A stretch of 64,000 nucleotides of DNA. It comes from Nakamurella flava. GTDB taxonomy: Bacteria; Actinomycetota; Actinomycetes; Mycobacteriales; Nakamurellaceae. The stretch lies in contig NZ_SZZH01000003.1 in the NCBI RefSeq assembly GCF_005298075.1, forward strand, positions 558,001 through 622,000. The letters run 5' to 3'. Below are positions 1 to 64,000 of this stretch, in pieces. The translations under genes and the position numbers were made by a program. A model generated the notes under the pieces. It saw only the letters and a list, made by a program, of their open reading frames with translations. It was not told where the DNA came from and searched no databases. Positions within the stretch are counted from its first letter, which is position 1; each line of letters begins with the position of its first letter.

Positions 1-1329
1 ATCGGCGTCGAGACGTACGTCGGCACCCTCGGCCCTTCGGTCCGGGCCATCGTGCCGATCACCGCCGCGGACGGGCAGGTGCAGGGGATGGTCGCCGTCG
101 GCGTCACCGTCGAGCGGGTCGATTCGCTGACCGCCCGGCGACTCTGGCTGCTGGCCGCGTTCGCGGCGGGCGCGATCATCGTCGGCGTCATCGGGTCGGT
201 GCTCATCGCCCGCTGGGTCAGGCGCCAGACCCTGGGCCTCGGGCCGCGGGAACTCGCCCGCACCTTCACCTACTACGACGCCGTGCTGGCCTCGGTGCAC
301 GAGGGCATGCTGATGCTCGACCGCAACGGCCGCATCGTCAGCGTCAACGCCCAGGCCCAGCGACTGCTCGGACTGGATCGGTCGGCGATCGGTCGCACCC
401 CGACCGAGGCCGGGCTGCCGTCGCACATCACGGCGATCGTCGAGGCCGACGCCGGGTCGACGAGCGGCGCCGAGGAACTCGGGGGCACGACCACGTCCGA
501 CGAGCTGGCCCTGCTCGACGACCGGACGCTGGTCATCAGCCGCCGTCCGGTGCGGGTGAACGGCCGTCCGGCGGGGGCGGTGGTGAGCATGCGCGACCAC
601 ACCGAACTGACCGAGCTGAGCGGTGAACTGGATCGCGTCTCCAGCTTCTCGGAGGCGCTGCGCGCGCAGGCCCACGAGTCGGCCAACCGCCTGCACACCG
701 TGGTGTCGTTGATCGAGCTGGGGGAGACCGAGCACGCCGTCGAATTCGCGCTGGAGGAACTCGAGATGGCCCAGGCCCTGGCCGACCGGGTGCTGGACGG
801 CGGTGGCAACCGCGCGGTGGAGGCGCTGCTGCTGGCCAAGTCGGCCCAGGCGGCCGAGCGCGGCATCGAGTTGGTCGTGCGAACCCGGGTGCTGCCGGCC
901 GACCTCGCGCCCGACCAGGACCTGGTGACCATCATGGGCAACCTGCTCGACAACGCGATGGACGTCCTGGCCGGACAACCGGCCGGCCAGGACCGCCGCA
1001 TCGAGGTCGCCGCGTCCGGGGTCGACGATCCGGCCGCCGGCTACCGCATCACCGTCAGCGACACCGGTCCGGGGATGAGCGCCGGCCAGGCTGCCGCCGT
1101 CTTCCGTCGCGGCTGGTCGACCAAGCAGGCCCGCGGCCCGGCCGGGGCCCGGGGACTCGGATTGGCCCTGGTCGCACAGGCCGTCCGCCGCTGCGGCGGC
1201 ACCGTCGTCGCCCACCCGGGCCCGGGCGCGGTGTTCGACGTGTGGCTGCCGTACGACCGGGCCACGGCGGATCCGAACACCGTCCCTGGTTCCGCCGGAT
1301 CGGATCAGCCCGTGGGAGGTCACCGGTGA
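1..1329 (+). CDS. CitA/DcuS-family sensor histidine kinase, 5' truncated
   Basis: Membrane sensor kinase of a two-component pair. The reading frame is open from the first base, so the true start lies outside the window. Visible in order: the tail of an extracytoplasmic sensor domain, one membrane helix (about 148-225), a PAS domain with the GMLMLDRNGRIVSVN stretch (about 270-600), a SpoOB-type dimerisation helix with phosphoacceptor His in AHESANRLH (codon 673-675), and an HATPase with N box NLLDNAMD, G1 DTGPGMS and G2 GLGLALV. This is the layout of the citrate/C4-dicarboxylate sensors CitA and DcuS. The stop overlaps the GTG of the response regulator (GTGA), so the two are translationally coupled. 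The ligand cannot be told from sequence. Confidence 0.93.
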   Translation: MGVETYVGTLGPSVRAIVPITAADGQVQGMVAVGVTVERVDSLTARRLWLLAAFAAGAIIVGVIGSVLIARWVRRQTLGLGPRELARTFTYYDAVLASVHEGMLMLDRNGRIVSVNAQAQRLLGLDRSAIGRTPTEAGLPSHITAIVEADAGSTSGAEELGGTTTSDELALLDDRTLVISRRPVRVNGRPAGAVVSMRDHTELTELSGELDRVSSFSEALRAQAHESANRLHTVVSLIELGETEHAVEFALEELEMAQALADRVLDGGGNRAVEALLLAKSAQAAERGIELVVRTRVLPADLAPDQDLVTIMGNLLDNAMDVLAGQPAGQDRRIEVAASGVDDPAAGYRITVSDTGPGMSAGQAAAVFRRGWSTKQARGPAGARGLGLALVAQAVRRCGGTVVAHPGPGAVFDVWLPYDRATADPNTVPGSAGSDQPVGGHR

Positions 1330-2018
1330 TCCGGGTGCTGGTCGTCGAGGACGAGCCCATCGCGGCCCGGGCGCACCGGGCTTACGTCGAACGGGTCCGG
1401 GGCTTCGAGGTGGTCGGGCTGGCGGCGTCGCGGTTGGAGGCCGAACGGGTCCTGGCCCGCGGCGGGGTCGACCTGGTGCTGCTCGACCTGCACCTGCCGG
1501 ACGGCAGCGGCCTCGACCTGTTCCGACGGGTGCGGGCGGCTGGGTCGACGGTCGACGTCATGGTGGTCTCGTCGGCACGGGACGCCGACATCGTGCGGTC
1601 CGCGGTCGCCCAGGGCGCCGTGCAGTACGTCATCAAACCCTTCGCGTTCACCACGCTGCGCGACCGGCTGCTGGCCTACCAGGATTTCCGGCAGCAGGTC
1701 GACGACACCGGCGCCGTCGACCAGCTGGCCGTCGACCGGGCGTTGTCCCTACTGCGGGCGCCGTCGGCCGGGTCGCTGCCCAAGGGGATGACCAAGGAGA
1801 CCCTCGCGGTGGTGGTCGGCGCGCTCCGGGAGTTCGGGGAGGCCTCGTCCGCGCAGGTCGCCGAGGTCCTGGGCGTCTCCCGGATCACCGCGCGCCGCTA
1901 CCTGGAGCACCTGGCCGACACCGGGGCGGCCGATCGCAGTCTGCGGTACGGGCAGGTCGGCCGGCCGGAGACCCGCTACGGGTTGCGCCGGCCGGACGGA
2001 CCGGACGGGGCCGACTGA
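1326..2018 (+). CDS. CitB/DcuR-type response regulator
   Basis: Partner of the upstream kinase, about 230 residues. The receiver domain shows the acidic pair VVEDE near residues 8-10, phosphoacceptor Asp54 in LLDLHLPDGSG and the conserved Lys in VIKPF near residue 104. The C-terminal part carries a helix-turn-helix (SAQVAEVLGVSRITARRYLEHL region), as in CitB/DcuR. GTG 1326 is chosen because it gives VIRVLVVEDE at the start, as the family expects, and overlaps the kinase stop. The 3' end overlaps the convergent PAP2 gene by about 43 bases. Likely control of organic acid uptake or metabolism is inferred from the family only. Confidence 0.93.
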   Translation: MIRVLVVEDEPIAARAHRAYVERVRGFEVVGLAASRLEAERVLARGGVDLVLLDLHLPDGSGLDLFRRVRAAGSTVDVMVVSSARDADIVRSAVAQGAVQYVIKPFAFTTLRDRLLAYQDFRQQVDDTGAVDQLAVDRALSLLRAPSAGSLPKGMTKETLAVVVGALREFGEASSAQVAEVLGVSRITARRYLEHLADTGAADRSLRYGQVGRPETRYGLRRPDGPDGAD

Positions 2019-2950
2019 CCCGCCGGTGACGGGGCGGACCCGGCGGACGCGGCGGTCACCTCGGCCCGATGACGGCGGGACCGGCGCCACACCCGCCGCA
2101 CCGTCAGGCACAGCAGCAGCCAGGCGATGCCGATCAGCCAGCCGGCCAGCACGTCGGTCGACCAGTGCACCCCCAGGTAGACGCGGGACAGGCCGACGAC
2201 CAGCACGACCAGACCGGCGGCCGTGACGAACAGCGGCAGCCGCCGCGGATAGTGCAGCCACCCGATGTAGACGAGCACGCCCAGGGTGGCCGCGACCCCC
2301 AGGGCGTGCCCGGACGGGAACGACTCGCCCAACGCCTCGATGGCGTGGTCGACCACCGGCGGGCGCTGGCGACCGACGGTGGCCTTGCCCAGCCGGACCA
2401 GCAGGCCACCGCCACCGGCGGCCACCGCGACCAGGATCGCCTGGCCCCAGTGCCGTTTGACCAGCAGCAGGACGCCCACTCCGACGGCCAGCGCCGTCAT
2501 CCCGATCGGCCCGCCGACCTCGGTGATCACGATCATCACGCTGGTCAGTGCCGGGCTGCGGTGGGCCACCATCCAGTCGAGCACCGGCTGGTCGATGGCC
2601 GAGAGCCCGTTGCGGTCGGTGGCGCCGTCGGCCAAGCCGAGGATGACCGCGGCCACCACGGCGAGCACGGCCCCGCTGATCAGCAACAACTCGGTGGTCC
2701 GGGGCGAGGACTGCCGCCAGCGGAACGCCGACACGGCGCCCAGGGCGATGAGGACGACGGCCCCGATGGCGTACGGCAGCCAGACGTAGCCGTACTCGAA
2801 GAAGACGTCGTCGTTGGCCGACTGGTGCACGTCGGCCAGCTGCTGCACGGCAAGCTGGTTCACCGACCCAGAGTGCCCCAACGGGCGGGTGGGGACTCGC
2901 CGGATCGCGGGTGTCGTCCGCCTCCGAGTGGTTTCCCGCGCCGTGCTCAC
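1976..2950 (-). CDS. PAP2-superfamily membrane phosphatase
   Basis: Integral membrane phosphatase of the PAP2/undecaprenyl-diphosphatase type, 324 residues from GTG 2950. All three PAP2 signature blocks are present: KATVGRQRPP, the SFPSGHA loop, and SRVYLGVHWSTD with the catalytic His and Asp. Five or six hydrophobic helices surround them. The C-terminus is a basic and Ser/Pro-rich tail. The first 30 or so residues are poorly conserved-looking, and a later GTG at 2863 is also possible. Substrates of this family include lipid phosphates such as undecaprenyl pyrophosphate and phosphatidic acid; which one applies here is not visible. Confidence 0.9.
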   Translation of the reverse strand: MSTARETTRRRTTPAIRRVPTRPLGHSGSVNQLAVQQLADVHQSANDDVFFEYGYVWLPYAIGAVVLIALGAVSAFRWRQSSPRTTELLLISGAVLAVVAAVILGLADGATDRNGLSAIDQPVLDWMVAHRSPALTSVMIVITEVGGPIGMTALAVGVGVLLLVKRHWGQAILVAVAAGGGGLLVRLGKATVGRQRPPVVDHAIEALGESFPSGHALGVAATLGVLVYIGWLHYPRRLPLFVTAAGLVVLVVGLSRVYLGVHWSTDVLAGWLIGIAWLLLCLTVRRVWRRSRRHRAEVTAASAGSAPSPAGQSAPSGPSGRRNP

Positions 2951-2971
2951 GAAGTCCGGCCCGAGGTCTGG

Positions 2972-3208
2972 TCAGGATGGCGCCGGCCCGGTGACCACCG
3001 TGATCGCCCCGACCGGGCACTGGTCCGCGGCGTCGAGGACCGCGGCGGCGTCCTCGGCGTCCAGCGGTGCCCCGGTGGGGCGGGCCCGGACACCCACGAA
3101 GTCGAAGTGGCCGGGCGCGATGGCCAGGCAGAGGCCGGCGGAGATGCAGCGTTGTGACACGTCGACACGCCATTCCGCCGGGTCGCCCGTGCGCTGGTGC
3201 GCACCCAT
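2972..3208 (-). CDS. single-cluster ferredoxin, 3Fe-4S type
   Basis: Small soluble electron carrier of 78 residues. The cluster motif is C21-x5-C27 with Ala at the position of the usual middle cysteine, plus a distal CPVGAI. This pattern is that of actinobacterial [3Fe-4S] ferredoxins, which often serve cytochromes P450. No P450 lies in the window. It sits 20 bases downstream of the truncated hemoglobin gene on the same strand, so the two are probably cotranscribed and may form a small redox unit. ATG 3208 is the start that begins just before the conserved WRVDVSQRC segment. Confidence 0.88.
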   Translation of the reverse strand: MGAHQRTGDPAEWRVDVSQRCISAGLCLAIAPGHFDFVGVRARPTGAPLDAEDAAAVLDAADQCPVGAITVVTGPAPS

Positions 3209-3228
3209 GTGGGGTCCCCGTCCGCGAG

Positions 3229-3738
3229 TCAGTGGGTGGCGGCGGCGTTGCGGGGAGCCGGCCAGTGCACACCGACGCTCGCCATGCCGGCCAGCACGTC
3301 CATCTCCGGGTTGGCGATGAGGACGTCCTTGAAGGACGGGCTGCCGACCACGACGTCCTTGAAGGAGCGGAGGAAGTCGTCGATCTCCCGCACCTCGCGC
3401 TCGGGCAGACCGAACTCGGCGTAGGCGGGCGTCACGATGTCGTCGAACAGCGCGTTCCAGTACTCCTCGGTGACCCCCATCCCGCGGTGCGCGGTGGCCA
3501 TGTCGGGGCCGGTGTAGGTCTGCGGTCCACCCCAGTGCTCGCCGAGGAAGTCGATGAAGCCGTTGATCTCCTCCTGGACCTCGGCCTGGCTCTTGTGGTT
3601 CCAGATGTGGCCGATGGTGGGGTTGAGCATGGCCCTTTGCACGAGGGTCTTGGCCAGGAACGTGACGACGGGCAGGCCTCCCAGGCGGTCGTAGAGCGGG
3701 CGGTCGTCGGTGGCGGCGGGGACTGCTGCTTCGGTCAT
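3229..3738 (-). CDS. truncated (2/2-fold) hemoglobin
   Basis: Heme protein of the bacterial globin family (PF01152), 169 residues. It opens with the typical LYDRLGG start of the globin fold. The proximal histidine lies in TAHRGMGVT, and GGPQTYTGPDM precedes it as in group I truncated hemoglobins. These proteins bind O2 or NO and often detoxify NO. The gene heads a two-gene unit with the ferredoxin and is divergent from an AraC regulator, so regulation by that protein is a reasonable guess. Confidence 0.92.
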   Translation of the reverse strand: MTEAAVPAATDDRPLYDRLGGLPVVTFLAKTLVQRAMLNPTIGHIWNHKSQAEVQEEINGFIDFLGEHWGGPQTYTGPDMATAHRGMGVTEEYWNALFDDIVTPAYAEFGLPEREVREIDDFLRSFKDVVVGSPSFKDVLIANPEMDVLAGMASVGVHWPAPRNAAATH

Positions 3739-3772
3739 GGCCGAGACCCTCGGACCAGGACCGGCAACGCGT

Positions 3773-3792
3773 CAATGTGAGTCGACGCATTG
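3773..3792. promoter_or_regulatory. candidate operator dyad between globin and AraC genes
   Basis: The short divergent region contains CAATG (3773-3777) and CATTG (3788-3792), a 5-bp inverted repeat with a 10-base spacer around a GTCGAC core. Its place between the globin start (3738) and the AraC-family gene makes it a possible binding site for that regulator. Arms are short, so chance is not excluded. Confidence 0.3.
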
Positions 3793-4788
3793 GCAAGACA
3801 TGTGACGTGGCGGCAATCCCATCGCGCTCCGGTCGGTGGTCCACTGGACGCCGTGGACGTCGACACCAGGGCCGTCCCCGCCCGCCAACGCCTCGAGTAC
3901 TGGCACGAGAACGTCCGCGACCGTTTCGTCCCGCTACTGGTCGCCCCGTCCGATCCGCAGGTACAGGGGCGGATCCGGCACCGTGAGATCGCCGGCACCA
4001 AGGTGCGGCGTATCGCCGGCACGGAGCACGTGTTCCGTCGTCGCGAGGACGACATCCGGCTGGGTGGGGACCCGGACGAGCTCAACCTCCTGTTCGTCAA
4101 CCGCGGCACCACGGTCGTCGAACAGGACGATCGGACGGCCGTCCTGACGCCCGGGGACTTCCTGCTCTACGACAGTGCGCGGCCCTTCGAGTTCCGGACG
4201 CGGGGCTCCTTCGACTACACCATCGTGCTCATGCCCAAGGGGCCGCTCGGGCTGTCCCGTGGCGGCGACACCGCCTGCACGGTCCGGCCGGGGTCGGCCC
4301 GCGACGGTCTGGCTGCGTCGGTGCGCCGGCTGGTGGAGTCCCTGGTCGTGGCCGAGGAGCCCGATGGCGAGCTCCGCACCGACCTGCGTCTGCAGGAATC
4401 GCTGCTGGGGGCGGTGTCCTGTCTGGTGCCCGCCGCCCGGTCCGGCGAGCCGCCCCGGGTTCCCGTCGCCCTGGTCCGGGCTCTCGTCCGGCGCCACTTC
4501 CGGGACCCGCGCCTGTCCCCGGCGACCATCGCCGCGGCGTGTGGCATCTCCGTCAGCTATCTGCACCGGGCGTTCGCCGGTGAGGAAACCACGGTCGCCG
4601 GCCTGATTCGGGAGGAGCGGCTGCAGGCCGCGTTGCGACTGCTGGTGTCGCCCGGGAGCCGCCGCGAGTCGATCGCCGCCATCGGTCGCCGGTGCGGATT
4701 GCCCGACGCGGCGCACTTCAGCCGCGCGTTCCACCGGCGGTTCGGCCTCTCGCCCCGCGACGTCCGGGACCGGTTCGCCCGAGCCTGA
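3790..4788 (+). CDS. AraC-family transcriptional regulator
   Basis: Regulator of up to 332 residues. The N-terminal part (RLEYWHENVRDRF onward) resembles the AraC_binding_2 ligand domain found in NphR-type regulators. The C-terminal 100 residues hold the double helix-turn-helix, including LSPATIAAACGISVSYLHRAF and the closing FSRAFHRRFGLSPRDVR. The start is unsure: TTG 3790, GTG 3802 and GTG 3853 are all in frame without a clear ribosome site, and 3853 would give the most usual family length (about 311). It is divergent from the globin-ferredoxin pair, which is its most likely target. Confidence 0.88.
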   Translation: MARHVTWRQSHRAPVGGPLDAVDVDTRAVPARQRLEYWHENVRDRFVPLLVAPSDPQVQGRIRHREIAGTKVRRIAGTEHVFRRREDDIRLGGDPDELNLLFVNRGTTVVEQDDRTAVLTPGDFLLYDSARPFEFRTRGSFDYTIVLMPKGPLGLSRGGDTACTVRPGSARDGLAASVRRLVESLVVAEEPDGELRTDLRLQESLLGAVSCLVPAARSGEPPRVPVALVRALVRRHFRDPRLSPATIAAACGISVSYLHRAFAGEETTVAGLIREERLQAALRLLVSPGSRRESIAAIGRRCGLPDAAHFSRAFHRRFGLSPRDVRDRFARA

Positions 4789-4856
4789 ACGGTGCCCCGC
4801 CGGCGAGGGCGGGCGCCGGTCCGCAGCGCGGCCCCGCCGGGTGCGCGGGGTGCCCG

Positions 4857-5258
4857 TTACCCGAACAGGCCCTCCACGAACGACTTCTTGCCCTTCTTCT
4901 TCCCGGACTTGCCGCTGTGCTTGGCGTACTCGCGAGCTGCCGTCTTCAGCAGCTGCGCCCCGTCCCGCAGCAGGTCGTTCTTCCCGCCCGGGGCGGCGCC
5001 GCCACTGCCGGGCAGCAGCCCGGCCAGCGGGGACGACGACGCCGGGGCCGGCATGGGGGAGGGGGCCGCCGGCGCGGGATGCGGAGCCGGCGCAGCCGGG
5101 GGGCCGCCGGCCGCGAACCGGGCTTCGGCGGCCACCAAATACTCCAGCTCGCCGCGGTCGAGGAAGATCCCGCGGCACTCCTGGCACTGGTCGACCGTGA
5201 CCCCGTTGCGTTCGTACTGGCGCATCACGTCGTGGCACTTCGGGCAGATCATGGTCAT
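4857..5258 (-). CDS. TFIIB-type zinc-ribbon protein
   Basis: 133-residue protein with an N-terminal zinc ribbon, C5-x2-C8 and C25-x2-C28, followed by [12 protein letters not shown], the signature of the zf-TFIIB family. The middle is a low-complexity Pro/Ala linker (about residues 52-95) and the C-terminus is very basic ([12 protein letters not shown]). ATG 5258 directly precedes the first cysteine pair and gives the usual family start; upstream codons add an unlikely Pro/Arg extension. The function of this family is not known. It is convergent with the AraC gene and divergent from infA. Confidence 0.8.
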
Positions 5259-5314
5259 GCCCGACCAACGACCGGGGCGTCCGGGCGGTTCCGGACCGCA
5301 CATCGTGCCTCAGG

Positions 5315-5343
5315 TTGGTTCGGGCCGCAAACAAGCGTAGAGT
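5315..5343 (+). promoter_or_regulatory. sigma-A type promoter for the infA operon
   Basis: TTGGTT (5315-5320), a 17-base spacer and TAGAGT (5338-5343) form a housekeeping promoter. Transcription would start near 5350, leaving a leader of about 190 bases before infA. Nothing coding was seen in that leader. Confidence 0.6.
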
Positions 5344-5539
5344 GGAACGTCGGCGCGCGTGTCGTGCCGTTGGGTGCTGCCCGGGTTCCCCCGGTTGTGG
5401 CGCCAGACCCTGTCGATTCGTCGGCTCGGCCGGATTCATCCGGTCGGCTGGCCGCGGCGTGGTCACGACGGCTTTCCCCTCGGGGAACGGAGCGGGTGCC
5501 GGTACTGAGACGAAGCGAAGTCTGCGGATTGCGGAGGAC

Positions 5540-5761
5540 ATGGGCAAGAAAGACGGGGCCATCGAGGTCGAGGGTCGCGTGGTCGAGCCGCTCCCCAACG
5601 CCATGTTCCGCGTGGAGTTGGAGAACGGGCACCGCGTGCTCGCGCACATCAGCGGCAAGATGCGGCAGCACTACATCCGCATCCTGCCCGAGGACCGCGT
5701 GGTCGTGGAGCTTTCTCCCTATGACCTCACCCGCGGTCGCATCGTCTACCGGTACAAGTGA
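5540..5761 (+). CDS. infA: translation initiation factor IF-1
   Basis: 73-residue S1-like OB-fold protein that binds the A site of the 30S subunit during initiation. The whole protein matches the family: [16 protein letters not shown] at the start, then [22 protein letters not shown] and the closing [12 protein letters not shown] 5540 is preceded by GGAGGA with good spacing. It heads the conserved actinobacterial infA-rpmJ-rpsM-rpsK-rpsD-rpoA-rplQ cluster. Confidence 0.98.
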
Positions 5762-5888
5762 GCCGCTGACCCCGGTCGGCAGCCAGTACCGCGCAGGACA
5801 TCCGCCCCCACTCAAGGGCGGACCTGGGACTCGTCTCCACGACGGTCCCGGGTCGACCGGCTCCAGTTCCCAGGGAGACCGGTAGGGA

Positions 5889-5933
5889 GCACCACCGGAA
5901 CCGGTGGTGCGTGGTCCGGCCCGTTCGGGCCGG
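5889..5933 (+). other. two GC-rich hairpins between infA and rpmJ
   Basis: GCACCACCGG faces CCGGTGGTGC (5889-5910), followed by CCGGCCCG facing CGGGCCGG (5916-5933). Neither is followed by a T tract. They may slow the polymerase or stabilise the RNA end between infA and rpmJ; a role is not shown. Confidence 0.4.
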
Positions 5934-5955
5934 TACTAGAGACAGGAACAGCAGC

Positions 5956-6069
5956 ATGAAGGTCAACCCGAGCGTCAAGAAGATCTGCGACAAGTGCAAG
6001 GTGATCCGCCGGCACGGTCGCGTCATGGTCATCTGCGACAACGTTCGGCACAAGCAGCGCCAGGGCTGA
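5956..6069 (+). CDS. rpmJ: ribosomal protein bL36, zinc-binding form
   Basis: 37-residue large-subunit protein. It contains the zinc ligands C11, C14, C27 and H32 ([11 protein letters not shown] and VICDNVRH), so this is the zinc-containing C+ form. A zinc-free paralogue lies at 35300-35422, which is the usual pairing in actinobacteria that swap ribosomal proteins on zinc loss. It follows infA and precedes rpsM in the standard order. Confidence 0.97.
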
Positions 6070-6297
6070 TTCAGCCCGGCGGCTGCCGCCGCAGCCCTGA
6101 CCGGCCCGGGTCCGCCCGCCGGTCAGCCGGTCTCCACCGAGGTCCATCTCGGCGGGACCACATCACCATCGTGTCGCCACGGCCCGCCCCGGTTCACCCG
6201 GGACCGGGCCACCACCCCCGGTCCGCAGGCCGGGGCCCCGCCAACGGGGACGGCCCACGACCGACACCTGCGGGCGACACGAAGGAGAACGCGCCAG

Positions 6298-6675
6298 ATG
6301 GCACGTCTCGTCGGCGTCGACCTCCCCCGCGACAAGCGGATGGAGATCGCGCTCACCTACGTTTTCGGGATCGGACGTACCCGAGCCCTGGAACTGCTCA
6401 AGGCCACGGGCATCAGCCCGGACCTCCGCTCGAAGGACCTCACGGACGAGGACGTCCTCGCCCTGCGTGACGCCATCGACGCCGCCGACATCAAGGTCGA
6501 GGGCGATCTGCGTCGCGAGGTCCAGGCCGACATCCGCCGGAAGATGGAGATCGGCTCCTACCAGGGTCTGCGTCACCGCCGTCACCTGCCGGTCCGTGGC
6601 CAGCGCACGAAGACCAACGCGCGCACCCGCAAGGGCCCGAAGAAGACCATCGCCGGCAAGAAGAAGGCCAGGTAA
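6298..6675 (+). CDS. rpsM: ribosomal protein uS13
   Basis: 125-residue small-subunit head protein. It begins [14 protein letters not shown] and contains [11 protein letters not shown] and the C-terminal [20 protein letters not shown] segment followed by the lysine-rich tail that contacts tRNA and 16S rRNA. Length matches the family. ATG 6298 follows GAAGGAG. The stop is four bases from rpsK, so the genes are cotranscribed. Confidence 0.98.
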
Positions 6676-6679
6676 TCCG

Positions 6680-7090
6680 ATGCCTCCCAAGTCCCGTCAG
6701 GGTGCGGCCGCGGTCAAGAAGATCCGCCGCAAGGAAAAGAAGAACGTCTCCCACGGCCACGCGCACATCAAGAGCACGTTCAACAACACGATCGTCTCGA
6801 TCACCGACCCGACCGGTGCGGTGATCTCGTGGGCCTCCGCCGGCCACGTCGGCTTCAAGGGCTCGCGCAAGTCGACCCCGTTCGCCGCGCAGATGGCGGC
6901 CGAGAACGCCGCCCGCCAGGCCATCGAGCACGGCATGCGCAAGGTCGACGTGTTCGTCAAGGGCCCGGGTTCGGGCCGCGAGACGGCCATCCGCTCCCTG
7001 CAGGCCGCCGGCCTGGAGGTCGGGGCCATCTCCGACGTCACCCCGCAGGCTCACAACGGCACCCGTCCGCCCAAGCGGCGCCGGGTCTGA
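6680..7090 (+). CDS. rpsK: ribosomal protein uS11
   Basis: 136-residue platform protein of the small subunit. Family marks include [15 protein letters not shown], the [19 protein letters not shown] segment and the PPKRRRV end. ATG 6680 gives the usual actinobacterial start with a lysine-rich N-terminus. It lies tightly between rpsM and rpsD. Confidence 0.98.
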
Positions 7091-7115
7091 CGAGTCAGGA
7101 AAGGAAACCACTCTC

Positions 7116-7721
7116 ATGGCTCGTTACACCGGCCCTGTCACCAAGAAGTCCCGTCGTCTGAAGGTCGACCTCGTCGGCGGCGACCAGGCCTTCGAGCGTC
7201 GCCCCTTCCCGCCCGGCCAGCACGGTCGCGCGCGGACGAAGGAGAAGGAATACCTGACGCAGCTGCAGGAGAAGCAGAAGGCCCGCTTCACCTACGGCGT
7301 CATGGAGAAGCAGTTCCGTCGCTACTACGCCGAGGCCGCCTCGCGGACCGGCAAGACCGGCGACACCCTGCTGCAGATCCTCGAATCGCGTCTGGACAAC
7401 GTCGTCTACCGTGCCGGCCTGGCCCGCACGCGTCGGGCGGCCCGTCAGCTCGTGACCCACGGCCACTTCGAGGTCAACGGTCAGCGCGTCGACGTCCCGT
7501 CCTACCGCGTCGAGCAGTACGACATCATCACCGTGCGCAAGCAGTCGGCTGAGTCGTTCCCGTTCGAGCTGGCCCGCGCCACCTTCGGCGACCGTCCGAT
7601 CCCGGCCTGGATGAAGGTGCTCCCCGAGTCCCTGACCATCCTGATCCACTCGCTCCCGGTCCGGGCGCAGATCGACTCGCAGATCACCGAGCAGCTGATC
7701 GTCGAGTTCTACTCGAAGTAA
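7116..7721 (+). CDS. rpsD: ribosomal protein uS4, zinc-free form
   Basis: 201-residue 16S rRNA-binding assembly protein. The N-terminus (MARYTGPVTKKSRR) lacks the four cysteines of zinc-type S4 proteins, so it is the C- form. The S4 RNA-binding domain follows (LESRLDNVVYRAGLA, ARQLVTHGHFEVNG). The end VEFYSK is typical. ATG 7116 follows AGGAAAGG. In many bacteria S4 also represses its own operon; no such site could be assigned here. Confidence 0.98.
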   Translation: MARYTGPVTKKSRRLKVDLVGGDQAFERRPFPPGQHGRARTKEKEYLTQLQEKQKARFTYGVMEKQFRRYYAEAASRTGKTGDTLLQILESRLDNVVYRAGLARTRRAARQLVTHGHFEVNGQRVDVPSYRVEQYDIITVRKQSAESFPFELARATFGDRPIPAWMKVLPESLTILIHSLPVRAQIDSQITEQLIVEFYSK

Positions 7722-7832
7722 GGCTCCACCCGCGCGGATCCACGTCCACCCGACGTGGGTCCGCGCGGTCGTGCTCCACCCCCTGTGTGGCGTCATATGG
7801 CGGTCGCCACCTGATCGACCGGAGGTCGTTCC

Positions 7833-8900
7833 ATGCTGATCTCTCAGCGCCCGTCCCTGACCGAAGAGGTCGTCTCCGAGAACCGTTCGCGGTTCGTCAT
7901 CGAGCCCCTGGAGCCCGGTTTCGGGTACACCCTGGGCAACTCCCTGCGTCGCACCCTGCTGTCCTCGATCCCCGGTGCCTCGGTCACCAGCATCCGCATC
8001 GACGGCGTGCTGCACGAGTTCACCACCGTCCCCGGGGTCAAGGAGGATGTCACCGAGCTCATCCTGAACCTCAAAGAACTGGTCGTCTCCTCCGAGGACG
8101 ACGAGCCCGTCACCATGTACCTGCGCAAGCAGGGACCGGGTGAGGTCACCGCGGCCGACATCGCGCCGCCGGCCGGGGTCGCCGTGCACAACCCGGATCT
8201 GCAGCTGGCCACGCTGACCAAGAAGGGCAAGCTCGAGATCGAGCTGGTCGTCGAGCGTGGCCGCGGCTACGTCCCGGCCTCGTCCAACAAGGCCGTCGGG
8301 GCCGAGATCGGCCGCATCCCGGTCGACTCGATCTACTCGCCGGTCCTCAAGGTCACCTACCGCGTCGAGGCGACCCGTGTCGAGCAGCGGACCGACTTCG
8401 ACCGGCTGGTCCTGGACGTCGAGACCAAGCCGTCGATCACCCCGCGGGACGCGCTGGCCTCGGCCGGCACCACCCTGGTCGAGCTGTTCGGCCTGGCCCG
8501 CGAGCTGAACGTCGACGCCGAGGGCATCGAGATCGGGCCCAGCCCGGCCGAGGCCGATCACATCGCCGCGTTCGCGCTGCCGATCGAGGAGATGGACCTC
8601 ACCGTCCGCTCCTACAACTGCCTCAAGCGTGAGGGCATCCACACCGTCGGCGAACTGGTCTCCCGGACCGAGGCCGACCTGCTGGACATCCGCAACTTCG
8701 GGCAGAAGTCGATCGACGAGGTCAAGATCAAGCTCGCCGGCATGGGCCTCGGCCTGAAGGACTCGCCGGCCGGGTTCGATCCCAGCGTCGCCGCCCTGGC
8801 CTCGTACGACGATCCGCAGTGGAGCGACGACGAGACCCCGAACTACGCCCCCGCCGCCGGCGAGGGCGAGCAGGACTACGCGGAGACCGAGCAGATCTGA
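7833..8900 (+). CDS. rpoA: RNA polymerase alpha subunit
   Basis: 355-residue subunit that scaffolds RNA polymerase assembly. The N-terminal dimerisation domain shows [19 protein letters not shown]. The C-terminal domain that contacts UP elements and activators holds [15 protein letters not shown] and [16 protein letters not shown]. An acidic tail rich in Glu and Asp closes the protein. ATG 7833 is preceded by GGAGGTCGTTCC. It is followed by a 210-base gap before rplQ. Confidence 0.98.
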
Positions 8901-8906
8901 TCCGCC

Positions 8907-8945
8907 GGCCGGCGGGCAGCGGTTCCGTACCGCCGCCCGCCGGCC
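8907..8945 (+). other. GC hairpin between rpoA and rplQ
   Basis: GGCCGGCGGGC (8907-8917) pairs perfectly with GCCCGCCGGCC (8935-8945) around a 17-base loop, just after the rpoA stop. There is no T tract. It may be a partial terminator or an RNA-processing or stabilising element that sets rplQ expression apart. The rest of the 8901-9110 gap shows nothing coding. Confidence 0.45.
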
Positions 8946-9110
8946 GTCTCCGTCCGCATTACGGGTCCACCCGCGCCGTCGGGTGGGCGGGACCACCGTC
9001 CCGAACTCGCACAGGAAGCACGTCGGCACCCGGGGGTTCGCCCCCGGGCCGCCGCCTTCACCCGCCCGGCCTCGCCGTTGGCGGACCACGACACAGACAA
9101 GGAAGACACC

Positions 9111-9782
9111 ATGCCCCAGCCTGCCAAGGGCCCTCGCCTCGGCGGATCGCCGTCCCACGAGCGGCTGATCCTGGCCAACCTGGCCACCGCGCTCTTCGAG
9201 CACGGCCGGATCTCCACCACCGAGACCAAGGCCAAGCGGCTGCGCCCCTACGCGGAGAAGCTCATCACCACGGCCAAGCAGGACACCCTGCACGCCCGTC
9301 GTGAGATCCTCAAGACCGTCCGCGACAAGGACGTGGTGCACAAGCTGTTCGCCGAGATCGGGCCGTCCTTCGCGACCCGCGACGGTGGATACACCCGCAT
9401 CATCAAGACCGCCCCGCGCAAGGGCGACAACGCTCCCATGGCGATCATCGAGCTGATCGGCGAGGAGACGGTGTCCGCCGCCGCCGGCAAGGTCGCCCGT
9501 CGTGCCGCCGCCTCCGGTGGGGACCGCTCGGCGCGCGTCGCCGCCTCCTCGGGCGCGGCCGCTGCCGGTACTCCGGCTGACGTCGTCGATCCCGACGCCG
9601 ATCCCGCCTCCACCTCGGCCCAGACCGCGGCCGCCGGTGCCGAGGCTCCGGCCGAAGGCGCTCCGGAGGCCGCTGCGGCCCCCGTCGAGGCGGACGCCGA
9701 CCAGGACGGCAGCTCGACCCAGGCCCTCGAGGCCTCGGCCGAGGACCCGGCCGAAGGTGCCGACAAGTCGGCCAAGGCCTGA
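9111..9782 (+). CDS. rplQ: ribosomal protein bL17 with long acidic tail
   Basis: 223-residue protein near the peptide exit tunnel. The first 120 residues are the canonical domain: [40 protein letters not shown] and [21 protein letters not shown]. The remaining 100 residues form an Ala/Glu/Asp-rich low-complexity extension, longer than in most bacteria (about 120-130 residues in E. coli); actinobacteria often carry such tails. ATG 9111 follows AAGGAAGACACC. It is the last gene before the terminator at 9810. Confidence 0.97.
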
Positions 9783-9809
9783 TCCCACGGTCATGCCGTA
9801 CGACGAACC

Positions 9810-9850
9810 GACGGCCCGGTCTCTCCCCGAGACCGGGCCGTCGGCCTTTT
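9810..9850 (+). terminator. intrinsic terminator of the infA-rplQ operon
   Basis: A perfect 14-bp stem, GACGGCCCGGTCTC (9810-9823) with GAGACCGGGCCGTC (9829-9842), closes on the loop TCCCC and is followed by GGCCTTTTCT. It lies between rplQ and truA and marks the end of the ribosomal operon. Confidence 0.9.
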
Positions 9851-9888
9851 CTGCTCACCCCCGCACCGCCCCGGCCGTCGGCGATCCG

Positions 9889-10752
9889 GTGACGCCGCTG
9901 CGCCTGCGGCTCGACATCTCCTACCAGGGCACCGACTTCGTGGGCTGGGCCGAACAGCCCGGTCGCCGCACGGTGGCCGGCGAGCTGCAGGGCGCGCTGG
10001 CCACGCTGCTGCGAACCCCGGGTCGGCTGGTGGTCGCGGGCCGCACGGATTCCGGCGTGCACGCCACCGGTCAGGTCGCCCACGTCGACGTGGATCCGTC
10101 CGCTCTGCTGGGTCTGACGCCCCGTGACCGGGCACCGGCCCACCTGGCGGGCGCGCTCGTCGGGTTGGTCCGCCGGCTGGCTGGTCTGCTGCCCGGCGAC
10201 GTGCGGGTGCGCGCGGCCGCCCCGGCCCCCGACGGGTTCGACGCGCGCTTCTCGGCCCTCCGCCGGCACTACCGCTACCGCATCGGCACCGCCGACTGGG
10301 GCGTCGAACCGGCCGACCGCGCATTCGTCCTGGCCGTCCGGCGCGAGCTCGATGTCGATGCCATGGCGGCGGCGGGTGTCCGACTGCTCGGCCTGCATGA
10401 CTTCGCCGCCTATTGCAAGCCCCGTGACGGGGCGACCACGATCCGCGAACTGCAGTCGCTCGTCGTCCGCCGGGCCCCGCTGGACCCGGCCGAAGTGGTG
10501 GTGGAGGTTTCCGCCGACGCGTTCTGCCACTCCATGGTGCGGTCGGTGGTCGGTGCGCTGCTCGCCGTCGGGCTCGGGCGGGACGACGTCGACGGCCCCC
10601 GACGCCGCTTGGTCTTAGCCGACCGGACGGCGTTCCCGGTGGCCGCGGCCCATGGGCTGACGCTGGTCGGGGTGGACTATCCGGCGGTGGGGGAGCTGTC
10701 GGTCCGGGCCGAACGCACCCGAGCGGTGCGGACGGTCGTCGCCGGCGAGTGA
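9889..10752 (+). CDS. truA: tRNA pseudouridine(38-40) synthase TruA
   Basis: Isomerises uridines 38-40 in the anticodon arm of tRNAs. The catalytic aspartate lies in AGRTDSGVHATGQ, followed by FDARFSALRRHYRYRI and, near the end, CHSMVRSVVGALL. GTG 9889 is chosen: it gives VTPLRLRLDISYQGTDFVGW as the family expects, and it lies after the terminator hairpin. An in-frame ATG at 9793 would put the start codon upstream of that hairpin. Predicted length is about 287 residues. truA normally sits next to rplM in actinobacteria; here an accessory island separates them. Confidence 0.95.
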   Translation: MTPLRLRLDISYQGTDFVGWAEQPGRRTVAGELQGALATLLRTPGRLVVAGRTDSGVHATGQVAHVDVDPSALLGLTPRDRAPAHLAGALVGLVRRLAGLLPGDVRVRAAAPAPDGFDARFSALRRHYRYRIGTADWGVEPADRAFVLAVRRELDVDAMAAAGVRLLGLHDFAAYCKPRDGATTIRELQSLVVRRAPLDPAEVVVEVSADAFCHSMVRSVVGALLAVGLGRDDVDGPRRRLVLADRTAFPVAAAHGLTLVGVDYPAVGELSVRAERTRAVRTVVAGE

Positions 10753-10967
10753 TCGCCCGTTCGCCGGGTGAGATGTCCGAAGTGTCTCACTCGTCCGAGT
10801 GACGTCGATCGACAGCCAGTCATAGCGAGCGGTCAGGGTCGTACCCGCTTAGCGGACGAGCCCGCGGTCGGACGACGGATAGCCTGAACGGGTCTGGAAA
10901 TTCACGCTATGACGACCGGCGAGCGGCGTCGTCCAGGGCGTCGGGCGGAGGGGAGACCGGGGTCGCC

Positions 10968-11690
10968 ATGTCGCAGGAACCCTCGGTGGTGGACGTCGAC
11001 CGGCAGAACGCGTTGATCGACGAGGCCGCGCACCAGGTGGTCGACCGGCAGATCGACATCCGGCGGGTCGACGACCGCGAGGAGATCGTCGAGGTCCTCA
11101 CCGATCTTGCGGCCACCGCGCAGCACGAGGTCTGCAGCATGTTGCCGGGCGGACCCTATGAACTGGACTACCTGCGGAGTTCCTGGTCGACGGATGTCGC
11201 GACGCTGCACCGCGGGGTGGCGCTGAACGCGCTGTACCAGGGAAACGCCGTCCGTTCGCCGGCCGTGTTGCGCTACCTCACCGATTTCGCGAAAGCCGGA
11301 GCCCAGGTGCGGGTCTCCGCCCGTCTGGCCCACCGCACGATCATCGTCGACCGGGCCGTCGCCGTCGTGGGCGTGCAGGAGGACAGTCTGAGTGTGCCGT
11401 TCCTCGTCGTGCGGGAGCCGGCGATGGTGCGGAGCTTCCATGCGCAGTTCGTCGCCCAGTGGCGGGTGTCGCCGTCGGTGGGTGTGGGTCCCGAGGACGC
11501 GTTGGCCTCCGAGACCGTGCGCGAGACGCTCGAGATCCTGCAGCTCGGGGTGACCGACGAGGTGGCGGCCCGGCGGCTGGGCATCTCGGTGCGGACCGTC
11601 CGGCGTCGGGTGGCCGCGGTCATGGAACTGCTCGGGGCCGGCAGTCGCTTCGAGGCGGGGGTACGAGCCGCTCAGGCCGGCTGGCTCTGA
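10968..11690 (+). CDS. helix-turn-helix transcriptional regulator (LuxR-like C-terminus)
   Basis: 240-residue DNA-binding regulator. The C-terminal 60 residues hold a helix-turn-helix, GVTDEVAARRLGISVRTVRRRVAAVMELLGA, of the LuxR/sigma-4-like kind. The N-terminal 160 residues are reminiscent of the phospholipase-D-like sensory fold in TrmB-type and some LuxR-type actinobacterial regulators (VCSMLPGGPYELDYL, AGAQVRVSARLAHRTIIVDRAVAVV). ATG 10968 follows GGAGGGGAGA. It is the first gene of the accessory island after truA and is convergent with the small peptide gene at 11769. Its ligand is unknown. Confidence 0.75.
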   Translation: MSQEPSVVDVDRQNALIDEAAHQVVDRQIDIRRVDDREEIVEVLTDLAATAQHEVCSMLPGGPYELDYLRSSWSTDVATLHRGVALNALYQGNAVRSPAVLRYLTDFAKAGAQVRVSARLAHRTIIVDRAVAVVGVQEDSLSVPFLVVREPAMVRSFHAQFVAQWRVSPSVGVGPEDALASETVRETLEILQLGVTDEVAARRLGISVRTVRRRVAAVMELLGAGSRFEAGVRAAQAGWL

Positions 11691-11768
11691 ATCCCGGTCC
11701 CGCGTGGAACGGAAGGCCGCGGAGCAGGTACCCGGTACGGGTTCGCCGGGTACCCGCTCCGTTCGCCG

Positions 11769-11960
11769 CTACTTGACGCAGAACCCGCAGGTGATCTTGC
11801 CCTGCGGAGCGGGCTTGGCGGCGGCCTCGCCGGCGATCGGGACGATCAGCAGACCGGCCGTGAGGGCGCCGGCGGTGAGCAACCGGGCGACGCGGCGGAA
11901 CGGGCCGGACGTGGTCGGACGGGCGGTGGTGCTGACCGGTGCTGCGTTGAGCTCAGACAT
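11769..11960 (-). CDS. 63-residue exported or membrane mini-protein with CxxC tail
   Basis: Unrecognised small gene. From ATG 11960, with a strong GGGGGAGG ribosome site 8 bases upstream, it encodes 63 residues: a Ser/Thr/Pro-rich N-terminus, a twin-arginine-like basic stretch (FRRVARLL, residues 21-28), a hydrophobic stretch (about 29-43), a possible signal-peptidase site after AAA48, and a 15-residue end KPAPQGKITCGFCVK with C58 and C61. The end could be a secreted peptide, a metal or heme ligand, or a precursor of a modified peptide. It is divergent from the 401-residue gene and convergent with the regulator. Confidence 0.65.
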   Translation of the reverse strand: MSELNAAPVSTTARPTTSGPFRRVARLLTAGALTAGLLIVPIAGEAAAKPAPQGKITCGFCVK

Positions 11961-12223
11961 GACATTTCCTCCCCCGGCGGACCCCACCGACCCGCCTTGT
12001 CTCACTATGCGTGGTTGATTGGTTGCTGTGAGCAATATGGCAGGAAGTTGTCACCGAACGAGGTTGAATCACCACTCTCTGTCAGGAACCGGCCACCCGG
12101 TCGCCGTCAGGACGCTGGTGTGCGACAACTGGGCGGGCAGCAAGTGGTGGCGACAAGCGGAACGGTGAGACCGTCCGAAGCCCGTCGGGGGTGGAGTGCG
12201 TGAGGATTGAGGGAACGGACGAC

Positions 12224-13429
12224 ATGCCCTGGGTGCAGGGCTGTCCACCGTCCTCCGGATCGTGGTTCACCGATCCGCGCTGGGAACAGTGGGCGACGGG
12301 GGTGGGAGCCGGGTCCGTCGACCACCCGAGCTCGTCCCCCTCCGGAGCCGAGCGGCAACCGGGCGGACGCACCCTGGTCTTCCAGGACGTCGGCCTCGTC
12401 GGCGTGGCCGCCCGGTCGGGATGGATCGGAGCCCTCGACACGGTGCTCGTGGGTTCGGACACCGGTGTGCCCGGTTGGCTCGAGCAGCCCTACGGCATGG
12501 CCGGGTGGTCAGCGGACCCCCCGGAACCGCCGTCGAACGGGTTGCCCGCGGCATCCGGTGCCGAGGGGGATCGCCGGCCCGGTCACGGTGGCGGTGCTCC
12601 CGGCTCCGGTCCGGGGATCGTGCTGCGGGTCGGGGACGACCACGACCTCTCCGCCTTTCTCCGCGACGCCGACCGGGCGATGGACACCGGGTGTTTCGCC
12701 GGGCACCTCCTGCGTCCCGACACCCTGGTCGGCGACCTGTCGTCGTTGGGTGCCGACTTCACGGCGGCCGGACCCGACCACCGACTCTGGGTCGCCGCCG
12801 ACGGGCGCGTCAGCACCTCGCAGTCCGGTGCCGACCTGGGACGGATCGAGGAGTCACCGGCCACGGTGACCGCACGCTGGCGGGCGCGCAACGACGGCGG
12901 GACGCGGCCCTGCGCGGTGGGCCTGGCGAAGGTGCTGGACGAGGGCGAACGGACCGAGGCGCTGGCCGACCGGCCCTGGCTGTCCCGATACCACGCGACC
13001 GTCCGCGCGATGCGCCGGCTGCGGGCGCGGGGTCTGCTGCCGATCGCCGCGTCCGGCTTCGGGCGTCGCCTGGACCGTCGAGTGGCCGCCGCACAGCCCG
13101 GCCCGGTCGTCGACGACGCCACGGCGCCGTTGCTGCTCGTGACCCGTCAGCAGGGACGCAATCGATACTGGGTCGCCGACCCCGTCACCACCCGTGGCTG
13201 CGGCATCGACGCCGCCGATGCGCTCCGGCTCGAGTACCTGCTGGCGTTCCGGTCCCGGTCGGGGGCCGGCATGGTCGACCCGTCGCCGGGCGCCCCCGGG
13301 CGATCCCCCCGAATAGCGCTGGACGATCTGATCGACCGTCTCGTCGACGACGAGATCTGCGCGCAATGGTTCTCGGCGCTCGAGCAGGGGGCCCGGCCCC
13401 TGCCGGTCGGCCGCCCGGTCTTCGGCTGA
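12224..13429 (+). CDS. unrecognised 401-residue protein of the accessory island
   Basis: No confident family. ATG 12224 has a good ribosome site (GAGGGAA, spacing 8); GTG 12191 is an alternative. Visible: a Trp/Pro-rich N-terminus, a low-complexity Gly/Pro/Ser linker (about residues 95-135), then a conserved-looking region with RPWLSRYHATVRAMRRLR, IAASGFGRRLDRRV and APLLLVTRQQ. No membrane segment or signal peptide. The pairing with a downstream iron-ADH-like gene recalls the recognition protein plus dehydrogenase pair of daptide-type peptide clusters, but this is a resemblance from memory and context, not a demonstrated homology. It shares a divergent promoter region (11961-12223) with the mini-protein gene; no promoter motif was assigned there. 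Confidence 0.65.
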   Translation: MPWVQGCPPSSGSWFTDPRWEQWATGVGAGSVDHPSSSPSGAERQPGGRTLVFQDVGLVGVAARSGWIGALDTVLVGSDTGVPGWLEQPYGMAGWSADPPEPPSNGLPAASGAEGDRRPGHGGGAPGSGPGIVLRVGDDHDLSAFLRDADRAMDTGCFAGHLLRPDTLVGDLSSLGADFTAAGPDHRLWVAADGRVSTSQSGADLGRIEESPATVTARWRARNDGGTRPCAVGLAKVLDEGERTEALADRPWLSRYHATVRAMRRLRARGLLPIAASGFGRRLDRRVAAAQPGPVVDDATAPLLLVTRQQGRNRYWVADPVTTRGCGIDAADALRLEYLLAFRSRSGAGMVDPSPGAPGRSPRIALDDLIDRLVDDEICAQWFSALEQGARPLPVGRPVFG

Positions 13430-13593
13430 CAGCGCGGCTGGCAGCATCCGGACATCCACCGGACGCGACCCGCCCCGCTCCCTAGTGTCGTTGTCGGAGG
13501 CCGGATCTCGCCGTGAGGGGTGGCGAGACGAAAGTCGCCGCGACACGGGACGGGGCCGTCCGGGCCCGCCGAAGATCTGACGGGAGTCGCGTC

Positions 13594-14904
13594 ATGAGGT
13601 GGCCGTTCTTCCCGCGGGTCCCCGCGGACGCGGATGGTCCCGCCGCGACCGGTGATCCCGCCGAACCGACCGGTCGGTCCGGGGTGGTCCTTCCCGGTCA
13701 CCACGACCCCACGACGCCCCGCCGGGGCGTCATCCCGGCGCAGGCGCAGGCGCAGGCGCGGGCCGAGCCGGACGCCGTGAGCGTGCTGGCGGATGCGGTG
13801 GTCGATGCCCTTGCGAGCGATGCGGACGGGCGAAGCGGCCCGTGGGGTGCATCGGCGGTGGCCGTCCTGGTGGATGCCCCGTCGGTTCCGTCGGGACCGC
13901 CCCTCTGCGGGGTGAGGGCGCCCCACGTCCGCCCCGCGGCCCGGCCGGTGGTGGACGAGCTGCTCGCCCGTCTCGCCCAGCGGGTACCGGTCCGTCGGGT
14001 GGTGACGGTCTGCACCGGGGCCGGCCCGGTGGACGTGCACGAACTCGACGCGCTCGCCGATCGCCTGGGCGGGGTCGACGCGGTGGTCGCCATCGGTGGG
14101 GGCCGGACGATCGACGCCGCGCGGGTACTGGCCGCGGGTGGTCGTTCGCTGGTCCCGCTCTACGCCGGTCGGGGGGGAAGCCAGTGCCTGCTACCGCTGG
14201 CCGCCGCGGTACCGCTGGTGACCGTCCCGGTCGATCTCCTGGCCGCATCCGCCGCCGGGGCGGTCGTCGTGGGGACGGACGTCGGCCGGCTGGTCCTGAC
14301 CGGCGACGCCCTGCAACCCCGTCGGCGTCTCCCGCTGCCCGGAGCGTCCAGCGACCCGGAGCCGCGTGCAGCGGCGATGCTGACGACGGTGGGTCGTCTG
14401 CTGGGTCCCTGGCACGGCGCCGGACTGCCGGCCCCGCAGCGGGCCGTGTTCGACGTCCGGGCGCTGTTCGGTGCCGGTCTGGACCTGTCGCTGGACCCGG
14501 CGGCGGCCGCCGCGTCGGGAGCGCTCGCCCGGCTGGAGGAGTTGGGTCAGCGGGCCGCCCGGGTCGGTGGGCCGCCCGGCCGGCCGTGTTCCTGGTGGCT
14601 GTGGCCCGTCGCGCACGAGTGGGCGACGATCACCGACCAGTCGTTCGCCGTCGCGCTGGGGGCCTTGCTGCCACCCTGGTTGGCCGAGGGGTCGGCCGCC
14701 GGTCTACCGGGCGAGCAGCTCGACCTGTGGCATGAAGCTGCCATTCCGCTCCGGCCGTCCCGGCCGCCGGTCACACTGACCGCGGCCGACCTGCGGGTCG
14801 TCCTCCAGCGGGTCGACCGCTGGTGGCGCCCCATCGGCCCCGGCATCCCGGATGCCGATCAGGTGCACAGGATCTTCGGTCTCCGTCGGTGTTCGACCGC
14901 GTGA
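13594..14904 (+). CDS. degenerate iron-alcohol-dehydrogenase/DHQ-synthase-like protein
   Basis: 436 residues from ATG 13594 (ribosome site GGGAG, spacing 7); GTG 13513 is a possible longer start. The core resembles the NAD-binding half of group III iron-dependent alcohol dehydrogenases: VVTVCTGAGPV, then VVAIGGGRTIDAARVLAAGG (about residues 165-184), then PLVTVPVDLLAASAAGAVV where these enzymes have the PTTAGTGSE loop. In the C-terminal half only AHEWATITDQSFAVALGALLP recalls the metal-binding helix, and the usual Asp/His pair is not evident. So either the metal site has changed or the protein is a relative with another role. It probably shares a transcript with the preceding gene. Confidence 0.6.
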   Translation: MRWPFFPRVPADADGPAATGDPAEPTGRSGVVLPGHHDPTTPRRGVIPAQAQAQARAEPDAVSVLADAVVDALASDADGRSGPWGASAVAVLVDAPSVPSGPPLCGVRAPHVRPAARPVVDELLARLAQRVPVRRVVTVCTGAGPVDVHELDALADRLGGVDAVVAIGGGRTIDAARVLAAGGRSLVPLYAGRGGSQCLLPLAAAVPLVTVPVDLLAASAAGAVVVGTDVGRLVLTGDALQPRRRLPLPGASSDPEPRAAAMLTTVGRLLGPWHGAGLPAPQRAVFDVRALFGAGLDLSLDPAAAAASGALARLEELGQRAARVGGPPGRPCSWWLWPVAHEWATITDQSFAVALGALLPPWLAEGSAAGLPGEQLDLWHEAAIPLRPSRPPVTLTAADLRVVLQRVDRWWRPIGPGIPDADQVHRIFGLRRCSTA

Positions 14905-15006
14905 GTTCCGCAACGGGCCCGCAGGTAGGGGGGATGGGCCCGCTGGGGACGCGCCGGGCGCACCACCTGCCGTGGGGGCGGCAGGACGGGGACCGGGCAT
15001 CGAAGT

Positions 15007-15040
15007 GACGTCGGCCCGACGCGGGGTGCGGGCCGACGTC
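15007..15040 (+). terminator. terminator-like hairpin after the accessory island
   Basis: GACGTCGGCCCG (15007-15018) pairs perfectly with CGGGCCGACGTC (15029-15040) across a 10-base loop. There is no T tract, as is common in high-GC actinobacteria. It separates the island from rplM. The gap 14905-15351 otherwise holds only this hairpin, the promoter at 15111 and the rplM leader. Confidence 0.6.
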
Positions 15041-15110
15041 CTCGGTGTGCTGTCATGAAGAACGCCCCGCGTCCCGGCCGGAGCCGGCTGGCCGGCGGTG
15101 ACGACGAGTT

Positions 15111-15140
15111 TTGACCCCGCCCCGGTTCGGCGGGTAGTCT
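15111..15140 (+). promoter_or_regulatory. sigma-A type promoter for rplM-rpsI
   Basis: TTGACC (15111-15116), an 18-base spacer and TAGTCT (15135-15140). The predicted start near 15147 leaves a leader of about 200 bases before rplM, which could hold a control structure; none was recognised. Confidence 0.65.
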
Positions 15141-15351
15141 GATCAGTCGGTGTGCCGCGCGGCTGCTTGCCGCCTCGATGTGTTACCTGCTCCGGTAGGT
15201 GGCGTCCATCGAAATGGCGGCGTCGAGCAGCTCGATGGTCGAGTCGGTCCGTTCTGCGGATCGTCACGGTTCGGTCTGTGCGGCGCGGGATCGAGACATT
15301 CGGTCAGCACCCGGCAGGAACCAGGACAAAACAGCGAAAAGGCAGACTTCT

Positions 15352-15795
15352 GTGCGCACGTACAGCCCCAAGCCCGGCGACATCACCCATGCCTGGCACG
15401 TCATCGACGCCACCGACGTCGTGCTCGGCCGGCTCGCCAGCCAGTCGGCACGACTGCTCCGCGGCAAGCACAAGGCGATCTACGCGCCGCACATGGACAC
15501 CGGCGACTACGTCGTGATCGTCAACGCGGCCAAGGTCGCGGTGTCCGGGAGCAAGCGCGAGAACGAGTTCCACTACCGGCACTCGGGCCACCCGGGCGGT
15601 CTGCGCAAGGAATCCGTCGGCCAGATGCTCGAGTCCAAGCCGGAGAAGCTGGTCGAGAAGGCCATCCTGGGCATGCTGCCGCACAACTCGCTGGGCAAGT
15701 CCATGGGCCGCAAGCTGAAGGTCTACGCCGGTGCCGAGCACCCGCACACGGCCCAGCAGCCGCAGCCGTTCACGATCGATCAGATCGCCCAGTAA
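15352..15795 (+). CDS. rplM: ribosomal protein uL13
   Basis: 147-residue large-subunit protein. Family segments include [43 protein letters not shown] and [22 protein letters not shown] 15352 is chosen because it starts [10 protein letters not shown], the typical actinobacterial beginning; upstream codons belong to the leader. It is followed by rpsI after 28 bases. Confidence 0.98.
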
Positions 15796-15823
15796 GCGCC
15801 CCCGGAACAGACGAGAGAGAACC

Positions 15824-16375
15824 GTGAGCATCAATCCCGAAGAGTCCGCTCCGCAGGACGCCGACGTCGCCGAGACCGAACTGGTCGATGAGCTGGTCGA
15901 GCTGGTCCAGGCCGAGTCCGAGGCCGAGGTCGGCGACGAGGCCGTGTACGAGGAGTACCCCGAGATCGTGCCGACCGCCGTCGTGGTCGACCGCCCGATC
16001 CAGACCGTCGGTCGCCGCAAGGAGGCCGTGGTCCGCGTCCGTCTCGTCGCCGGTACCGGCAACTTCACGCTGAACGGCCGCACGCTGGACAGCTACTTCC
16101 CCAACAAGGTGCACCAGCAGCTCATCAAAGAGCCGCTGGTCCAGCTGGAGAAGGGCGAGACCTTTGACATCCACGCCAGCCTCGTCGGTGGCGGCGTCAC
16201 CGGGCAGGCCGGTGCGCTGCGTCTCGCTATCGCCCGCGCCCTCATCGAGCTGGACGAGAACGACCGTCCCTCGCTGAAGAAGGCCGGCTTCCTCACCCGT
16301 GACGCGCGGGCCAAGGAGCGCAAGAAGTACGGCCTGAAGAAGGCCCGTAAGGCCCCGCAGTACTCGAAGCGGTAA
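15824..16375 (+). CDS. rpsI: ribosomal protein uS9 with acidic N-terminal extension
   Basis: 183 residues. The last 128 residues are the standard uS9: [45 protein letters not shown] and the tail [10 protein letters not shown] that reaches the P-site tRNA. The first 50 or so residues are an acidic extension rich in Glu, Asp and Val, seen in a shorter form in other actinobacteria. GTG 15824 follows GAGAGAACC. It is cotranscribed with rplM and ends at a terminator. Confidence 0.97.
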
Positions 16376-16387
16376 TTCGCTTCCCCG

Positions 16388-16426
16388 GACGGCGCGCACC
16401 TCGGTGCGCGCCGTCTTGGCATTTCT
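16388..16426 (+). terminator. intrinsic terminator after rpsI
   Basis: GACGGCGCGCAC (16388-16399) and GTGCGCGCCGTC (16404-16415) form a perfect 12-bp stem with loop CTCG, followed by TTGGCATTT. It separates rplM-rpsI from glmM. Confidence 0.85.
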
Positions 16427-16481
16427 GGGCAATGATGCGGATCGACTGTCGGGCGCGGTGACCGACGCGAAAGGAAGTGCC

Positions 16482-17918
16482 ATGGGGGGACGTCTGTTCG
16501 GGACCGACGGCGTGCGGGGGCTCGCCAACGCCGACCTGACCCCGTTGCTCGCCATGCGGCTGGCGACGGCCGCCGCACGGGTGCTGACCGAGGGCCGGGG
16601 GCCCGCGGTCTCCCGGGCCGTCTCCGTCGGCGCCACGGTGTCCGGGCGGACCGGTCGGGTGGCCGGCGTCCGGGTCGAGGAGGACCTGCAGCAGCCCCCG
16701 CAGCGCCGACGCCCGCTCGCCGTCGTCGGCCGTGACCCGCGGGCCAGCGGCGAGATGCTCGAGGCGGCGGTCGCTGCCGGACTGGCGTCGGCCGGAGTCG
16801 ACGTGGTGCTCCTCGGCGTGCTCCCCACCCCCGCCGTGGCCTTCCTGACCGGGGACATGCGCGCCGACCTCGGCATCGTCATCTCCGCGTCCCACAACGC
16901 CATGCCCGACAACGGCATCAAGATCTTCGCCGCCGGCGGGCTCAAGCTCGAGGACGCCGTCGAGGACGCCATCGAGGCCCGCCTGGACGACCCGGGGGCG
17001 CTGCCCACCGGTGAGGGGGTCGGGCGGGTCACCCGGGCCGTCGACGCCGACCGGCGCTACCTGGACCACCTGCTGGTCGCCACGCCCAACCCGCTGACCG
17101 GCCTCAAGGTCGTCGTCGACTGCGCGCACGGCGCGTCGTACATCCTGGCTCCCGAGGTCTACCGGCGGGCCGGGGCCGAGGTGGTCGTCATCGGCGGCGA
17201 TCCGGACGGGCTGAACATCAACGCCGGGGTGGGGTCCACCTACCTCACCGGCCTGCGCGAGAAGGTCGTCGCCGAGGGGGCCGACCTGGGCATCGCGCAC
17301 GACGGCGACGCCGACCGCTGCCTGGCCGTGGACGCCAAGGGCCGGACCGTGGACGGGGACACGATCCTCGCGCTGCTGGCCATCTCCCTGCGTCGCCGCG
17401 GCAAGCTGGCGAAGGACACCGTGGTCGCGACCGTGATGGCCAACATCGGCTTCCACCAGGCCATGGCCAAGGAGGGCATCGCCGTCCGGACCACCGGGGT
17501 GGGCGACCGGTACGTCCTCGAGGAGATGCGGGCCGGCGGGTTCACGGCCGGCGGCGAGCAGTCCGGGCACCTGATCCTGTCCGACCATGCCACCACCGGC
17601 GACGGGCTGCTGTCGGCGCTGCACCTGATGGCCGCGGTCGCCGAGTCCGGTCGCACCCTGGCCGACCTGGCCACGGTGGTGACCAAGTTCCCCCAGGTGC
17701 TCATCAACGTCCGCGTCTCGGACAAGAACGCCGTGGCCGCCGACCCGGCCGTGGTCGCCGCCGTCAAGGCCGCCGAAGCCGAGCTGGGCGCCGACGGTCG
17801 CGTGTTGCTCCGCCCGTCCGGCACGGAACCGGTGGTGCGGGTGATGGTCGAGGCGGCCACCGACGAGCAGGCGCAGCGGGTGGCCGACGATGTCGCGGCG
17901 GTCGTCGGGAAGGTCTGA
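16482..17918 (+). CDS. glmM: phosphoglucosamine mutase
   Basis: Converts glucosamine-6-phosphate to glucosamine-1-phosphate for UDP-GlcNAc and peptidoglycan. Marks: [12 protein letters not shown] at the start, the phosphoserine loop SASHN (serine near residue 137), the metal loop [11 protein letters not shown] and the C-terminal phosphate-binding [15 protein letters not shown]. The protein has 478 residues against about 445-450 usually; an extra stretch of about 30 residues lies between residues 41 and 75, before [13 protein letters not shown] 16482 follows AAAGGAAG. It follows rpsI as in other actinobacteria and works with glmS at 22652. Confidence 0.97.
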
Positions 17919-17928
17919 GCGAGGCGGC

Positions 17929-18850
17929 TCAGCGCAGGTCGACCCGGATGATGCGGTTGCCGCCCGAGTTGGTGGTGGTCAGCCACAGGTCGCCGCCGGT
18001 CGCCGGTTCGACCGTCCGCAGGCGGCCGAACGTTCCCACGAAGTACTGCTGAGGGTTTACCAGGCTGCTGCCGGAGATCTCGGCCCGGTAGAGCCGCTGA
18101 CCGCGGGCGCAGGCCACGTAGACGGCCGAGCCGACCACGGCCAGGCCGCTGCACGACCCCTCGGAGGTCGGGTACGTCAGCTTCGGGGCGACGAGCCCGG
18201 CGTTGCCGCAGCCGCCGCCGGTGGCGACAGAGAGCATGCCGTCCGGGCCGAAGCGCAGCCGCCCGCCGGTTCGACCGTCCGCGGGCGGCCGAACGTGCCC
18301 ACGAAGTACTGCTGAGGGTTCACCAGGCTGCTGCCGGAGATCTCGGCCCGGTAGAGCCGCTGACCGCGGGCGCAGGCCACGTAGACGGCCGAGCCGACCA
18401 CGGCCGGGCCGCTGCACGACCCCTCGGAGGTCGGGTACGTCAGCTTCGGGGCGACGAGCCCGGCGTTGCCGCAGCCGCCGCCGGTGGCGACAGAGAGCAT
18501 GCCGTCCGGGCCGAAGCGCAGCCGCCCGCCGTTGTGGAACTGGTTCCGTGGGATTGCCGGACAGCAGCACCTGGGTCGATAACGCGTCGAGGCTTCCGTT
18601 CGCGTACCGCATCCGGACGAGCCGGTTGTCGGTGGCGGTCGACTGCATGACGTACAGCCAGGGGGCGGTCGAGAAGTGCGCCGCCCTCGCCGTCGGTGGT
18701 GGCCGCGTTCGGGATGCTGCCGAGGACGGTCTGGGCGCCCGTGGAAGCGTCCGTCCGGACGATCTGCCGCGCGTCCCGACGGGAATACAGGATCGAGCCG
18801 TCCGGCAGGGCGACCAGACCCCAGGGAATGTCATCGTCCGTCGCGACCAC
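17929..18850 (-). pseudogene. PQQ-type glucose/sorbosone dehydrogenase-like gene, broken
   Basis: Remains of a secreted beta-propeller sugar dehydrogenase. Frames on the minus strand must be pieced together: the start ATG 18850 gives DDDIPWGLVALPDGSILYSR; a second frame carries LYVMQSTATDNRLVRMRYANG; a third resumes FHNGGRLRFGPDGML; a fourth segment ends GGDLWLTTTNSGG and NRIIRVDLR. At least two small frameshifts (near 18670 and 18550) and a 263-bp tandem duplication (18001-18526) break it. No signal peptide is left at the front. It probably has no function, unless the indels are sequencing errors. Confidence 0.8.
18001..18526. repeat. 263-bp direct tandem duplication inside the sugar dehydrogenase pseudogene
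   Basis: Unit A (18001-18263) and unit B (18264-18526) are the same sequence with four differences by eye (A/G, T/G, T/C, A/G). Both start CGCCGGTTCGACCGTCCGC. The unit length is not a multiple of three, so the copy shifts the frame. It encodes the GGRLRFGPDGML to TFGRLRTVEPA part of the protein twice. This is a recent local duplication, not a transposon. Confidence 0.9.
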
Positions 18851-18903
18851 GGTCCTCCCGCAGGAGCGACCTCAGTCACGGACAGCCGTGCGGGACCGCC
18901 GGA

Positions 18904-19770
18904 CTACTCGACCGTGTCGGCGACCGCGTCCTTCACGACGCCCACCGGCTCGGGAGCGGGCTCCGGCTCGGTGGTGTCGATCAGCTCGGTACCGCGGACG
19001 GAGTCCTCCATCTCGTCGGCCAGCTGCGGGTTGTCGGTGAGGTGGCGCAGGAAGAAGGCCGACGCCAGCATGCGGGTGATCTGCTGGACCTTCTGGTCCG
19101 ACTCGACCCCCATGAACGTGTTCGTCCAGTGCTTGCCCTCGGTCAGACCCAGATGGCCCGAACCCTTGACCACCCGCAGGACCGACGGACCGGTGCACGA
19201 CCGCGCGATCCGCGAGCCGTCGGACTCGGCGATGTTGTCGGACTTGCCGATGAGATGCAGGCTCGGCGCCTCGACCAGGCCGGCGGCCTCGATCGCCGAC
19301 GGGCGGGTCTCGGCGGCGGTCACCGTCACCACGGCCTTGATGGCGTCGTCCTTCGCCGCCGCGAGCATGGCGGCCCCGCCGCCGATGGAATGACCCATCA
19401 CGGCCAGCCGACGCAGATCGCCCCGGACCCGGCCGCCGGCCAGCGACCCGGTGGCCACCCGGCGCAGCGCGGTCGACAGGTCGAAGGCCAGGCCCTGATG
19501 GGACGGGATCGGGCCGCGCTGGGTGTCCGGCGCGACGACGATGATGCCCCAGGAGGCCAGGTAGCGCATGGTGTCGGCGTACCGGTCGACGGGCTGCAGC
19601 CAGCCGTGCGCGAACGCGACCACCGGCAACCGGCGGCCGGACGTGGGGGCGAACACCAGGCCGGGTAGACCGGTGGGAGCCAGATCACCGGTGGCGACCC
19701 GATGGGGACCGCGGTAGCGGAAGTACTCCAGGGTCGGCCGCTTGATGCTCGGGGCGGGTCGGCGGGCCAT
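18904..19770 (-). CDS. alpha/beta hydrolase, dienelactone-hydrolase or chlorophyllase-like
   Basis: 288 residues. The alpha/beta fold is visible: oxyanion region VVAFAHGWLQP, a strand-turn IIVVAPDTQ, and nucleophile elbow AVMGHSIGGGAAM with Ser. A later HLIGKSDNIAES and GSGHLGLTEGKHW supply plausible Asp and His. It looks cytoplasmic or weakly secreted; no clear signal peptide. The C-terminal 35 residues are acidic. It is divergent from the AAA+ gene, 75 bases apart. Substrate unknown. Confidence 0.85.
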   Translation of the reverse strand: MARRPAPSIKRPTLEYFRYRGPHRVATGDLAPTGLPGLVFAPTSGRRLPVVAFAHGWLQPVDRYADTMRYLASWGIIVVAPDTQRGPIPSHQGLAFDLSTALRRVATGSLAGGRVRGDLRRLAVMGHSIGGGAAMLAAAKDDAIKAVVTVTAAETRPSAIEAAGLVEAPSLHLIGKSDNIAESDGSRIARSCTGPSVLRVVKGSGHLGLTEGKHWTNTFMGVESDQKVQQITRMLASAFFLRHLTDNPQLADEMEDSVRGTELIDTTEPEPAPEPVGVVKDAVADTVE

Positions 19771-19833
19771 GCGCTCCTCCTGGCGGTACGGACGGGGCAG
19801 CCCGACCGGGGGGTTCGGCCGGATCCGCCCTCG

Positions 19834-19839
19834 TACAGT
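19834..19839 (+). promoter_or_regulatory. -10 box of a leaderless transcript for the AAA+ gene
   Basis: TACAGT ends 6 bases before GTG 19846, the distance expected if transcription begins at the start codon. No clear -35 hexamer was found. Confidence 0.4.
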
Positions 19840-19845
19840 AGCCAG

Positions 19846-21534
19846 GTGGCCGAGGACTTCGTGACGACCCTGCGTCGGCTCGTTCGGGCGCGGTTCCCGT
19901 TCCTGTCCATCCGGACGGCCGAGGAGTCGCGCGCGCTCGCCGGGATCGCCTCCGTGGTCGGCAGCCGGTCCCAGTTGTCACCGCCCCGCCAGGTGTGGAC
20001 GTGGACCACGACCAACGGGCTGGCCGAGCTGGGCAAGGCCGGCAACCCGGACACCCGGACCCCGCACGCAGCCCTCGCCGCCGCCGCGACCATCGCCGCG
20101 CCGAGCGTCGTCGTGATGATCGACCTGCACCCGTGGCTGGGCAGCGACACCAGCCCGCCGGACACCCAGCTGGTCCGGGCGCTCAAGGACACCGTCGGCT
20201 GGTTCAAGGACTCGACGATCCCGCGCACGCTCATCCTGCTCTCGCCGACGCCCCGGATCCCCGCCGACCTGGCCGATCTGGTCACCCTGGTCGACTTCCC
20301 CCTGCCCACCGAGGAGCAGCTGCGCGCCACCCTCGACGCGATGATCACCCGGAACACCTCCGCCGGGGCGTTGCGCGTCGACCTCGGGCCGGACGGCCGG
20401 GAACGGATGGCCAAGGCGGCGCTCGGCCTCACCGCCTTCGAGGCCGAGAACGCGTTCGCCCGGGCGATGGTCGCCTCCGAGGACGGGGCCGGCACCGCCG
20501 ACGGGCCGGGTCGCGCGGTGCTGACCGATGCGTCGGTCGGGCTGGTGCAGGCGGAGAAGAAGCAGATCGTCCGCAAGTCCGGGGTGCTCGAAGTCGTCGA
20601 CTCCGCCGTCCGGCTGGACGACATCGGTGGTCTGGAGAACCTCAAGACCTGGCTGCGCAAGCGCAGCGGAGCCTGGCTGGACGAGGCCCGCGCCTACGGG
20701 CTGCCGGCGCCCAAGGGTGTGCTGGTCACCGGCGTCCCCGGGTGCGGGAAGTCGCTGACCGCCAAGGCCATGGCCTCGGCGTGGTCCCTGCCGCTGGCCC
20801 GGCTCGACATCGGCCGGGTGTTCGGCGGCCTGGTCGGGGCCTCGGAACAGAACATGCGCACCGCGCTGGCCACCGCCGAGGCGATCGCGCCGTGCGTGCT
20901 GTGGATCGACGAGATCGAGAAGGGCTTCGCCTCCGGCGCCTCCGGCAGCGGGGACAGCGGGACCTCGGCCCGGGTGTTCGGCACGTTCCTGAGCTGGATG
21001 CAGGAGAAGACGGCCGCCGTCTTCGTCATCGCCACGGCCAACCAGATCAACCTGCTGCCGCCGGAGATGCTGCGCAAGGGCCGTTTCGACGAGATCTTCT
21101 TCATCGACCTGCCCACCGACGCCGAGCGCAGGGTCATCTTCCGTATCCACCTGGCCGGCCGGCTGAAAGCCGGCCCCGCCCTGGGCGACCTGGCCGTCAC
21201 CGACGACCTGCTGACCGCCCTGGTCGAGGGGACCGAGGGGTTCTCGGGCGCCGAGATCGAGCAGGTCGTCATCGCCGCCTGCTTCGACGCCTTCTCCGGT
21301 CGTCGGCCGCTGACCCGGGACGACCTGCTGCGCGAGATCGCCACGACGGTGCCGCTGTCGGTCACGCAGGCCGAGCAGATCGCCGCTCTGCGCTCCTGGG
21401 CGGATGTCCGGGCGGTGGCCGCCTCGGCCCCGGAGGACCGGGCCGGGTACGCCACCCCGGACTGGGACGGTGTGGCGCCAGGGGTCGGCGACGCCGCCGC
21501 GCTGACCCGCGGTGGGCGGCCCGTCGAGGCCTGA
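19846..21534 (+). CDS. AAA+ ATPase, Ycf46-like
   Basis: 562 residues. The C-terminal half is a classic AAA module: DDIGGLENLKTWL, Walker A GVPGCGKSLTAK, Walker B CVLWIDEIEKGF, sensor/arginine region LLPPEMLRKGRFDEIFFIDLP and a small lid domain. The N-terminal 240 residues have a Rossmann-like strand pattern (FPFLSIRTAEESR, VVVMIDLHPWL, LILLSPTPRIP) as in Ycf46/cyanobacterial orphan AAA proteins. GTG 19846 is only 6 bases after a TACAGT box, so the mRNA is probably leaderless. Substrate unknown; such proteins are thought to remodel other proteins. Confidence 0.85.
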   Translation: MAEDFVTTLRRLVRARFPFLSIRTAEESRALAGIASVVGSRSQLSPPRQVWTWTTTNGLAELGKAGNPDTRTPHAALAAAATIAAPSVVVMIDLHPWLGSDTSPPDTQLVRALKDTVGWFKDSTIPRTLILLSPTPRIPADLADLVTLVDFPLPTEEQLRATLDAMITRNTSAGALRVDLGPDGRERMAKAALGLTAFEAENAFARAMVASEDGAGTADGPGRAVLTDASVGLVQAEKKQIVRKSGVLEVVDSAVRLDDIGGLENLKTWLRKRSGAWLDEARAYGLPAPKGVLVTGVPGCGKSLTAKAMASAWSLPLARLDIGRVFGGLVGASEQNMRTALATAEAIAPCVLWIDEIEKGFASGASGSGDSGTSARVFGTFLSWMQEKTAAVFVIATANQINLLPPEMLRKGRFDEIFFIDLPTDAERRVIFRIHLAGRLKAGPALGDLAVTDDLLTALVEGTEGFSGAEIEQVVIAACFDAFSGRRPLTRDDLLREIATTVPLSVTQAEQIAALRSWADVRAVAASAPEDRAGYATPDWDGVAPGVGDAAALTRGGRPVEA

Positions 21535-21599
21535 ACCGGGCCCGCGCGGCCCGTCGGACGCGCCGGCGAAGACCGTCCCGGACATACATCGGCTCGCCA

Positions 21600-21641
21600 G
21601 GGTGACCGGTCACCCGAGAGCCACGACACCGGGCTGTCGTG
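21600..21641. promoter_or_regulatory. palindrome plus inverted repeat upstream of 21708
   Basis: GGGTGACCGGTCACCC (21600-21615) is a perfect 16-bp palindrome. It is followed by CACGACA facing TGTCGTG (21622-21641) with a 6-base spacer. It lies between the AAA+ gene and the DUF5995-like gene and could be an operator or terminator. Confidence 0.45.
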
Positions 21642-21707
21642 ACGCGCCTTCGGGGCCGATCTGTCAGTCGATCTGTGGCTTTCGCCCGGTACTCCCAAGG
21701 GGTACAC

Positions 21708-22541
21708 ATGTCATCGGCGGTGATCGCGGAGCATCCTTCTTCCGTGACCCTGACGCTCGGAACGGCCTACCCCTTCACGGTTGTCCGCACGTCCCCGCCG
21801 TGGGGGATGGCAGGAGGTCCGGTGGTTCCGACGCCGCGTTCCCTGCTGCTCCGACTCGACGAGTTCCTGGCCGCAGCCCCGCCGTCGGCCGGTCGTCTCT
21901 ACGCGAGCGCACTCCGTCGGTTGGTCGTCGCGATCGACGCGACCCCCGACCGGTTCACCGATCCGCAGCACCCGCTGCGGACGACGGCGTTCCTCGTCCA
22001 GCGGTTCCTCGCCGCTGATGCGGCGCTGGTGCGACAGCGTCCCGACGACGTCCCCGGGCCCTGGCGGACCGCGCTCGTCGTGGACCCCGGCCTGCCCGCC
22101 ATGCGGCTCCTGCTGGTCACCGCCAACGCCGGCCTCAACGACGACCTGCCCCGGGCCCTGCTCGAACTGCCCGGCTGGGACGGCAGCGCCTCCCGGATGG
22201 ATCACGCAGCCTGGACCGAACTGATGGCCGACGCCTTCGCAGATGCCGCCTGCCCGGCGGGCGCGGGTCCCGTCGAACGGATGGCCGCCCTCCGGGAGCG
22301 ACCGCTGCTGCGCCGGGCGCTGCTGGCGGCCGGCGCCCAGGCCTGGCCGAACGCCGAGGACCTGCTGCACCACAGGACCGCCGCAGACTGTCCGGACGCT
22401 GCTGACGTCGACCCCTTCGAGACGCGCAGTCGCCTGCTGGCCACCCTGACGGTCGGCAACATCGGCGAGCTGCTCACTCGGCATCGGTGGCCGCTGCCCC
22501 GCTGGGCCGATCTGATGGTCGTCCGCTTGCAGCCCGCCTGA
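21708..22541 (+). CDS. DUF5995-like protein
   Basis: 277 residues from ATG 21708 (AAGGGG 5-10 bases upstream). It contains FLVQRFLAADAALVR and LLLVTANAGLNDDLPRALLEL, reminiscent of the HINxDL segment in DUF5995 proteins, though with different residues. Largely helical, rich in Leu and Ala, no membrane segment or signal. The family has no known function. An earlier GTG would add 23 residues without sign of conservation. Confidence 0.6.
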   Translation: MSSAVIAEHPSSVTLTLGTAYPFTVVRTSPPWGMAGGPVVPTPRSLLLRLDEFLAAAPPSAGRLYASALRRLVVAIDATPDRFTDPQHPLRTTAFLVQRFLAADAALVRQRPDDVPGPWRTALVVDPGLPAMRLLLVTANAGLNDDLPRALLELPGWDGSASRMDHAAWTELMADAFADAACPAGAGPVERMAALRERPLLRRALLAAGAQAWPNAEDLLHHRTAADCPDAADVDPFETRSRLLATLTVGNIGELLTRHRWPLPRWADLMVVRLQPA

Positions 22542-22639
22542 CCTGGTCGTCAGGGTGGGCGCGACCGGTGTGACGGTCCTCGCGGCGACACTCGTTCACC
22601 CGAACAGTCGGACGTACCGGTTCGGTTGACGTCAGCCGA

Positions 22640-22645
22640 TAGCCT
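22640..22645 (+). promoter_or_regulatory. -10 box of a leaderless glmS transcript
   Basis: TAGCCT lies 6 bases before the ATG of glmS, and no ribosome site is present, both pointing to a leaderless mRNA. An inverted repeat CCGAAC/GTTCGG lies about 25 bases further upstream. No glmS ribozyme-like leader can fit. Confidence 0.45.
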
Positions 22646-22651
22646 GACGAA

Positions 22652-24511
22652 ATGTGCGGAATCGTGGGTTACACCGGTCCCCGCCAGGCTCTGCCCCTGG
22701 TGCTGGAGGGTCTGCGGCGGCTCGAATACCGGGGATACGACTCCTCGGGTGTCGCCGTTCTGGACGGTGAAGGCGGCCTGAACACCGCGAAGAAGGCCGG
22801 TGGCCTGAACAACCTCGAGCGGTACATCGACGAGGGGGCAGTGGCCCTGGCCGGCACGACCGGCATCGGCCACACCCGGTGGGCCACCCACGGCGGCCCG
22901 ACGGACCGCAACGCCCACCCGCACACCGACACCAACCGTCGGGTCGCGGTCGTGCACAACGGCATCATCGAGAACTTCGTCGCCATCCGGGCCGAGCTGG
23001 AGAGCAGCGGCGTCGAACTGACCAGTGAGACCGACACCGAGGTGGTCGCCCACCTGCTGGCCCGCGCCTACGCCGACGGCCCGACCGCCGGGCACCTGCC
23101 CGATTCGATGGCCGCCGTCTGCCGTCGGCTGGACGGGGCGTTCACCCTGGTCGCCGCGCACGCCGACGTCCCGGGGATGCTGGTCGCCGCCCGTCGCAAC
23201 TCCCCGCTCGTCGTGGGGGTCGGCGACGGCGAGATGTTTGTGGCCAGCGACGTCGCCGCGTTCATCGCCCACACCCGGGACGCCGTCGAACTCGGACAGG
23301 ACCAGTTGGTCGTCGTCACCCCCAACGGGTACGAGGTCAGCTCGTTCACCGGGGGCGAGCCGGTGTTCACTGAGTTCCGCGTCGACTGGGACCTATCCGC
23401 CGCCGAGAAGGGCGGCTTCGAGTTCTTCATGGACAAGGAGATCGCCGAGCAGGGCGACGCCGTCCGGTCGACGCTGATGGGGCACTTCGACGGGTCCGGC
23501 ATCGTGCTGGACGAGCAGCGGTTGTCCGAGGACGACCTCCGCACCATCGACAAGGTCTTCGTCGTCGCCTGCGGCACCGCCTACCACTCGGGCCTGATCG
23601 CCAAGTACGCCATCGAGCACTGGTGCCGGATCCCCGTCGAGGTCGAGGTGGCCTCCGAGTTCCGCTACCGCGACCCGGTCCTCGACCGGCAGACCCTGGT
23701 GGTGGCGGTCAGCCAGTCCGGCGAGACCGCCGACACCCTGGAGGCCGTGCGGCACGCCCGCCGGCAGGGCGCCCGGGTGCTGGCCGTCTGCAACACCAAC
23801 GGCGCACAGATCCCCCGTGAGTCCGACGCCGTGCTCTACACGCACGCCGGACCGGAGATCGGCGTCGCGTCGACCAAGGCGTTCCTGGCCCAGTTGGCCG
23901 CGAACTACCTGGTCGGGCTGGCCCTGGCCCAGGCCCGCGGCACCAAGTACCGCGACGAGATCGCCCGCGAGTACGAGGCGTTGACCGCCATGGTCGAGGC
24001 GGTCGAGCAGACCCTCACCCTGATGGACCCGGTGCGCAAGCTCGCCCAGGAGATCGCCCAGTCCAAGGCGGTGCTCTTCCTGGGCCGGCACGTCGGCTTC
24101 CCGGTGGCCCTGGAGGGCGCGCTGAAGCTCAAGGAGCTGGCCTACATGCACGCCGAGGGCTTCGCCGCCGGCGAGCTCAAGCACGGACCGATCGCCCTGA
24201 TCGAGGACGGTCTGCCGGTCGTCATCGTCACGCCGTCGCCGAAGTCGGATCCGCTGATCCACTCCAAGCTGCTGTCGAACATCCGGGAGATCCAGGCCCG
24301 CGGCGCCCGCACCATCGTCATCTCCGAGGAGGGCGACGACACGGTGGCGCCGTTCGCCGACTTCCTGGTCGAGCTGCCCCGGGTGCCCAAGCTGTTCCAA
24401 CCGCTGGTGGCCACCATCCCGCTGCAGGTGCTGGCGGCCGAGATCGCCCGGGCCCGCGGCTACGACATCGACAAGCCGCGGAACCTGGCCAAGTCGGTCA
24501 CGGTCGAGTAG
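22652..24511 (+). CDS. glmS: glutamine-fructose-6-phosphate aminotransferase
   Basis: 619-residue enzyme that makes glucosamine-6-phosphate from fructose-6-phosphate and glutamine, the first step of UDP-GlcNAc supply. The N-terminal glutaminase starts MCGIVGYTGPRQ with Cys2 as nucleophile and shows HTRWATHG. Two SIS domains follow (VACGTAYHSG, AVSQSGETADTLEA; FLGRHVGFPVALEGALKLKEL). It ends DKPRNLAKSVTVE, the conserved tail with the catalytic lysine. It is followed closely by acpS, so the two likely form an operon. Confidence 0.98.
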   Translation: MCGIVGYTGPRQALPLVLEGLRRLEYRGYDSSGVAVLDGEGGLNTAKKAGGLNNLERYIDEGAVALAGTTGIGHTRWATHGGPTDRNAHPHTDTNRRVAVVHNGIIENFVAIRAELESSGVELTSETDTEVVAHLLARAYADGPTAGHLPDSMAAVCRRLDGAFTLVAAHADVPGMLVAARRNSPLVVGVGDGEMFVASDVAAFIAHTRDAVELGQDQLVVVTPNGYEVSSFTGGEPVFTEFRVDWDLSAAEKGGFEFFMDKEIAEQGDAVRSTLMGHFDGSGIVLDEQRLSEDDLRTIDKVFVVACGTAYHSGLIAKYAIEHWCRIPVEVEVASEFRYRDPVLDRQTLVVAVSQSGETADTLEAVRHARRQGARVLAVCNTNGAQIPRESDAVLYTHAGPEIGVASTKAFLAQLAANYLVGLALAQARGTKYRDEIAREYEALTAMVEAVEQTLTLMDPVRKLAQEIAQSKAVLFLGRHVGFPVALEGALKLKELAYMHAEGFAAGELKHGPIALIEDGLPVVIVTPSPKSDPLIHSKLLSNIREIQARGARTIVISEEGDDTVAPFADFLVELPRVPKLFQPLVATIPLQVLAAEIARARGYDIDKPRNLAKSVTVE

Positions 24512-24514
24512 CCG

Positions 24515-24916
24515 GTGGTCTCCGTGCCGGTGCCCCCGGCTGGTGCCGTGGTGCGCGCGGTCGGTATCGACGTGGTGGCGGTCGAACGCTTCGAGGTCGT
24601 GCTGCTGCGCACCCCGGCGCTGGCCGACCGGGTGTTCGCCCCGGACGAGAAGGTCACCGCCTCCGGCGCCCCCCGCCGTCCGGCGTCCCTGGCCGCCCGG
24701 TTCGCGGTCAAGGAGGCCGTCGCCAAGGCCCTGGGGGTACCCCGCGGCATGGAATGGCACGACTGCCGGCTGCTCTCCGAACCGTCCGGCCGTCCCGTCC
24801 TGGCGATCACCGGCTCGGTGGCGGAGGCGGCGGCCGAGGTGGGTATCACCGATTGGCGGGTCTCGGTCTCCCACGACGGCGGGATCGCCGCCGCGGTGGT
24901 GCTGGGTCTGGGCTGA
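24515..24916 (+). CDS. acpS: holo-[acyl-carrier-protein] synthase
   Basis: 133 residues. Transfers phosphopantetheine from CoA to acyl carrier protein. Signature [12 protein letters not shown] at the front and [14 protein letters not shown] with the Mg-binding Glu; the end [18 protein letters not shown] is typical. GTG 24515 lies three bases after the glmS stop; GTG 24551 just before RAVGID would be closer to the family length. The order glmS-acpS-nnrD is standard in actinobacteria, though here a flavoenzyme block is inserted before nnrD. Confidence 0.93.
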
Positions 24917-24928
24917 GGGCCGAGTGGT

Positions 24929-25029
<101 letters not shown>

Positions 25030-25047
25030 CGGCGCCGCTGCCCCCTG

Positions 25048-26451
25048 TCAGCCGAACATCGCCGTCCCGCCGAGGACGTCGGCCGGGTCGTGGGCGGCGG
25101 CGATCCGGGCCAGCCGCTGACGGACGGCGTCGGGGTAGAGCGCGCGGACCCCGGCGTCGCCGTCGAGGTCGACGAAGTTGGGCTGCCCGCCGTCCCGCCA
25201 GGGGGTCAGGGCGTCGGCCGCCCGACGCAGATGGGCGGGGACGACGTCGGCGGCCGGGCCCATCGGAACGCCGATGGCCCAGAAACCGAAGGCGGACGAG
25301 CGGCCGGGCACGGCGTTCGCCACCGCCGGCTGCTCGGCGAGAGCCCCTCCGAGCAGCCGGATCTCGGCGATCACCAGGGCGGAACCGGAGCCGGCGCCAC
25401 AGGTGCCGACCAGGGCGTCGACCGCCTCGGGCGTCAGGTCGGACAGACCGAAACCGTGGCCCAGGGCGGGCAGCGGCAGCGGTGGGTCCATGTGCACGGC
25501 GTCGACCGCCGCGTAGGGCAGCTCGCCGACGGTGTCCATGATGATCGGCGCGGAGGCCCGCAGGGGGGCGAGCAGGGCTTCGGCCTGGTCCACCGGACCG
25601 GTCGAGGCGAACCGCAGGTGCACCACGAACCGTCCACTCAGCGGCGGCGGGAGTTGCGGGTCCGGCGGGAGCTGCAGCAGGGCAACGGATGTCGTGACCT
25701 CCCGGGGCAGCTGCGGCGCCCAGGTCCGCCAGGCGTGCAGCACGGCCGGGGCGTCGGCGATGTCGAAGAAGACGCCGCCGCCGTGCAGCCGGGCCACCGG
25801 GAACAGTGCGATCTCCAGTTCGGTGACGATGCCGAAACCGACCCGGCCGCCGCGGATCGCCCAGAACAGGTCCGCCTCCGGGGTCCCGTCCGGGGCGTCG
25901 GCGGTGAGCCGGCGGACGGTGCCGTCCGCGGTCACGAGGGTGAGGGCCCGGACGTGGTCCGCGGCGAACCCGTACTGCCGGGCCAGTACCCCGATGCCGC
26001 CGCCGAGGGTGTAGCCGACCGCGCCCACCGACGAGGACGACCCGGACAACGGGGCCAGGCCGTACGGGGCGGTGGCGGCGATGACGTCCCGCCACCGGGC
26101 GCCGGCCGCGACCCGCGCGGTGGGCGCCGGGCCGTCCGCGTCGACCGTCACCCCGGTCAGCCGCCGGGTGGTGACCATCAGCGTGCCGGCGCGGTCGTCG
26201 TAGAGGCCGTGCCCGGTGCTCTGCGCGACGACCCGCAGGCCCAGCTGCGCACCCCAGCGGACGGCGACCGACACGTCCTGGGTGCTCGTGGCGGCGACGA
26301 CCAGCGCGGGCGCCGGGTGGTACGCGAGGTTGAAACCGCTCACCTCGGCGGCGTAGTCCGCATCACCGGGCCGCAGGACGGGGCCGGCCAGGGGACCGGG
26401 CGGGTCCAGGGGGAGATTCTGGCCGGGCAGGTCGGTCGCGGTGGAGGTCAT
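25048..26451 (-). CDS. FAD-binding oxidoreductase, berberine-bridge-enzyme type
   Basis: 467 residues. FAD-binding domain (PF01565): VVAATSTQDVSVAVRWG, the flavin-linking His in STGHGLYDD, and VGAVGYTLGGGIGVLARQYG. The BBE C-terminal segment ends in the expected form (VDLDGDAGVRALYPDAVRQRLARI). In doubly linked relatives a Cys in GxCxxVG joins the flavin; here the loop reads SGSSSSVG, so only the His link is possible. Such enzymes oxidise sugars, lipids or secondary metabolites. It lies downstream of a RidA gene on the same strand (31 bases), and both may answer to the divergent LuxR regulator. Confidence 0.9.
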   Translation of the reverse strand: MTSTATDLPGQNLPLDPPGPLAGPVLRPGDADYAAEVSGFNLAYHPAPALVVAATSTQDVSVAVRWGAQLGLRVVAQSTGHGLYDDRAGTLMVTTRRLTGVTVDADGPAPTARVAAGARWRDVIAATAPYGLAPLSGSSSSVGAVGYTLGGGIGVLARQYGFAADHVRALTLVTADGTVRRLTADAPDGTPEADLFWAIRGGRVGFGIVTELEIALFPVARLHGGGVFFDIADAPAVLHAWRTWAPQLPREVTTSVALLQLPPDPQLPPPLSGRFVVHLRFASTGPVDQAEALLAPLRASAPIIMDTVGELPYAAVDAVHMDPPLPLPALGHGFGLSDLTPEAVDALVGTCGAGSGSALVIAEIRLLGGALAEQPAVANAVPGRSSAFGFWAIGVPMGPAADVVPAHLRRAADALTPWRDGGQPNFVDLDGDAGVRALYPDAVRQRLARIAAAHDPADVLGGTAMFG

Positions 26452-26482
26452 GGGGGTTCCTTTCGAAGCGGGGGAGTGGGAC

Positions 26483-26905
26483 TCAGCGACCGGCGGTGGC
26501 GTCGATCTCGACGGCCATTCCGGGCAGGGCGAGGCGCTGCACGCCGAGCAGGGTGGTCGGCGGGGTGGCGGAGAACTGCTGCAGCCGTTCGATCAGGGCA
26601 CCGTAAGCGGCGAGGGTCGCATCGACGTCGGTGGTGTAGACGACGAGGCGCAGGACGTCGGAGAGGTCCATCCCCGCCGCGGCCAGCACCGTCTCGACGT
26701 TGGCCAGGCTCAGCGACAGCTGGGCGCTGACGTCGCCGGCGTGCAGCAGCACCCCCGACTCGTCGACGGGACCCTGGCCGGCCACCGTCAGCAACCGGGC
26801 GGGGGCGGCCCGCAGCTGGCCCTGGTCGTAGCCGAACGCCGCGTTCCAGGTGGTCGGGTTGATGGACGTCACCGCCGACGGGGCGGGGTGCAGTGAGGTG
26901 GTCAT
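26483..26905 (-). CDS. RidA/YjgF-family protein
   Basis: 140 residues, the usual length. Family segments: LLTVAGQGPVDESG, AQLSLSLANVETVLAAAGMDLSDVLRLVVYTTDV, and a C-terminal LLGVQRLALPGMAVEIDATAG where canonical RidA has an Arg-containing motif. RidA proteins deaminate reactive enamines or imines; others are paralogues without that activity. It is cotranscribed with the flavoenzyme, which could make imines, so a clean-up role is plausible but inferred. Confidence 0.85.
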   Translation of the reverse strand: MTTSLHPAPSAVTSINPTTWNAAFGYDQGQLRAAPARLLTVAGQGPVDESGVLLHAGDVSAQLSLSLANVETVLAAAGMDLSDVLRLVVYTTDVDATLAAYGALIERLQQFSATPPTTLLGVQRLALPGMAVEIDATAGR

Positions 26906-26934
26906 GCCGTCGAGCCTGGTCCGGCCAGGGGTCA

Positions 26935-27010
26935 GGGACCATCCCCGGTTCCTGGGGTTCTCGCCGCGAGCAATCTGGGAGGCCGTGCCCCACTTTTCTG
27001 GGATGGTCCC
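26935..27010. promoter_or_regulatory. twin GGGA-N3-TCCC boxes in a divergent promoter
   Basis: GGGACCATCCC (26935-26945) and GGGATGGTCCC (27000-27010) are exact reverse complements of each other, and each is itself a GGGA-N3-TCCC palindrome. Centres are 65 bases apart, about six helical turns. They lie between the RidA start and the LuxR start, so they are good candidates for the regulator's operator pair. Confidence 0.5.
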
Positions 27011-27039
27011 GGTTGTCCGGTCGGTCGCATACTTCCGGC

Positions 27040-28222
27040 ATGAGCTCGATGCCCGCGGAACGGGCGCGGACCCGGCTGGAGTCGCTGGCCGCCGCGGGAC
27101 TCGACGTCGTCACGTTCGGTACGGCGGCCACCGAGGTGCTGCAGACGGCCGTGCCGTTCGCGGCGTTCTGCCTGGCTCCCGTCGATCCGGCCACCCAGCT
27201 GATCACCGGCACCGTGAAGGGTGGCGGACTGGGGAACGAGCAGGACGCCCAGTGGGCCTATTGGGAGTACGAGGCGGACGAGGCCTGGGACTTCCGGACC
27301 ACCGCACGACGCCCGGGCGGGGTGACGTCGACGTTCCTGGAGACCGACGGGCACCTCGAGCGCTCGCGCCGGCACGTCGAGTTCTACCGGTCGGTATGGG
27401 ATTTCGGGGACGAGCTGCGCGCGGCGCTGCAACTCGACGGCGTCATGTGGGGGGCGGTCGCGCTCTTCCGGGAGAACGGCACCCACTTCACCCCGGCCGA
27501 GCACCAGTACCTGAGCGCGGTCGCGCCCGTCATCGCGCGGGGGTTGCGGACCGCGCTCATCGCCGGTGCGGCGGCGCTCACGGAGGGGCCCCGACGACCA
27601 GCCCGGTGGGATCGACGCCGGCCCGGCCGTTCTCGTGGTCGGCCCGGACGACGTCGTCAAGCAGGCGAGTGTGGGGGCGCCGGCCCGGGTGGCCGAACTG
27701 GGCGGCGGCCCGCTGTCCGAGCCGCTCCCGATGCCGCTGCTCAGCCTGGTCGCCTCGGCCCGCTCCTATGCGTCCGGCCGCCACACCGACGTCCCCCGGG
27801 TGCGGATGCGCAGCCGGACCGCGCCGCCCGGCGGGGCCGGGTCGGGCTGGTTACTGGCCCACGCCTCCCCGCTGCTCTCACCCGCGGGAACGGGTACCGA
27901 CGTCGTCATCACCATCGAGCCGGCCCGGGCCCCGGAGATCGTGCCACTGGTGGTCGCCGCGTACGGGTTGACCGAACGGGAGCAGGCGGTGGTCCGCCTG
28001 GTCCTGCGGGGCATCGGCACGGCCGAGATCGCGGCGGCGCTCCACCTGTCGGCCTACACCGTCCAGGACCACCTCAAGGCGATCTTCGCCAAGACCGGCG
28101 TCCGCAGCCGGCGGGAGCTCACCGCACAGGTCTTCTACGACCACTACGCGCCCCGGCTCGCCGACACCCCCGCGGTCGGCCCGTCCGGCTGGTTCAGCGA
28201 ACCGGGACCGGCGTCCGGCTGA
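27040..28222 (+). pseudogene. LuxR-family regulator with one frameshift
   Basis: Reads as one protein only if a single base is removed near 27590, in GGGGCCCC. The first half (ATG 27040) carries ERARTRLESLAAAGLDVVTF and a GAF-like sensory region with ALQLDGVMWGAVALFRENG. The second half, one frame over, resumes after [10 protein letters not shown] and ends with a clear LuxR helix-turn-helix: [36 protein letters not shown]. The gene is divergent from RidA-flavoenzyme and would be their regulator. Because the indel lies in a homopolymer, a sequencing error is as likely as real loss. CATACT just upstream would allow a leaderless start. Confidence 0.75.
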
Positions 28223-28277
28223 CCGGCGGGCTTGTGTCGACCGCCCGGCCCGTCGGGAACGGGGCCAGGATGGACGC

Positions 28278-29786
28278 ATGATCACCGCGTACACGGCGGC
28301 GCAGATCCGCGCGGCCGAACGAGTCGCCATCGACCGTGACGGGGACGCGACGCTGATGCGCCGGGCGTCCACCGCCGTCGCGTCCGTCGTCGCCGAACGG
28401 CTGCCGCACCCGCTTCCCGGGCGTTCGGCGGTGCTGCTGGTCGGGGCGGGCAACAACGGCGGCGACGCGTTGTGGGCCGGGGCGTTCCTGCGGCGACGCG
28501 GCCTGGCCGTGACCGCCCTCCTGCTGCAGCCGGACCGGGCACACCCGGCCGGGCTGGCCGCGCTGCGCCGGGCCGGCGGTCGGGTGCTGGCGCTGGACCC
28601 CGGCGATCCGGCTCCCGCGCCCGTCAGAGCCCTGCTGACCAGCGCCGATGCCGTGATCGACGGAATCGTGGGGCTCGCGGCCCGACCGCCCCTGCGTCCG
28701 GGGGCCGCCGCGCTGGTCGCGGCCGCGAACACGTCCCCGGCCCTGAAGGTGGCGGTCGACCTGCCCAGCGGCATCGACCCCGACACGGGGGCGACGGGCC
28801 CGGCCGACGACGGCGATCCGGTCGTCTTCGCCGCCGACGTCACCGTCACCTTCGGCGGCGTCAAGACCGGACTGCTGCTGGCGGCCGACGCGATGGTGAG
28901 CGTCGGGATCGGGATGGAACCCGATCCCGGACCCGCACCGGACGGGACCGGCTCCGCCGAGCGGTTCGCCGCCGCCGCGGCGGCCGTGGACGCGATCGCC
29001 CTCACCGACGCCGACCTGCGGGTCCTGCTGCCCGACCCCGGGGCGGGCGCCGACAAGTTCACCGACGGGCTGGTGGGCATCGTCGCCGGGTCGCCGGGAT
29101 ACCCGGGGGCGGCGGTGCTGTGCACCGGGGGAGCCGTGCGGACCCGGCCGGGGATGGTCCGCTACGCGGGCGCGCAGGCCACCGCGGTCGTGGCCCGCTG
29201 GCCGGAGGTGGTCGCGGCCGCCGACCCGTCCGTCGCCGGACGGGTCCAGGCGTGGGTGATCGGCCCGGGCATGGGCACCGACGCCGCCGCCGGCGAGCTG
29301 CTGGCCGACGTCCTCCGCCGCGACGAGCCCGTGCTGGTCGACGCCGACGGGCTGACCCTGCTCGGGGAGCACCCGCAGTGGCTGTCCGAACGCACGGCCC
29401 GGGGCGCGGTGACCCTGCTCACCCCGCACGACCGCGAGTTCACGCGGGTCTTCCCGGACCTGCCGCTCGACGACCGGCTGACGGCCACCCGGACCGCCGC
29501 CCGCCGCAGCGGGGCGACGGTGCTCCTGAAGGGGCACCGCACCATCGTCGCCGACCCCCACGGCACCACGGTGGTCAACCGCAGCGGATCGTCCTGGCTG
29601 GCCACGGCCGGGTCCGGCGACGTGCTGTCCGGGGTGATCGGTTCACTGCTGGCCGCCGGCCTGCCGCCGGTGCTCGCCGCCGGGGCGGGGGCGTTCCTGC
29701 ACGGCCGGGCCGGGGAACGGGTCCACGCGGCCGGCGAGGCCGGGGCCCAGGCGTTGTGGTCGCACCTGCGGGCCGCCCGCGTCTGA
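28278..29786 (+). CDS. nnrD: bifunctional NAD(P)H-hydrate epimerase/dehydratase
   Basis: 502-residue repair enzyme for hydrated nicotinamide cofactors. The N-terminal YjeF_N epimerase shows VLLVGAGNNGGDALWAG and DLPSGIDPDTGA. The C-terminal ADP-dependent dehydratase shows IVAGSPGYPGAAVLC, VIGPGMGTD, LLTPHDREFTRVF and WLATAGSGDVLSGVIGSLLA. It is the fused NnrE-NnrD form usual in bacteria. The ATG at 28278 lies a few bases after GGATGG. It precedes alr in the order known from mycobacteria. Confidence 0.96.
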   Translation: MITAYTAAQIRAAERVAIDRDGDATLMRRASTAVASVVAERLPHPLPGRSAVLLVGAGNNGGDALWAGAFLRRRGLAVTALLLQPDRAHPAGLAALRRAGGRVLALDPGDPAPAPVRALLTSADAVIDGIVGLAARPPLRPGAAALVAAANTSPALKVAVDLPSGIDPDTGATGPADDGDPVVFAADVTVTFGGVKTGLLLAADAMVSVGIGMEPDPGPAPDGTGSAERFAAAAAAVDAIALTDADLRVLLPDPGAGADKFTDGLVGIVAGSPGYPGAAVLCTGGAVRTRPGMVRYAGAQATAVVARWPEVVAAADPSVAGRVQAWVIGPGMGTDAAAGELLADVLRRDEPVLVDADGLTLLGEHPQWLSERTARGAVTLLTPHDREFTRVFPDLPLDDRLTATRTAARRSGATVLLKGHRTIVADPHGTTVVNRSGSSWLATAGSGDVLSGVIGSLLAAGLPPVLAAGAGAFLHGRAGERVHAAGEAGAQALWSHLRAARV

Positions 29787-29793
29787 CCGGACG

Positions 29794-29821
29794 GTCCCCG
29801 GTCGGGGGCCCGTCCGGGGAC
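29794..29821 (+). terminator. GC hairpin between nnrD and alr
   Basis: GTCCCCGG (29794-29801) pairs with CCGGGGAC (29814-29821) across a 12-base loop, right after the nnrD stop. No T tract. Weak terminator or RNA end stabiliser. Confidence 0.4.
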
Positions 29822-29861
29822 GGTCACCCGGGGCGACCCCCCGACGTGATTGCATCGGCGG

Positions 29862-31097
29862 ATGACCACCGCACCGGGCATCCCCGACGGCCGTCCCGCG
29901 ACGGTGCGCGCCGAGGCGGTGGTCGACCTCGACGCGGTCGCCGCCAACACCCGGTTGCTGCTGGACCGCGTCCGCCGGACGAACCCGGCCGGTGGGTTGA
30001 TGGCCGTCGTCAAGGCCGACGGCTACGGCCACGGCGCGGTGCCGTGCGCCCGGGTCGCGGTCCGCGCCGGTGCCACCCACCTGGGCGTCGCGACCCCGGA
30101 CGAAGCGCTTGCCCTGCGGGCGGCCGGGATCACCGCCCCCGTCGCGGCGTGGCTGTGGCCCGCCGGGCAGGACATCGCCGCCGCCCTGGTCGGCGGGGTG
30201 GAGCTGGGGGTGTCGAGCCTGGCCCACCTGGACGCGGTGCTCGCCGCCTCCGCCGGGCCGGCCCGCACGCCCGTCCGCCCACGGATTCACCTCAAGATCG
30301 ACACCGGCCTCGGGCGGAACGGGGTCGGCCCGGCCGACCTCGCCGCTGTCGCCGACGCCCTGGCCGCCGCGATCCGCGCCGACCGGGTCACCCTGGCCGG
30401 GACGATGAGCCACCTGGCCTGCGCCGACGAACCCGGGAACGAGTCGGTGGCGGCCCAGACTGCGGCCTACCGGGACGCGGTCGCCGTCCTGCAGGGCCGG
30501 GGGATCGACCCCGGTCTGCTGCACCTGGCCAACACCCCCGGCGTCCTCGACCACCCGGAGACGATCTTCGACCTGGGGCGCTGCGGCATCGGGCTGTACG
30601 GGCTCGACCCGCTCGGCGGCGCCCGCGGCCCGCAGGGGCTCCGGCCGGCCATGACGCTGCGCTCGACGGTGGCGTTGACCAAGCGGGTCCCGGCCGGGTT
30701 CGGGGTCTCCTACGGCCTGACCTGGCGGCCGGAGCGGGAGACCACCCTGGCCCTGGTCCCGGTCGGGTACGCCGACGGTCTGCCCCGGGCCGCCGGCAAC
30801 AGCGCGTCGGTGCTGGTCGTCGGTCGTGACGGTCGCGGCCGTCGCTATCGGGTGGTCGGTCGGGTGGCGATGGACCAGCTCGTCCTGCACTGCGGTGACG
30901 ACGACGTCACAGCCGGGGACGGCGTGCTGGTGTTCGGCCCCGGGGACCACGGGGAACCGTCTGCCGCGGAGCTCGCCGCGGCCTGCGGCACCATCGACTA
31001 CGAGATCGTCACGCGCATCGGCCCCCGGGTCCCGCGTCGTCACCTCCGGCAGAACGAGCATCCCGTCGAACGGCGGGCAGAAGGGCGGACCCGATGA
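29862..31097 (+). CDS. alr: alanine racemase
   Basis: PLP enzyme that makes D-alanine for peptidoglycan, 411 residues. The PLP lysine lies in MAVVKADGYGHGAV; the second catalytic residue, Tyr, in FGVSYGLTW; other marks are KIDTGLGRNG, HLANTPGVLD, RCGIGLYGLDP and VPVGYADGLPR. ATG 29862 begins just before the conserved part; a TTG at 29850 is also in frame. The stop overlaps the next ATG (ATGA), so expression is coupled to the hydrolase. Confidence 0.97.
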   Translation: MTTAPGIPDGRPATVRAEAVVDLDAVAANTRLLLDRVRRTNPAGGLMAVVKADGYGHGAVPCARVAVRAGATHLGVATPDEALALRAAGITAPVAAWLWPAGQDIAAALVGGVELGVSSLAHLDAVLAASAGPARTPVRPRIHLKIDTGLGRNGVGPADLAAVADALAAAIRADRVTLAGTMSHLACADEPGNESVAAQTAAYRDAVAVLQGRGIDPGLLHLANTPGVLDHPETIFDLGRCGIGLYGLDPLGGARGPQGLRPAMTLRSTVALTKRVPAGFGVSYGLTWRPERETTLALVPVGYADGLPRAAGNSASVLVVGRDGRGRRYRVVGRVAMDQLVLHCGDDDVTAGDGVLVFGPGDHGEPSAAELAAACGTIDYEIVTRIGPRVPRRHLRQNEHPVERRAEGRTR

Positions 31098-32308
31098 GCA
31101 CCGTCGGCCGGATCCTCGGCGCGGCCGGGATCGCCACCGGCGTCATCGGGGCGGCCGCGCTCGGCGGGGTGACCGCGCAGCGCCGCCGGGTGCGCACCCT
31201 GCGGACCGTCGAACTGGAACCCGGATCTGCGGCGGCCGGGGTCGGTGACTTCGACGACCTGCGCCCGGACCGGACCTATTCGGTCGCCGCGGTCGACGGC
31301 ACCGTGCTGCAGGTCGAGGAGGTCGGCCCGACGGACGCGGCCCTGACGGTGGTGTTCGCCCACGGGTGGACGCTGCGGATGGGGTCCTGGCATTTCCAGC
31401 GGTTCGGGCTGACCGATGCCGCCGGGGCCGGGGCGACCGACGGGAACGACCCGGAGCTGCCGCTGCCCCCGGCTCCCGGGCTCGACGAGGAGACCGACGG
31501 GGCGGCCGACGCGACGGGTCTCCCGGAACTTCCGTCGCTGCGGATGGTGTTCTTCGACCAGCGCTCGCACGGCCGCTCCTCGCGGGGCCCGGCCGACCAC
31601 GCGACGATCGACTTCCTGGCCAGCGACCTCCGGCAGGTCATCGACACTGCCGCCCCCGACGCCCCGGTCGTGCTCGTCGGCCACTCGATGGGCGGGATGG
31701 CCATCCTCGCCCTGGCCGGTGACGAGCCGGACTGGTTCGCCGAACGCGTCCTGGGGATCGGCCTGATCTGCACGGGCGCGACATACCTGCGCCCCGGGCA
31801 GTGGAACAAGGTGCTGGTGACCGGCGGGAATCCGCTGGTCCGCGGGGTCGCCTCGCTGGCCGGACGCTTCCCGACCGTCATCGAACGGGGCCGGGCCAGC
31901 AGTCGGGACGCGGCCTGGCTGGCCACCCGGACCTTCGGTTTCGCCTCCCCGGACGTGCCGGCGCCGCTGGTCGACTACCTGGACGAGATGATCACCGACA
32001 CCCCGGCCGACGTGATCGCGGAGTTCGCCCCGGGCCTGCTGGTCTTCGACCGGGCCGCCGCCCTGCCGGGCCTGGCCGGCATCCCCACCGTCATCATCGG
32101 CGGCGGGCAGGACCGGATGACCCCGATCGCCCGGTCCCGGGCCATCGCCGACGCCCTGCCGGAGGCCCGCCTGGTCGTGGTGGAGGGGGTCGGGCACGTG
32201 GCGATGATGGAGGCGCCGGACGTGGTGAACGCGGCGGTGCGGCGGTTGCTGCGGGAGGCCGCGGCCTATCAGGAGCAGCACGCGGAGGCGGAGGTGGCGG
32301 CCCGATGA
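31094..32308 (+). CDS. alpha/beta hydrolase in the alr-tsaE operon
   Basis: 404 residues. A short N-terminal hydrophobic segment (ILGAAGIATGVIGAAALGG) may anchor it to the membrane. The hydrolase fold shows VVFAHGWTLRMGSW, VFFDQRSHGRS, nucleophile elbow VLVGHSMGGMAI and, near the end, VEGVGHVAMME with the catalytic His. Genes of this kind sit between alr and tsaE across actinobacteria, which suggests an envelope role, but the substrate is unknown. It overlaps alr and tsaE by four bases each. Confidence 0.9.
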   Translation: MSTVGRILGAAGIATGVIGAAALGGVTAQRRRVRTLRTVELEPGSAAAGVGDFDDLRPDRTYSVAAVDGTVLQVEEVGPTDAALTVVFAHGWTLRMGSWHFQRFGLTDAAGAGATDGNDPELPLPPAPGLDEETDGAADATGLPELPSLRMVFFDQRSHGRSSRGPADHATIDFLASDLRQVIDTAAPDAPVVLVGHSMGGMAILALAGDEPDWFAERVLGIGLICTGATYLRPGQWNKVLVTGGNPLVRGVASLAGRFPTVIERGRASSRDAAWLATRTFGFASPDVPAPLVDYLDEMITDTPADVIAEFAPGLLVFDRAAALPGLAGIPTVIIGGGQDRMTPIARSRAIADALPEARLVVVEGVGHVAMMEAPDVVNAAVRRLLREAAAYQEQHAEAEVAAR

Positions 32309-32814
32309 CCGGGGCGACGGACGGCACGGTTGAACTGGACCTGTACACCCTGGACGACACCCTGGCGTTCGGCGCGGCCCTGGGGCGGGCGCTGCGGGCG
32401 GGTGACGTCGTCATCCTCACCGGTTCGCTCGGCGCCGGGAAAACCGCGCTGACCAAGGGCATCGCCGTCGGTCTCGGGGTGCAGGGCACGGTGCTGTCCC
32501 CGACGTTCGTCCTGGCCCGGGTCCACCGGCCGGGACCGGACGCCCGGGCCGGGGCGGTGCCGCTGGTGCACGTCGACGCCTACCGGCTGGGGGGCGCCCT
32601 GGAGCTCGACGACCTGGATCTCGACACCGACCTCGCTCGCTCGGCCGTCGTCGTCGAGTGGGGCGAGGGAGTGGCGGATCAGCTGGCCGACGACCGGTTG
32701 ACCATCGCCCTGGAACGCCGTCCGGACGACACCCGCCGCGCCCGGTTGACCGGGATCGGGGCCTGGGCGCAGCGGTTGCCGTCCGTGGTCGCCGGGATGC
32801 CGGCCACGGACTGA
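32305..32814 (+). CDS. tsaE: tRNA t6A biosynthesis ATPase TsaE
   Basis: 169-residue P-loop ATPase that drives the TsaB-TsaD-TsaE complex making threonylcarbamoyladenosine-37 in tRNA. Walker A is TGSLGAGKTAL; SPTFVLARVH and LVHVDAYRL follow, as in the family, and VVVEWGEGV gives the Glu of the nucleotide site. ATG 32305 overlaps the hydrolase stop. Its partners tsaB and tsaD lie 3 kb downstream, after an unrelated block. Confidence 0.96.
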   Translation: MTGATDGTVELDLYTLDDTLAFGAALGRALRAGDVVILTGSLGAGKTALTKGIAVGLGVQGTVLSPTFVLARVHRPGPDARAGAVPLVHVDAYRLGGALELDDLDLDTDLARSAVVVEWGEGVADQLADDRLTIALERRPDDTRRARLTGIGAWAQRLPSVVAGMPATD

Positions 32815-32837
32815 GCCCGCCGGCCGCCGCGCGGCGG

Positions 32838-33506
32838 TCAGGCGGTCAGCGCAGCGGTCCCGAAGGCGACGTCGAACCGGTCGCACCAGATCACCACCGA
32901 CTGCAGGCCGGCCAGGTCGACATCGGCCGGGATCTCGTAGTTCTGGTTGCCGTCGGTGGCCTTCAGCTCACCCAGCTCGACGTGCCGTCCGTCGTCGTAG
33001 ACGCCCCAGTCGGCCTGACCCGACGAGCGGTCGGACAGGATCACGTGCACGTCCGGCCCGTCACTGGTCGAGAAGTTCTCCAACCGCACGTACCGACGGC
33101 CGTCCGCCGCCGTCACGACGGTCGCGGTCCCGCTGGTGGCGTGTTCCCCGTCGACGAGGGGTTCCGGTGAGGCCGGCCGAGCAGTCGTGTCCGGAGCGGA
33201 CGTGGTCGCCGGTGCGGGGCTGCTCGACGGTGCCGGGACGGCAGTTCCCGGGCCCGTCGAAGGCGTCATCGTGACGGAGGGCGCCGGGGACGTCGACGCG
33301 GCGGCCGGAGTGGCCGCCGCCGCCGGGGCCGCCTCGTCGATCGAACTGCGGGTGAACAGCCGCCACGGTTCGAAAAGGGCCGCACCCACCCCGGCCACGA
33401 CGACCAGCACCGCCGCCGCCACCCACCACCACCGGCGGGAGCGCCGACGCGGAACCTCCGCCGGCGACGGGGAGGGCAGGCGACGCGGGGACACAGGACT
33501 GTTCAT
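32838..33506 (-). CDS. membrane-anchored DM13-domain protein
   Basis: 222 residues. N-terminal basic region and one membrane helix (WWWVAAAVLVVVAGVGAAL), a Pro/Ala/Ser/Thr linker of about 70 residues, then a C-terminal DM13 domain: GTATVVTAADGRRYVRLENF, SDGPDVHVILSD and VVIWCDRFDVAFGTA with the conserved Cys. DM13 domains are thought to act in redox or electron transfer. It faces outward and is convergent with tsaE. Confidence 0.88.
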   Translation of the reverse strand: MNSPVSPRRLPSPSPAEVPRRRSRRWWWVAAAVLVVVAGVGAALFEPWRLFTRSSIDEAAPAAAATPAAASTSPAPSVTMTPSTGPGTAVPAPSSSPAPATTSAPDTTARPASPEPLVDGEHATSGTATVVTAADGRRYVRLENFSTSDGPDVHVILSDRSSGQADWGVYDDGRHVELGELKATDGNQNYEIPADVDLAGLQSVVIWCDRFDVAFGTAALTA

Positions 33507-33621
33507 GCGGGACTCCTGGGTGCTTACGGCGCCGCCCGGTGACGGCGGGTCGTCGCGGCTGTCGCCTCTCAGGAGTCCGGCGACCCCGAAATGATCGCCT
33601 CGGGTGACGAGGCGATCGGAA

Positions 33622-34710
33622 TCAGCCGGGGACGGGCGGAGTGCTCTCCCGCAGGACCACGTCGGCGGGGGTGCTCATCAGCGGCGGTGCCTCCGGGTCC
33701 GCGGACGACCCCGGCCGCTCGTGACCGGGCAGTGCCAGGTCGACGGCCCACCGACCAAGGTCCACCAGGGGCAGCCGGACGGTGCTGAGCCCGGGTCGCA
33801 CGTCCCGCAGTGCGGGGGTGTCGCCGAACCCGGCCAGGGCGAGGTCGGGCCCGATCCGGATGTTCCGGTCGCGGGCGGCGGCCATCGCTCCGACGGCCAT
33901 GGTGTCGCTGACCGCGAAGACGAGGAGCTTGCCATCGGAACCGGTGCCGGTACCGGTGCCGTTCCCGATCTCCTCCCGGTCGAGCAGTTCGGTCATCGCG
34001 GCGTACCCGCCGTCCCGGGTGACGGCGGCGGACAGCACGTCCTCGTCGGGCACGGTGGTTCCGACCGCGGCCAGGCCGTCGAGGAACCCGCTGACGCGGT
34101 CCTCGGCGGTGAGCAGGTCCTCCGGGCCGGTCAGTACGGCGAACCGTCGGTACCCGAGGCCGTGCAGGGCCAGGGCGAGGCGTCGTGATCCACCCACGTC
34201 GTCGGTGACCACGGTGGGGGCGGGCAGCCCGGGTCGGCCGATGACGGCCAACCCGCCGCCCCCGACCCCGTAGCCGCGCAGTTCGTCGGCCAGGCGGTCG
34301 GTGGTCTCCGGGTCCGCGAACCGGGCCCCGGCCAGGATGATCGCCCGGGCCCGTTGTCGACGTAGGGCCTCCACGTGCCGGATCTGCAGGGCGGGGTCGA
34401 AGCCGGTCGCGGCGACCGTCACGATCAGATCCCGTTCGCTCGCCGCCGCCATCACCCCGGCGGCGACCGCCGCCCCCGTCGGGTCGCCCAGGTCCTGGAC
34501 CACCAGACCCACCGTGCTGGTCGAGCCGCGCACGATGGCCTGCGCGTTGGCGTTGGGGGAGTAGTCGAGCTCGGCGGCGGCGGCCAGGACCCGAGCCCGC
34601 AGATCGGGCCGCACCGTCCGGCCGCCCGCTCCGTGCAGGGCCCGCGAGGCGGTCGCCAGGGAGACGCCGGCCCAGTGGGCGACGTCCGCCAGCGTCACCT
34701 GTTCGGCCAC
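33622..34710 (-). CDS. LacI-family transcriptional regulator
   Basis: 362 residues. N-terminal LacI helix-turn-helix TLADVAHWAGVSLATASRALHGAG with hinge SPNANAQAIVRG. The sugar-binding periplasmic-like domain follows (VGLVVQDLGDPTGAAVAAG, FAVLTGPEDLLTAEDRVSGF). A Gly/Thr/Asn stretch (GNGTGTGTGSDG) interrupts the ligand domain near residue 250. It usually controls adjacent sugar genes; none is recognisable next to it, so its target is elsewhere or unknown. Confidence 0.93.
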   Translation of the reverse strand: MAEQVTLADVAHWAGVSLATASRALHGAGGRTVRPDLRARVLAAAAELDYSPNANAQAIVRGSTSTVGLVVQDLGDPTGAAVAAGVMAAASERDLIVTVAATGFDPALQIRHVEALRRQRARAIILAGARFADPETTDRLADELRGYGVGGGGLAVIGRPGLPAPTVVTDDVGGSRRLALALHGLGYRRFAVLTGPEDLLTAEDRVSGFLDGLAAVGTTVPDEDVLSAAVTRDGGYAAMTELLDREEIGNGTGTGTGSDGKLLVFAVSDTMAVGAMAAARDRNIRIGPDLALAGFGDTPALRDVRPGLSTVRLPLVDLGRWAVDLALPGHERPGSSADPEAPPLMSTPADVVLRESTPPVPG

Positions 34711-34889
34711 CGGCCGAGCCTAGCCGTGACGCCGGGGAAGCGTCGCTGACGCTGACCTCCTGCGCGGCCCACCCCCTGGCAGACCGTGGGGCGCCGAGTT
34801 GATCGGCGTCAACGAACTTCGACGGCGTGGGCCGGGTCCGGGGTGCGCGCCGAGGCAGGAGGGAGCGGCCGTCGGACCCGGCCCGCCGG

Positions 34890-35303
34890 TCAGACGGACC
34901 GGGTGGGGGTGGTGATCAGGCTGTCGGGCAGTCGGGCCGGGTCCGGGGCGCCGTTTCGGATCCAGTCGGCCACCACCCGCGAGCGGGACCGGCCGTCGAT
35001 CCCGCCGCCGCCCTCCAGTCCGTCGACCACCACCGGCGGGGTGGTCCACCGGATGCTGCCGTCCGCGACGGTCGCCCAACCGACGGCCGCCGTCCCGCCC
35101 GGTTGGCAACGCCGCAGGCAGGGTGCGGCGACGAGGACCGCGTGCGCTCTTTCGCGCGTCGCCGCCCGCAGGGCCGCGGCGCCGGTACCGCGATGGGCGG
35201 GGGAGATGTCGCCGGCCCGGCAGCCCGCGCCGGTGCAGTAGACGACGGCGAGACACCGCTCCCCGCTGGGCTTTCCAGGCCCGGTGGGGTCGGTGGCGGT
35301 CAT
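34890..35303 (-). CDS. putative [2Fe-2S] thioredoxin-like ferredoxin in the zinc-stress unit
   Basis: 137 residues. Four cysteines are arranged as YCTGAGC near the N-terminus and [11 protein letters not shown] about 40 residues on, the pattern of thioredoxin-fold [2Fe-2S] ferredoxins. Its ATG overlaps the stop of the bL36 paralogue (ATGA), so it belongs to the same transcript as a probable Zur-controlled gene. A part in metal homeostasis or cofactor repair during zinc shortage is inferred from that link alone. Confidence 0.7.
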
Positions 35304-35422
35304 CCCTGCCGGGCCTTCCAGCGCGGGTTGCGCTTATTGATGACGAAGACGCGACCGCGTCGCCGGACGACGATCGAGCCCTCCTTCTGCTTCAGGGCCT
35401 TGAGCGAATTGCGGACCTTCAT
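35300..35422 (-). CDS. rpmJ2: ribosomal protein bL36, zinc-free paralogue
   Basis: 40 residues with no cysteine: [16 protein letters not shown], then [21 protein letters not shown] near the end. It is the C- (YkgO-like) paralogue that replaces zinc-binding bL36 under zinc limitation, freeing zinc. The zinc form is at 5956. Its start lies about 40 bases from a Zur-like palindrome and the gene is divergent from the zinc-free uS14. Confidence 0.93.
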
Positions 35423-35454
35423 GGGTGGGTCCCTCCTTCCCGGTCCGGCTACTA

Positions 35455-35475
35455 TAACGAGAATCATTCCCACGA
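35455..35475. promoter_or_regulatory. candidate Zur box between zinc-free ribosomal genes
   Basis: GAATCATTC (35461-35469) is a palindrome around one central base, inside ACGAGAATCATTCCCA, similar in form to the AT-rich Zur operators (TGANAATNATTNTCA type) of actinobacteria. It is the most AT-rich spot in the region and lies between the divergent bL36 paralogue and uS14 genes, both classic Zur targets. Confidence 0.65.
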
Positions 35476-35521
35476 CAACGGGCGGCCGCGATGGCACCGT
35501 CCCGCAAGGAGGACCCGGCCC

Positions 35522-35827
35522 GTGGCCAAGAAGTCGAAGATCGCCCGCAACGAACAGCGCCGCGAGATCGTCGCCCGGTACGCCACCCGGCGGGCGGAGT
35601 TGAAGGAGACGGTGCGATCCCCGCGGTCCTCCGACGAGGAGAAGGCCGCCGCCCAGCTCGCCCTTCAGCGGCTTCCCCGGGACGCGTCGCCCACCCGTGT
35701 CCGCAACCGCGACGTCGTCGACGGTCGGCCCCGGGCCTACCTGCGGGCGTTCGGGCTGTCCCGGATCAACCTGCGGGAGATGGCCCACCGCGGGGAGCTG
35801 CCGGGCGTCACCAAGTCGTCCTGGTGA
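35522..35827 (+). CDS. rpsN: ribosomal protein uS14, zinc-free form
   Basis: 101 residues, the long cysteine-free form: [63 protein letters not shown] and the end [14 protein letters not shown] 35522 follows AAGGAGGACC. Actinobacteria carry a zinc-binding uS14 in the spc operon and this form under Zur control. No other Zur-dependent ribosomal paralogue follows it. Confidence 0.95.
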
Positions 35828-36038
35828 GCTCGGCCGCGCCTCGGTCGGGGGCGCTTCGATGAGCGCCGGGCGGCCCGGCCCCCGGGGCGTCCCCGACGAA
35901 CCGGACGACGACGCGCCGCCGGGCCGGACGGGGTCCTGCGGCGGAACCGGTGGTCAGGTCGACCGTCGGTCCTGTCGGATGTCTGCCTACGGACCGCTCA
36001 CCGGCCGCGCGACCCGCCGGTCCCCGCTCGTGCCCGCC

Positions 36039-36044
36039 TACACT
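36039..36044 (+). promoter_or_regulatory. -10 box of a leaderless tsaB transcript
   Basis: TACACT ends 8 bases before GTG 36053, with no ribosome site between, as expected of a leaderless mRNA. This suggests tsaB-rimI-tsaD start a new transcript after the rpsN insertion. Confidence 0.45.
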
Positions 36045-36052
36045 GGCTCCCC

Positions 36053-36784
36053 GTGCTCGTCATCGCTCTGGACACGTCGACGCCCACCGTCACCGCGGCG
36101 GTCGTGGAACTGCTCCGACCGCACGAGCTGACCGGCGCGGCCGCCGAGCCGGTGCGCCTGCTGGCCGAGCACACCCATACCGACCCGTTCGCCCACGCCG
36201 AGTACCTGATGCCGCTGGTCGACGGGGCCGTCGCCGACGCCGGGCGCACCCTGCGGGACGTCGACGCGGTCGTCGTCGGTCTCGGGCCGGGGCCGTTCAC
36301 CGGACTCCGGGTCGGCATCGCCACGGCGAGCGCGCTGGCCGACGGGCTCGGGTGCGAGGCGCACGGGGTCCCCAGCCACGACGCGATCGCCCGCCGGGTG
36401 CCGGACCGTTCCGGTGGCCTGCTGGTCGCGACCGACGCCCGTCGCCGCGAGGTCTACGTCAGCGCCTACGGACCGGACGGGCGTCGGACCTTCGGACCCG
36501 CGGTGCTGGCCCCGGCGGTCGTCGGAGGCGAGCTGGCCGCCGCCGGCATCGCGGTCGGCGCGGTCACCGGGGCGGGGGCCGAGCTCCTCGCGACCGCCCT
36601 GCCCGATCTGCCGTTCCGGTCGCCGGAGCGGGCGCTGGGTCTGGGCCTGGTCGAACGGGCCGCCCCGGCCCTACTGACCGGAGCCGTCCCCGGACCCCTG
36701 ACCCCGCTGTACCTGCGCCGCCCGGACGCGACCGAGCCGTCGGCCCGCCGCTCGGTGCTCGGGCCGGCCGGACCGGCGCGGTGA
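36053..36784 (+). CDS. tsaB: tRNA t6A biosynthesis protein TsaB
   Basis: 243 residues. Pseudo-enzyme partner of TsaD in making t6A in tRNA. ASKHA-fold marks: [48 protein letters not shown] and [18 protein letters not shown] 36053 begins the conserved first strand. The stop overlaps the rimI GTG (GTGA). Confidence 0.96.
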
Positions 36785-37236
36785 CCGCCGCGTACCGACC
36801 GTCACCGACGCTCGAGCCGCTGCCCTGGTGGGACATCCCGGCCCTGGTGGAACTGGAGCGCCGGCTGTTCCCGGGCGACTCGCCGTGGTCGGCGGAGATG
36901 TTCTGGTCCGAGTTGGCCGTGGGCAATCACTACGTCGTCCACCGGGACGAGGCGGGCCTCGTCGACGGGTACGCGGGTCTGGCCGTCGGACCGGACGTGG
37001 CCGACGTGTGCACCATCGGTGTCCGCCCGGACCGCCAGGGCCGGGGTCTGGGCCGGCTGCTGCTGCGCGACCTGATCGCCGCCTCCGGCGGGCAGCGGAT
37101 GATGCTCGAGGTCCGCACGGACAACGACCCGGCCATCGCCCTCTACACCTCGGAGGGTTTCCGCCGCATCGGTCTGCGACGGAGCTACTACTTCCCCAGC
37201 GGGGCGGACGCCTACACGATGGAGCGATCGGCATGA
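36781..37236 (+). CDS. rimI: ribosomal-protein-alanine N-acetyltransferase RimI
   Basis: 151-residue GNAT acetyltransferase. CoA-binding motif [20 protein letters not shown], then [30 protein letters not shown], the RimI signature. In E. coli RimI acetylates ribosomal protein bS18; other targets are known. It overlaps tsaB upstream and tsaD downstream by four bases each, so all three are translationally coupled, as in mycobacteria. Confidence 0.95.
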
Positions 37237-38324
37237 GGATCACGGCAGCGGGCGAGCAGTACGTCGGCACGGTGCTGATGGGCATCGAGAGTTCCTGCGA
37301 CGAGACGGGTGTCGGTCTCGTCCGGATCACCGATCGGGGTCCCGAGCTGCTCGGTCAGGCCGTCGCGTCCAGCTCCGACGAGCACGCCCGCTTCGGTGGG
37401 GTCGTTCCCGAGATCGCCTCCCGGGCCCACCTGGAGGCCATGACGCCGACGGTGCACGCGGCCTTCGCGAACGCCGGCGTCGCACCGGGTGACGTGGCCG
37501 CGGTGGCCGTGACCAGTGGACCCGGGCTGGCCGGCGCGCTGCTGGTCGGGGTGGCCGCGGCCAAGGCGTACGCGACGGCCTGGGGCGTGCCGCTGTTCGG
37601 CGTCAACCACCTGGCCGGGCACGTCGCGGCCGACACCCTGGAACACGGCCCGCTCACCGAACCGGCCCTGGCCCTGCTGGTCTCCGGCGGTCACACCCAG
37701 CTGCTGCGCATCGACGACCTGGCCACCGACATCACCGAGATCGGGTCCACCGTCGACGATGCCGCCGGCGAGGCGTACGACAAGGTCGCCCGGCTGCTGG
37801 GCCTGGGCTACCCCGGCGGGCCGGTCATCGACCGGTTGGCCGCGCAGGGCGATGCGTCGACCGTCCGGTTCCCGCGCGGTCTGACCGGCCCCAAGGACGC
37901 CCGCTACGACTTCTCCTTCTCCGGGCTGAAGACCGCGGTCGCCCGCTACGTCGAGACGATGGAACGGAACGGCGCCGGACCCGACGAGCTGCAGGCCGCG
38001 GTGCCGGACGTGTGTGCGGCGTTCCAGGAGGCCGTCATCGACGTGCTGACCGCCAAGACGGTGCGGGCGGCACAGGATCTCGGGGTCGGCACCGTGGTGA
38101 TCGCCGGTGGGGTCGCGGCCAACCGCGGATTGCGCGAGCTGGCCGAGAGGCGCTGCACGGCAGCCGGTCTGCAGCTGCGGGTGCCGCGACCGGGCCTGTG
38201 CACCGACAACGGGGCGATGATCGCCGCCATCGGGGCGCACGTGGTGGCGGCCGGGGCGACCCCGTCCGGACCACACCTGACCGGTGACCCCGGACTCCCG
38301 GTGAACGTCGTCCACGCCGCCTGA
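37233..38324 (+). CDS. tsaD: tRNA N6-adenosine threonylcarbamoyltransferase TsaD
   Basis: 363 residues. Metalloenzyme that transfers threonylcarbamoyl to A37 of ANN-decoding tRNAs. Marks: [14 protein letters not shown], the metal-binding pair in [59 protein letters not shown] and the late [15 protein letters not shown] 37233 overlaps the rimI stop. The usual actinobacterial order tsaD-groES-groEL holds, with a block of unknown genes inserted at 38416-41260. Confidence 0.97.
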
Positions 38325-38415
38325 GCGCGGCGGTCCCGAACAGGTGGCCCCGGACCGTCGACCGTGCCCGGAGGGCGGTGCCCGCCTACCCTGACGGCAG
38401 GGACAGGAGGCCGTC

Positions 38416-38874
38416 ATGGGCGCACCATCGGTGGACGGGACGAGCGGCTCGACCACGGGCAATCCGTATCTGGCCACGGCCGGGGCGGCCGACCTGCTGG
38501 CCGACCTGGAGAAGACGACCGACGGTCGCGCGGGCGACCGGCTGTCGATGGCGATGCTCGGCGTGACCCGACCGGGCTCGGCGTTACCGCCCGCCGAGGT
38601 GGACGCGGCCCTGGCCGCGATCGCGCTGCTGATGGCCGAGTTCGAACCGTCCGTGCTGGACGGGGCCCCCGACGAGCAGCGGCTGCGCCGGTGGCTGCAC
38701 GAGGTCGACACCGAGTTCACCCCCGGCCGCAAGCTCGCGGCGACCGCCGCGCTCACCCGCATCGAGCTGGACCTCGAGAACGAGTGGCAGGACGCGCACC
38801 GGGCGGCCGGGGACCGGGACGCCGCGATGGCGGCGGTCCGCCGTCTGCGGGACCTGCTGGCCGACGCCGGCTGA
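38416..38874 (+). CDS. unrecognised 152-residue protein
   Basis: Soluble, helical, acidic protein with no recognised domain. Visible: TGNPYLATAGAADLLADLEK, a run of Ala-rich helices and VDTEFTPGRKLAATAALTRIELDLE near the middle, ending in ADAG. ATG 38416 has a perfect AGGAGG ribosome site and a TACCCT box about 25 bases upstream. It lies five bases before the next gene and probably shares its transcript. Function unknown. Confidence 0.7.
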   Translation: MGAPSVDGTSGSTTGNPYLATAGAADLLADLEKTTDGRAGDRLSMAMLGVTRPGSALPPAEVDAALAAIALLMAEFEPSVLDGAPDEQRLRRWLHEVDTEFTPGRKLAATAALTRIELDLENEWQDAHRAAGDRDAAMAAVRRLRDLLADAG

Positions 38875-38879
38875 GCGGG

Positions 38880-39872
38880 ATGAGCACGGCGTCGGGGTCG
38901 GCCGACCGCGGGGACCGGGGATCGGGACCCGGTCCGGTCTCGCCCGCGCCCGCCGGTTCCGTCGGTCCGCTGGACACCTATTTGATGCCGCGGTCCCTGC
39001 TGGAACCGGCGGACCCCGTCGTCGTCCGGGCGCGCGAGGACGAGGTCGAGCGGCGGGTGGCCACCTGCATGGCCGAGCGGGGGTTCACCTACGTCCCGAT
39101 CCTCGGTCGGTCGCCGCAGTCGCCACCGTCCGGAACCATCGAGCCGGAGCCGGACACCCGCGCCTGGGCGCAGCGGTGGGGGTACGGCATCGCGACCGCA
39201 CCCCCGACCGGCGGGACCGGCGACGAGGTCGGCGGGTCCGACCCCGATGCCGCCGTGGTGCAGGAGCTGGATGTCGCCACGCGACGTGACTACGAGCGGG
39301 CGTTGTACGGCCGGGCCCTGGACGACGGGGCGCCCGACCCGGACGTCGAAATGCCCTCAGCTGACGGCGATCTCGCTGCGGACCGGGCTGCCGCGGCGGC
39401 TGCGCTCGACGTTTCCTGCCGGACCCTGGCCATCCGGGCCGTGTACGGCGGGACGAGTCCACGCGCGTTCCGGTGGCCCGACGGGATGGATCCGTGGGCC
39501 GACCGGGCCCGCCTCCACGACGCGGCGCTGGGCGACCCGCGGGTCGTGCGGGCGCTGGCGGACTGGTCGCGGCGGATGACGGAGTCCGGCCACCCCGGCT
39601 TCGCCGACCTGGACGGCCCGGCGGCCTCCGTGGTCGAACGGCGGGACCGGATCATGGCCGGCGCCGGCGACGAGACCGCCTCCGTCGCCGACGAACTGGC
39701 CCGGCTCGCCCGGGACGAGGTGGCGCTGGCGGTGGCCGATTGGGACGCCCGCGCGGCGTCGCAGGTGGTGGCGACCATGGTCGGCGTCCGGTGGGAGCGC
39801 GAGCGGGAGTACGTCGCCGAGCACCGCACGGCGTTGACGGCCCACCGGGACGCGATCAACGCCACCGGTTGA
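38880..39872 (+). CDS. unrecognised CMAERGF-motif protein (full-length paralogue)
   Basis: 330 residues. No signal peptide seen. The N-terminal half has TCMAERGFTYVPI and AWAQRWGYGIAT. The C-terminal half has DPWADRARLHDAALGDPRVVRALADWSRRMTESGHPG, then ALAVADWDARAA and EYVAEHRTALTAHRDAINATG. The next two genes carry the same two halves separately, so this is the intact version of a small family. Similar proteins occur in other actinobacteria with a lipoprotein signal; the role is unknown. Confidence 0.75.
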   Translation: MSTASGSADRGDRGSGPGPVSPAPAGSVGPLDTYLMPRSLLEPADPVVVRAREDEVERRVATCMAERGFTYVPILGRSPQSPPSGTIEPEPDTRAWAQRWGYGIATAPPTGGTGDEVGGSDPDAAVVQELDVATRRDYERALYGRALDDGAPDPDVEMPSADGDLAADRAAAAAALDVSCRTLAIRAVYGGTSPRAFRWPDGMDPWADRARLHDAALGDPRVVRALADWSRRMTESGHPGFADLDGPAASVVERRDRIMAGAGDETASVADELARLARDEVALAVADWDARAASQVVATMVGVRWEREREYVAEHRTALTAHRDAINATG

Positions 39873-39926
39873 CGGGCGCGCCCCGGGCCCGGCGCATTCG
39901 AAGGTCCGCTAGGGTCCGGCCCGGGG

Positions 39927-40715
39927 GTGGCCATGAAGGCTCGACGGTGGGTCCGGACGACGGTGGCGTTGTCCGTCGGGCTGGTGGGCCTGATCGGCTG
40001 CGCCGCGGCGCCCGACAGTGTCACCGCGGCCGCGGCCATGCCGCTCGACCCGTACCTGCGGCCCGCGGACGCTCCGGCGCCGCCGTCCACCCCCGAGGAA
40101 GCGGCCGCGGCCAGATCCGTCGTCGAGGACGCCGTCGCCGCCTGCATGGCCGAACGGGGTTTCCACTACGTGCCGTACGTGCCGCCGGCCACCGGTGCGG
40201 AGTACGCCCCGGCGTCCCGGGACTGGTCGGCGCAGTGGGGGTACGGCCTCGTCGCCCGGGTCCGCCCGGCCGCCGACAGTCAGGACCCGAACCCGGCCAT
40301 CCGAGCGGCGCTGAGTGCATCCGAGCAGGGCGGATGGGATGACGCGATGTCCGGCTCGGTGGTCGGCGAACAGGCCGTCCCGGGGTCGGAGAGTGTTGCC
40401 GCCCAGGCGTTTCCCGCATCGAGTGAGCCGTCGGTGCTCGCGGCCCCGCCGGCGATCGACGGCGCGGTGCCGGTCGAAAAGCCGGCGACGGTGACCGTGG
40501 GCGATGCGCCGGTCCCGACCCCGACGTCGGCCGCCGAGATCGACGAGAACGGATACGCCCACGAACCGGGTTTCGACGCCGCCGCAGCGGCCGCCGCGGC
40601 GGACCAGGCCGCGCAGGCGCAGGCGGCGGCGGAAGCGGCGGAAGCGGCCGCGACACAGCTCACGACGGAGGAGCCCCAGTCGGTGCCGGTACCGGTCGGG
40701 GACTGGTCGAGGTGA
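39927..40715 (+). CDS. putative lipoprotein, N-terminal half of the CMAERGF family
   Basis: 262 residues. Signal peptide with lipobox LIGC (MKARRWVRTTVALSVGLVG precedes it); ATG 39933 is a possible start two codons on. It matches the first half of the 330-residue neighbour: ACMAERGFHYVPY and WSAQWGYGLVAR. A Pro/Thr linker and an Ala/Gln/Glu coiled-coil-like stretch (about 205-240) follow. Its stop overlaps the GTG of the next gene, which has the missing second half. Confidence 0.75.
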   Translation: MAMKARRWVRTTVALSVGLVGLIGCAAAPDSVTAAAAMPLDPYLRPADAPAPPSTPEEAAAARSVVEDAVAACMAERGFHYVPYVPPATGAEYAPASRDWSAQWGYGLVARVRPAADSQDPNPAIRAALSASEQGGWDDAMSGSVVGEQAVPGSESVAAQAFPASSEPSVLAAPPAIDGAVPVEKPATVTVGDAPVPTPTSAAEIDENGYAHEPGFDAAAAAAAADQAAQAQAAAEAAEAAATQLTTEEPQSVPVPVGDWSR

Positions 40716-41260
40716 CGGCGTGGGCGTACCCAGGAATCGAGGCATCGGCCGGCACCGGATCGGCGGTGGTCGAGCCGGGATCGGCGGTGGTGTCCGCCGC
40801 CGTCCGCGCCGGGGACGGTTGCCGGCAGCGGGCCGAGAACGCCGGCAGCGCCTGGACCGCCTACACCCCACTCGACGGCGGTTCCGACCCCTGGGGCCTC
40901 CGCACCCTGATGTCCGGTGCTGTCCTCGACGCTCCCGAGGTGGTCGCCGCCCGGGGCCGGTGGTCGCACTGTCTGGCCGAGTCCGGTCATCCGGGCATGA
41001 CGACGGAGTCCGACCCGCCGACGTCCGTCGAGCAGGCGTTGACCGCTGCCCGCAGCACCGACGACGGTGGGCAGGACGCACGGCTCGCCGCTGTCCAGGC
41101 GAGTGAGATCGCGCTGGCCGTGGCCGACCACGACTGTCGGGTGAGTTCCGGTCTGACCGCGGCCCGGGACGCTGCGCAGCGGGCGATGGAGCAGGAGTAC
41201 GTCGACGCCCACCGCGCCGAACTGGAACAGTTGCGTGCCGCGATCAACGGCGGCGGGTGA
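40712..41260 (+). CDS. C-terminal half of the CMAERGF family
   Basis: 182 residues. Begins with a Gly/Ala/Val-rich segment, then CRQRAENAG and the family's second half: DPWGLRTLMSGAVLDAPEVVAARGRW, CLAESGHPGMT, EIALAVADHDCR and YVDAHRAELEQLRAAINGGG. It aligns with the end of the 38880 gene. GTG 40712 overlaps the stop of the lipoprotein gene (GTGA). Either the ancestral gene split, giving two coupled chains, or one base change broke a single gene. As written it has no signal peptide. Confidence 0.7.
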   Translation: MTAWAYPGIEASAGTGSAVVEPGSAVVSAAVRAGDGCRQRAENAGSAWTAYTPLDGGSDPWGLRTLMSGAVLDAPEVVAARGRWSHCLAESGHPGMTTESDPPTSVEQALTAARSTDDGGQDARLAAVQASEIALAVADHDCRVSSGLTAARDAAQRAMEQEYVDAHRAELEQLRAAINGGG

Positions 41261-41276
41261 ACCGGGGCCCCGGTGG

Positions 41277-41305
41277 TTGAGACCTGGCACTCGCATGGCT
41301 AGAGT
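41277..41305 (+). promoter_or_regulatory. groESL promoter
   Basis: TTGAGA (41277-41282), 17-base spacer and TAGAGT (41300-41305). The -10 box lies inside the CIRCE element, so HrcA binding would block polymerase directly. Confidence 0.75.
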
Positions 41306-41310
41306 GCTAG
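41284..41310. promoter_or_regulatory. CIRCE operator (HrcA-binding site)
   Basis: CTGGCACTC (41284-41292), 9-base spacer and GAGTGCTAG (41302-41310) match the CIRCE consensus TTAGCACTC-N9-GAGTGCTAA with one mismatch between arms. It overlaps the groESL promoter. hrcA itself is not in the window. Confidence 0.92.
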
Positions 41311-41443
41311 TCGAACGGCGCAGTGAGAGCCCGGCACCCGCGACGACGGGCCCGCAGTGCGTCGGACATCCAACGACAGCACAGCCAACGGGCAGGCCGT
41401 CCGACGGTCCGCCCGCTCGAACCCCCGAAGGGGAGGTCACACC

Positions 41444-41743
41444 GTGGCGAGCGTGAACATCCAGCCGCTCGAGGACAAGATCCTCGTCAAGGCCAACGAG
41501 GCTGAGACGACGACCGCGTCCGGCATCGTCATCCCCGACACCGCCAAGGAGAAGCCGCAGGAGGGCACCGTCCTCGCGGTCGGCCCGGGTCGTTACGACG
41601 ACAACGGCAAGCGGATCCCGGTCGACGTCGCCGAGGGCGACGTCGTCATCTACTCGAAGTACGGCGGCACCGAGGTCAAGTACAGCGGCCAGGAGTACCT
41701 GCTGCTGTCGGCCCGCGACGTGCTGGCCAAGGTCGCCAAGTAA
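41444..41743 (+). CDS. groES: co-chaperonin GroES
   Basis: 99-residue cap of the GroEL chamber. Family marks: [41 protein letters not shown] and the end [13 protein letters not shown]; mobile loop around [12 protein letters not shown] 41444 follows GGGGAGG. It lies 134 bases after CIRCE and 138 before groEL. Confidence 0.98.
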
Positions 41744-43513
<1,770 letters not shown>

Positions 43514-43557
43514 TCGATCGGTGGCGCGATGGTTCCCGTCGCGCCGCCGCCGCGAAG

Positions 43558-43592
43558 GCGCCCGTCCCGTGCAGGGGCGGGCGCTTTCGTCG
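43558..43592 (+). terminator. intrinsic terminator after groEL
   Basis: GCGCCCGTCCC (43558-43568) pairs with GGGGCGGGCGC (43574-43584), one G-U wobble, loop GTGCA, then TTTCGTCGTT. The rest of the 43514-43847 gap shows nothing coding. Confidence 0.8.
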
Positions 43593-43847
43593 TTCCGGTC
43601 GGTCTTCAGACGTGTGGTCGCTCAAGGCCGTCAGGGTGATGACGCACCAATGCGTCGCCTGTTGGAGTGAACACGGACATCGATATCCGCTACAGCGGGC
43701 GACGTCAGGCCCTACACTCGAAGAATGTCCCATCTATCCGTCAGTCCTTCGAGCGGTCGTCGCTCGCAAGGACCAACGGCAGTGGTGGCTTCGCGCAGAT
43801 CCGCAGCCGGCCACCGGAGGTGGCCGACGGCGGATCGGGCGGTCGGG

Positions 43848-44156
43848 TCAGGCCGAGGCGGCCGGGCGGACCGGGGGAGCGATGAGCGACGCCCGCTCGC
43901 TCTCCGACAGGCCACCCCAGATGCCATAGGGCTCGTGCACCTGCAGGGCGTGCGCGCGGCAGGCGGCGACGGCCGGGCATTCCAGGCAGACGGCCTTGGC
44001 CTTGGCTTCGCGGCGAGCGCGGGCCGGCCCACGTTCACCCTCGGGGTGGAAGAAGAAGGAACTGGCCATGCCGCGGCAGGCTGCGTGCAGCTGCCAGTCC
44101 CACAGATCAGCGTTCGGGCCGGGAAGGCGCCGGGTGTCTGCCACTGCGATCCCCAT
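43848..44156 (-). CDS. whiB3: WhiB-family iron-sulfur regulator, WhiB3/WhiD type
   Basis: 102 residues. [4Fe-4S] cysteines C27, C57, C60 and C66 in the WhiB pattern (C-x29-C-x2-C-x5-C), then the sigma-factor-binding GIWGGLSESER. LPGPNADLWDWQL at the front and FFHPEGERG mark the WhiB3/WhiD subfamily, which in Mycobacterium senses redox state and controls lipid synthesis and in Streptomyces controls late sporulation. The gene lies next to groEL as whiB3 does in M. tuberculosis. The DNA-binding tail is short (about 15 residues). Confidence 0.95.
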   Translation of the reverse strand: MGIAVADTRRLPGPNADLWDWQLHAACRGMASSFFFHPEGERGPARARREAKAKAVCLECPAVAACRAHALQVHEPYGIWGGLSESERASLIAPPVRPAASA

Positions 44157-44333
44157 TTCGACAATCCGGTTGCTCGGGCAACACCAGCCGGGAACAGGGC
44201 GCGGTCAACGACCTTCGGGATGGGGCAGGGGGATTCAGCTGCACGGTTCGCGGTGGACCTTGCAACTGGACTGCCGTTGTTTCCGTCGGGTACGGGCCGG
44301 ATCCGCGCTGATCTCGGCGTTGTTGATCACTCG

Positions 44334-44362
44334 ACCCTAGATCGCGCAAGCGGCATCGACAA
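44334..44362 (-). promoter_or_regulatory. promoter of whiB3
   Basis: On the minus strand TTGTCG (44362-44357), a 17-base spacer and TAGGGT (44339-44334). The message would start near 44327 with a leader of about 170 bases. The whole divergent gap 44157-44704 shows no gene. Confidence 0.5.
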
Positions 44363-44371
44363 GACCTTGAT

Positions 44372-44383
44372 CACAACGTTGTG
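44372..44383. promoter_or_regulatory. 12-bp palindrome upstream of the whiB3 promoter
   Basis: CACAACGTTGTG is a perfect palindrome about 10 bases upstream of the whiB3 -35 box, flanked by TGATCA. The position suits an activator site. A consensus TTGACA at 44410-44415 on the plus strand may belong to the BldM-like gene but has no good -10. Confidence 0.45.
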
Positions 44384-44704
44384 CGAACTTTGTCCCGGTC
44401 CTCGGTCAGTTGACAATCCGAATCCTGGTGCAGCATGCAGGTACCCCGGATGGGTGGGTGAACACGAGTGGAGTAAGTGCCGCAGGGTGGCCTCCCGGGG
44501 TTTAGTCTCTGGTATCGGAGAGTGTTCGACCCGCGGTTTTCGACTACTTTCCGTTGCGGGGCGGACGATGGTCGGCAGGGGATGGCAACACCCATCGCCG
44601 CGTCGACCAGGCTGGATGTACTGCCGCCGCGTCAGACGTACCGGATCACCGGTGTGCGGCGCGGCGGTTGTTGTGGTGGGCAGGCCGAACTCAGGGGGTA
44701 GGAC

Positions 44705-45301
44705 ATGACGAGTGTGCTGATCTGTGACGAGCGCCGTAGCGCTCGCGACGGATTGACACGGGTGATGGGGTCGGTGCCGTCGGTCGACGGGATCGACTGT
44801 GTCGCCAGCGGGGACGAGCTGCTGGCCCGCTACGGGCGGCAGCCCGCCGATGTGGTGCTGATCGGTACCCAGCGGGCGCTGACCAGCGGAATCGAGGCCA
44901 CCCGGCGGCTGCTGGCGATCCACCCGTCCGCCGTCGTCATCGTCTTCGGGTCGCCCGACGACACCGCGTCGATCGCCGCGGCGATCGCCTGCGGCGCGCG
45001 GGGCTTCCTGCGCTGGGACGCCACCCAGCCGGAGATCGTGGCTGCGCTGGCCGACACCCTCACCACGCCGCGGGCCCCGGCCCTGCGCGACGCCGGCGAC
45101 GGCGAGGCGCCCCTGACCGAGCGTGAGATGCAGGTGCTGCGGGGGATGAGCCAGGGGCAGTCCAACGGCGAGATCGGCCGGGAACTGTTCCTCTCCGAGG
45201 ACACCGTCAAGACGCACGCCCGTCGGCTGTTCCGCAAGCTCGGCGCCCGGGACCGCGCGCAGGCCGTCGCCCTCGGTTTCCGCCGCGGCTTCGTCGCCTG
45301 A
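44705..45301 (+). CDS. BldM-like orphan response regulator
   Basis: 198 residues. The C-terminal LuxR helix-turn-helix is nearly that of Streptomyces BldM: LTEREMQVLRGMSQGQSN, GEIGRELFLSEDTVKTHARRLFRKLGARDRA. The receiver-like N-terminus begins MTSVLICDERRSARDGL but has Gly54 where the phosphoacceptor Asp should be, and the usual Lys loop is changed (GFLRWDAT). So it cannot be phosphorylated in the normal way. BldM controls development in Streptomyces, partly as a heterodimer with WhiI. It is divergent from whiB3 and upstream of sigD. ATG 44705 follows AGGGGGTAGGAC. Confidence 0.88.
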   Translation: MTSVLICDERRSARDGLTRVMGSVPSVDGIDCVASGDELLARYGRQPADVVLIGTQRALTSGIEATRRLLAIHPSAVVIVFGSPDDTASIAAAIACGARGFLRWDATQPEIVAALADTLTTPRAPALRDAGDGEAPLTEREMQVLRGMSQGQSNGEIGRELFLSEDTVKTHARRLFRKLGARDRAQAVALGFRRGFVA

Positions 45302-45322
45302 TCGGGCGACGGCTCGTCGTCG

Positions 45323-45354
45323 CGTCCGGACCGGCGGGGGAACCGGCCCGGACG
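45323..45354 (+). terminator. terminator-like hairpin after the BldM-like gene
   Basis: CGTCCGG-A-CCGG (45323-45334) pairs with CCGG-C-CCGGACG (45343-45354), one mismatch, 8-base loop, no T tract. The rest of 45302-45564 shows no gene; it must hold the sigD promoter. Confidence 0.45.
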
Positions 45355-45564
45355 GCGTCGTGTCGTCCTGACGCCGCCGGCGTCGCCCATGTATCGGGCC
45401 CGTGACGTTTTCGGACGCAACGGACAATCGGGTGCGATCTTGATGCCTTGTGTGCGACGCTGGTTCCACGGTCAGCACGGCGGCTGCGGGGGCGCCCCAA
45501 CTGCTGACCATGGACACGTCGTGCCGCCCTCGGCAGGTCACGGCATGTAACAGGGGGTCGCTGC

Positions 45565-46173
45565 GTGACGATGGGACAGGTGACGGGGACACCGTCATCG
45601 CCGGCGATGAACGATCTCGTCGACCAGGCGGTGGCCGGCCACACCCCTTCACTGCAGGCGTTGTTGTCGCAGGTCCATCCCATCGTCGTCCGCTACTGCC
45701 GTTCACGTCTGTCGTCCACCTACCGCTCTGGCACCACCGCGGACGACGTCGCCCAGGAGGTGTGCATGGCCGTCCTGACCGCCCTGCCCACCTTTCGTCA
45801 GGAGGGCCGGCCGTTCGTGGCCTTCGTCTACGGCATCGCCGCGCACAAGGTGGCCGACGTCCATCGGGCCGCTGCGCGGAGCCGGGCGTTGCCGGTCGCC
45901 GATCTACCGGACGCCCCGACCGGGGAACGTGGACCCGAGCAGCACGTACTCGCCGGCACCACCAGCGACCTCATGGACGGCCTGCTGGCCAATCTGCCCG
46001 ACAGCCAGCAGGAGATCGTGCGCCTGCGCATCGTCGTCGGCTTCAGCGCCGACGAGACCGCCGCCGCGCTGGGGATGACGGCCGGTGCGGTGCGGGTCGC
46101 CCAGCATCGGGCCCTGAACAAGCTCCGCTCACTGCTGGCCGCGGACGCAGGGCTCACCGAGCAGCTGATGTGA
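45565..46173 (+). CDS. sigD: RNA polymerase sigma-70 family factor SigD
   Basis: 202-residue ECF sigma factor. Region 2 shows VVRYCRSRL, ADDVAQEVCMAVLTALPTF and FVAFVYGIAAHKVADVHR; region 4 shows LPDSQQEIVRLRIVVGFSADETAAALGMTAGAVRVAQHRALNKLR. This is the SigD type of M. tuberculosis (ShbA in Streptomyces), a ribosomal and housekeeping-linked factor. The stop overlaps the ATG of the anti-sigma gene by one base (TGATG). GTG 45565 is chosen; an earlier start is not visible. Confidence 0.94.
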   Translation: MTMGQVTGTPSSPAMNDLVDQAVAGHTPSLQALLSQVHPIVVRYCRSRLSSTYRSGTTADDVAQEVCMAVLTALPTFRQEGRPFVAFVYGIAAHKVADVHRAAARSRALPVADLPDAPTGERGPEQHVLAGTTSDLMDGLLANLPDSQQEIVRLRIVVGFSADETAAALGMTAGAVRVAQHRALNKLRSLLAADAGLTEQLM

Positions 46174-47645
46174 TGACCGGTCCCCGCCACCGTCGTCGGT
46201 TGGACCCCGAAGCGCCGCTCGTCGACCTCGCCGACGTCCTGATGGACGACGAGATCATCGAACGACTCCGGGCCGCCGCCCTCCGTGCCGACGCCTGTGC
46301 TGCGCGCCCGCCCGCCGATCTGCGCTCGGTGGGGGTCGACGGGGTGTCTCGTCCCCCGGGCCGTCACCGGGCCTCCAGCCCGCCGAGCCTGCCGCCGGCC
46401 GTGGTCCCGGTGGTGGGTGACGAGGTGTTCGCTCTGCTCCAGGAGTGGCGCTCCGAGATCACGACGCCGCCGCTCCCGCCGCTGCCCGCCCTCCCGGCGG
46501 GGGTCCGTTCGGCAGCGCGCCGGCGGCGTTGGTCGACGATGGCGACCCGGGTGACGGGCGCCCGCTCGGTCCGCCCGGCGCTGGCCATCAGCGGAGCCCT
46601 GGCCGGGCTGCTGTTCGGATCGGCCGTGGTCAGCGCCAAGGAGGCCACTCCGGAACAGCCGCTCTTCGCGCTCACGACGATCTTCTGGCCGCAGGAAGCG
46701 GCGTCCAAGACCGCGATGGGTTCGGTGTGGGCGGCGCTCGACAGACTGAACAAGGCCATCGCCAGCGGCGACGACGCCGTCACGATCCTGGCCGAAGCCG
46801 ACGCCGCCCGTGGATTGCTGGCCCAGGTCGAACTCGACGATCAGGGTGACCTGGCGACGGCGATCACCGCGGCCGAAAAGGTCGGCCTGGACAAGCGGGC
46901 CGCGCTGGCCACGCGTTCAGCGACGGAGTCGACCACGTCATCGGCACCCGCCGCGCAACGGCGCGCATCGTCGTCCGAGTCACGACCCGAAGCCCCGTCC
47001 ACGACGCGGGCGGCGTCCGACGGTCCGTCCACCCTGGCGCCGGGCTCGACGGCCACCGCAGACGTATCGGGACTCGATGACGACTCTTCCCTCGGCCTGG
47101 TGTCCAGCGCCGGTGCCCCTGTCTCGGTGAGTCCATCCAGCTCTTCTGATCCGCAGCCATCCGACGCTGGGGGGTCGACGGCGTCGAGCCCGGCGACCGG
47201 TGAGTCCCCGTCCAGCACGACAGCGGGTGCCCTGACGACCTCGTCGCCGTCGTCCGCAAGCGGGACCACCCAGCCGGCCGGTCAGACCAGCGGTACGAAG
47301 GCGTCCTCGCCCCAGCCGTCCACCGGGACACCGGTTCCGTCGAACTCGACGACTCCGGTGAAGACCCCGGGCACGTCGGCCCCGACATCCTCGGCCGCCG
47401 GTGCTACGGGAGCCGCCGTGAACTCCGAAGCCGAGGCCGGCTCGTCCGCACCGACCCCGTCGGCCGGTGTGCCGCAGGCCAGTTCGGTGAGCCGGGTGCA
47501 GCCGGAAGCGCCGCCGGCGCCGGCGCCGACTCCGCCACCGGCCGCGACGCCGGACCCGTCGACCACGCCGGCCAAGGGTGCCGCGCCGGCCGCCGTGCCC
47601 GACGCCTCCGCTGCGGCGTCGACCTCCGCGGCCGCCGGCCGCTGA
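46173..47645 (+). CDS. rsdA: anti-sigma-D factor RsdA-like, membrane protein
   Basis: 490 residues. The N-terminus carries the sigma-D-binding motif of RsdA (LVDLADVLMDDEIIERLRAA, about residues 16-35). One membrane helix lies at about 134-153 (ALAISGALAGLLFGSAVVSA). A short outer domain (EQPLFALTTIFWPQEA, LLAQVELDDQGDLATAITAAEK) is followed by 240 residues of Ser/Thr/Pro/Ala-rich sequence, probably glycosylated or wall-spanning. Mycobacterial RsdA holds SigD until ClpCP degrades it. It is translated with sigD. The long tail exceeds the family's usual length. Confidence 0.88.
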   Translation: MTGPRHRRRLDPEAPLVDLADVLMDDEIIERLRAAALRADACAARPPADLRSVGVDGVSRPPGRHRASSPPSLPPAVVPVVGDEVFALLQEWRSEITTPPLPPLPALPAGVRSAARRRRWSTMATRVTGARSVRPALAISGALAGLLFGSAVVSAKEATPEQPLFALTTIFWPQEAASKTAMGSVWAALDRLNKAIASGDDAVTILAEADAARGLLAQVELDDQGDLATAITAAEKVGLDKRAALATRSATESTTSSAPAAQRRASSSESRPEAPSTTRAASDGPSTLAPGSTATADVSGLDDDSSLGLVSSAGAPVSVSPSSSSDPQPSDAGGSTASSPATGESPSSTTAGALTTSSPSSASGTTQPAGQTSGTKASSPQPSTGTPVPSNSTTPVKTPGTSAPTSSAAGATGAAVNSEAEAGSSAPTPSAGVPQASSVSRVQPEAPPAPAPTPPPAATPDPSTTPAKGAAPAAVPDASAAASTSAAAGR

Positions 47646-47833
47646 CCACGGTCCGGCCGCGCCGACCGGGGGTGCCGTCGACGTCACGTCGTGAGGTGGA
47701 CCACCGGACGCGCCCGATCGGGCCATCGGTTCCGTCGGTTCCGGGCTCGCCACCGCGGTCGTCGCGCTCCTTCGTCCCCACAGCCGGGCCGCCCCACCCC
47801 AGGGGCGTCCCGGGCGGCCGTGAGCATGCCTAG

Positions 47834-49498
<1,665 letters not shown>

Positions 49499-49537
49499 GG
49501 CGGACGGGAGGCCGGCGAGCTGACGGCGAGAGCCGCC

Positions 49538-50173
49538 ATGGGTGAGTCGTCGAGCGACCGGCAAGAGACGGGACCGGCGCCGCGGGTCGTCGGGCAGCGA
49601 TGGGCCGGCCGGCACCCGGTGCTGGCGAGGGTGGCGGCCACCTTCTACGTCGGGTACGGCGTGTTCCAGTGCTGGCGGGGTGATGTGGTCCTGGGCTGTC
49701 TGCTCGTCGTCGCTGGCGGGCTGTTCGTGCTGATGTCGGTCCGCCCACCCACCGTGATCGACGTGCGGGGCATCCGCCGGCCCTACCGGTGGCGCCGGCG
49801 GTTCATCACCTGGCCCGAGGTCGAGGCCATCGTCGTCCCGCCGACGGGGCTGGAGCCGGCCGTGGCCCCGCGGGTGGCGTTGCGTGCGGGTGGACGTCCG
49901 GTGCCGCTCGAGGACATCGCCCCGGATCAGGCCGCGCTCGTCGCCCGCATCGGTGACCGCCCCTTGCGGCGACCGCCCGTCCCAGGAGTGCTGATCACGC
50001 CGCCGCCGCGGGAGAAGGTCCGGACGGACGTCGACGTCGAGGCCGACGTCGCCCGGCGCGCGGCCGCGCTCGAGCGACGTTGGGTCGCCCTGGAGGCGCA
50101 GAACCGGCAGCGCCCGCGGTCGGCCAGCCGCTCCGCGGGCGACCCCTCGGACGGCGGGGAGCACCACCAGTAG
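49538..50173 (+). CDS. membrane protein with PH-like domain
   Basis: 211 residues. Two membrane helices (FYVGYGVFQCW and VVLGCLLVVAGGLFVLM), then a small beta-rich domain TVIDVRGIRRPYRWRRRFITWPEVEAIVVPP, the form of bacterial PH (bPH_6) domains. The C-terminus is a charged, Arg-rich helix and Ser-rich tail. It follows guaB in actinobacteria with no known function. ATG 49538 follows GACGGCGAGAGCC without a strong ribosome site. Confidence 0.75.
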   Translation: MGESSSDRQETGPAPRVVGQRWAGRHPVLARVAATFYVGYGVFQCWRGDVVLGCLLVVAGGLFVLMSVRPPTVIDVRGIRRPYRWRRRFITWPEVEAIVVPPTGLEPAVAPRVALRAGGRPVPLEDIAPDQAALVARIGDRPLRRPPVPGVLITPPPREKVRTDVDVEADVARRAAALERRWVALEAQNRQRPRSASRSAGDPSDGGEHHQ

Positions 50174-50239
50174 CCGGCTGTCAGGCCCCGGTGCGGTGCC
50201 GGCGGGAACACGATCTCGTGCGGTCGACGGTCGGTCGCC

Positions 50240-53065
50240 TCACCCTTCGTGGTCCGGTCGACGGGCGGCCCACGCGGCGATCTCTACGCGGTTGTGCAGC
50301 TGCAGTTTGGCCAGCACGTTGCGGACGTGCGACTCGACGGTGCGTTCGGACAGGAAGAGCGCGGTGGCGATCTCCCGGTTCCGTTGCCCGCTGGCCACCA
50401 GCCGGGCCACCTCGGCCTCGCGGGCGGTCAGGCGGTCGGTCTTGCTGGCCGGGGGACGGGGCGAGAGTTCCACGATGGCCCTCCGCAGACGGGACGCAGC
50501 GGCCGACGGGCCCGGCATGTCCAGTCGGTGGAATTCGCCGTCGGCCAGCTCGAGCAGGGTCGACGCCGACACCAGATCGGCCGGGTCGGCACCCGGGCGG
50601 CGCGAGCCGTACCGACGGACGAGGGCGGTGGCCCACCCCAGCCGGGTCAACGCCGTGAACGGGCGGGCGCCTATGCGGATGTTCAGGGGCTCCGCCTCGC
50701 GATAGAGCGAGATGGCCTCCTCGAGGCGGCCGGCGGCGAGGGCGTAGTCGGCGTGCTGGCGGGAGACCGCCCCCATCGCGACGATGAAACCGGAGCCGTC
50801 CCCGTCGTACGGACCACCGCTCCCGCGGATCGCGTCGAAGACGCGGCCGGCCACCTCGGCGTCGTCGAGCGCGACGGCAGCCAGCCCGATCTGATTGATC
50901 GTCCCGGCCCAACGGACCTGGCCGGCCATCTCGTCCGGGAGTGCGCGCAACTGGTCGAAGACCGCGATTGCCTCGGCCCGCTCGCCGCGGAGCGTCAGGG
51001 CCAGCACCAGGAGTGCCCTGACCAGGGGGATCCGGGTCTCCGACCGCAGCATGCGGACCGCGTCGTCGTCGATCTCACCGGGGTCTCCCCGCACCACCCC
51101 GAGGAAGAGGCGGAACGACTGGTGCACTCCCAGCATCGACTCGTCGCCCATCCGGAGCGCCACGTCCAGCGATGCCCGGTTGAGCCGGCGGGCCCGGTCG
51201 AAATCGCCGGTCAATTCGGCCATCGCCGCCGTGACCCGCAGATCGTGCCACCGGGCGACGGACGAGCGGTGCTGTTCGGCGATGCGTCCGATCGCTGCCG
51301 CTTGCTCCCGGGCGCCGTCGACCTGGCCGCTCTGGTGCAGTGCCATCAGCAGCCAGAGGTGCGCGAGCACCCGGTCGACCGACGAAACCCCCGGAGCAGC
51401 GGCCAGTTCCACCGCCCGGCGCGCGAGTCGTTCCCGTTCGCCCACCGTCGCGGGCACGGTGATGGCCAGGTGGCGGGCGGCGATGGCCTCCAGCTCGGCC
51501 ATCGGGTCGCCGCACTGCCGGGCCATCGCCACCGCGTTCCGGGCGAGTTCCGCGCCCCGCGCCGGGTCGACCGTCTCGGTCAGCGTGGCCGACAGCTGGG
51601 CGCAGACCCGGGCCCGCAACACGTCCGCGCCGTCGGGGAGGGCGCGCAACGCCCGTTCGCACAGATCGACGATCACCCCGGCGGATCGCCAGTCGCCGAT
51701 GCCCCGGATCGTCAGGGCCGCGCGCGCCAACAGATCGGGCCGCCCACTCGTCCCGGCCAGATCGCCGACCCGCAGGCAGGTGTCGGTCGCGCCGACGACG
51801 TCTCCCGCGCGGAACCGGGCCTCGGCGAGTTCGGCGGCCAACTCGGCCAGATCCACGGCCGAAAGCCCCGCTCGTTCGGCCCGCTCCAGCGCGTCGGCCA
51901 GCACCGAGACGGCACCGTCCAGGTCGAGGTGGCGACCGGCGACCACCGCTGCCCGCCGGGCCCACACCACGGACCGCAGCGTGCTGTCCCGGTCGTCGAC
52001 CTGCCGCCAATGTCCGGCGATCGCCCCGAAGGTCAACGGGTCCCCGCCGCTCTCCAGTGCGCGGGCGATCCGCCGGTGCAGTTCCGACCGTCGCCGGGCC
52101 GGCAGACCCGCCGTGATCGCGTCCCGCACCAGGGCGTGGGTGATCGCGGGTCCCTCGACCGGCTGCAGGATCTCGGCGCGCACCGCGTCGTCGAACGCCG
52201 ACGCCACCTCGGCATCACTCCGGGCGATGATCATCCCGACCAGCGGCCGGGTCGCGAGATCGCCCAGCAGCGCCACGGTCTCGGCGAGATCGCGCGTTGC
52301 CGGCGACAACCGGCGCAGCCGGGCCGTCACCTCGGCGACGATGTCCGGCCGTCGCCCCGCTGTCGTGCCCGCCCCGGCCGGTGCCGACGTCATCAACGTC
52401 AGATAGAAGGGGTTGCCGCCGGTCACTTCGTGCAGCTGTTCCGCCAGCGACGACCATTCCCGGCGCCGGGGCGACGAGCCGAGCCACTCCCGTACGTCGG
52501 GCAGGGTCAGGCCGGACAGTGGCATCGGGTGCATGGTGGGACGGCGGAGCAGCTCGGTCGCGCCCCGGTCCCAGGCCGGGCCGCCGGATCGGCGTGCGGT
52601 GCCGACCAGGAGCAGTCGCGCGTCGGCGGCCTCGTCGGCCAGCAGCCGGAGCAGCGCCAGGGAACCCGGGTCGGCCCAGTGCAGGTCGTCCAGCAGGACG
52701 ACCAGGCCGGTCCGGGTGGCCTCGTCCAGCAGGTGGTCGACGACGGCCGCGAACACGGCAAGCCGGCGGTCGGCCGGGGCCTGGTCGACCGCCTCGTCGT
52801 CGAGCAGCCGCCCGATCTCGGGCACGCTGCGACCGAGTCGACGCCAGATCCACAGGGGCGGTGCCCCCGGGTCGTCGACCGCCCGTGTTCGGACCACCCG
52901 CAGGCCCGCCGCTGCGGCCGGGACCAGTGCGGACTCGGCGAGCGAGGTCTTCCCGATCCCGGCGTCCCCGCTGATCAGGACGAACCCGCCTCGACCGTTC
53001 GCCGCCCCGGCCAGCAACTGCGCGAGCTCGAACTGCTCGGTGGTGCGACCGACGAGAGGCGACAC
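50240..53065 (-). CDS. LAL-type LuxR regulator with AAA domain
   Basis: 941 residues. N-terminal ATPase: MSPLVGRTTEQFEL, Walker A GDAGIGKTSLAE, Walker B VVLLDDLHWADPGSL. The middle 600 residues are TPR-like helical repeats. The C-terminus has the LuxR helix-turn-helix LTAREAEVARLVASGQRNREIATALFLSERTVESHVRNVL. This is the MalT/LAL architecture often found controlling secondary metabolism or carbon use. It is divergent from a three-gene unit of small proteins and has no obvious pathway next to it. GTG 53065 begins the conserved LVGR. Confidence 0.93.
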   Translation of the reverse strand: MSPLVGRTTEQFELAQLLAGAANGRGGFVLISGDAGIGKTSLAESALVPAAAAGLRVVRTRAVDDPGAPPLWIWRRLGRSVPEIGRLLDDEAVDQAPADRRLAVFAAVVDHLLDEATRTGLVVLLDDLHWADPGSLALLRLLADEAADARLLLVGTARRSGGPAWDRGATELLRRPTMHPMPLSGLTLPDVREWLGSSPRRREWSSLAEQLHEVTGGNPFYLTLMTSAPAGAGTTAGRRPDIVAEVTARLRRLSPATRDLAETVALLGDLATRPLVGMIIARSDAEVASAFDDAVRAEILQPVEGPAITHALVRDAITAGLPARRRSELHRRIARALESGGDPLTFGAIAGHWRQVDDRDSTLRSVVWARRAAVVAGRHLDLDGAVSVLADALERAERAGLSAVDLAELAAELAEARFRAGDVVGATDTCLRVGDLAGTSGRPDLLARAALTIRGIGDWRSAGVIVDLCERALRALPDGADVLRARVCAQLSATLTETVDPARGAELARNAVAMARQCGDPMAELEAIAARHLAITVPATVGERERLARRAVELAAAPGVSSVDRVLAHLWLLMALHQSGQVDGAREQAAAIGRIAEQHRSSVARWHDLRVTAAMAELTGDFDRARRLNRASLDVALRMGDESMLGVHQSFRLFLGVVRGDPGEIDDDAVRMLRSETRIPLVRALLVLALTLRGERAEAIAVFDQLRALPDEMAGQVRWAGTINQIGLAAVALDDAEVAGRVFDAIRGSGGPYDGDGSGFIVAMGAVSRQHADYALAAGRLEEAISLYREAEPLNIRIGARPFTALTRLGWATALVRRYGSRRPGADPADLVSASTLLELADGEFHRLDMPGPSAAASRLRRAIVELSPRPPASKTDRLTAREAEVARLVASGQRNREIATALFLSERTVESHVRNVLAKLQLHNRVEIAAWAARRPDHEG

Positions 53066-53184
53066 CCGCCGAGTATGGACGCCCGCGGTCGGATTCAGTA
53101 CCGGATGTCGGTATTTCCACCGAGGCGCCCGTCGTCGCCGCCGTCCACAGTCGTCCGCAGTGCACGCCGACCAAGGAGGCAGTC

Positions 53185-53586
53185 ATGAACGGATCGACCA
53201 CCGGCGAACAGACGGCGGGTCAGCACGACCGGGACGATTCCAACGGACCGGTCACGCTGGTCCTGACGTTCCAGGGACCCCGATCGGCCGAGCTGATCGC
53301 GGCGGCGGATCGCGCCGGCCGGGAACGGCTCGGGCCCACCCTGCTGCACCACCCACGGTTGCGTGACGAGTTCATCGGACTGCAGGTCCTGCGGCGACCC
53401 GACGGTCACGAGATTGTCGTGGTCACCGTGCGCGACGCGGCCACCCTGGACGTGTTGCAGGAGCTGGTCTCCTCGTCGGAACTGCTGCCGGGAGAGGACG
53501 TCTCGCTGTTGCCGGGGCCCGATACGGCCGAGGTGTTCCAGGTCGTCGAGATGCGTGGGTTCGGTGTGCCGGAGGTGTCCCGGTGA
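53185..53586 (+). CDS. unrecognised 133-residue protein
   Basis: No confident family. The strand-helix pattern (VTLVLTFQG, EFIGLQVLRRPDGHEIVVVTVRDAATLDVLQELV, VFQVVEMRGFG) could be a ferredoxin-like alpha+beta fold as in antibiotic-monooxygenase-like proteins. ATG 53185 has a strong AAGGAGG site. It overlaps the YceI gene by four bases and is divergent from the LAL regulator, which may control both. Confidence 0.65.
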   Translation: MNGSTTGEQTAGQHDRDDSNGPVTLVLTFQGPRSAELIAAADRAGRERLGPTLLHHPRLRDEFIGLQVLRRPDGHEIVVVTVRDAATLDVLQELVSSSELLPGEDVSLLPGPDTAEVFQVVEMRGFGVPEVSR

Positions 53587-54089
53587 ATGCCCCGACCGTG
53601 GCCGTCGGCCGGTGGGATCTGGATCCGGCGACGAGCACGGCGCAGTTCGTCGCCCGAGGGATGGGCCGTTCGGTGCCGGGGAGCATCCCGTTCCTGTCGG
53701 CGCGGTGCGACATCGACGCCGACGGCCTCCCGCGGCGGGTCACCGCCGACCTCGACCTCGCGGCCATCGACACCGGGAACGTCCGGCGTGACCGGGATCT
53801 GGCCAAACCCGGACTGATGGACATCGCCACCCACCCGACGATGACGGTGGAGGTCGACGACCTCTCGGTGACATCCGACGGGTGGACGGCGATCGCGGTC
53901 ATCCACGCCCGCGGTACCACCGCACCCGTGGAGGTCACCGTGGTCCCCGAGACCGCTCCATCGGCGGACGACGCGGCGGTGCGCATCCGCGGGCGACTCG
54001 ACCGGCGGCTCCTGGGCATCAGGGCTCCGCGCTTTACCATCGGGCGGTGGGTCGACCTCGACGTCACCGCCCGGTTCCGTCGCCGGTGA
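53583..54089 (+). CDS. YceI-family protein
   Basis: 168 residues. The YceI lipocalin-like barrel is recognisable from VGRWDLDPATSTAQFVARG, IDADGLPRRVTADLDLAAIDTGNVRRDRDLAKPGLMDIATHPTMTVEV and IRGRLDRRLLGI. These proteins bind isoprenoid chains or similar lipids. No signal peptide, so it is cytoplasmic here. GTG 53583 overlaps the previous stop. Confidence 0.88.
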   Translation: MNAPTVAVGRWDLDPATSTAQFVARGMGRSVPGSIPFLSARCDIDADGLPRRVTADLDLAAIDTGNVRRDRDLAKPGLMDIATHPTMTVEVDDLSVTSDGWTAIAVIHARGTTAPVEVTVVPETAPSADDAAVRIRGRLDRRLLGIRAPRFTIGRWVDLDVTARFRRR

Positions 54090-54147
54090 AGGGCATCCGG
54101 CGGGTCGAGCCCTGGCCACCGGTCCGGGGATCTGGTCTGCTGGGGCG

Positions 54148-54564
54148 GTGGCCACCTGGGAGGACGTGGAAGCCGTCGCCGCCGAGCTCCCGGAGGCCGG
54201 GAGCAGGGTGCGGTGGGGTAACCATTCCTGGACCGTGCGGGACAAGGCCTACGCCTGGGTCCGGCCCCTGAACAAGTCCGACGTACGCGCCCTCACCGAG
54301 TCGGGCCGCGAGGTCCCGGACGAACCCATCCTCGCCGTCTCCGTCGACGATCTGGGCGAGAAGGAGGCAGTCCTCGCCCAGGACCCCGACCTGTTCTTCG
54401 ACATCCCGCATTTCGCGAACTACGCCGCCGTGCTGCTCCGTCTGTCCCGCGTCGACCGGCCGCGTCTGGACGAAATCCTCACCGATGCCTGGCTGGCCCG
54501 CGCACCGAAACGACTGGCCGACGCGTTCCTGGCCGAACGCGACGGTCCGCCGGAGGGCCGGTGA
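54148..54564 (+). CDS. MmcQ/YjbR-family DNA-binding-like protein
   Basis: 138 residues. Typical blocks: WEDVEAVAAELPEAGSRVRWGNHSWTV, LAVSVDDLGEKEAVLAQDPDLFFDIPHFANYAAVLLRL and DEILTDAWLARAPKRLADAF. The family has a CyaY-like fold and no settled function. GTG 54148 is the only sensible start. The stop overlaps the next GTG by four bases. Confidence 0.88.
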   Translation: MATWEDVEAVAAELPEAGSRVRWGNHSWTVRDKAYAWVRPLNKSDVRALTESGREVPDEPILAVSVDDLGEKEAVLAQDPDLFFDIPHFANYAAVLLRLSRVDRPRLDEILTDAWLARAPKRLADAFLAERDGPPEGR

Positions 54565-55352
54565 TCGGGGACGATGCCCAGGTGAACAGAGTGTGCCCGC
54601 AGTGCGGGATGCCGTCGGCCGTCGGAGCGTTCTGCGCACGGTGCGGCAGTGCCCTCCCCCCGACGGGCCCGGCGGTCGGTGACCGACCCCCGGTCCGACA
54701 CCCGTCCTGGGCGCTGCCCGCCGCCGTGGCCGCCGTGTTGGCCGTGGTGGCGACGACCGTGTTCGTCGTTCTCCGCGACCGCGGCGACGAGGTCGCCGGG
54801 ACAGCGACACCCCTGCCGACGATGGGGTGGGGAACCCTGACCCCGACCACGGAGACCACCCCGCCGACCATGGCCACCACCGTGACCGCCACCGCCACCG
54901 CCACGATGACGGCCGCCGCCGGCGCCGCCGCGGATCCGAACGCCTTCCGTGGATACGCCTTCCGTCCCGGCGAGCCACTGACCGTGCCGGCGGCCGGCGG
55001 CGGGCTGTACTTCGGTTCCCCGTCGGGCAACATCCACTGCACCATCACCGCCAGCGGCGACGGCTACGCGCTCTGTTCCATCGACCAGAAGAACTGGACC
55101 GGACCGCCCAAACCCGCGTCCTGCGAATGGAACTGGCTCGACAACCACGTCGCCATCGGGGCGGCCGGGGCCGAATCCGGGCAGTGCCTCGGCGGGGTCG
55201 AAGTGCCGCCCGTGGCCACCGTCCTGCCCTACGGGCAGTCCCTGACCGACGGCGCCATCACCTGTTCCAGCGCCCAGACCGGCGTCACCTGCCGACACGA
55301 CGGCACCGGCCACGGCTTCACGCTCCGCCGGGACGCACTCGACACCTTCTGA
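54561..55352 (+). CDS. zinc-ribbon membrane protein with DUF6636-like outer domain
   Basis: 263 residues. N-terminal zinc ribbon C12-x2-C15 and C25-x2-C28, one membrane helix (LPAAVAAVLAVVATTVFVVL), a Thr/Pro/Ala linker, and a C-terminal domain GGGLYFGSPSGNIHCTITASG with paired cysteines (ALCSIDQKNW, ASCEWNW, GQCLGG), which recalls DUF6636. So cytoplasmic zinc ribbon and secreted disulfide domain are joined. GTG 54561 overlaps the YjbR stop. Function unknown. Confidence 0.75.
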   Translation: MIGDDAQVNRVCPQCGMPSAVGAFCARCGSALPPTGPAVGDRPPVRHPSWALPAAVAAVLAVVATTVFVVLRDRGDEVAGTATPLPTMGWGTLTPTTETTPPTMATTVTATATATMTAAAGAAADPNAFRGYAFRPGEPLTVPAAGGGLYFGSPSGNIHCTITASGDGYALCSIDQKNWTGPPKPASCEWNWLDNHVAIGAAGAESGQCLGGVEVPPVATVLPYGQSLTDGAITCSSAQTGVTCRHDGTGHGFTLRRDALDTF

Positions 55353-55381
55353 CCGACGGTGGTTCGTCCGGGCCGGCCCCC

Positions 55382-55600
55382 GCTGCTGTGCTGGTTGGCG
55401 GCTGCGCTCCGCTCCGCCGACGGCGGTGGGTCGGCGCTGGGCTCCTGCGTCGCCCGGCGACCGGCCCCCCCCGCTGCTGTGCCCATGGCGGCTGCGCTCC
55501 GCTCCGCCGACGGCCGTGGCTCGGCCGCGGGCTCCTGCGTCGCCCGCGGGCGGCCCCGGCCTGCTGTGCTGGTTGGCGGCTGCGCTCCGCTCCGCCGACT
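55382..55600. repeat. tandem ~90-bp intergenic repeat
   Basis: A 38-base core CTGCTGTGC...GGCGGCTGCGCTCC...GCTCCGCCGA occurs three times (starting near 55383, 55474 and 55561), with two copies of a linker GGGCTCCTGCGTCGCCCG between them. Units are 87-91 bases. GGCGG and CCGCC within the core can pair. It fills the gap 55353-55635 before guaB3; a TAGGCT box follows the third copy at about 55600. Confidence 0.8.
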
Positions 55601-55635
55601 AGGCTGACCCACCGGAAACCCGGCAGTGCAGGAGG

Positions 55636-56775
55636 ATGGACGTGCCCGAATCCGTCGAGTTCGGTATGGGTCGCACGGCCCGCCGCGCCTACGACCTGTC
55701 GGAGGTGTCGATCGTCCCGTCCCGCCGGACCCGCTCCTCGTCCGACGTCTCCACCGCGTGGAAGATCGACGCCTACCGCTTCGAGATCCCGCTGATCACC
55801 CAGCCGACCGACGCCATCGGCTCGCCGGCCGTCGCCGCGGAGGTCAACGCCCTGGGCGGTCTCGGCGTCCTCGACGGCGAGGGCCTGTGGAGCCGGCACG
55901 CCGATCCGCAACGCGTCCTCGACGAGCTCATCGAGACCGGCATCAGCGCCGACGATCCCGACGATCTCATCCGTGAGCTGCAGCGGGTCTACTCGTCCCC
56001 GGTGCAGATCGACCTGCTCACCGAGGCCGTCCGCACCGTCGCCAACAGCGGGTCGGGCACCACCGCCGTCCGGTTGTCCCCGCAGAACGCGGCCCAGCTG
56101 GCCGGCCCGGCCATCGCCGCCGGCGCCGAGCTGCTCGTCATCCTCGGCACCATCGTCTCCGCCGAACACGTGCAGCGCGACGGCGTCGCGCTCAACCTCA
56201 AGTCGTTCATCTCCGACCTCGACGTCCCGGTCATCGTCGGTGGCTGCACCAACTACCAGACCGCCGTGCACCTCATGCGCACCGGCGCCGCCGGTGTCGT
56301 CGTCGGGCACGGCGAGGGGTCGACCTCCACCACCGACGAGGTACTGGGAATCGCGGTCCCGATGGCCACGGCGATCGCCGACGCCGCGGCCGCCCGCCGC
56401 GCCTACCTGGACGAGACCGGCGGGCGGTACGTCCACGTCATCGCCAGCGGCGGGATGGACAGCAGCGCCGACATCGCCAAGGCCATCGCCTGCGGCGCCG
56501 ATGCGGTCATGCTGGGTGAGCCGCTCACCTGGGCCGCGTCCGTCCCCGCCCAGGGGTGGTTCTGGCCGACGACGGCAGCCCACCCGATCCTGCCCCGCGG
56601 GTTCGCGGCTCCGTGCGGGCCGGCGGACGTGTCGATGGAGCAGTTGCTGTTCGGGCCGGCGCTGGGCGCAGACGGCCGCACCAACCTGTTCGGGGCCCTG
56701 CGCCGAGCCATGGCCAAGGCCGGATACTCGGGTCTCAAGGAATTCCAGAAGGTCGGGCTGTCGCTGCGCGCCTGA
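55636..56775 (+). CDS. guaB3: GuaB3-family IMP dehydrogenase-related protein
   Basis: 379 residues without CBS domains. Front: YDLSEVSIVPSRRTRSSSDV in place of YDDVLLLP; barrel strands VILGTIVSAEHVQRDG, AAGVVVGHGEGSTSTTDEVLG, HVIASGGMDSSADIAKAIACGADAVMLGEPL. The catalytic loop that reads GSICTT in GuaB has no cysteine here, as written. GuaB3 follows guaB2 in actinobacteria; its true reaction has been debated. ATG 55636 follows AGGAGG. Confidence 0.95.
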   Translation: MDVPESVEFGMGRTARRAYDLSEVSIVPSRRTRSSSDVSTAWKIDAYRFEIPLITQPTDAIGSPAVAAEVNALGGLGVLDGEGLWSRHADPQRVLDELIETGISADDPDDLIRELQRVYSSPVQIDLLTEAVRTVANSGSGTTAVRLSPQNAAQLAGPAIAAGAELLVILGTIVSAEHVQRDGVALNLKSFISDLDVPVIVGGCTNYQTAVHLMRTGAAGVVVGHGEGSTSTTDEVLGIAVPMATAIADAAAARRAYLDETGGRYVHVIASGGMDSSADIAKAIACGADAVMLGEPLTWAASVPAQGWFWPTTAAHPILPRGFAAPCGPADVSMEQLLFGPALGADGRTNLFGALRRAMAKAGYSGLKEFQKVGLSLRA

Positions 56776-56815
56776 GCCCAGCGGCGGGAACCGGCATCGT
56801 TCGGCCCCGGCAACG

Positions 56816-56862
56816 ACGACGAGGGGGTGTCCCGCCATCGCGGCGGGACACCCCCTCGTCGT
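56816..56862. terminator. bidirectional terminator between guaB3 and lutC
   Basis: A perfect 21-bp stem: left arm 56816-56836 (begins ACGACGAGGGGG) and right arm 56842-56862 (ends CCCCCTCGTCGT), loop ATCGC. It lies between convergent guaB3 and lutC and can serve both. Confidence 0.9.
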
Positions 56863-56887
56863 GTCGGACCGACCTGGGAGTCGGCGA

Positions 56888-57541
56888 TCAGCCGACGATC
56901 AGCACGTGCAGGGTGCGCGGGCCGTGGACGCCCTCCACCCGTTCCAGCTCGATGTCGCTGGTGGCCGACGGGCCGGCGATCATCGTCAGCGGGGCGATCG
57001 GGTCGAGCCTGGCGATGGCCTCCGGGACGGTCGACACCACCTGGTCCGCGTGCAGGACGATCAGGTGGAAGTCCGGGACGAGGCTGATGGCGCGACGTCC
57101 CTGACCGGCCTTGCCGTCCAGCACGATCGTCCCGGAGATCGCGATGGCCACCTGGGCGGTGGTGACCACCGCGTCGACGCCGTCCAGTTCCGTCGGGGTC
57201 AGCACGGACGGGCGGCCGTCGGCCACGACCACCCGCTCGTCCCGGCCGCTGGCGTCGACCAGATCCGCGGGGAGATCCGACGGTACGACGACGGAACGGG
57301 CCCCGGCCTTCGACAGCGCCGCCGCGACGGCGTCGCCCAGAGCAGCGGCCTCGCCGGCGGGCACCCGATCGACGATCGCCTTGTAGTCGACCAGGCGGTC
57401 GATCATCTGCTCCAGCACCGGTTCGGTGCCGGGAGCGTCCGCGCCGACCCGGACGTAGTCGCGGGGGACCGGCGGCGGAGCATCGGTGTCCGCCGCCAGC
57501 GCGGCGCGGATACGGCCGAGGACGACCTCACGGGAGCTCAT
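56888..57541 (-). CDS. lutC: lactate utilization protein LutC (DUF162)
   Basis: 217 residues. Third part of the L-lactate oxidation complex. Marks: SREVVLGRIRAAL, DAVVTTAQVAIAISGTIVLDG and PDFHLIVLHADQVVSTVPEAIARL; GPSATSDIELERVEGVHGPRTLHVLIV at the end. ATG 57541 overlaps the lutB stop (ATGA). Confidence 0.94.
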   Translation of the reverse strand: MSSREVVLGRIRAALAADTDAPPPVPRDYVRVGADAPGTEPVLEQMIDRLVDYKAIVDRVPAGEAAALGDAVAAALSKAGARSVVVPSDLPADLVDASGRDERVVVADGRPSVLTPTELDGVDAVVTTAQVAIAISGTIVLDGKAGQGRRAISLVPDFHLIVLHADQVVSTVPEAIARLDPIAPLTMIAGPSATSDIELERVEGVHGPRTLHVLIVG

Positions 57542-59079
57542 CGGTGACCGTCCTTCTGCTCGGTGTCCGCGGGGTCGGCCGACCGGGCGATGGACCCCTC
57601 GGGGTGGGATTCCTTCCACCACTGCCGGAACGTCTGCTTCGGTGGGGCGGGCATGTCCCTGGTCCTGGTCCAGGCGCTGCCGGGCGGCGGGAGGGTGGAG
57701 ATCAGCTTGTCCGGTCCGGCGACCAGACGCCCGACCGCCAGCGTCTTCTCGACCGCGGCGAACCGCTTGGCATCGCTCATCACCCAGGCCGCGGCCCGCA
57801 TGGCCGCGTCCCAGCCGCCGGGGATCGTGCGCGAGCGGTCGGCGTCGACGGCCCGGGCCCGCAGTTCGACCAGGAGGTCGGGTATCGGGATCTTCACCGG
57901 GCAGACGTCGTAGCAGGCGCCGCACAGCGATGACGCGTACGGCAGCGAGGCGCTCGGGTCGTCATGGCCGGTGATCCCGGTCAGCTGCGGCGTCAGCACC
58001 GCGCCGATCGGTCCGGGGTAGACCGAGCCGTAGGCGTGCCCGCCGGTGCGCTCGTACACCGGGCACACGTTCAGGCAGGCCGAGCACCGGATGCAGTGCA
58101 ACGCGGCTCGGCCGACCTGGTCGGCCAATGCGTTCGTGCGTCCGTTGTCGAGCAGCACGATGTGGAAGTTCTGCGGGCCGTCGCCGGGGGTGACGCCGGT
58201 CCACAGCGAGGTGTAGGGGTTCATCCGCTCGCCGGTGGAGGACCGGGGCAGCAACTGCAGGAACACCTCGAGATCCTCGAAGCGGGGCAGCAGCTTTTCG
58301 ATACCCATGACGGTGATGAGCGTCTCGGGCAGGGTGACGCACATCCGGCCGTTGCCCTCGGACTCGACCACGCCGACGGTGCCGGTCTCGGCGATGCCGA
58401 AGTTGGTGCCGGAGATGGCGACCTTCGCGGACAGGAACTTGGCCCGCAGGTAGGAGCGGGCGGCCATCGCCAGCTGCTTCGGCTCGTCGGTGAGACCTTC
58501 GACGACACCGGTCATCTCGGACAGGAAGATGTCACGGACCTCGGTGCGGTTGCGGTGGATCGCCGGCACCAGGATGTGCGAGGGCTTGTCGTGGCCGAGC
58601 TGCACGATGAGCTCCGCGAGGTCGGTCTCGACCGCCGCGATGCCCTGCTCCTCCAGGTACTCGTTGAGGCCGATCTCCTGGGTGGCCATCGACTTGACCT
58701 TGATAACCTCCGAGACCCCCTGCGCGCGCACCAGTTCGGTGACGATCGCATTCGCCTCGGCCGCATCCGCCGCCCAGTGCACGACGCCACCGCGCTCGAT
58801 GACCTTGGCCTCGAACTGCTCCAGCAGCTCCGGCATCCGGGCCATCACATCGGTCTTGACCGCCGCTCCGGCATCGCGCAGCTGCTCCCAGTCCGGCATC
58901 TCGTTCACCACCAGGGCCCGCTTGGCCCGGATGGTGCCGGTGGCGTGCTTGAGGTTGCGGCGCAGCTGGTCGTTGGCCAGTGCCGTCTTGGCGGCCTTCG
59001 GGAACGAGGTCTCGCCGCGCAGCGGCGACTCCTCGTGACGATGCCGACGGGGGATCCCCAGGAATGTTCCACTCGTCAT
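57538..59079 (-). CDS. lutB: lactate utilization iron-sulfur protein LutB
   Basis: 513 residues. DUF162-like first half (VIKVKSMATQEIGLNEYLEE, ISGTNFGIAETGTVGVVESEGNGRM) and ferredoxin half with two [4Fe-4S] motifs CIRCSACLNVCP and CGACYDVCP. C-terminal DUF3390-like tail (QTFRQWWKE). Carries electrons from lactate oxidation. ATG 59079 overlaps the lutA stop. Confidence 0.95.
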   Translation of the reverse strand: MTSGTFLGIPRRHRHEESPLRGETSFPKAAKTALANDQLRRNLKHATGTIRAKRALVVNEMPDWEQLRDAGAAVKTDVMARMPELLEQFEAKVIERGGVVHWAADAAEANAIVTELVRAQGVSEVIKVKSMATQEIGLNEYLEEQGIAAVETDLAELIVQLGHDKPSHILVPAIHRNRTEVRDIFLSEMTGVVEGLTDEPKQLAMAARSYLRAKFLSAKVAISGTNFGIAETGTVGVVESEGNGRMCVTLPETLITVMGIEKLLPRFEDLEVFLQLLPRSSTGERMNPYTSLWTGVTPGDGPQNFHIVLLDNGRTNALADQVGRAALHCIRCSACLNVCPVYERTGGHAYGSVYPGPIGAVLTPQLTGITGHDDPSASLPYASSLCGACYDVCPVKIPIPDLLVELRARAVDADRSRTIPGGWDAAMRAAAWVMSDAKRFAAVEKTLAVGRLVAGPDKLISTLPPPGSAWTRTRDMPAPPKQTFRQWWKESHPEGSIARSADPADTEQKDGHR

Positions 59080-59825
59080 GCCGCCACCCGCTCCCGGGTC
59101 GAGTTGAGGATCTGGGCCAGATGCACGGTCTGCACGCCTTTCTCGCCGCGGGTCAACCCGCCGTTGATGTTCATCAGGCACGACGCGTCCCCGGCCGTGC
59201 ACCGGTCGGCGCCGGTCGAGCAGATGTTGTCGACCTTGTCGGCCAGCATCGCCGACGAGGTCGCGGCGTTCTTGATCGAGAACGTGCCGCCGAACCCGCA
59301 GCACTGGTCGGCGCCCGGCAGCTCGACCAGGTCGATCCCCTCGACCGCCCGCAGCAGCTGCAGCGGCTTGTCGCCGACCCGCAGCATCCGCAGCGAGTGG
59401 CAGGTCGGGTGGTAGGTGACGCGGTGCGGGTAGAAGGCCCCGACGTCGGTCACGCCCAGTACGTCGACCAGCAGCTCGGACAGCTCGTAGGTGCGACCGG
59501 CCAGTGCGGTGGCCCGTTCGGCCAGGTCGGTCCGTCCCGCCCGCCGGGCGACCATGGCCTGCTGATGCCGGACTGAGCCGACGCAGGATCCGGACGGGGC
59601 GACGGCCACGTCGAACCGGGCGCGTTCGAAGACCTCGACGTGGTGCTCGACGACCGGGACGGCCTCCTTCAGGTACCCGGTGTTGACGTGCATCTGGCCG
59701 CAGCAGACCTGCTCGGCGGGGAAGACGACCTCGTGGCCGAGGCGCTCCAACAGTTGGGTGGTGGCCTTGGCGACGTCCGGGAACAGGGCGTCCCCCAGAC
59801 AGGTGGCGATGAGCGCGATGCGCAT
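59076..59825 (-). CDS. lutA: lactate utilization protein LutA (CCG domain)
   Basis: 249 residues. Two cysteine-rich CCG domains: QVCCGQMHVNTGYLK with a cysteine partner near the front (ATCLGD), and DQCCGFGGTFSIKN with TYHPTCHS. These bind a noncubane [4Fe-4S] cluster, as in GlpC and heterodisulfide reductase. First gene of lutABC; with lldP it forms a lactate import and oxidation module. Confidence 0.95.
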   Translation of the reverse strand: MRIALIATCLGDALFPDVAKATTQLLERLGHEVVFPAEQVCCGQMHVNTGYLKEAVPVVEHHVEVFERARFDVAVAPSGSCVGSVRHQQAMVARRAGRTDLAERATALAGRTYELSELLVDVLGVTDVGAFYPHRVTYHPTCHSLRMLRVGDKPLQLLRAVEGIDLVELPGADQCCGFGGTFSIKNAATSSAMLADKVDNICSTGADRCTAGDASCLMNINGGLTRGEKGVQTVHLAQILNSTRERVAA

Positions 59826-59882
59826 GACGACTCCGTTGGCGGCGGGTGGTGCGGCGGGCAGTGCGGCGAGTGACGGGGTGGA

Positions 59883-59921
59883 CCCGCCGGTACTGCGGCC
59901 TTGACGCGCAATACCGGCGGG
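59883..59921 (-). terminator. hairpin between lldP and lutA
   Basis: CCCGCCGGTA-C-TGCG (59883-59897) pairs with CGCA-A-TACCGGCGGG (59907-59921), one mismatch, 9-base loop. Likely ends or slows the lldP transcript before lutA, so that lutABC may depend on read-through or on its own start. Confidence 0.5.
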
Positions 59922-59958
59922 AGACGGTGCGGTGACGGTCGTTCGGGAACGCGGTGGA

Positions 59959-61674
59959 TCAGGGAATCATCCACGCGAGCAGGTTGCTCTGCAGGTAGAC
60001 CAGGACGCACATGGCCAACAGCAGCCCGACGCTCCACTTCAGGACGCGCCGCAGGATGTCGGATTCCCGGCCGAGCAGGCCGACCGCGGTGGCGGCGATG
60101 GTCAGATTCTGCGGGCTGATCATCTTGCCGACGACCCCGCCGGAGGTGTTGGCGGCCACCAGCAGGGTCGGGTCGAGCCCGGCCTTCTCGCCGGCCGACT
60201 GCTGCAGGGTGGCGAACAGGGCGTTGGCGCTGGTGTCCGACCCGGTGACGGCGGTGCCGACCCAGCCCAGGATGGGGGAGAGGAACGCGAAGAAGGTGCC
60301 GGTGCCGGCGGCGAGCCACTGGCCGATGGTGATGGTCTGACCGGACTGGTTCATCACGTAGGCCAGGGCGAGCACGCTGCCCACGGTCAGTAGCGCGAAC
60401 TTGAGCTTGACGATGGTGCGACCGAACTCCTTCACGGCCACCGACGGCTTGATCTTGTAGGCGATGACGACGATGACGCCGGAGATGACCAGCAGGGTGC
60501 CGGCGGTCGACAGCCAACCGAAGGTGTACTGGGTGGCCGTGGACGTCTTGCCGGCGGTGGTGAGGATGTTGCCGTCGGATCCGGGCCAGCCGAACTTGAG
60601 GTCGGTGCTGGCCAGCCAGGTCTTGAGCGGGGTGAGCAGCTTGGCCAGCGAGAAGATCGCGATGACCACGAGGTACGGCAGGAAGGCCATGAGAGTGCGT
60701 CCGGCGGTGAGCTTCTCGGTGGAGACCGCGGTGGCGACGGGGGCGCCCCCGCCGGAGCCGTCGACCGGCTCGATGTGGTCGGCCTTGGCGGCCAGGGCCA
60801 GGCGCTCCCGGGCCTCGGGGGTGTCCTTCGGCTTCCAGAACTTCAGCATCACGACGACGGCCACCAGGGCGACCAGCGAGGCGATGATGTCGGTGAGCTC
60901 CACGGAGATGAAGTTGGCGCTGATGAACTGGGCGATGGCGAAGGCGACACCGGCGACCAGGGCGATCGGCCAGGTCTGCTTGATGCCCCGCTTGCCGTCC
61001 ACGATCATCACCAGCAGCAACGGCACGAACATGGCCAGGATGGGGGTCTGCCGGCCGACGACCGCGCCGATCTCGTGGTAGTCGATGCCGGTCAGGTTGC
61101 CGGCGGTGATGATCGGAATGCCGATGGCGCCGAAGGCGACCGGGGCGGTGTTGGCCAGCAGCACGGTGGCGGCGGCGCGCATCGGGGAGAAGCCGAGCGA
61201 GACCAGCATGACGCCGGTGATGGCGACGGGAGCGCCGAACCCGGCGAGCGCCTCGAGCAGGCCGCCGAAGCAGAACGCGATGATGATGCCCTGGATGCGG
61301 GGATCGTCGGACACCCGGTTGAACGAGGTGCGCAGGTCTTCAAAACGGCCGCTGATGACGGTCAGTTCGTAGAGCCAGATCGCCGCGAGCACGATCCACA
61401 TGATCGGGAAGAGGCCGTAGAGGAAGCCCTGGGAGGCCGAGAGGAGGCTCAGCTCCACCGGCATCCCGAAGGCGAAGACCGCGACGAGGATCGCTGCGGC
61501 CAGTCCGGCGAGGCCCGCGACGTGGGCCTTGGTCTTGAGCAGACCCAGGAAGACGAACACCACCACCAGCGGGATCATCGAGACCAGTGCGGTGCCGAGC
61601 AGACTGCCGCCGACCGCAGTGGTGTCGGGTTGGTAGGTCTCGGCGAGCAGGGCGGCAGAGCGGGGATTCACCAT
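59959..61674 (-). CDS. lldP: L-lactate permease
   Basis: 571 residues from ATG 61674, with AGGAG 6 bases upstream; an in-frame ATG at 61722 would swallow the operator. About 13 membrane helices. LctP family blocks: GGLLEALAGFGAPVAITGVML, AVGRQTPILAMFVPLLL with Gly/Pro turns, and late GSDTSANALFATLQQSAGEK. Imports lactate or glycolate with protons. It lies just upstream of lutABC on the same strand. Confidence 0.96.
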   Translation of the reverse strand: MVNPRSAALLAETYQPDTTAVGGSLLGTALVSMIPLVVVFVFLGLLKTKAHVAGLAGLAAAILVAVFAFGMPVELSLLSASQGFLYGLFPIMWIVLAAIWLYELTVISGRFEDLRTSFNRVSDDPRIQGIIIAFCFGGLLEALAGFGAPVAITGVMLVSLGFSPMRAAATVLLANTAPVAFGAIGIPIITAGNLTGIDYHEIGAVVGRQTPILAMFVPLLLVMIVDGKRGIKQTWPIALVAGVAFAIAQFISANFISVELTDIIASLVALVAVVVMLKFWKPKDTPEARERLALAAKADHIEPVDGSGGGAPVATAVSTEKLTAGRTLMAFLPYLVVIAIFSLAKLLTPLKTWLASTDLKFGWPGSDGNILTTAGKTSTATQYTFGWLSTAGTLLVISGVIVVIAYKIKPSVAVKEFGRTIVKLKFALLTVGSVLALAYVMNQSGQTITIGQWLAAGTGTFFAFLSPILGWVGTAVTGSDTSANALFATLQQSAGEKAGLDPTLLVAANTSGGVVGKMISPQNLTIAATAVGLLGRESDILRRVLKWSVGLLLAMCVLVYLQSNLLAWMIP

Positions 61675-61685
61675 TGAGTCTCCTA

Positions 61686-61696
61686 TGGTCTGACCA
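61686..61696. promoter_or_regulatory. GntR/FadR-type (LldR-like) operator at lldP
   Basis: TGGTCTGACCA matches the FadR-subfamily consensus TNGTNNNACNA and is a perfect palindrome around one base. It lies 12 bases before the lldP ATG, where binding would block transcription. LldR/LutR of this family control lactate genes. No such regulator gene is in the window. Confidence 0.65.
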
Positions 61697-61824
61697 AAGA
61701 TTGAACCGACCTTAGAGAACAATGAGAGGGCTGTCTAGAGGCCGAACGGACCAGTTGTCCCACGCGGAGGAAAGACCACCGGCGGTCGATGTGCCACCCG
61801 GCGGTCAGTGGGGACGACGCCGGA

Positions 61825-62970
61825 CTACAGCCAGCCCTTGCGGCGGAAGGTGACGAACAGGGTCACCACGGCGGCGACCATGATCGTCAGCCCGGCCACG
61901 AAGCCACTGCCCTCGCTGAACCCCGGATACGGCACGTTCATCCCGAAGAACCCGGTGACCAGCGTCGGGACGGCGATGATGGCCGCCCAGGCCGACAGCT
62001 TCTTCATGATCTGGTTCAGGTGGACGTCGGCCAGGGCCAGGTTCGTCTCGAACGCACTCGACAGCTCGTCCCGCAGGGCCATCGTGCTGTCCGCCGCATG
62101 CGCGGCGTGATCGCGGACGTCGGCGAACCGTCGGGCCGTCTCCGGCCGGATCAGCCGGGCCAGCGGGTCGTCGTCCGTGCGTTCGGCGTCGCCGTCCCCG
62201 GGATCGGCCGTCGGTGTGGGCTCGGACCGGGTGGCCGCCCCCGCGAGTTCGGTCGTCACGTCGACCATCGGTGACGTCACCCGCCGGATCGCGGTGACGG
62301 CCTGACGGAGCCGGAACGCCTGCAGCTGGTCGGCCTTGGACAGCGGGTGGTCGTCGAAGAGCAACTCCGACAGGTGCTCGGCGCACTGCTCCATGGCCAG
62401 CAGTGTCGTGCCGTATCCGTCGACCAGCACGTCGAGCACGGTGTGCAGGGCGAGATCGGCCGCCCGGGGATGGAAATGCTGGTCGGGGGAGCGTCGCCGG
62501 ACCGCGGCGATAAGTTCGGCGGCCGGTCCGTCGTCGGCCAGCAGGACGAGCAGGCGGGGGGCGGCGATCATCGACACCCGGTCGACCAGCAGCCGGGTCG
62601 ACGGCACGTCGAAGCGGACGGCGGCGGTGACCACGATGACGGTCTCACCGAGGGTGTCGACCTTGGGCGGCTCACGATCGTCCAACAGGTCCTCGATGGC
62701 CAGCTGATCCAGGCCCAGCAGATCGGCCGCGGCCTGCAGATCCCCGCCGGACTGCCGGGGCAACAGCCACCAGGCCCGGGCCTCCGGTTCGCGGTGCAAC
62801 ACCTCGAGGATCCGCGTCGGCGCGCAGTCCCGCTCGACCGTGCCGTCGGGCCGCCACAGCACCGCTCGCGGCGGCGCGCCGGTCGGCGCCGAAGGCACCG
62901 CCGCATTCGCCGCCGGGGACGCGACGAAGGGGGGTTGCGCGGAGGCGTGGCCACGCCCGTCGACGGTCAT
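61825..62970 (-). CDS. corA: CorA-family magnesium/divalent cation transporter
   Basis: 381 residues. Large cytoplasmic N-terminal domain (LGLDQLAIEDLLDDREPPKVD, ETVIVVTAAVRF) and helix bundle, then two membrane helices at the end with the pore signature FFGMNVP (GMN). An acidic, Thr/Pro-rich stretch (about residues 250-275) is inserted in the helix bundle. ATG 62970 is chosen; a longer frame upstream to 63102 adds an Arg-rich stretch. Convergent with nothing; it follows thiD on the same strand. Confidence 0.92.
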   Translation of the reverse strand: MTVDGRGHASAQPPFVASPAANAAVPSAPTGAPPRAVLWRPDGTVERDCAPTRILEVLHREPEARAWWLLPRQSGGDLQAAADLLGLDQLAIEDLLDDREPPKVDTLGETVIVVTAAVRFDVPSTRLLVDRVSMIAAPRLLVLLADDGPAAELIAAVRRRSPDQHFHPRAADLALHTVLDVLVDGYGTTLLAMEQCAEHLSELLFDDHPLSKADQLQAFRLRQAVTAIRRVTSPMVDVTTELAGAATRSEPTPTADPGDGDAERTDDDPLARLIRPETARRFADVRDHAAHAADSTMALRDELSSAFETNLALADVHLNQIMKKLSAWAAIIAVPTLVTGFFGMNVPYPGFSEGSGFVAGLTIMVAAVVTLFVTFRRKGWL

Positions 62971-63022
62971 GCCGCGATTGTGCGCCGACGACAGGGGACG
63001 GATGTCGGAGCGCGGAGGGTGA

Positions 63023-63931
63023 TCACCTCGACCGGTGAGCACCAGCCGGTGGCCACACCTCGGCGAAGTGGTGGACCGGCCCGTGTCCCGGCGACCGACC
63101 ATCGGTGTCCGGCCGGCCGATCTGCAGGTCGTCCGCGTGTCGCAGGGCCCGGGTCAGGTAGTCCTTGGCCCGCCGGACGGCGATGACCCAGTCCGGGCTC
63201 ACCGGCCGCAGGGCCGCGATGGCCGACGACAGTGTGCAGCCGGTGCCGTGGGTGTTGACGGTGTCGATCCGTTCCCCGCCGATCTCGTGCACCGTGCCGT
63301 CCGCGTCGACCAGCACGTCGATCGAACGGTCGCCGGTCGGGCCCCCAGGATGGGCCAGGTGACCGCCCTTGAGCAGCACCCGCCGGGCGCCGAGACCACG
63401 CAGGGCCAGAGCCTGCGTCCGGAGATCGTCGATCGTGGTGGCCCGATCCACCCCGAGCAGGGCGGCGGCCTCGTCGACGTTCGGGGTGATGAGATCGGCG
63501 GCCGGGACCAGTCGACGGCGCACGACGTCCTCGGCGTCGGCGGCCAGCAACCGGTCGCCCGAGGTCGCGATCATCACCGGATCGAGGACCACGACGGCAC
63601 CCGACCCACCCGCCGCGAGCTCGGCCAGACCGTCGGCGATGGCCGCCGCGATCGCCCCGTCGGCGACCATCCCGATCTTGATCGCGTCGAGCTCCACGTC
63701 CGCGACGAGGGTGTCGAACTGCGCCCGCACGAAGTCGGCCGGCACCGCGTGCACGCCGGTGACTCCCCGGGTGTTCTGGGCGGTGAGTGCGGTCAGTACG
63801 GCGCAGCCGTAGGCGCCGAGCGCACTGAGCGTCTTGAGGTCGGCCTGGATGCCGGCCCCGCCACTGGGGTCGGACCCGGCGATCGTGGCGACCACCGGGG
63901 GATGACCGGTCGGCCGCGCGCGGCCCGTCAC
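63023..63931 (-). CDS. thiD: hydroxymethylpyrimidine/phosphomethylpyrimidine kinase
   Basis: 302 residues. Ribokinase-fold enzyme that phosphorylates HMP and HMP-P for thiamine. Marks: IAGSDPSGGAGIQADLKTLSALG, KIGMVAD, VVLDPVMIATSG, ITPNVDEAAALLG and NTHGTGCTLSSAIAA with the catalytic region. GTG 63931 overlaps the stop of the upstream gene (GTGA), so it lies in an operon whose front is outside the window. Confidence 0.95.
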   Translation of the reverse strand: MTGRARPTGHPPVVATIAGSDPSGGAGIQADLKTLSALGAYGCAVLTALTAQNTRGVTGVHAVPADFVRAQFDTLVADVELDAIKIGMVADGAIAAAIADGLAELAAGGSGAVVVLDPVMIATSGDRLLAADAEDVVRRRLVPAADLITPNVDEAAALLGVDRATTIDDLRTQALALRGLGARRVLLKGGHLAHPGGPTGDRSIDVLVDADGTVHEIGGERIDTVNTHGTGCTLSSAIAALRPVSPDWVIAVRRAKDYLTRALRHADDLQIGRPDTDGRSPGHGPVHHFAEVWPPAGAHRSR

Positions 63932-64000
63932 GCCCCCCGCCCCCCACCATCACGGGCGGCGGCCGCGGCCAGCTCCCAGCTCGAGACCAGTTCCCGGGCT
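63928..64000 (-). CDS. 3' end of an upstream gene in the thiD operon
   Basis: Only the last 23 codons or so are present, ending ARELVSSWELAAAAARDGG and a short Arg/Gly tail. The stop overlaps the thiD start by GTGA coupling. SSWELAAAAA recalls the end of TenA/thiaminase II proteins, which often pair with thiD, but the piece is too short to be sure. Confidence 0.5.
   Translation of the reverse strand, partial: ARELVSSWELAAAAARDGGGRGA

Follow-up and report, generated by a model that had tools for sequence, protein, structure and literature searches.

Quorum sensing by peptides is well established for Firmicutes, and a TPR receptor domain is the defining feature of RRNPP systems. In RRNPP systems, as described in PMC10075063, a propeptide gene adjoins the gene for a cytoplasmic receptor. 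Quorum sensing in Actinobacteria is termed under-explored in the title of PMC4748050. The daptides, a family of ribosomally synthesized peptides, are described in PMC10036551 and PMC12338566, with MpaB/DapB as a DUF-RRE protein (RRE, RiPP recognition element) and MpaC/DapC as a PF00465-type oxidative decarboxylase; a canonical DapC is itself reported to lack the metal ligands.

The locus described here resembles both. As in daptide clusters, it encodes a DapB-like protein with a C-terminal RRE that passes the daptide_RRE model and groups with DapB, as well as a distant relative of the DapC decarboxylase. It differs from them in that DapC is degenerate or absent, the local peptide has a signal-peptide-like start, and the precursor, its C-terminal Thr, and the aminotransferase were not found in the genome. 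Its likeness to RRNPP lies in how it would work: a short exported propeptide gene (signal peptide called by a simple rule) is adjacent to a regulator. Unlike RRNPP, the regulator is TrmB/LuxR-type, the host belongs to the Actinomycetota, and the peptides carry Trp or CxxC tails.

A four-gene island between truA and rplM

The window analyzed is a 64,000-nt stretch of Nakamurella flava (NZ_SZZH01000003.1), in which four intact open reading frames lie between truA and rplM (Table 1). A first-pass annotation had proposed an island of a regulator, a 63-residue peptide gene, a 401-residue protein, and an iron-ADH-like protein; all four genes are confirmed, with the peptide ORF on the minus strand. 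Its premise that truA normally leads directly to rplM fails in the genus, where no gene was called between them in only 2 (G004 and G010) of the 12 other genomes in which a home-made gene caller found both flanks; the flanks were not seen together in 4 further genomes. The starts of the DapB-like and DapC-like genes match those of homologues P0001 and P0009, respectively, and homologue P0010 is listed with a start further upstream. Between positions 10700 and 15500, no sigma-70-type promoter, terminator, or Rfam match was found, and no methyltransferase, peptidase, or transporter is present among the four genes called.

Table 1. Features of the island, in window coordinates
Feature	Position	Strand	Basis or remark
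Regulator, 240 aa	10968..11690	+	Weak TrmB-sensor/PLD-like match, C-terminal LuxR(GerE)-type HTH
Putative exported peptide gene, 63 aa, ends KITCGFCVK	11769..11960	-	Convergent with regulator
Putative signal peptide, residues 1-48, up to AAA/K	11817..11960	-	AxA rule, by eye
Putative mature 15-residue peptide KPAPQGKITCGFCVK	11772..11816	-	Inferred from AxA site
Divergent intergenic region, peptide/DapB-like gene; candidate regulator target	11961..12223	.	Gene order, inferred
DapB/MpaB-like protein, 401 aa	12224..13429	+	NF041823 profile and tree
C-terminal RRE domain of DapB-like protein, residues 297-383	13112..13372	+	Modelled fold
DapC/MpaC-like protein of the Fe-ADH family, 436 aa, degenerate and probably a pseudoenzyme	13594..14904	+	NF041822, conserved columns

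The peptide ORF has seven homologues in the database, and the CGFCV end is invariant in all eight sequences, which argues that the ORF is not a chance one. These homologues are 70-90% identical, while the identity of DapB and DapC homologues drops to 53%. The signal-like part is conserved as RRxxRLxTxGALxAGLLxVPIAG, and the last residue is Lys or Arg, or Phe in the relatives G003 and G011, where the peptide gene and dapB are divergent neighbors as well. Signal peptides were called by a simple home-made rule, and the cleavage site in the window by the AxA rule.

Kinship with daptide proteins

The 401-aa protein, previously left without a clear family, scores 173.9 bits against the NCBIfam daptide_RRE model NF041823 (cut-off, 150) and is thereby assigned one; its C-terminal domain is also predicted to adopt the RRE fold. 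In a tree of 38 DapB rows, G003/G011 group with the window clade (98/93), in a clade that joins two long branches. Canonical DapB columns are retained at 29 of 40 positions in the window protein and at 33 of 40 in G003/G011. The curated profile, the tree, and the modelled fold together support descent of this protein from daptide DapB/MpaB.

Distant homology only is indicated for the 436-aa protein, which reaches 44.1 bits against NF041822, below the cut-off of 300, and keeps 21 of the 46 columns conserved in 28 canonical DapC proteins. Window-type DapC sequences have a changed PTTxGT region, and in 4 of 7 of them the GGG motif differs as well; the structure model (pLDDT 51) is too poor for use. 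The protein is a distant, degenerate relative of DapC/MpaC, probably a pseudoenzyme that would have lost catalysis. Close homologues of DapB and DapC are 53-96% identical and of similar length. Within the genus the DapC-like gene was found in 1 of 17 genomes, and it was not found by genome search in G003 and G011, both of which bear DapB; a contig edge lies just past DapB in G003, so that its absence there is read from that search only. Because NF041823 is over its cut-off and NF041822 matches weakly, the initial hunch of kinship with DapB/MpaB and, distantly, DapC/MpaC was right, with profile, tree, and modelled fold in agreement.

The locus is nevertheless judged not to be a daptide pathway. 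Neither the daptide precursor model (NF041808) nor the aminotransferase model (NF041821) is over cut-off in any of the three genomes G000, G003, and G011; sub-threshold NF041821 matches are given by all 14 of the 14 control genomes too. The C-terminal Thr of daptide precursors is absent from the local peptide, which ends in CVK, and DapC is patchy, missing from two relatives that keep DapB. By BLAST, DapC, aminotransferase, and methyltransferase genes accompany 26 of 28 DapB loci of named genomes; the two loci lacking that set both belong to this genus.

Regulators near short, putatively exported peptides

Every Pfam match of the window regulator is below cut-off. Among its homologues, TrmB is over cut-off in L075 and L052, and GerE in L009 and L052; neither the window regulator nor any of the scanned homologues has a TPR family among its Pfam matches. 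Compared with the TrmB family (PF01978, PF11495), whose HTH is matched over cut-off by longer homologues, this regulator family has an added C-terminal LuxR HTH, and the window copy is without the N-terminal TrmB HTH.

A putatively exported CxxC-tail peptide lies beside the regulator in three more genomes of the genus, G005 (two loci), G014, and G016, in which DapB was not found; the peptide thus travels with the regulator. Occurrence of the peptide gene apart from the other two genes, named beforehand as speaking against a common peptide system, is seen in these genomes and in other families. The pair also occurs in G023, G036, G033, G043, and G054. A homologue of the regulator is present in G004 and G013 too, and no peptide was found there.

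Under a rule fixed beforehand, Trp or CxxC tails are found in 35 of 103 ORFs near the regulator and 18 of 110 far from it (p=0.002). A strict signal rule, devised after seeing this result, gives such short exported peptides near the regulator at 24 of 60 loci and far at 2 of 60, or 24 of 44 strict-signal ORFs near and 2 of 34 far (p=3e-6); 9 of the 24 are the CxxC loci from which the idea arose, and one family supplies 11 of the remaining 15. Without those nine loci the counts are 15/35 near and 2/34 far (p=3e-4). A second set of 40 loci gives 18/40 near and 7/29 far under the strict rule, which is not significant (p=0.06). Under this rule, 36 of the 60 loci and 23 of the 40 show no such peptide. 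The near hits L109, L130, and L135 look spurious, and three far-zone hits (L209, L226, and L227) look genuine.

Family f2 has such a tail at 11 of 12 loci, mostly ..DWWW. Across loci, the more alike two regulators are, the more alike their peptide tails tend to be: Mantel r is 0.59 (n=50) and 0.34 (n=26), values reached by 0 of 5000 permutations. The permutations ignore species kinship, and some of the peptides used look spurious (L130, L135, L138, L230). The motif stands in tandem repeats at L084, L171, L177, and L236, as motifs do in secreted pheromone precursors. By our reading, a small protein with W near its end lies beside the regulator at 8 of 9 regulator-bearing daptide loci, and some regulator loci (L056, L061) adjoin RiPP-like precursors. 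A limited literature search found no report of such regulator-peptide pairs.

Interpretation of the locus

Our leading, still tentative, reading is a cognate secreted peptide-regulator pair, possibly signalling, beside a repurposed DapB and a probable pseudo-DapC. The peptide would carry a signal peptide, leave the cell, and be cut down to some 15 residues with the CGFC motif at their end, and may then act as a cell-to-cell or self-sensing signal read by the TrmB/LuxR-type regulator. The most likely targets of this regulator are the peptide and dapB-like genes on either side of the divergent intergenic region. The DapB-like and, in the window lineage, DapC-like proteins would descend from a daptide oxidative decarboxylase and have since left the daptide pathway. 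The RRE fold persists, catalytic activity has probably been lost, and DapB is most likely a peptide binder to this day, perhaps of the CxxC peptide.

Were the CxxC peptide a substrate instead, DapB would recruit it via the RRE and the DapC-like enzyme would modify its C terminus or Cys tail, giving a Sec-exported daptide variant. Judged by identical lengths of the longest contig, homologues of all three proteins apparently share a genome in P0003/P0012/P0017 (5906) and P0007/P0014/P0019 (5415), and pairs apparently from one genome are P0013/P0018 (6826) and P0004/P0020 (1814), so that 4 of 7 peptide, 3 of 8 DapB, and 3 of 6 DapC homologues are matched. The three thus seem to stay together in the window lineage, which fits a shared task and counts against the peptide-signal reading, and the divergent arrangement in G003/G011 and the retained RRE fold point the same way. 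However, the regulator and peptide occur in genus genomes where no DapB was found, the peptide ends in Lys/Arg (Phe in G003/G011) rather than Thr, and no daptide leader is over cut-off in G000, G003, and G011. DapC, besides its altered PTTxGT and GGG regions, was not found in two DapB genomes. We consider this substrate role unlikely, and the first-pass suggestion of the short peptide as a DapB/DapC precursor is not borne out.

We give an equally low chance to the peptides being secreted antimicrobials or redox/structural peptides that the regulator merely controls, with DapB an unrelated neighbor or immunity-like factor. Exported short peptides beside a regulator would also fit bacteriocin-like products, as would the RiPP-like neighbors at L056 and L061, but the short repeated W motifs and the co-variation of tails with the regulator suit a ligand better, and no transporter-like gene was noticed in the island. 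That the island is a decaying daptide-cluster relic of no present function is very improbable: the lack of aminotransferase and precursor matches over cut-off and the degenerate, patchy DapC would agree with decay, but the four frames are intact, most canonical DapB columns persist, DapB and DapC homologues keep similar lengths at 53-96% identity, and all 8 peptide sequences share the CGFCV end.

The locus also shows that an RRE may outlast the enzyme it served, and that proteins can receive the label of a curated "equivalog" daptide model although neither a daptide precursor nor an aminotransferase was found in their genomes. As a more speculative conjecture, Actinomycetota may harbor a widespread, so far unrecognized form of signalling in which TrmB/LuxR-type regulators each have a partner Sec-exported peptide whose short C-terminal motif (DWWW, DSxIWG, GWQ, TWPG repeats, CxxCW, and others) is the cognate ligand, sitting beside RiPP clusters such as those of daptides, with the daptide RRE recruited in this genus as a peptide-binding partner. 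If true, this would provide a genome-readable regulator-peptide code, partly beside natural-product clusters, that could be tested directly and cheaply by adding synthetic versions of the short peptides and that might help to activate silent clusters.

Gene content of the island

The first-pass annotation described a four-gene island between truA and rplM; we find it present, with the gene calls tabulated below. Start residues are the same in the database homologues P0001 and P0009, and P0010 is listed with a start further upstream. The 401- and 436-residue proteins each have a single match in the genome (4.84 Mb searched).

Features of the island and of related loci (window coordinates unless a locus is named; L loci are those of homologues elsewhere)
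Feature	Position	Strand	Size
TrmB/LuxR-type regulator	10968-11690	+	240 aa
Peptide gene	11769-11960	-	63 aa
DapB-like protein	12224-13429	+	401 aa
DapC-like protein	13594-14904	+	436 aa
Gene X	L105:5880-6962		360 aa
Gene X	L106:7634-8725		363 aa
Gene X	L107:7736-8761		341 aa
Tandem Trp-motif small protein, signal-like start, beside TrmB/LuxR-type regulator	L084:6089-6478
As preceding	L171:3-275
As preceding	L177:990-1358
As preceding	L236

Elsewhere in the window, minus-strand ORFs at 17929-18879 carry near-duplicate stretches, with VATGGGCGNAGLVAPKLTYPTSEG repeated, probably an internal duplication. At L044 in genome G012 the truA-rplM interval spans ~10 kb and holds two small WXG100-like proteins and a 1230-residue secretion-ATPase-like protein; presumably it resembles an ESX-type locus.

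Daptide kinship without a daptide pathway

In daptides the C-terminal Thr is converted to an amine by DapB and DapC, an aminotransferase, and a methyltransferase, according to PMC10036551. Neither the precursor (NF041808) nor the aminotransferase (NF041821) was found over cut-off in the window genome or in two relatives, G003 and G011, and we therefore reject a daptide pathway at the island; sub-threshold matches also occur in control genomes (precursor 7/14, aminotransferase 14/14). The proposed daptide kinship survives in part: the 401-residue protein is DapB-like and the 436-residue protein distantly DapC-like (44.1 bits against NF041822, cut-off 300). Among the 28 DapB loci taken from named genomes, BLAST finds DapC, aminotransferase, and methyltransferase at 26, the two exceptions being G011 and G003. 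Across the 17 genomes of the genus survey, DapB occurs in three and DapC in one; DapC was not found in G003 or G011, both with DapB beside regulator and peptide, the G003 locus stopping at a contig edge. The daptide_RRE equivalog model NF041823 passes proteins of genomes without precursor or aminotransferase over cut-off, and automatic annotation may therefore overcall daptides.

Of 40 DapB columns that pass a 90% conservation threshold across 26 canonical rows, 29 are retained by seven or more of the eight window-type rows and 33 by both G003 and G011. DapC fares worse: its 28 canonical proteins give 46 columns at that threshold, of which 21 are retained by six or more of the seven window-type proteins. 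The window protein scores 29.6 bits against Fe-ADH PF00465 (cut-off 31.3); two of four scanned relatives weakly match NF041822 (42.7 and 27.0 bits), and the other two, P0012 and P0013, have no NCBIfam match at E<=0.001. Absent metal ligands alone are uninformative, since a canonical DapC is reported in PMC12338566 to be active without metal. The GGG cofactor motif is altered in 4 of 7 window-type proteins, and the PTTxGT region is altered too, which suggests that catalysis has been lost. The structure model (pLDDT 51) is too poor for use, and on sequence we read the 436-residue protein as a degenerate DapC.

The peptide and its regulator

As in the window, the gene order in G011 and G003 is regulator, convergent CGxC peptide, dapB; the peptides of these two relatives end in ..LRF or ..LHF. 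Regulator homologues also lie with CxxC-tailed peptides with signal-like starts in G005 (two loci), G014, and G016, relatives in which the genus search of 17 genomes found no DapB. This argues against the earlier view of the short peptide as a precursor for DapB/DapC, and from these neighborhoods the peptide appears to belong with the regulator. Further pairs come from two families (G023 with G036, G033 with G054) and from G043; no peptide was found near the regulator homologues of G004 and G013. In three of the four loci of G005, G014, and G016, gene X separates peptide and regulator; relative to the first copy the other two show 46 and 42% identity, and no Pfam match passes cut-off. It forms an uncharacterized family with a C-terminal part phosphotransferase-like by eye. 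A perfect palindrome, TGTCC-N6-GGACA, lies between peptide and dapB-like gene at L009:9872 and L010:1283, in two close relatives; the window lacks it.

We consider it possible, at somewhat less than even chances, that the peptide is exported by Sec and cleaved after AAA to give KPAPQGKITCGFCVK, that the mature peptide is sensed by the regulator, which would control the divergent peptide/dapB region (11961-12223), and that the DapB RRE binds the peptide. That the peptide is instead a substrate, acting together with the DapB/DapC proteins, is unlikely given the pairs lacking DapB; its best evidence is linkage and conservation. Peptide, DapB, and DapC homologues share longest-contig sizes of 5906 and 5415, peptide and DapC homologues 6826, and peptide and DapB homologues 1814, a fingerprint of linkage rather than a reading of gene order; 4 of 7 peptide, 3 of 8 DapB, and 3 of 6 DapC homologues have such a match, the rest none. 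The peptide stays at 70-90% identity, with CGFCV invariant in 8/8, while DapB and DapC homologues fall to 53%. An antimicrobial or redox role of the peptide we regard as improbable, and a relic as very improbable. Sensing of an exported peptide remains our preferred reading.

Putative exported peptides at regulator loci

The regulator family is common: in the order, 284 of 397 genomes have a match (E<=0.001), and in the class 190 of 394 (E<=1e-15, search with alignment). From these far more numerous matches we surveyed ~14 kb around 60 order-level and 40 class-level homologues, some on shorter contigs. A first rule (signal-like start, CxxC within the last 20 residues) gave 9 matches within 1.5 kb of the regulator, in 9 of 60 loci, against 2 at 1.5-3 kb and 4 at more than 3 kb; by eye no match in these outer zones is convincing, although the far zone has 1.5x the non-genic DNA. 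Class-level loci showed Trp tails, often repeated (TDGNTWPG and GTTWD repeats, DSMGWQ, NDMIWG, DSLGWG). A Trp rule set beforehand (signal-like ORF of <=150 aa, W within the last 8 residues) and applied to 40 unseen loci gave 35/103 signal ORFs near versus 18/110 far (p=0.002), many spurious in both zones.

A strict rule, devised after that result (tighter signal criterion, W or CxxC tail), gave 24/44 near versus 2/34 far at order level (24 loci versus 2, p=3e-6) and 18/40 versus 7/29 at class level (17 loci versus 6, p=0.06), three of the class-level far matches looking genuine (L209, L226, L227). The CxxC loci that gave rise to the idea account for nine of the 24; without them the counts are 15/35 versus 2/34 (p=3e-4). 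Family f2 supplies 11 of these 15 (W tail in 11 of 12 f2 loci, mostly ..DWWW; one, L143, already viewed before the test), and L109, L130, and L135 look spurious. Because f2 dominates and the prompting loci are included, near matches are non-independent and p values optimistic. Under the strict rule no such peptide was found at 36/60 order-level and 23/40 class-level loci. Tail similarity tracks regulator similarity (r 0.59 over 50 loci; r 0.34 over 26 mostly class-level loci; some peptides spurious-looking), equalled in 0/5000 permutations, which ignore species kinship, also after dropping pairs >70% identical.

The tabulated tandem proteins carry NHDWG x5, TDGNTWPG, GTTWD, and DTGWG motifs. 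At L056 and L061, small ORFs resembling lasso or lanthipeptide precursors by eye adjoin regulator homologues, which suggests cluster-situated regulators of several RiPP kinds.

Origin and significance

Gene calls place the regulator near 9 of 28 DapB loci, missing L076 and L080 (of G011 and G003) though it is present there. At eight of the nine, a small protein with W near its end adjoins it by eye. Five cases are clear (HDWG x5, NNDWK, NNDWE x3, HEWG, HEWD); the other three, with NGWQ near the end, belong to a single Streptomyces group. A stripped-down daptide cluster with regulator and peptide would therefore be a natural ancestor of the island. The window regulator is 36-48% identical to own-genus regulators (alignment) versus 31-34% to daptide-locus regulators among the matches listed (BLAST), so that pair and DapB may have met independently. 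We found no report of such regulator-peptide pairs among the open-licence papers listed by our literature searches. What is new here is a variant of daptide-derived proteins; the regulator-peptide pairing, if it is signaling, would be a larger finding than the island itself.
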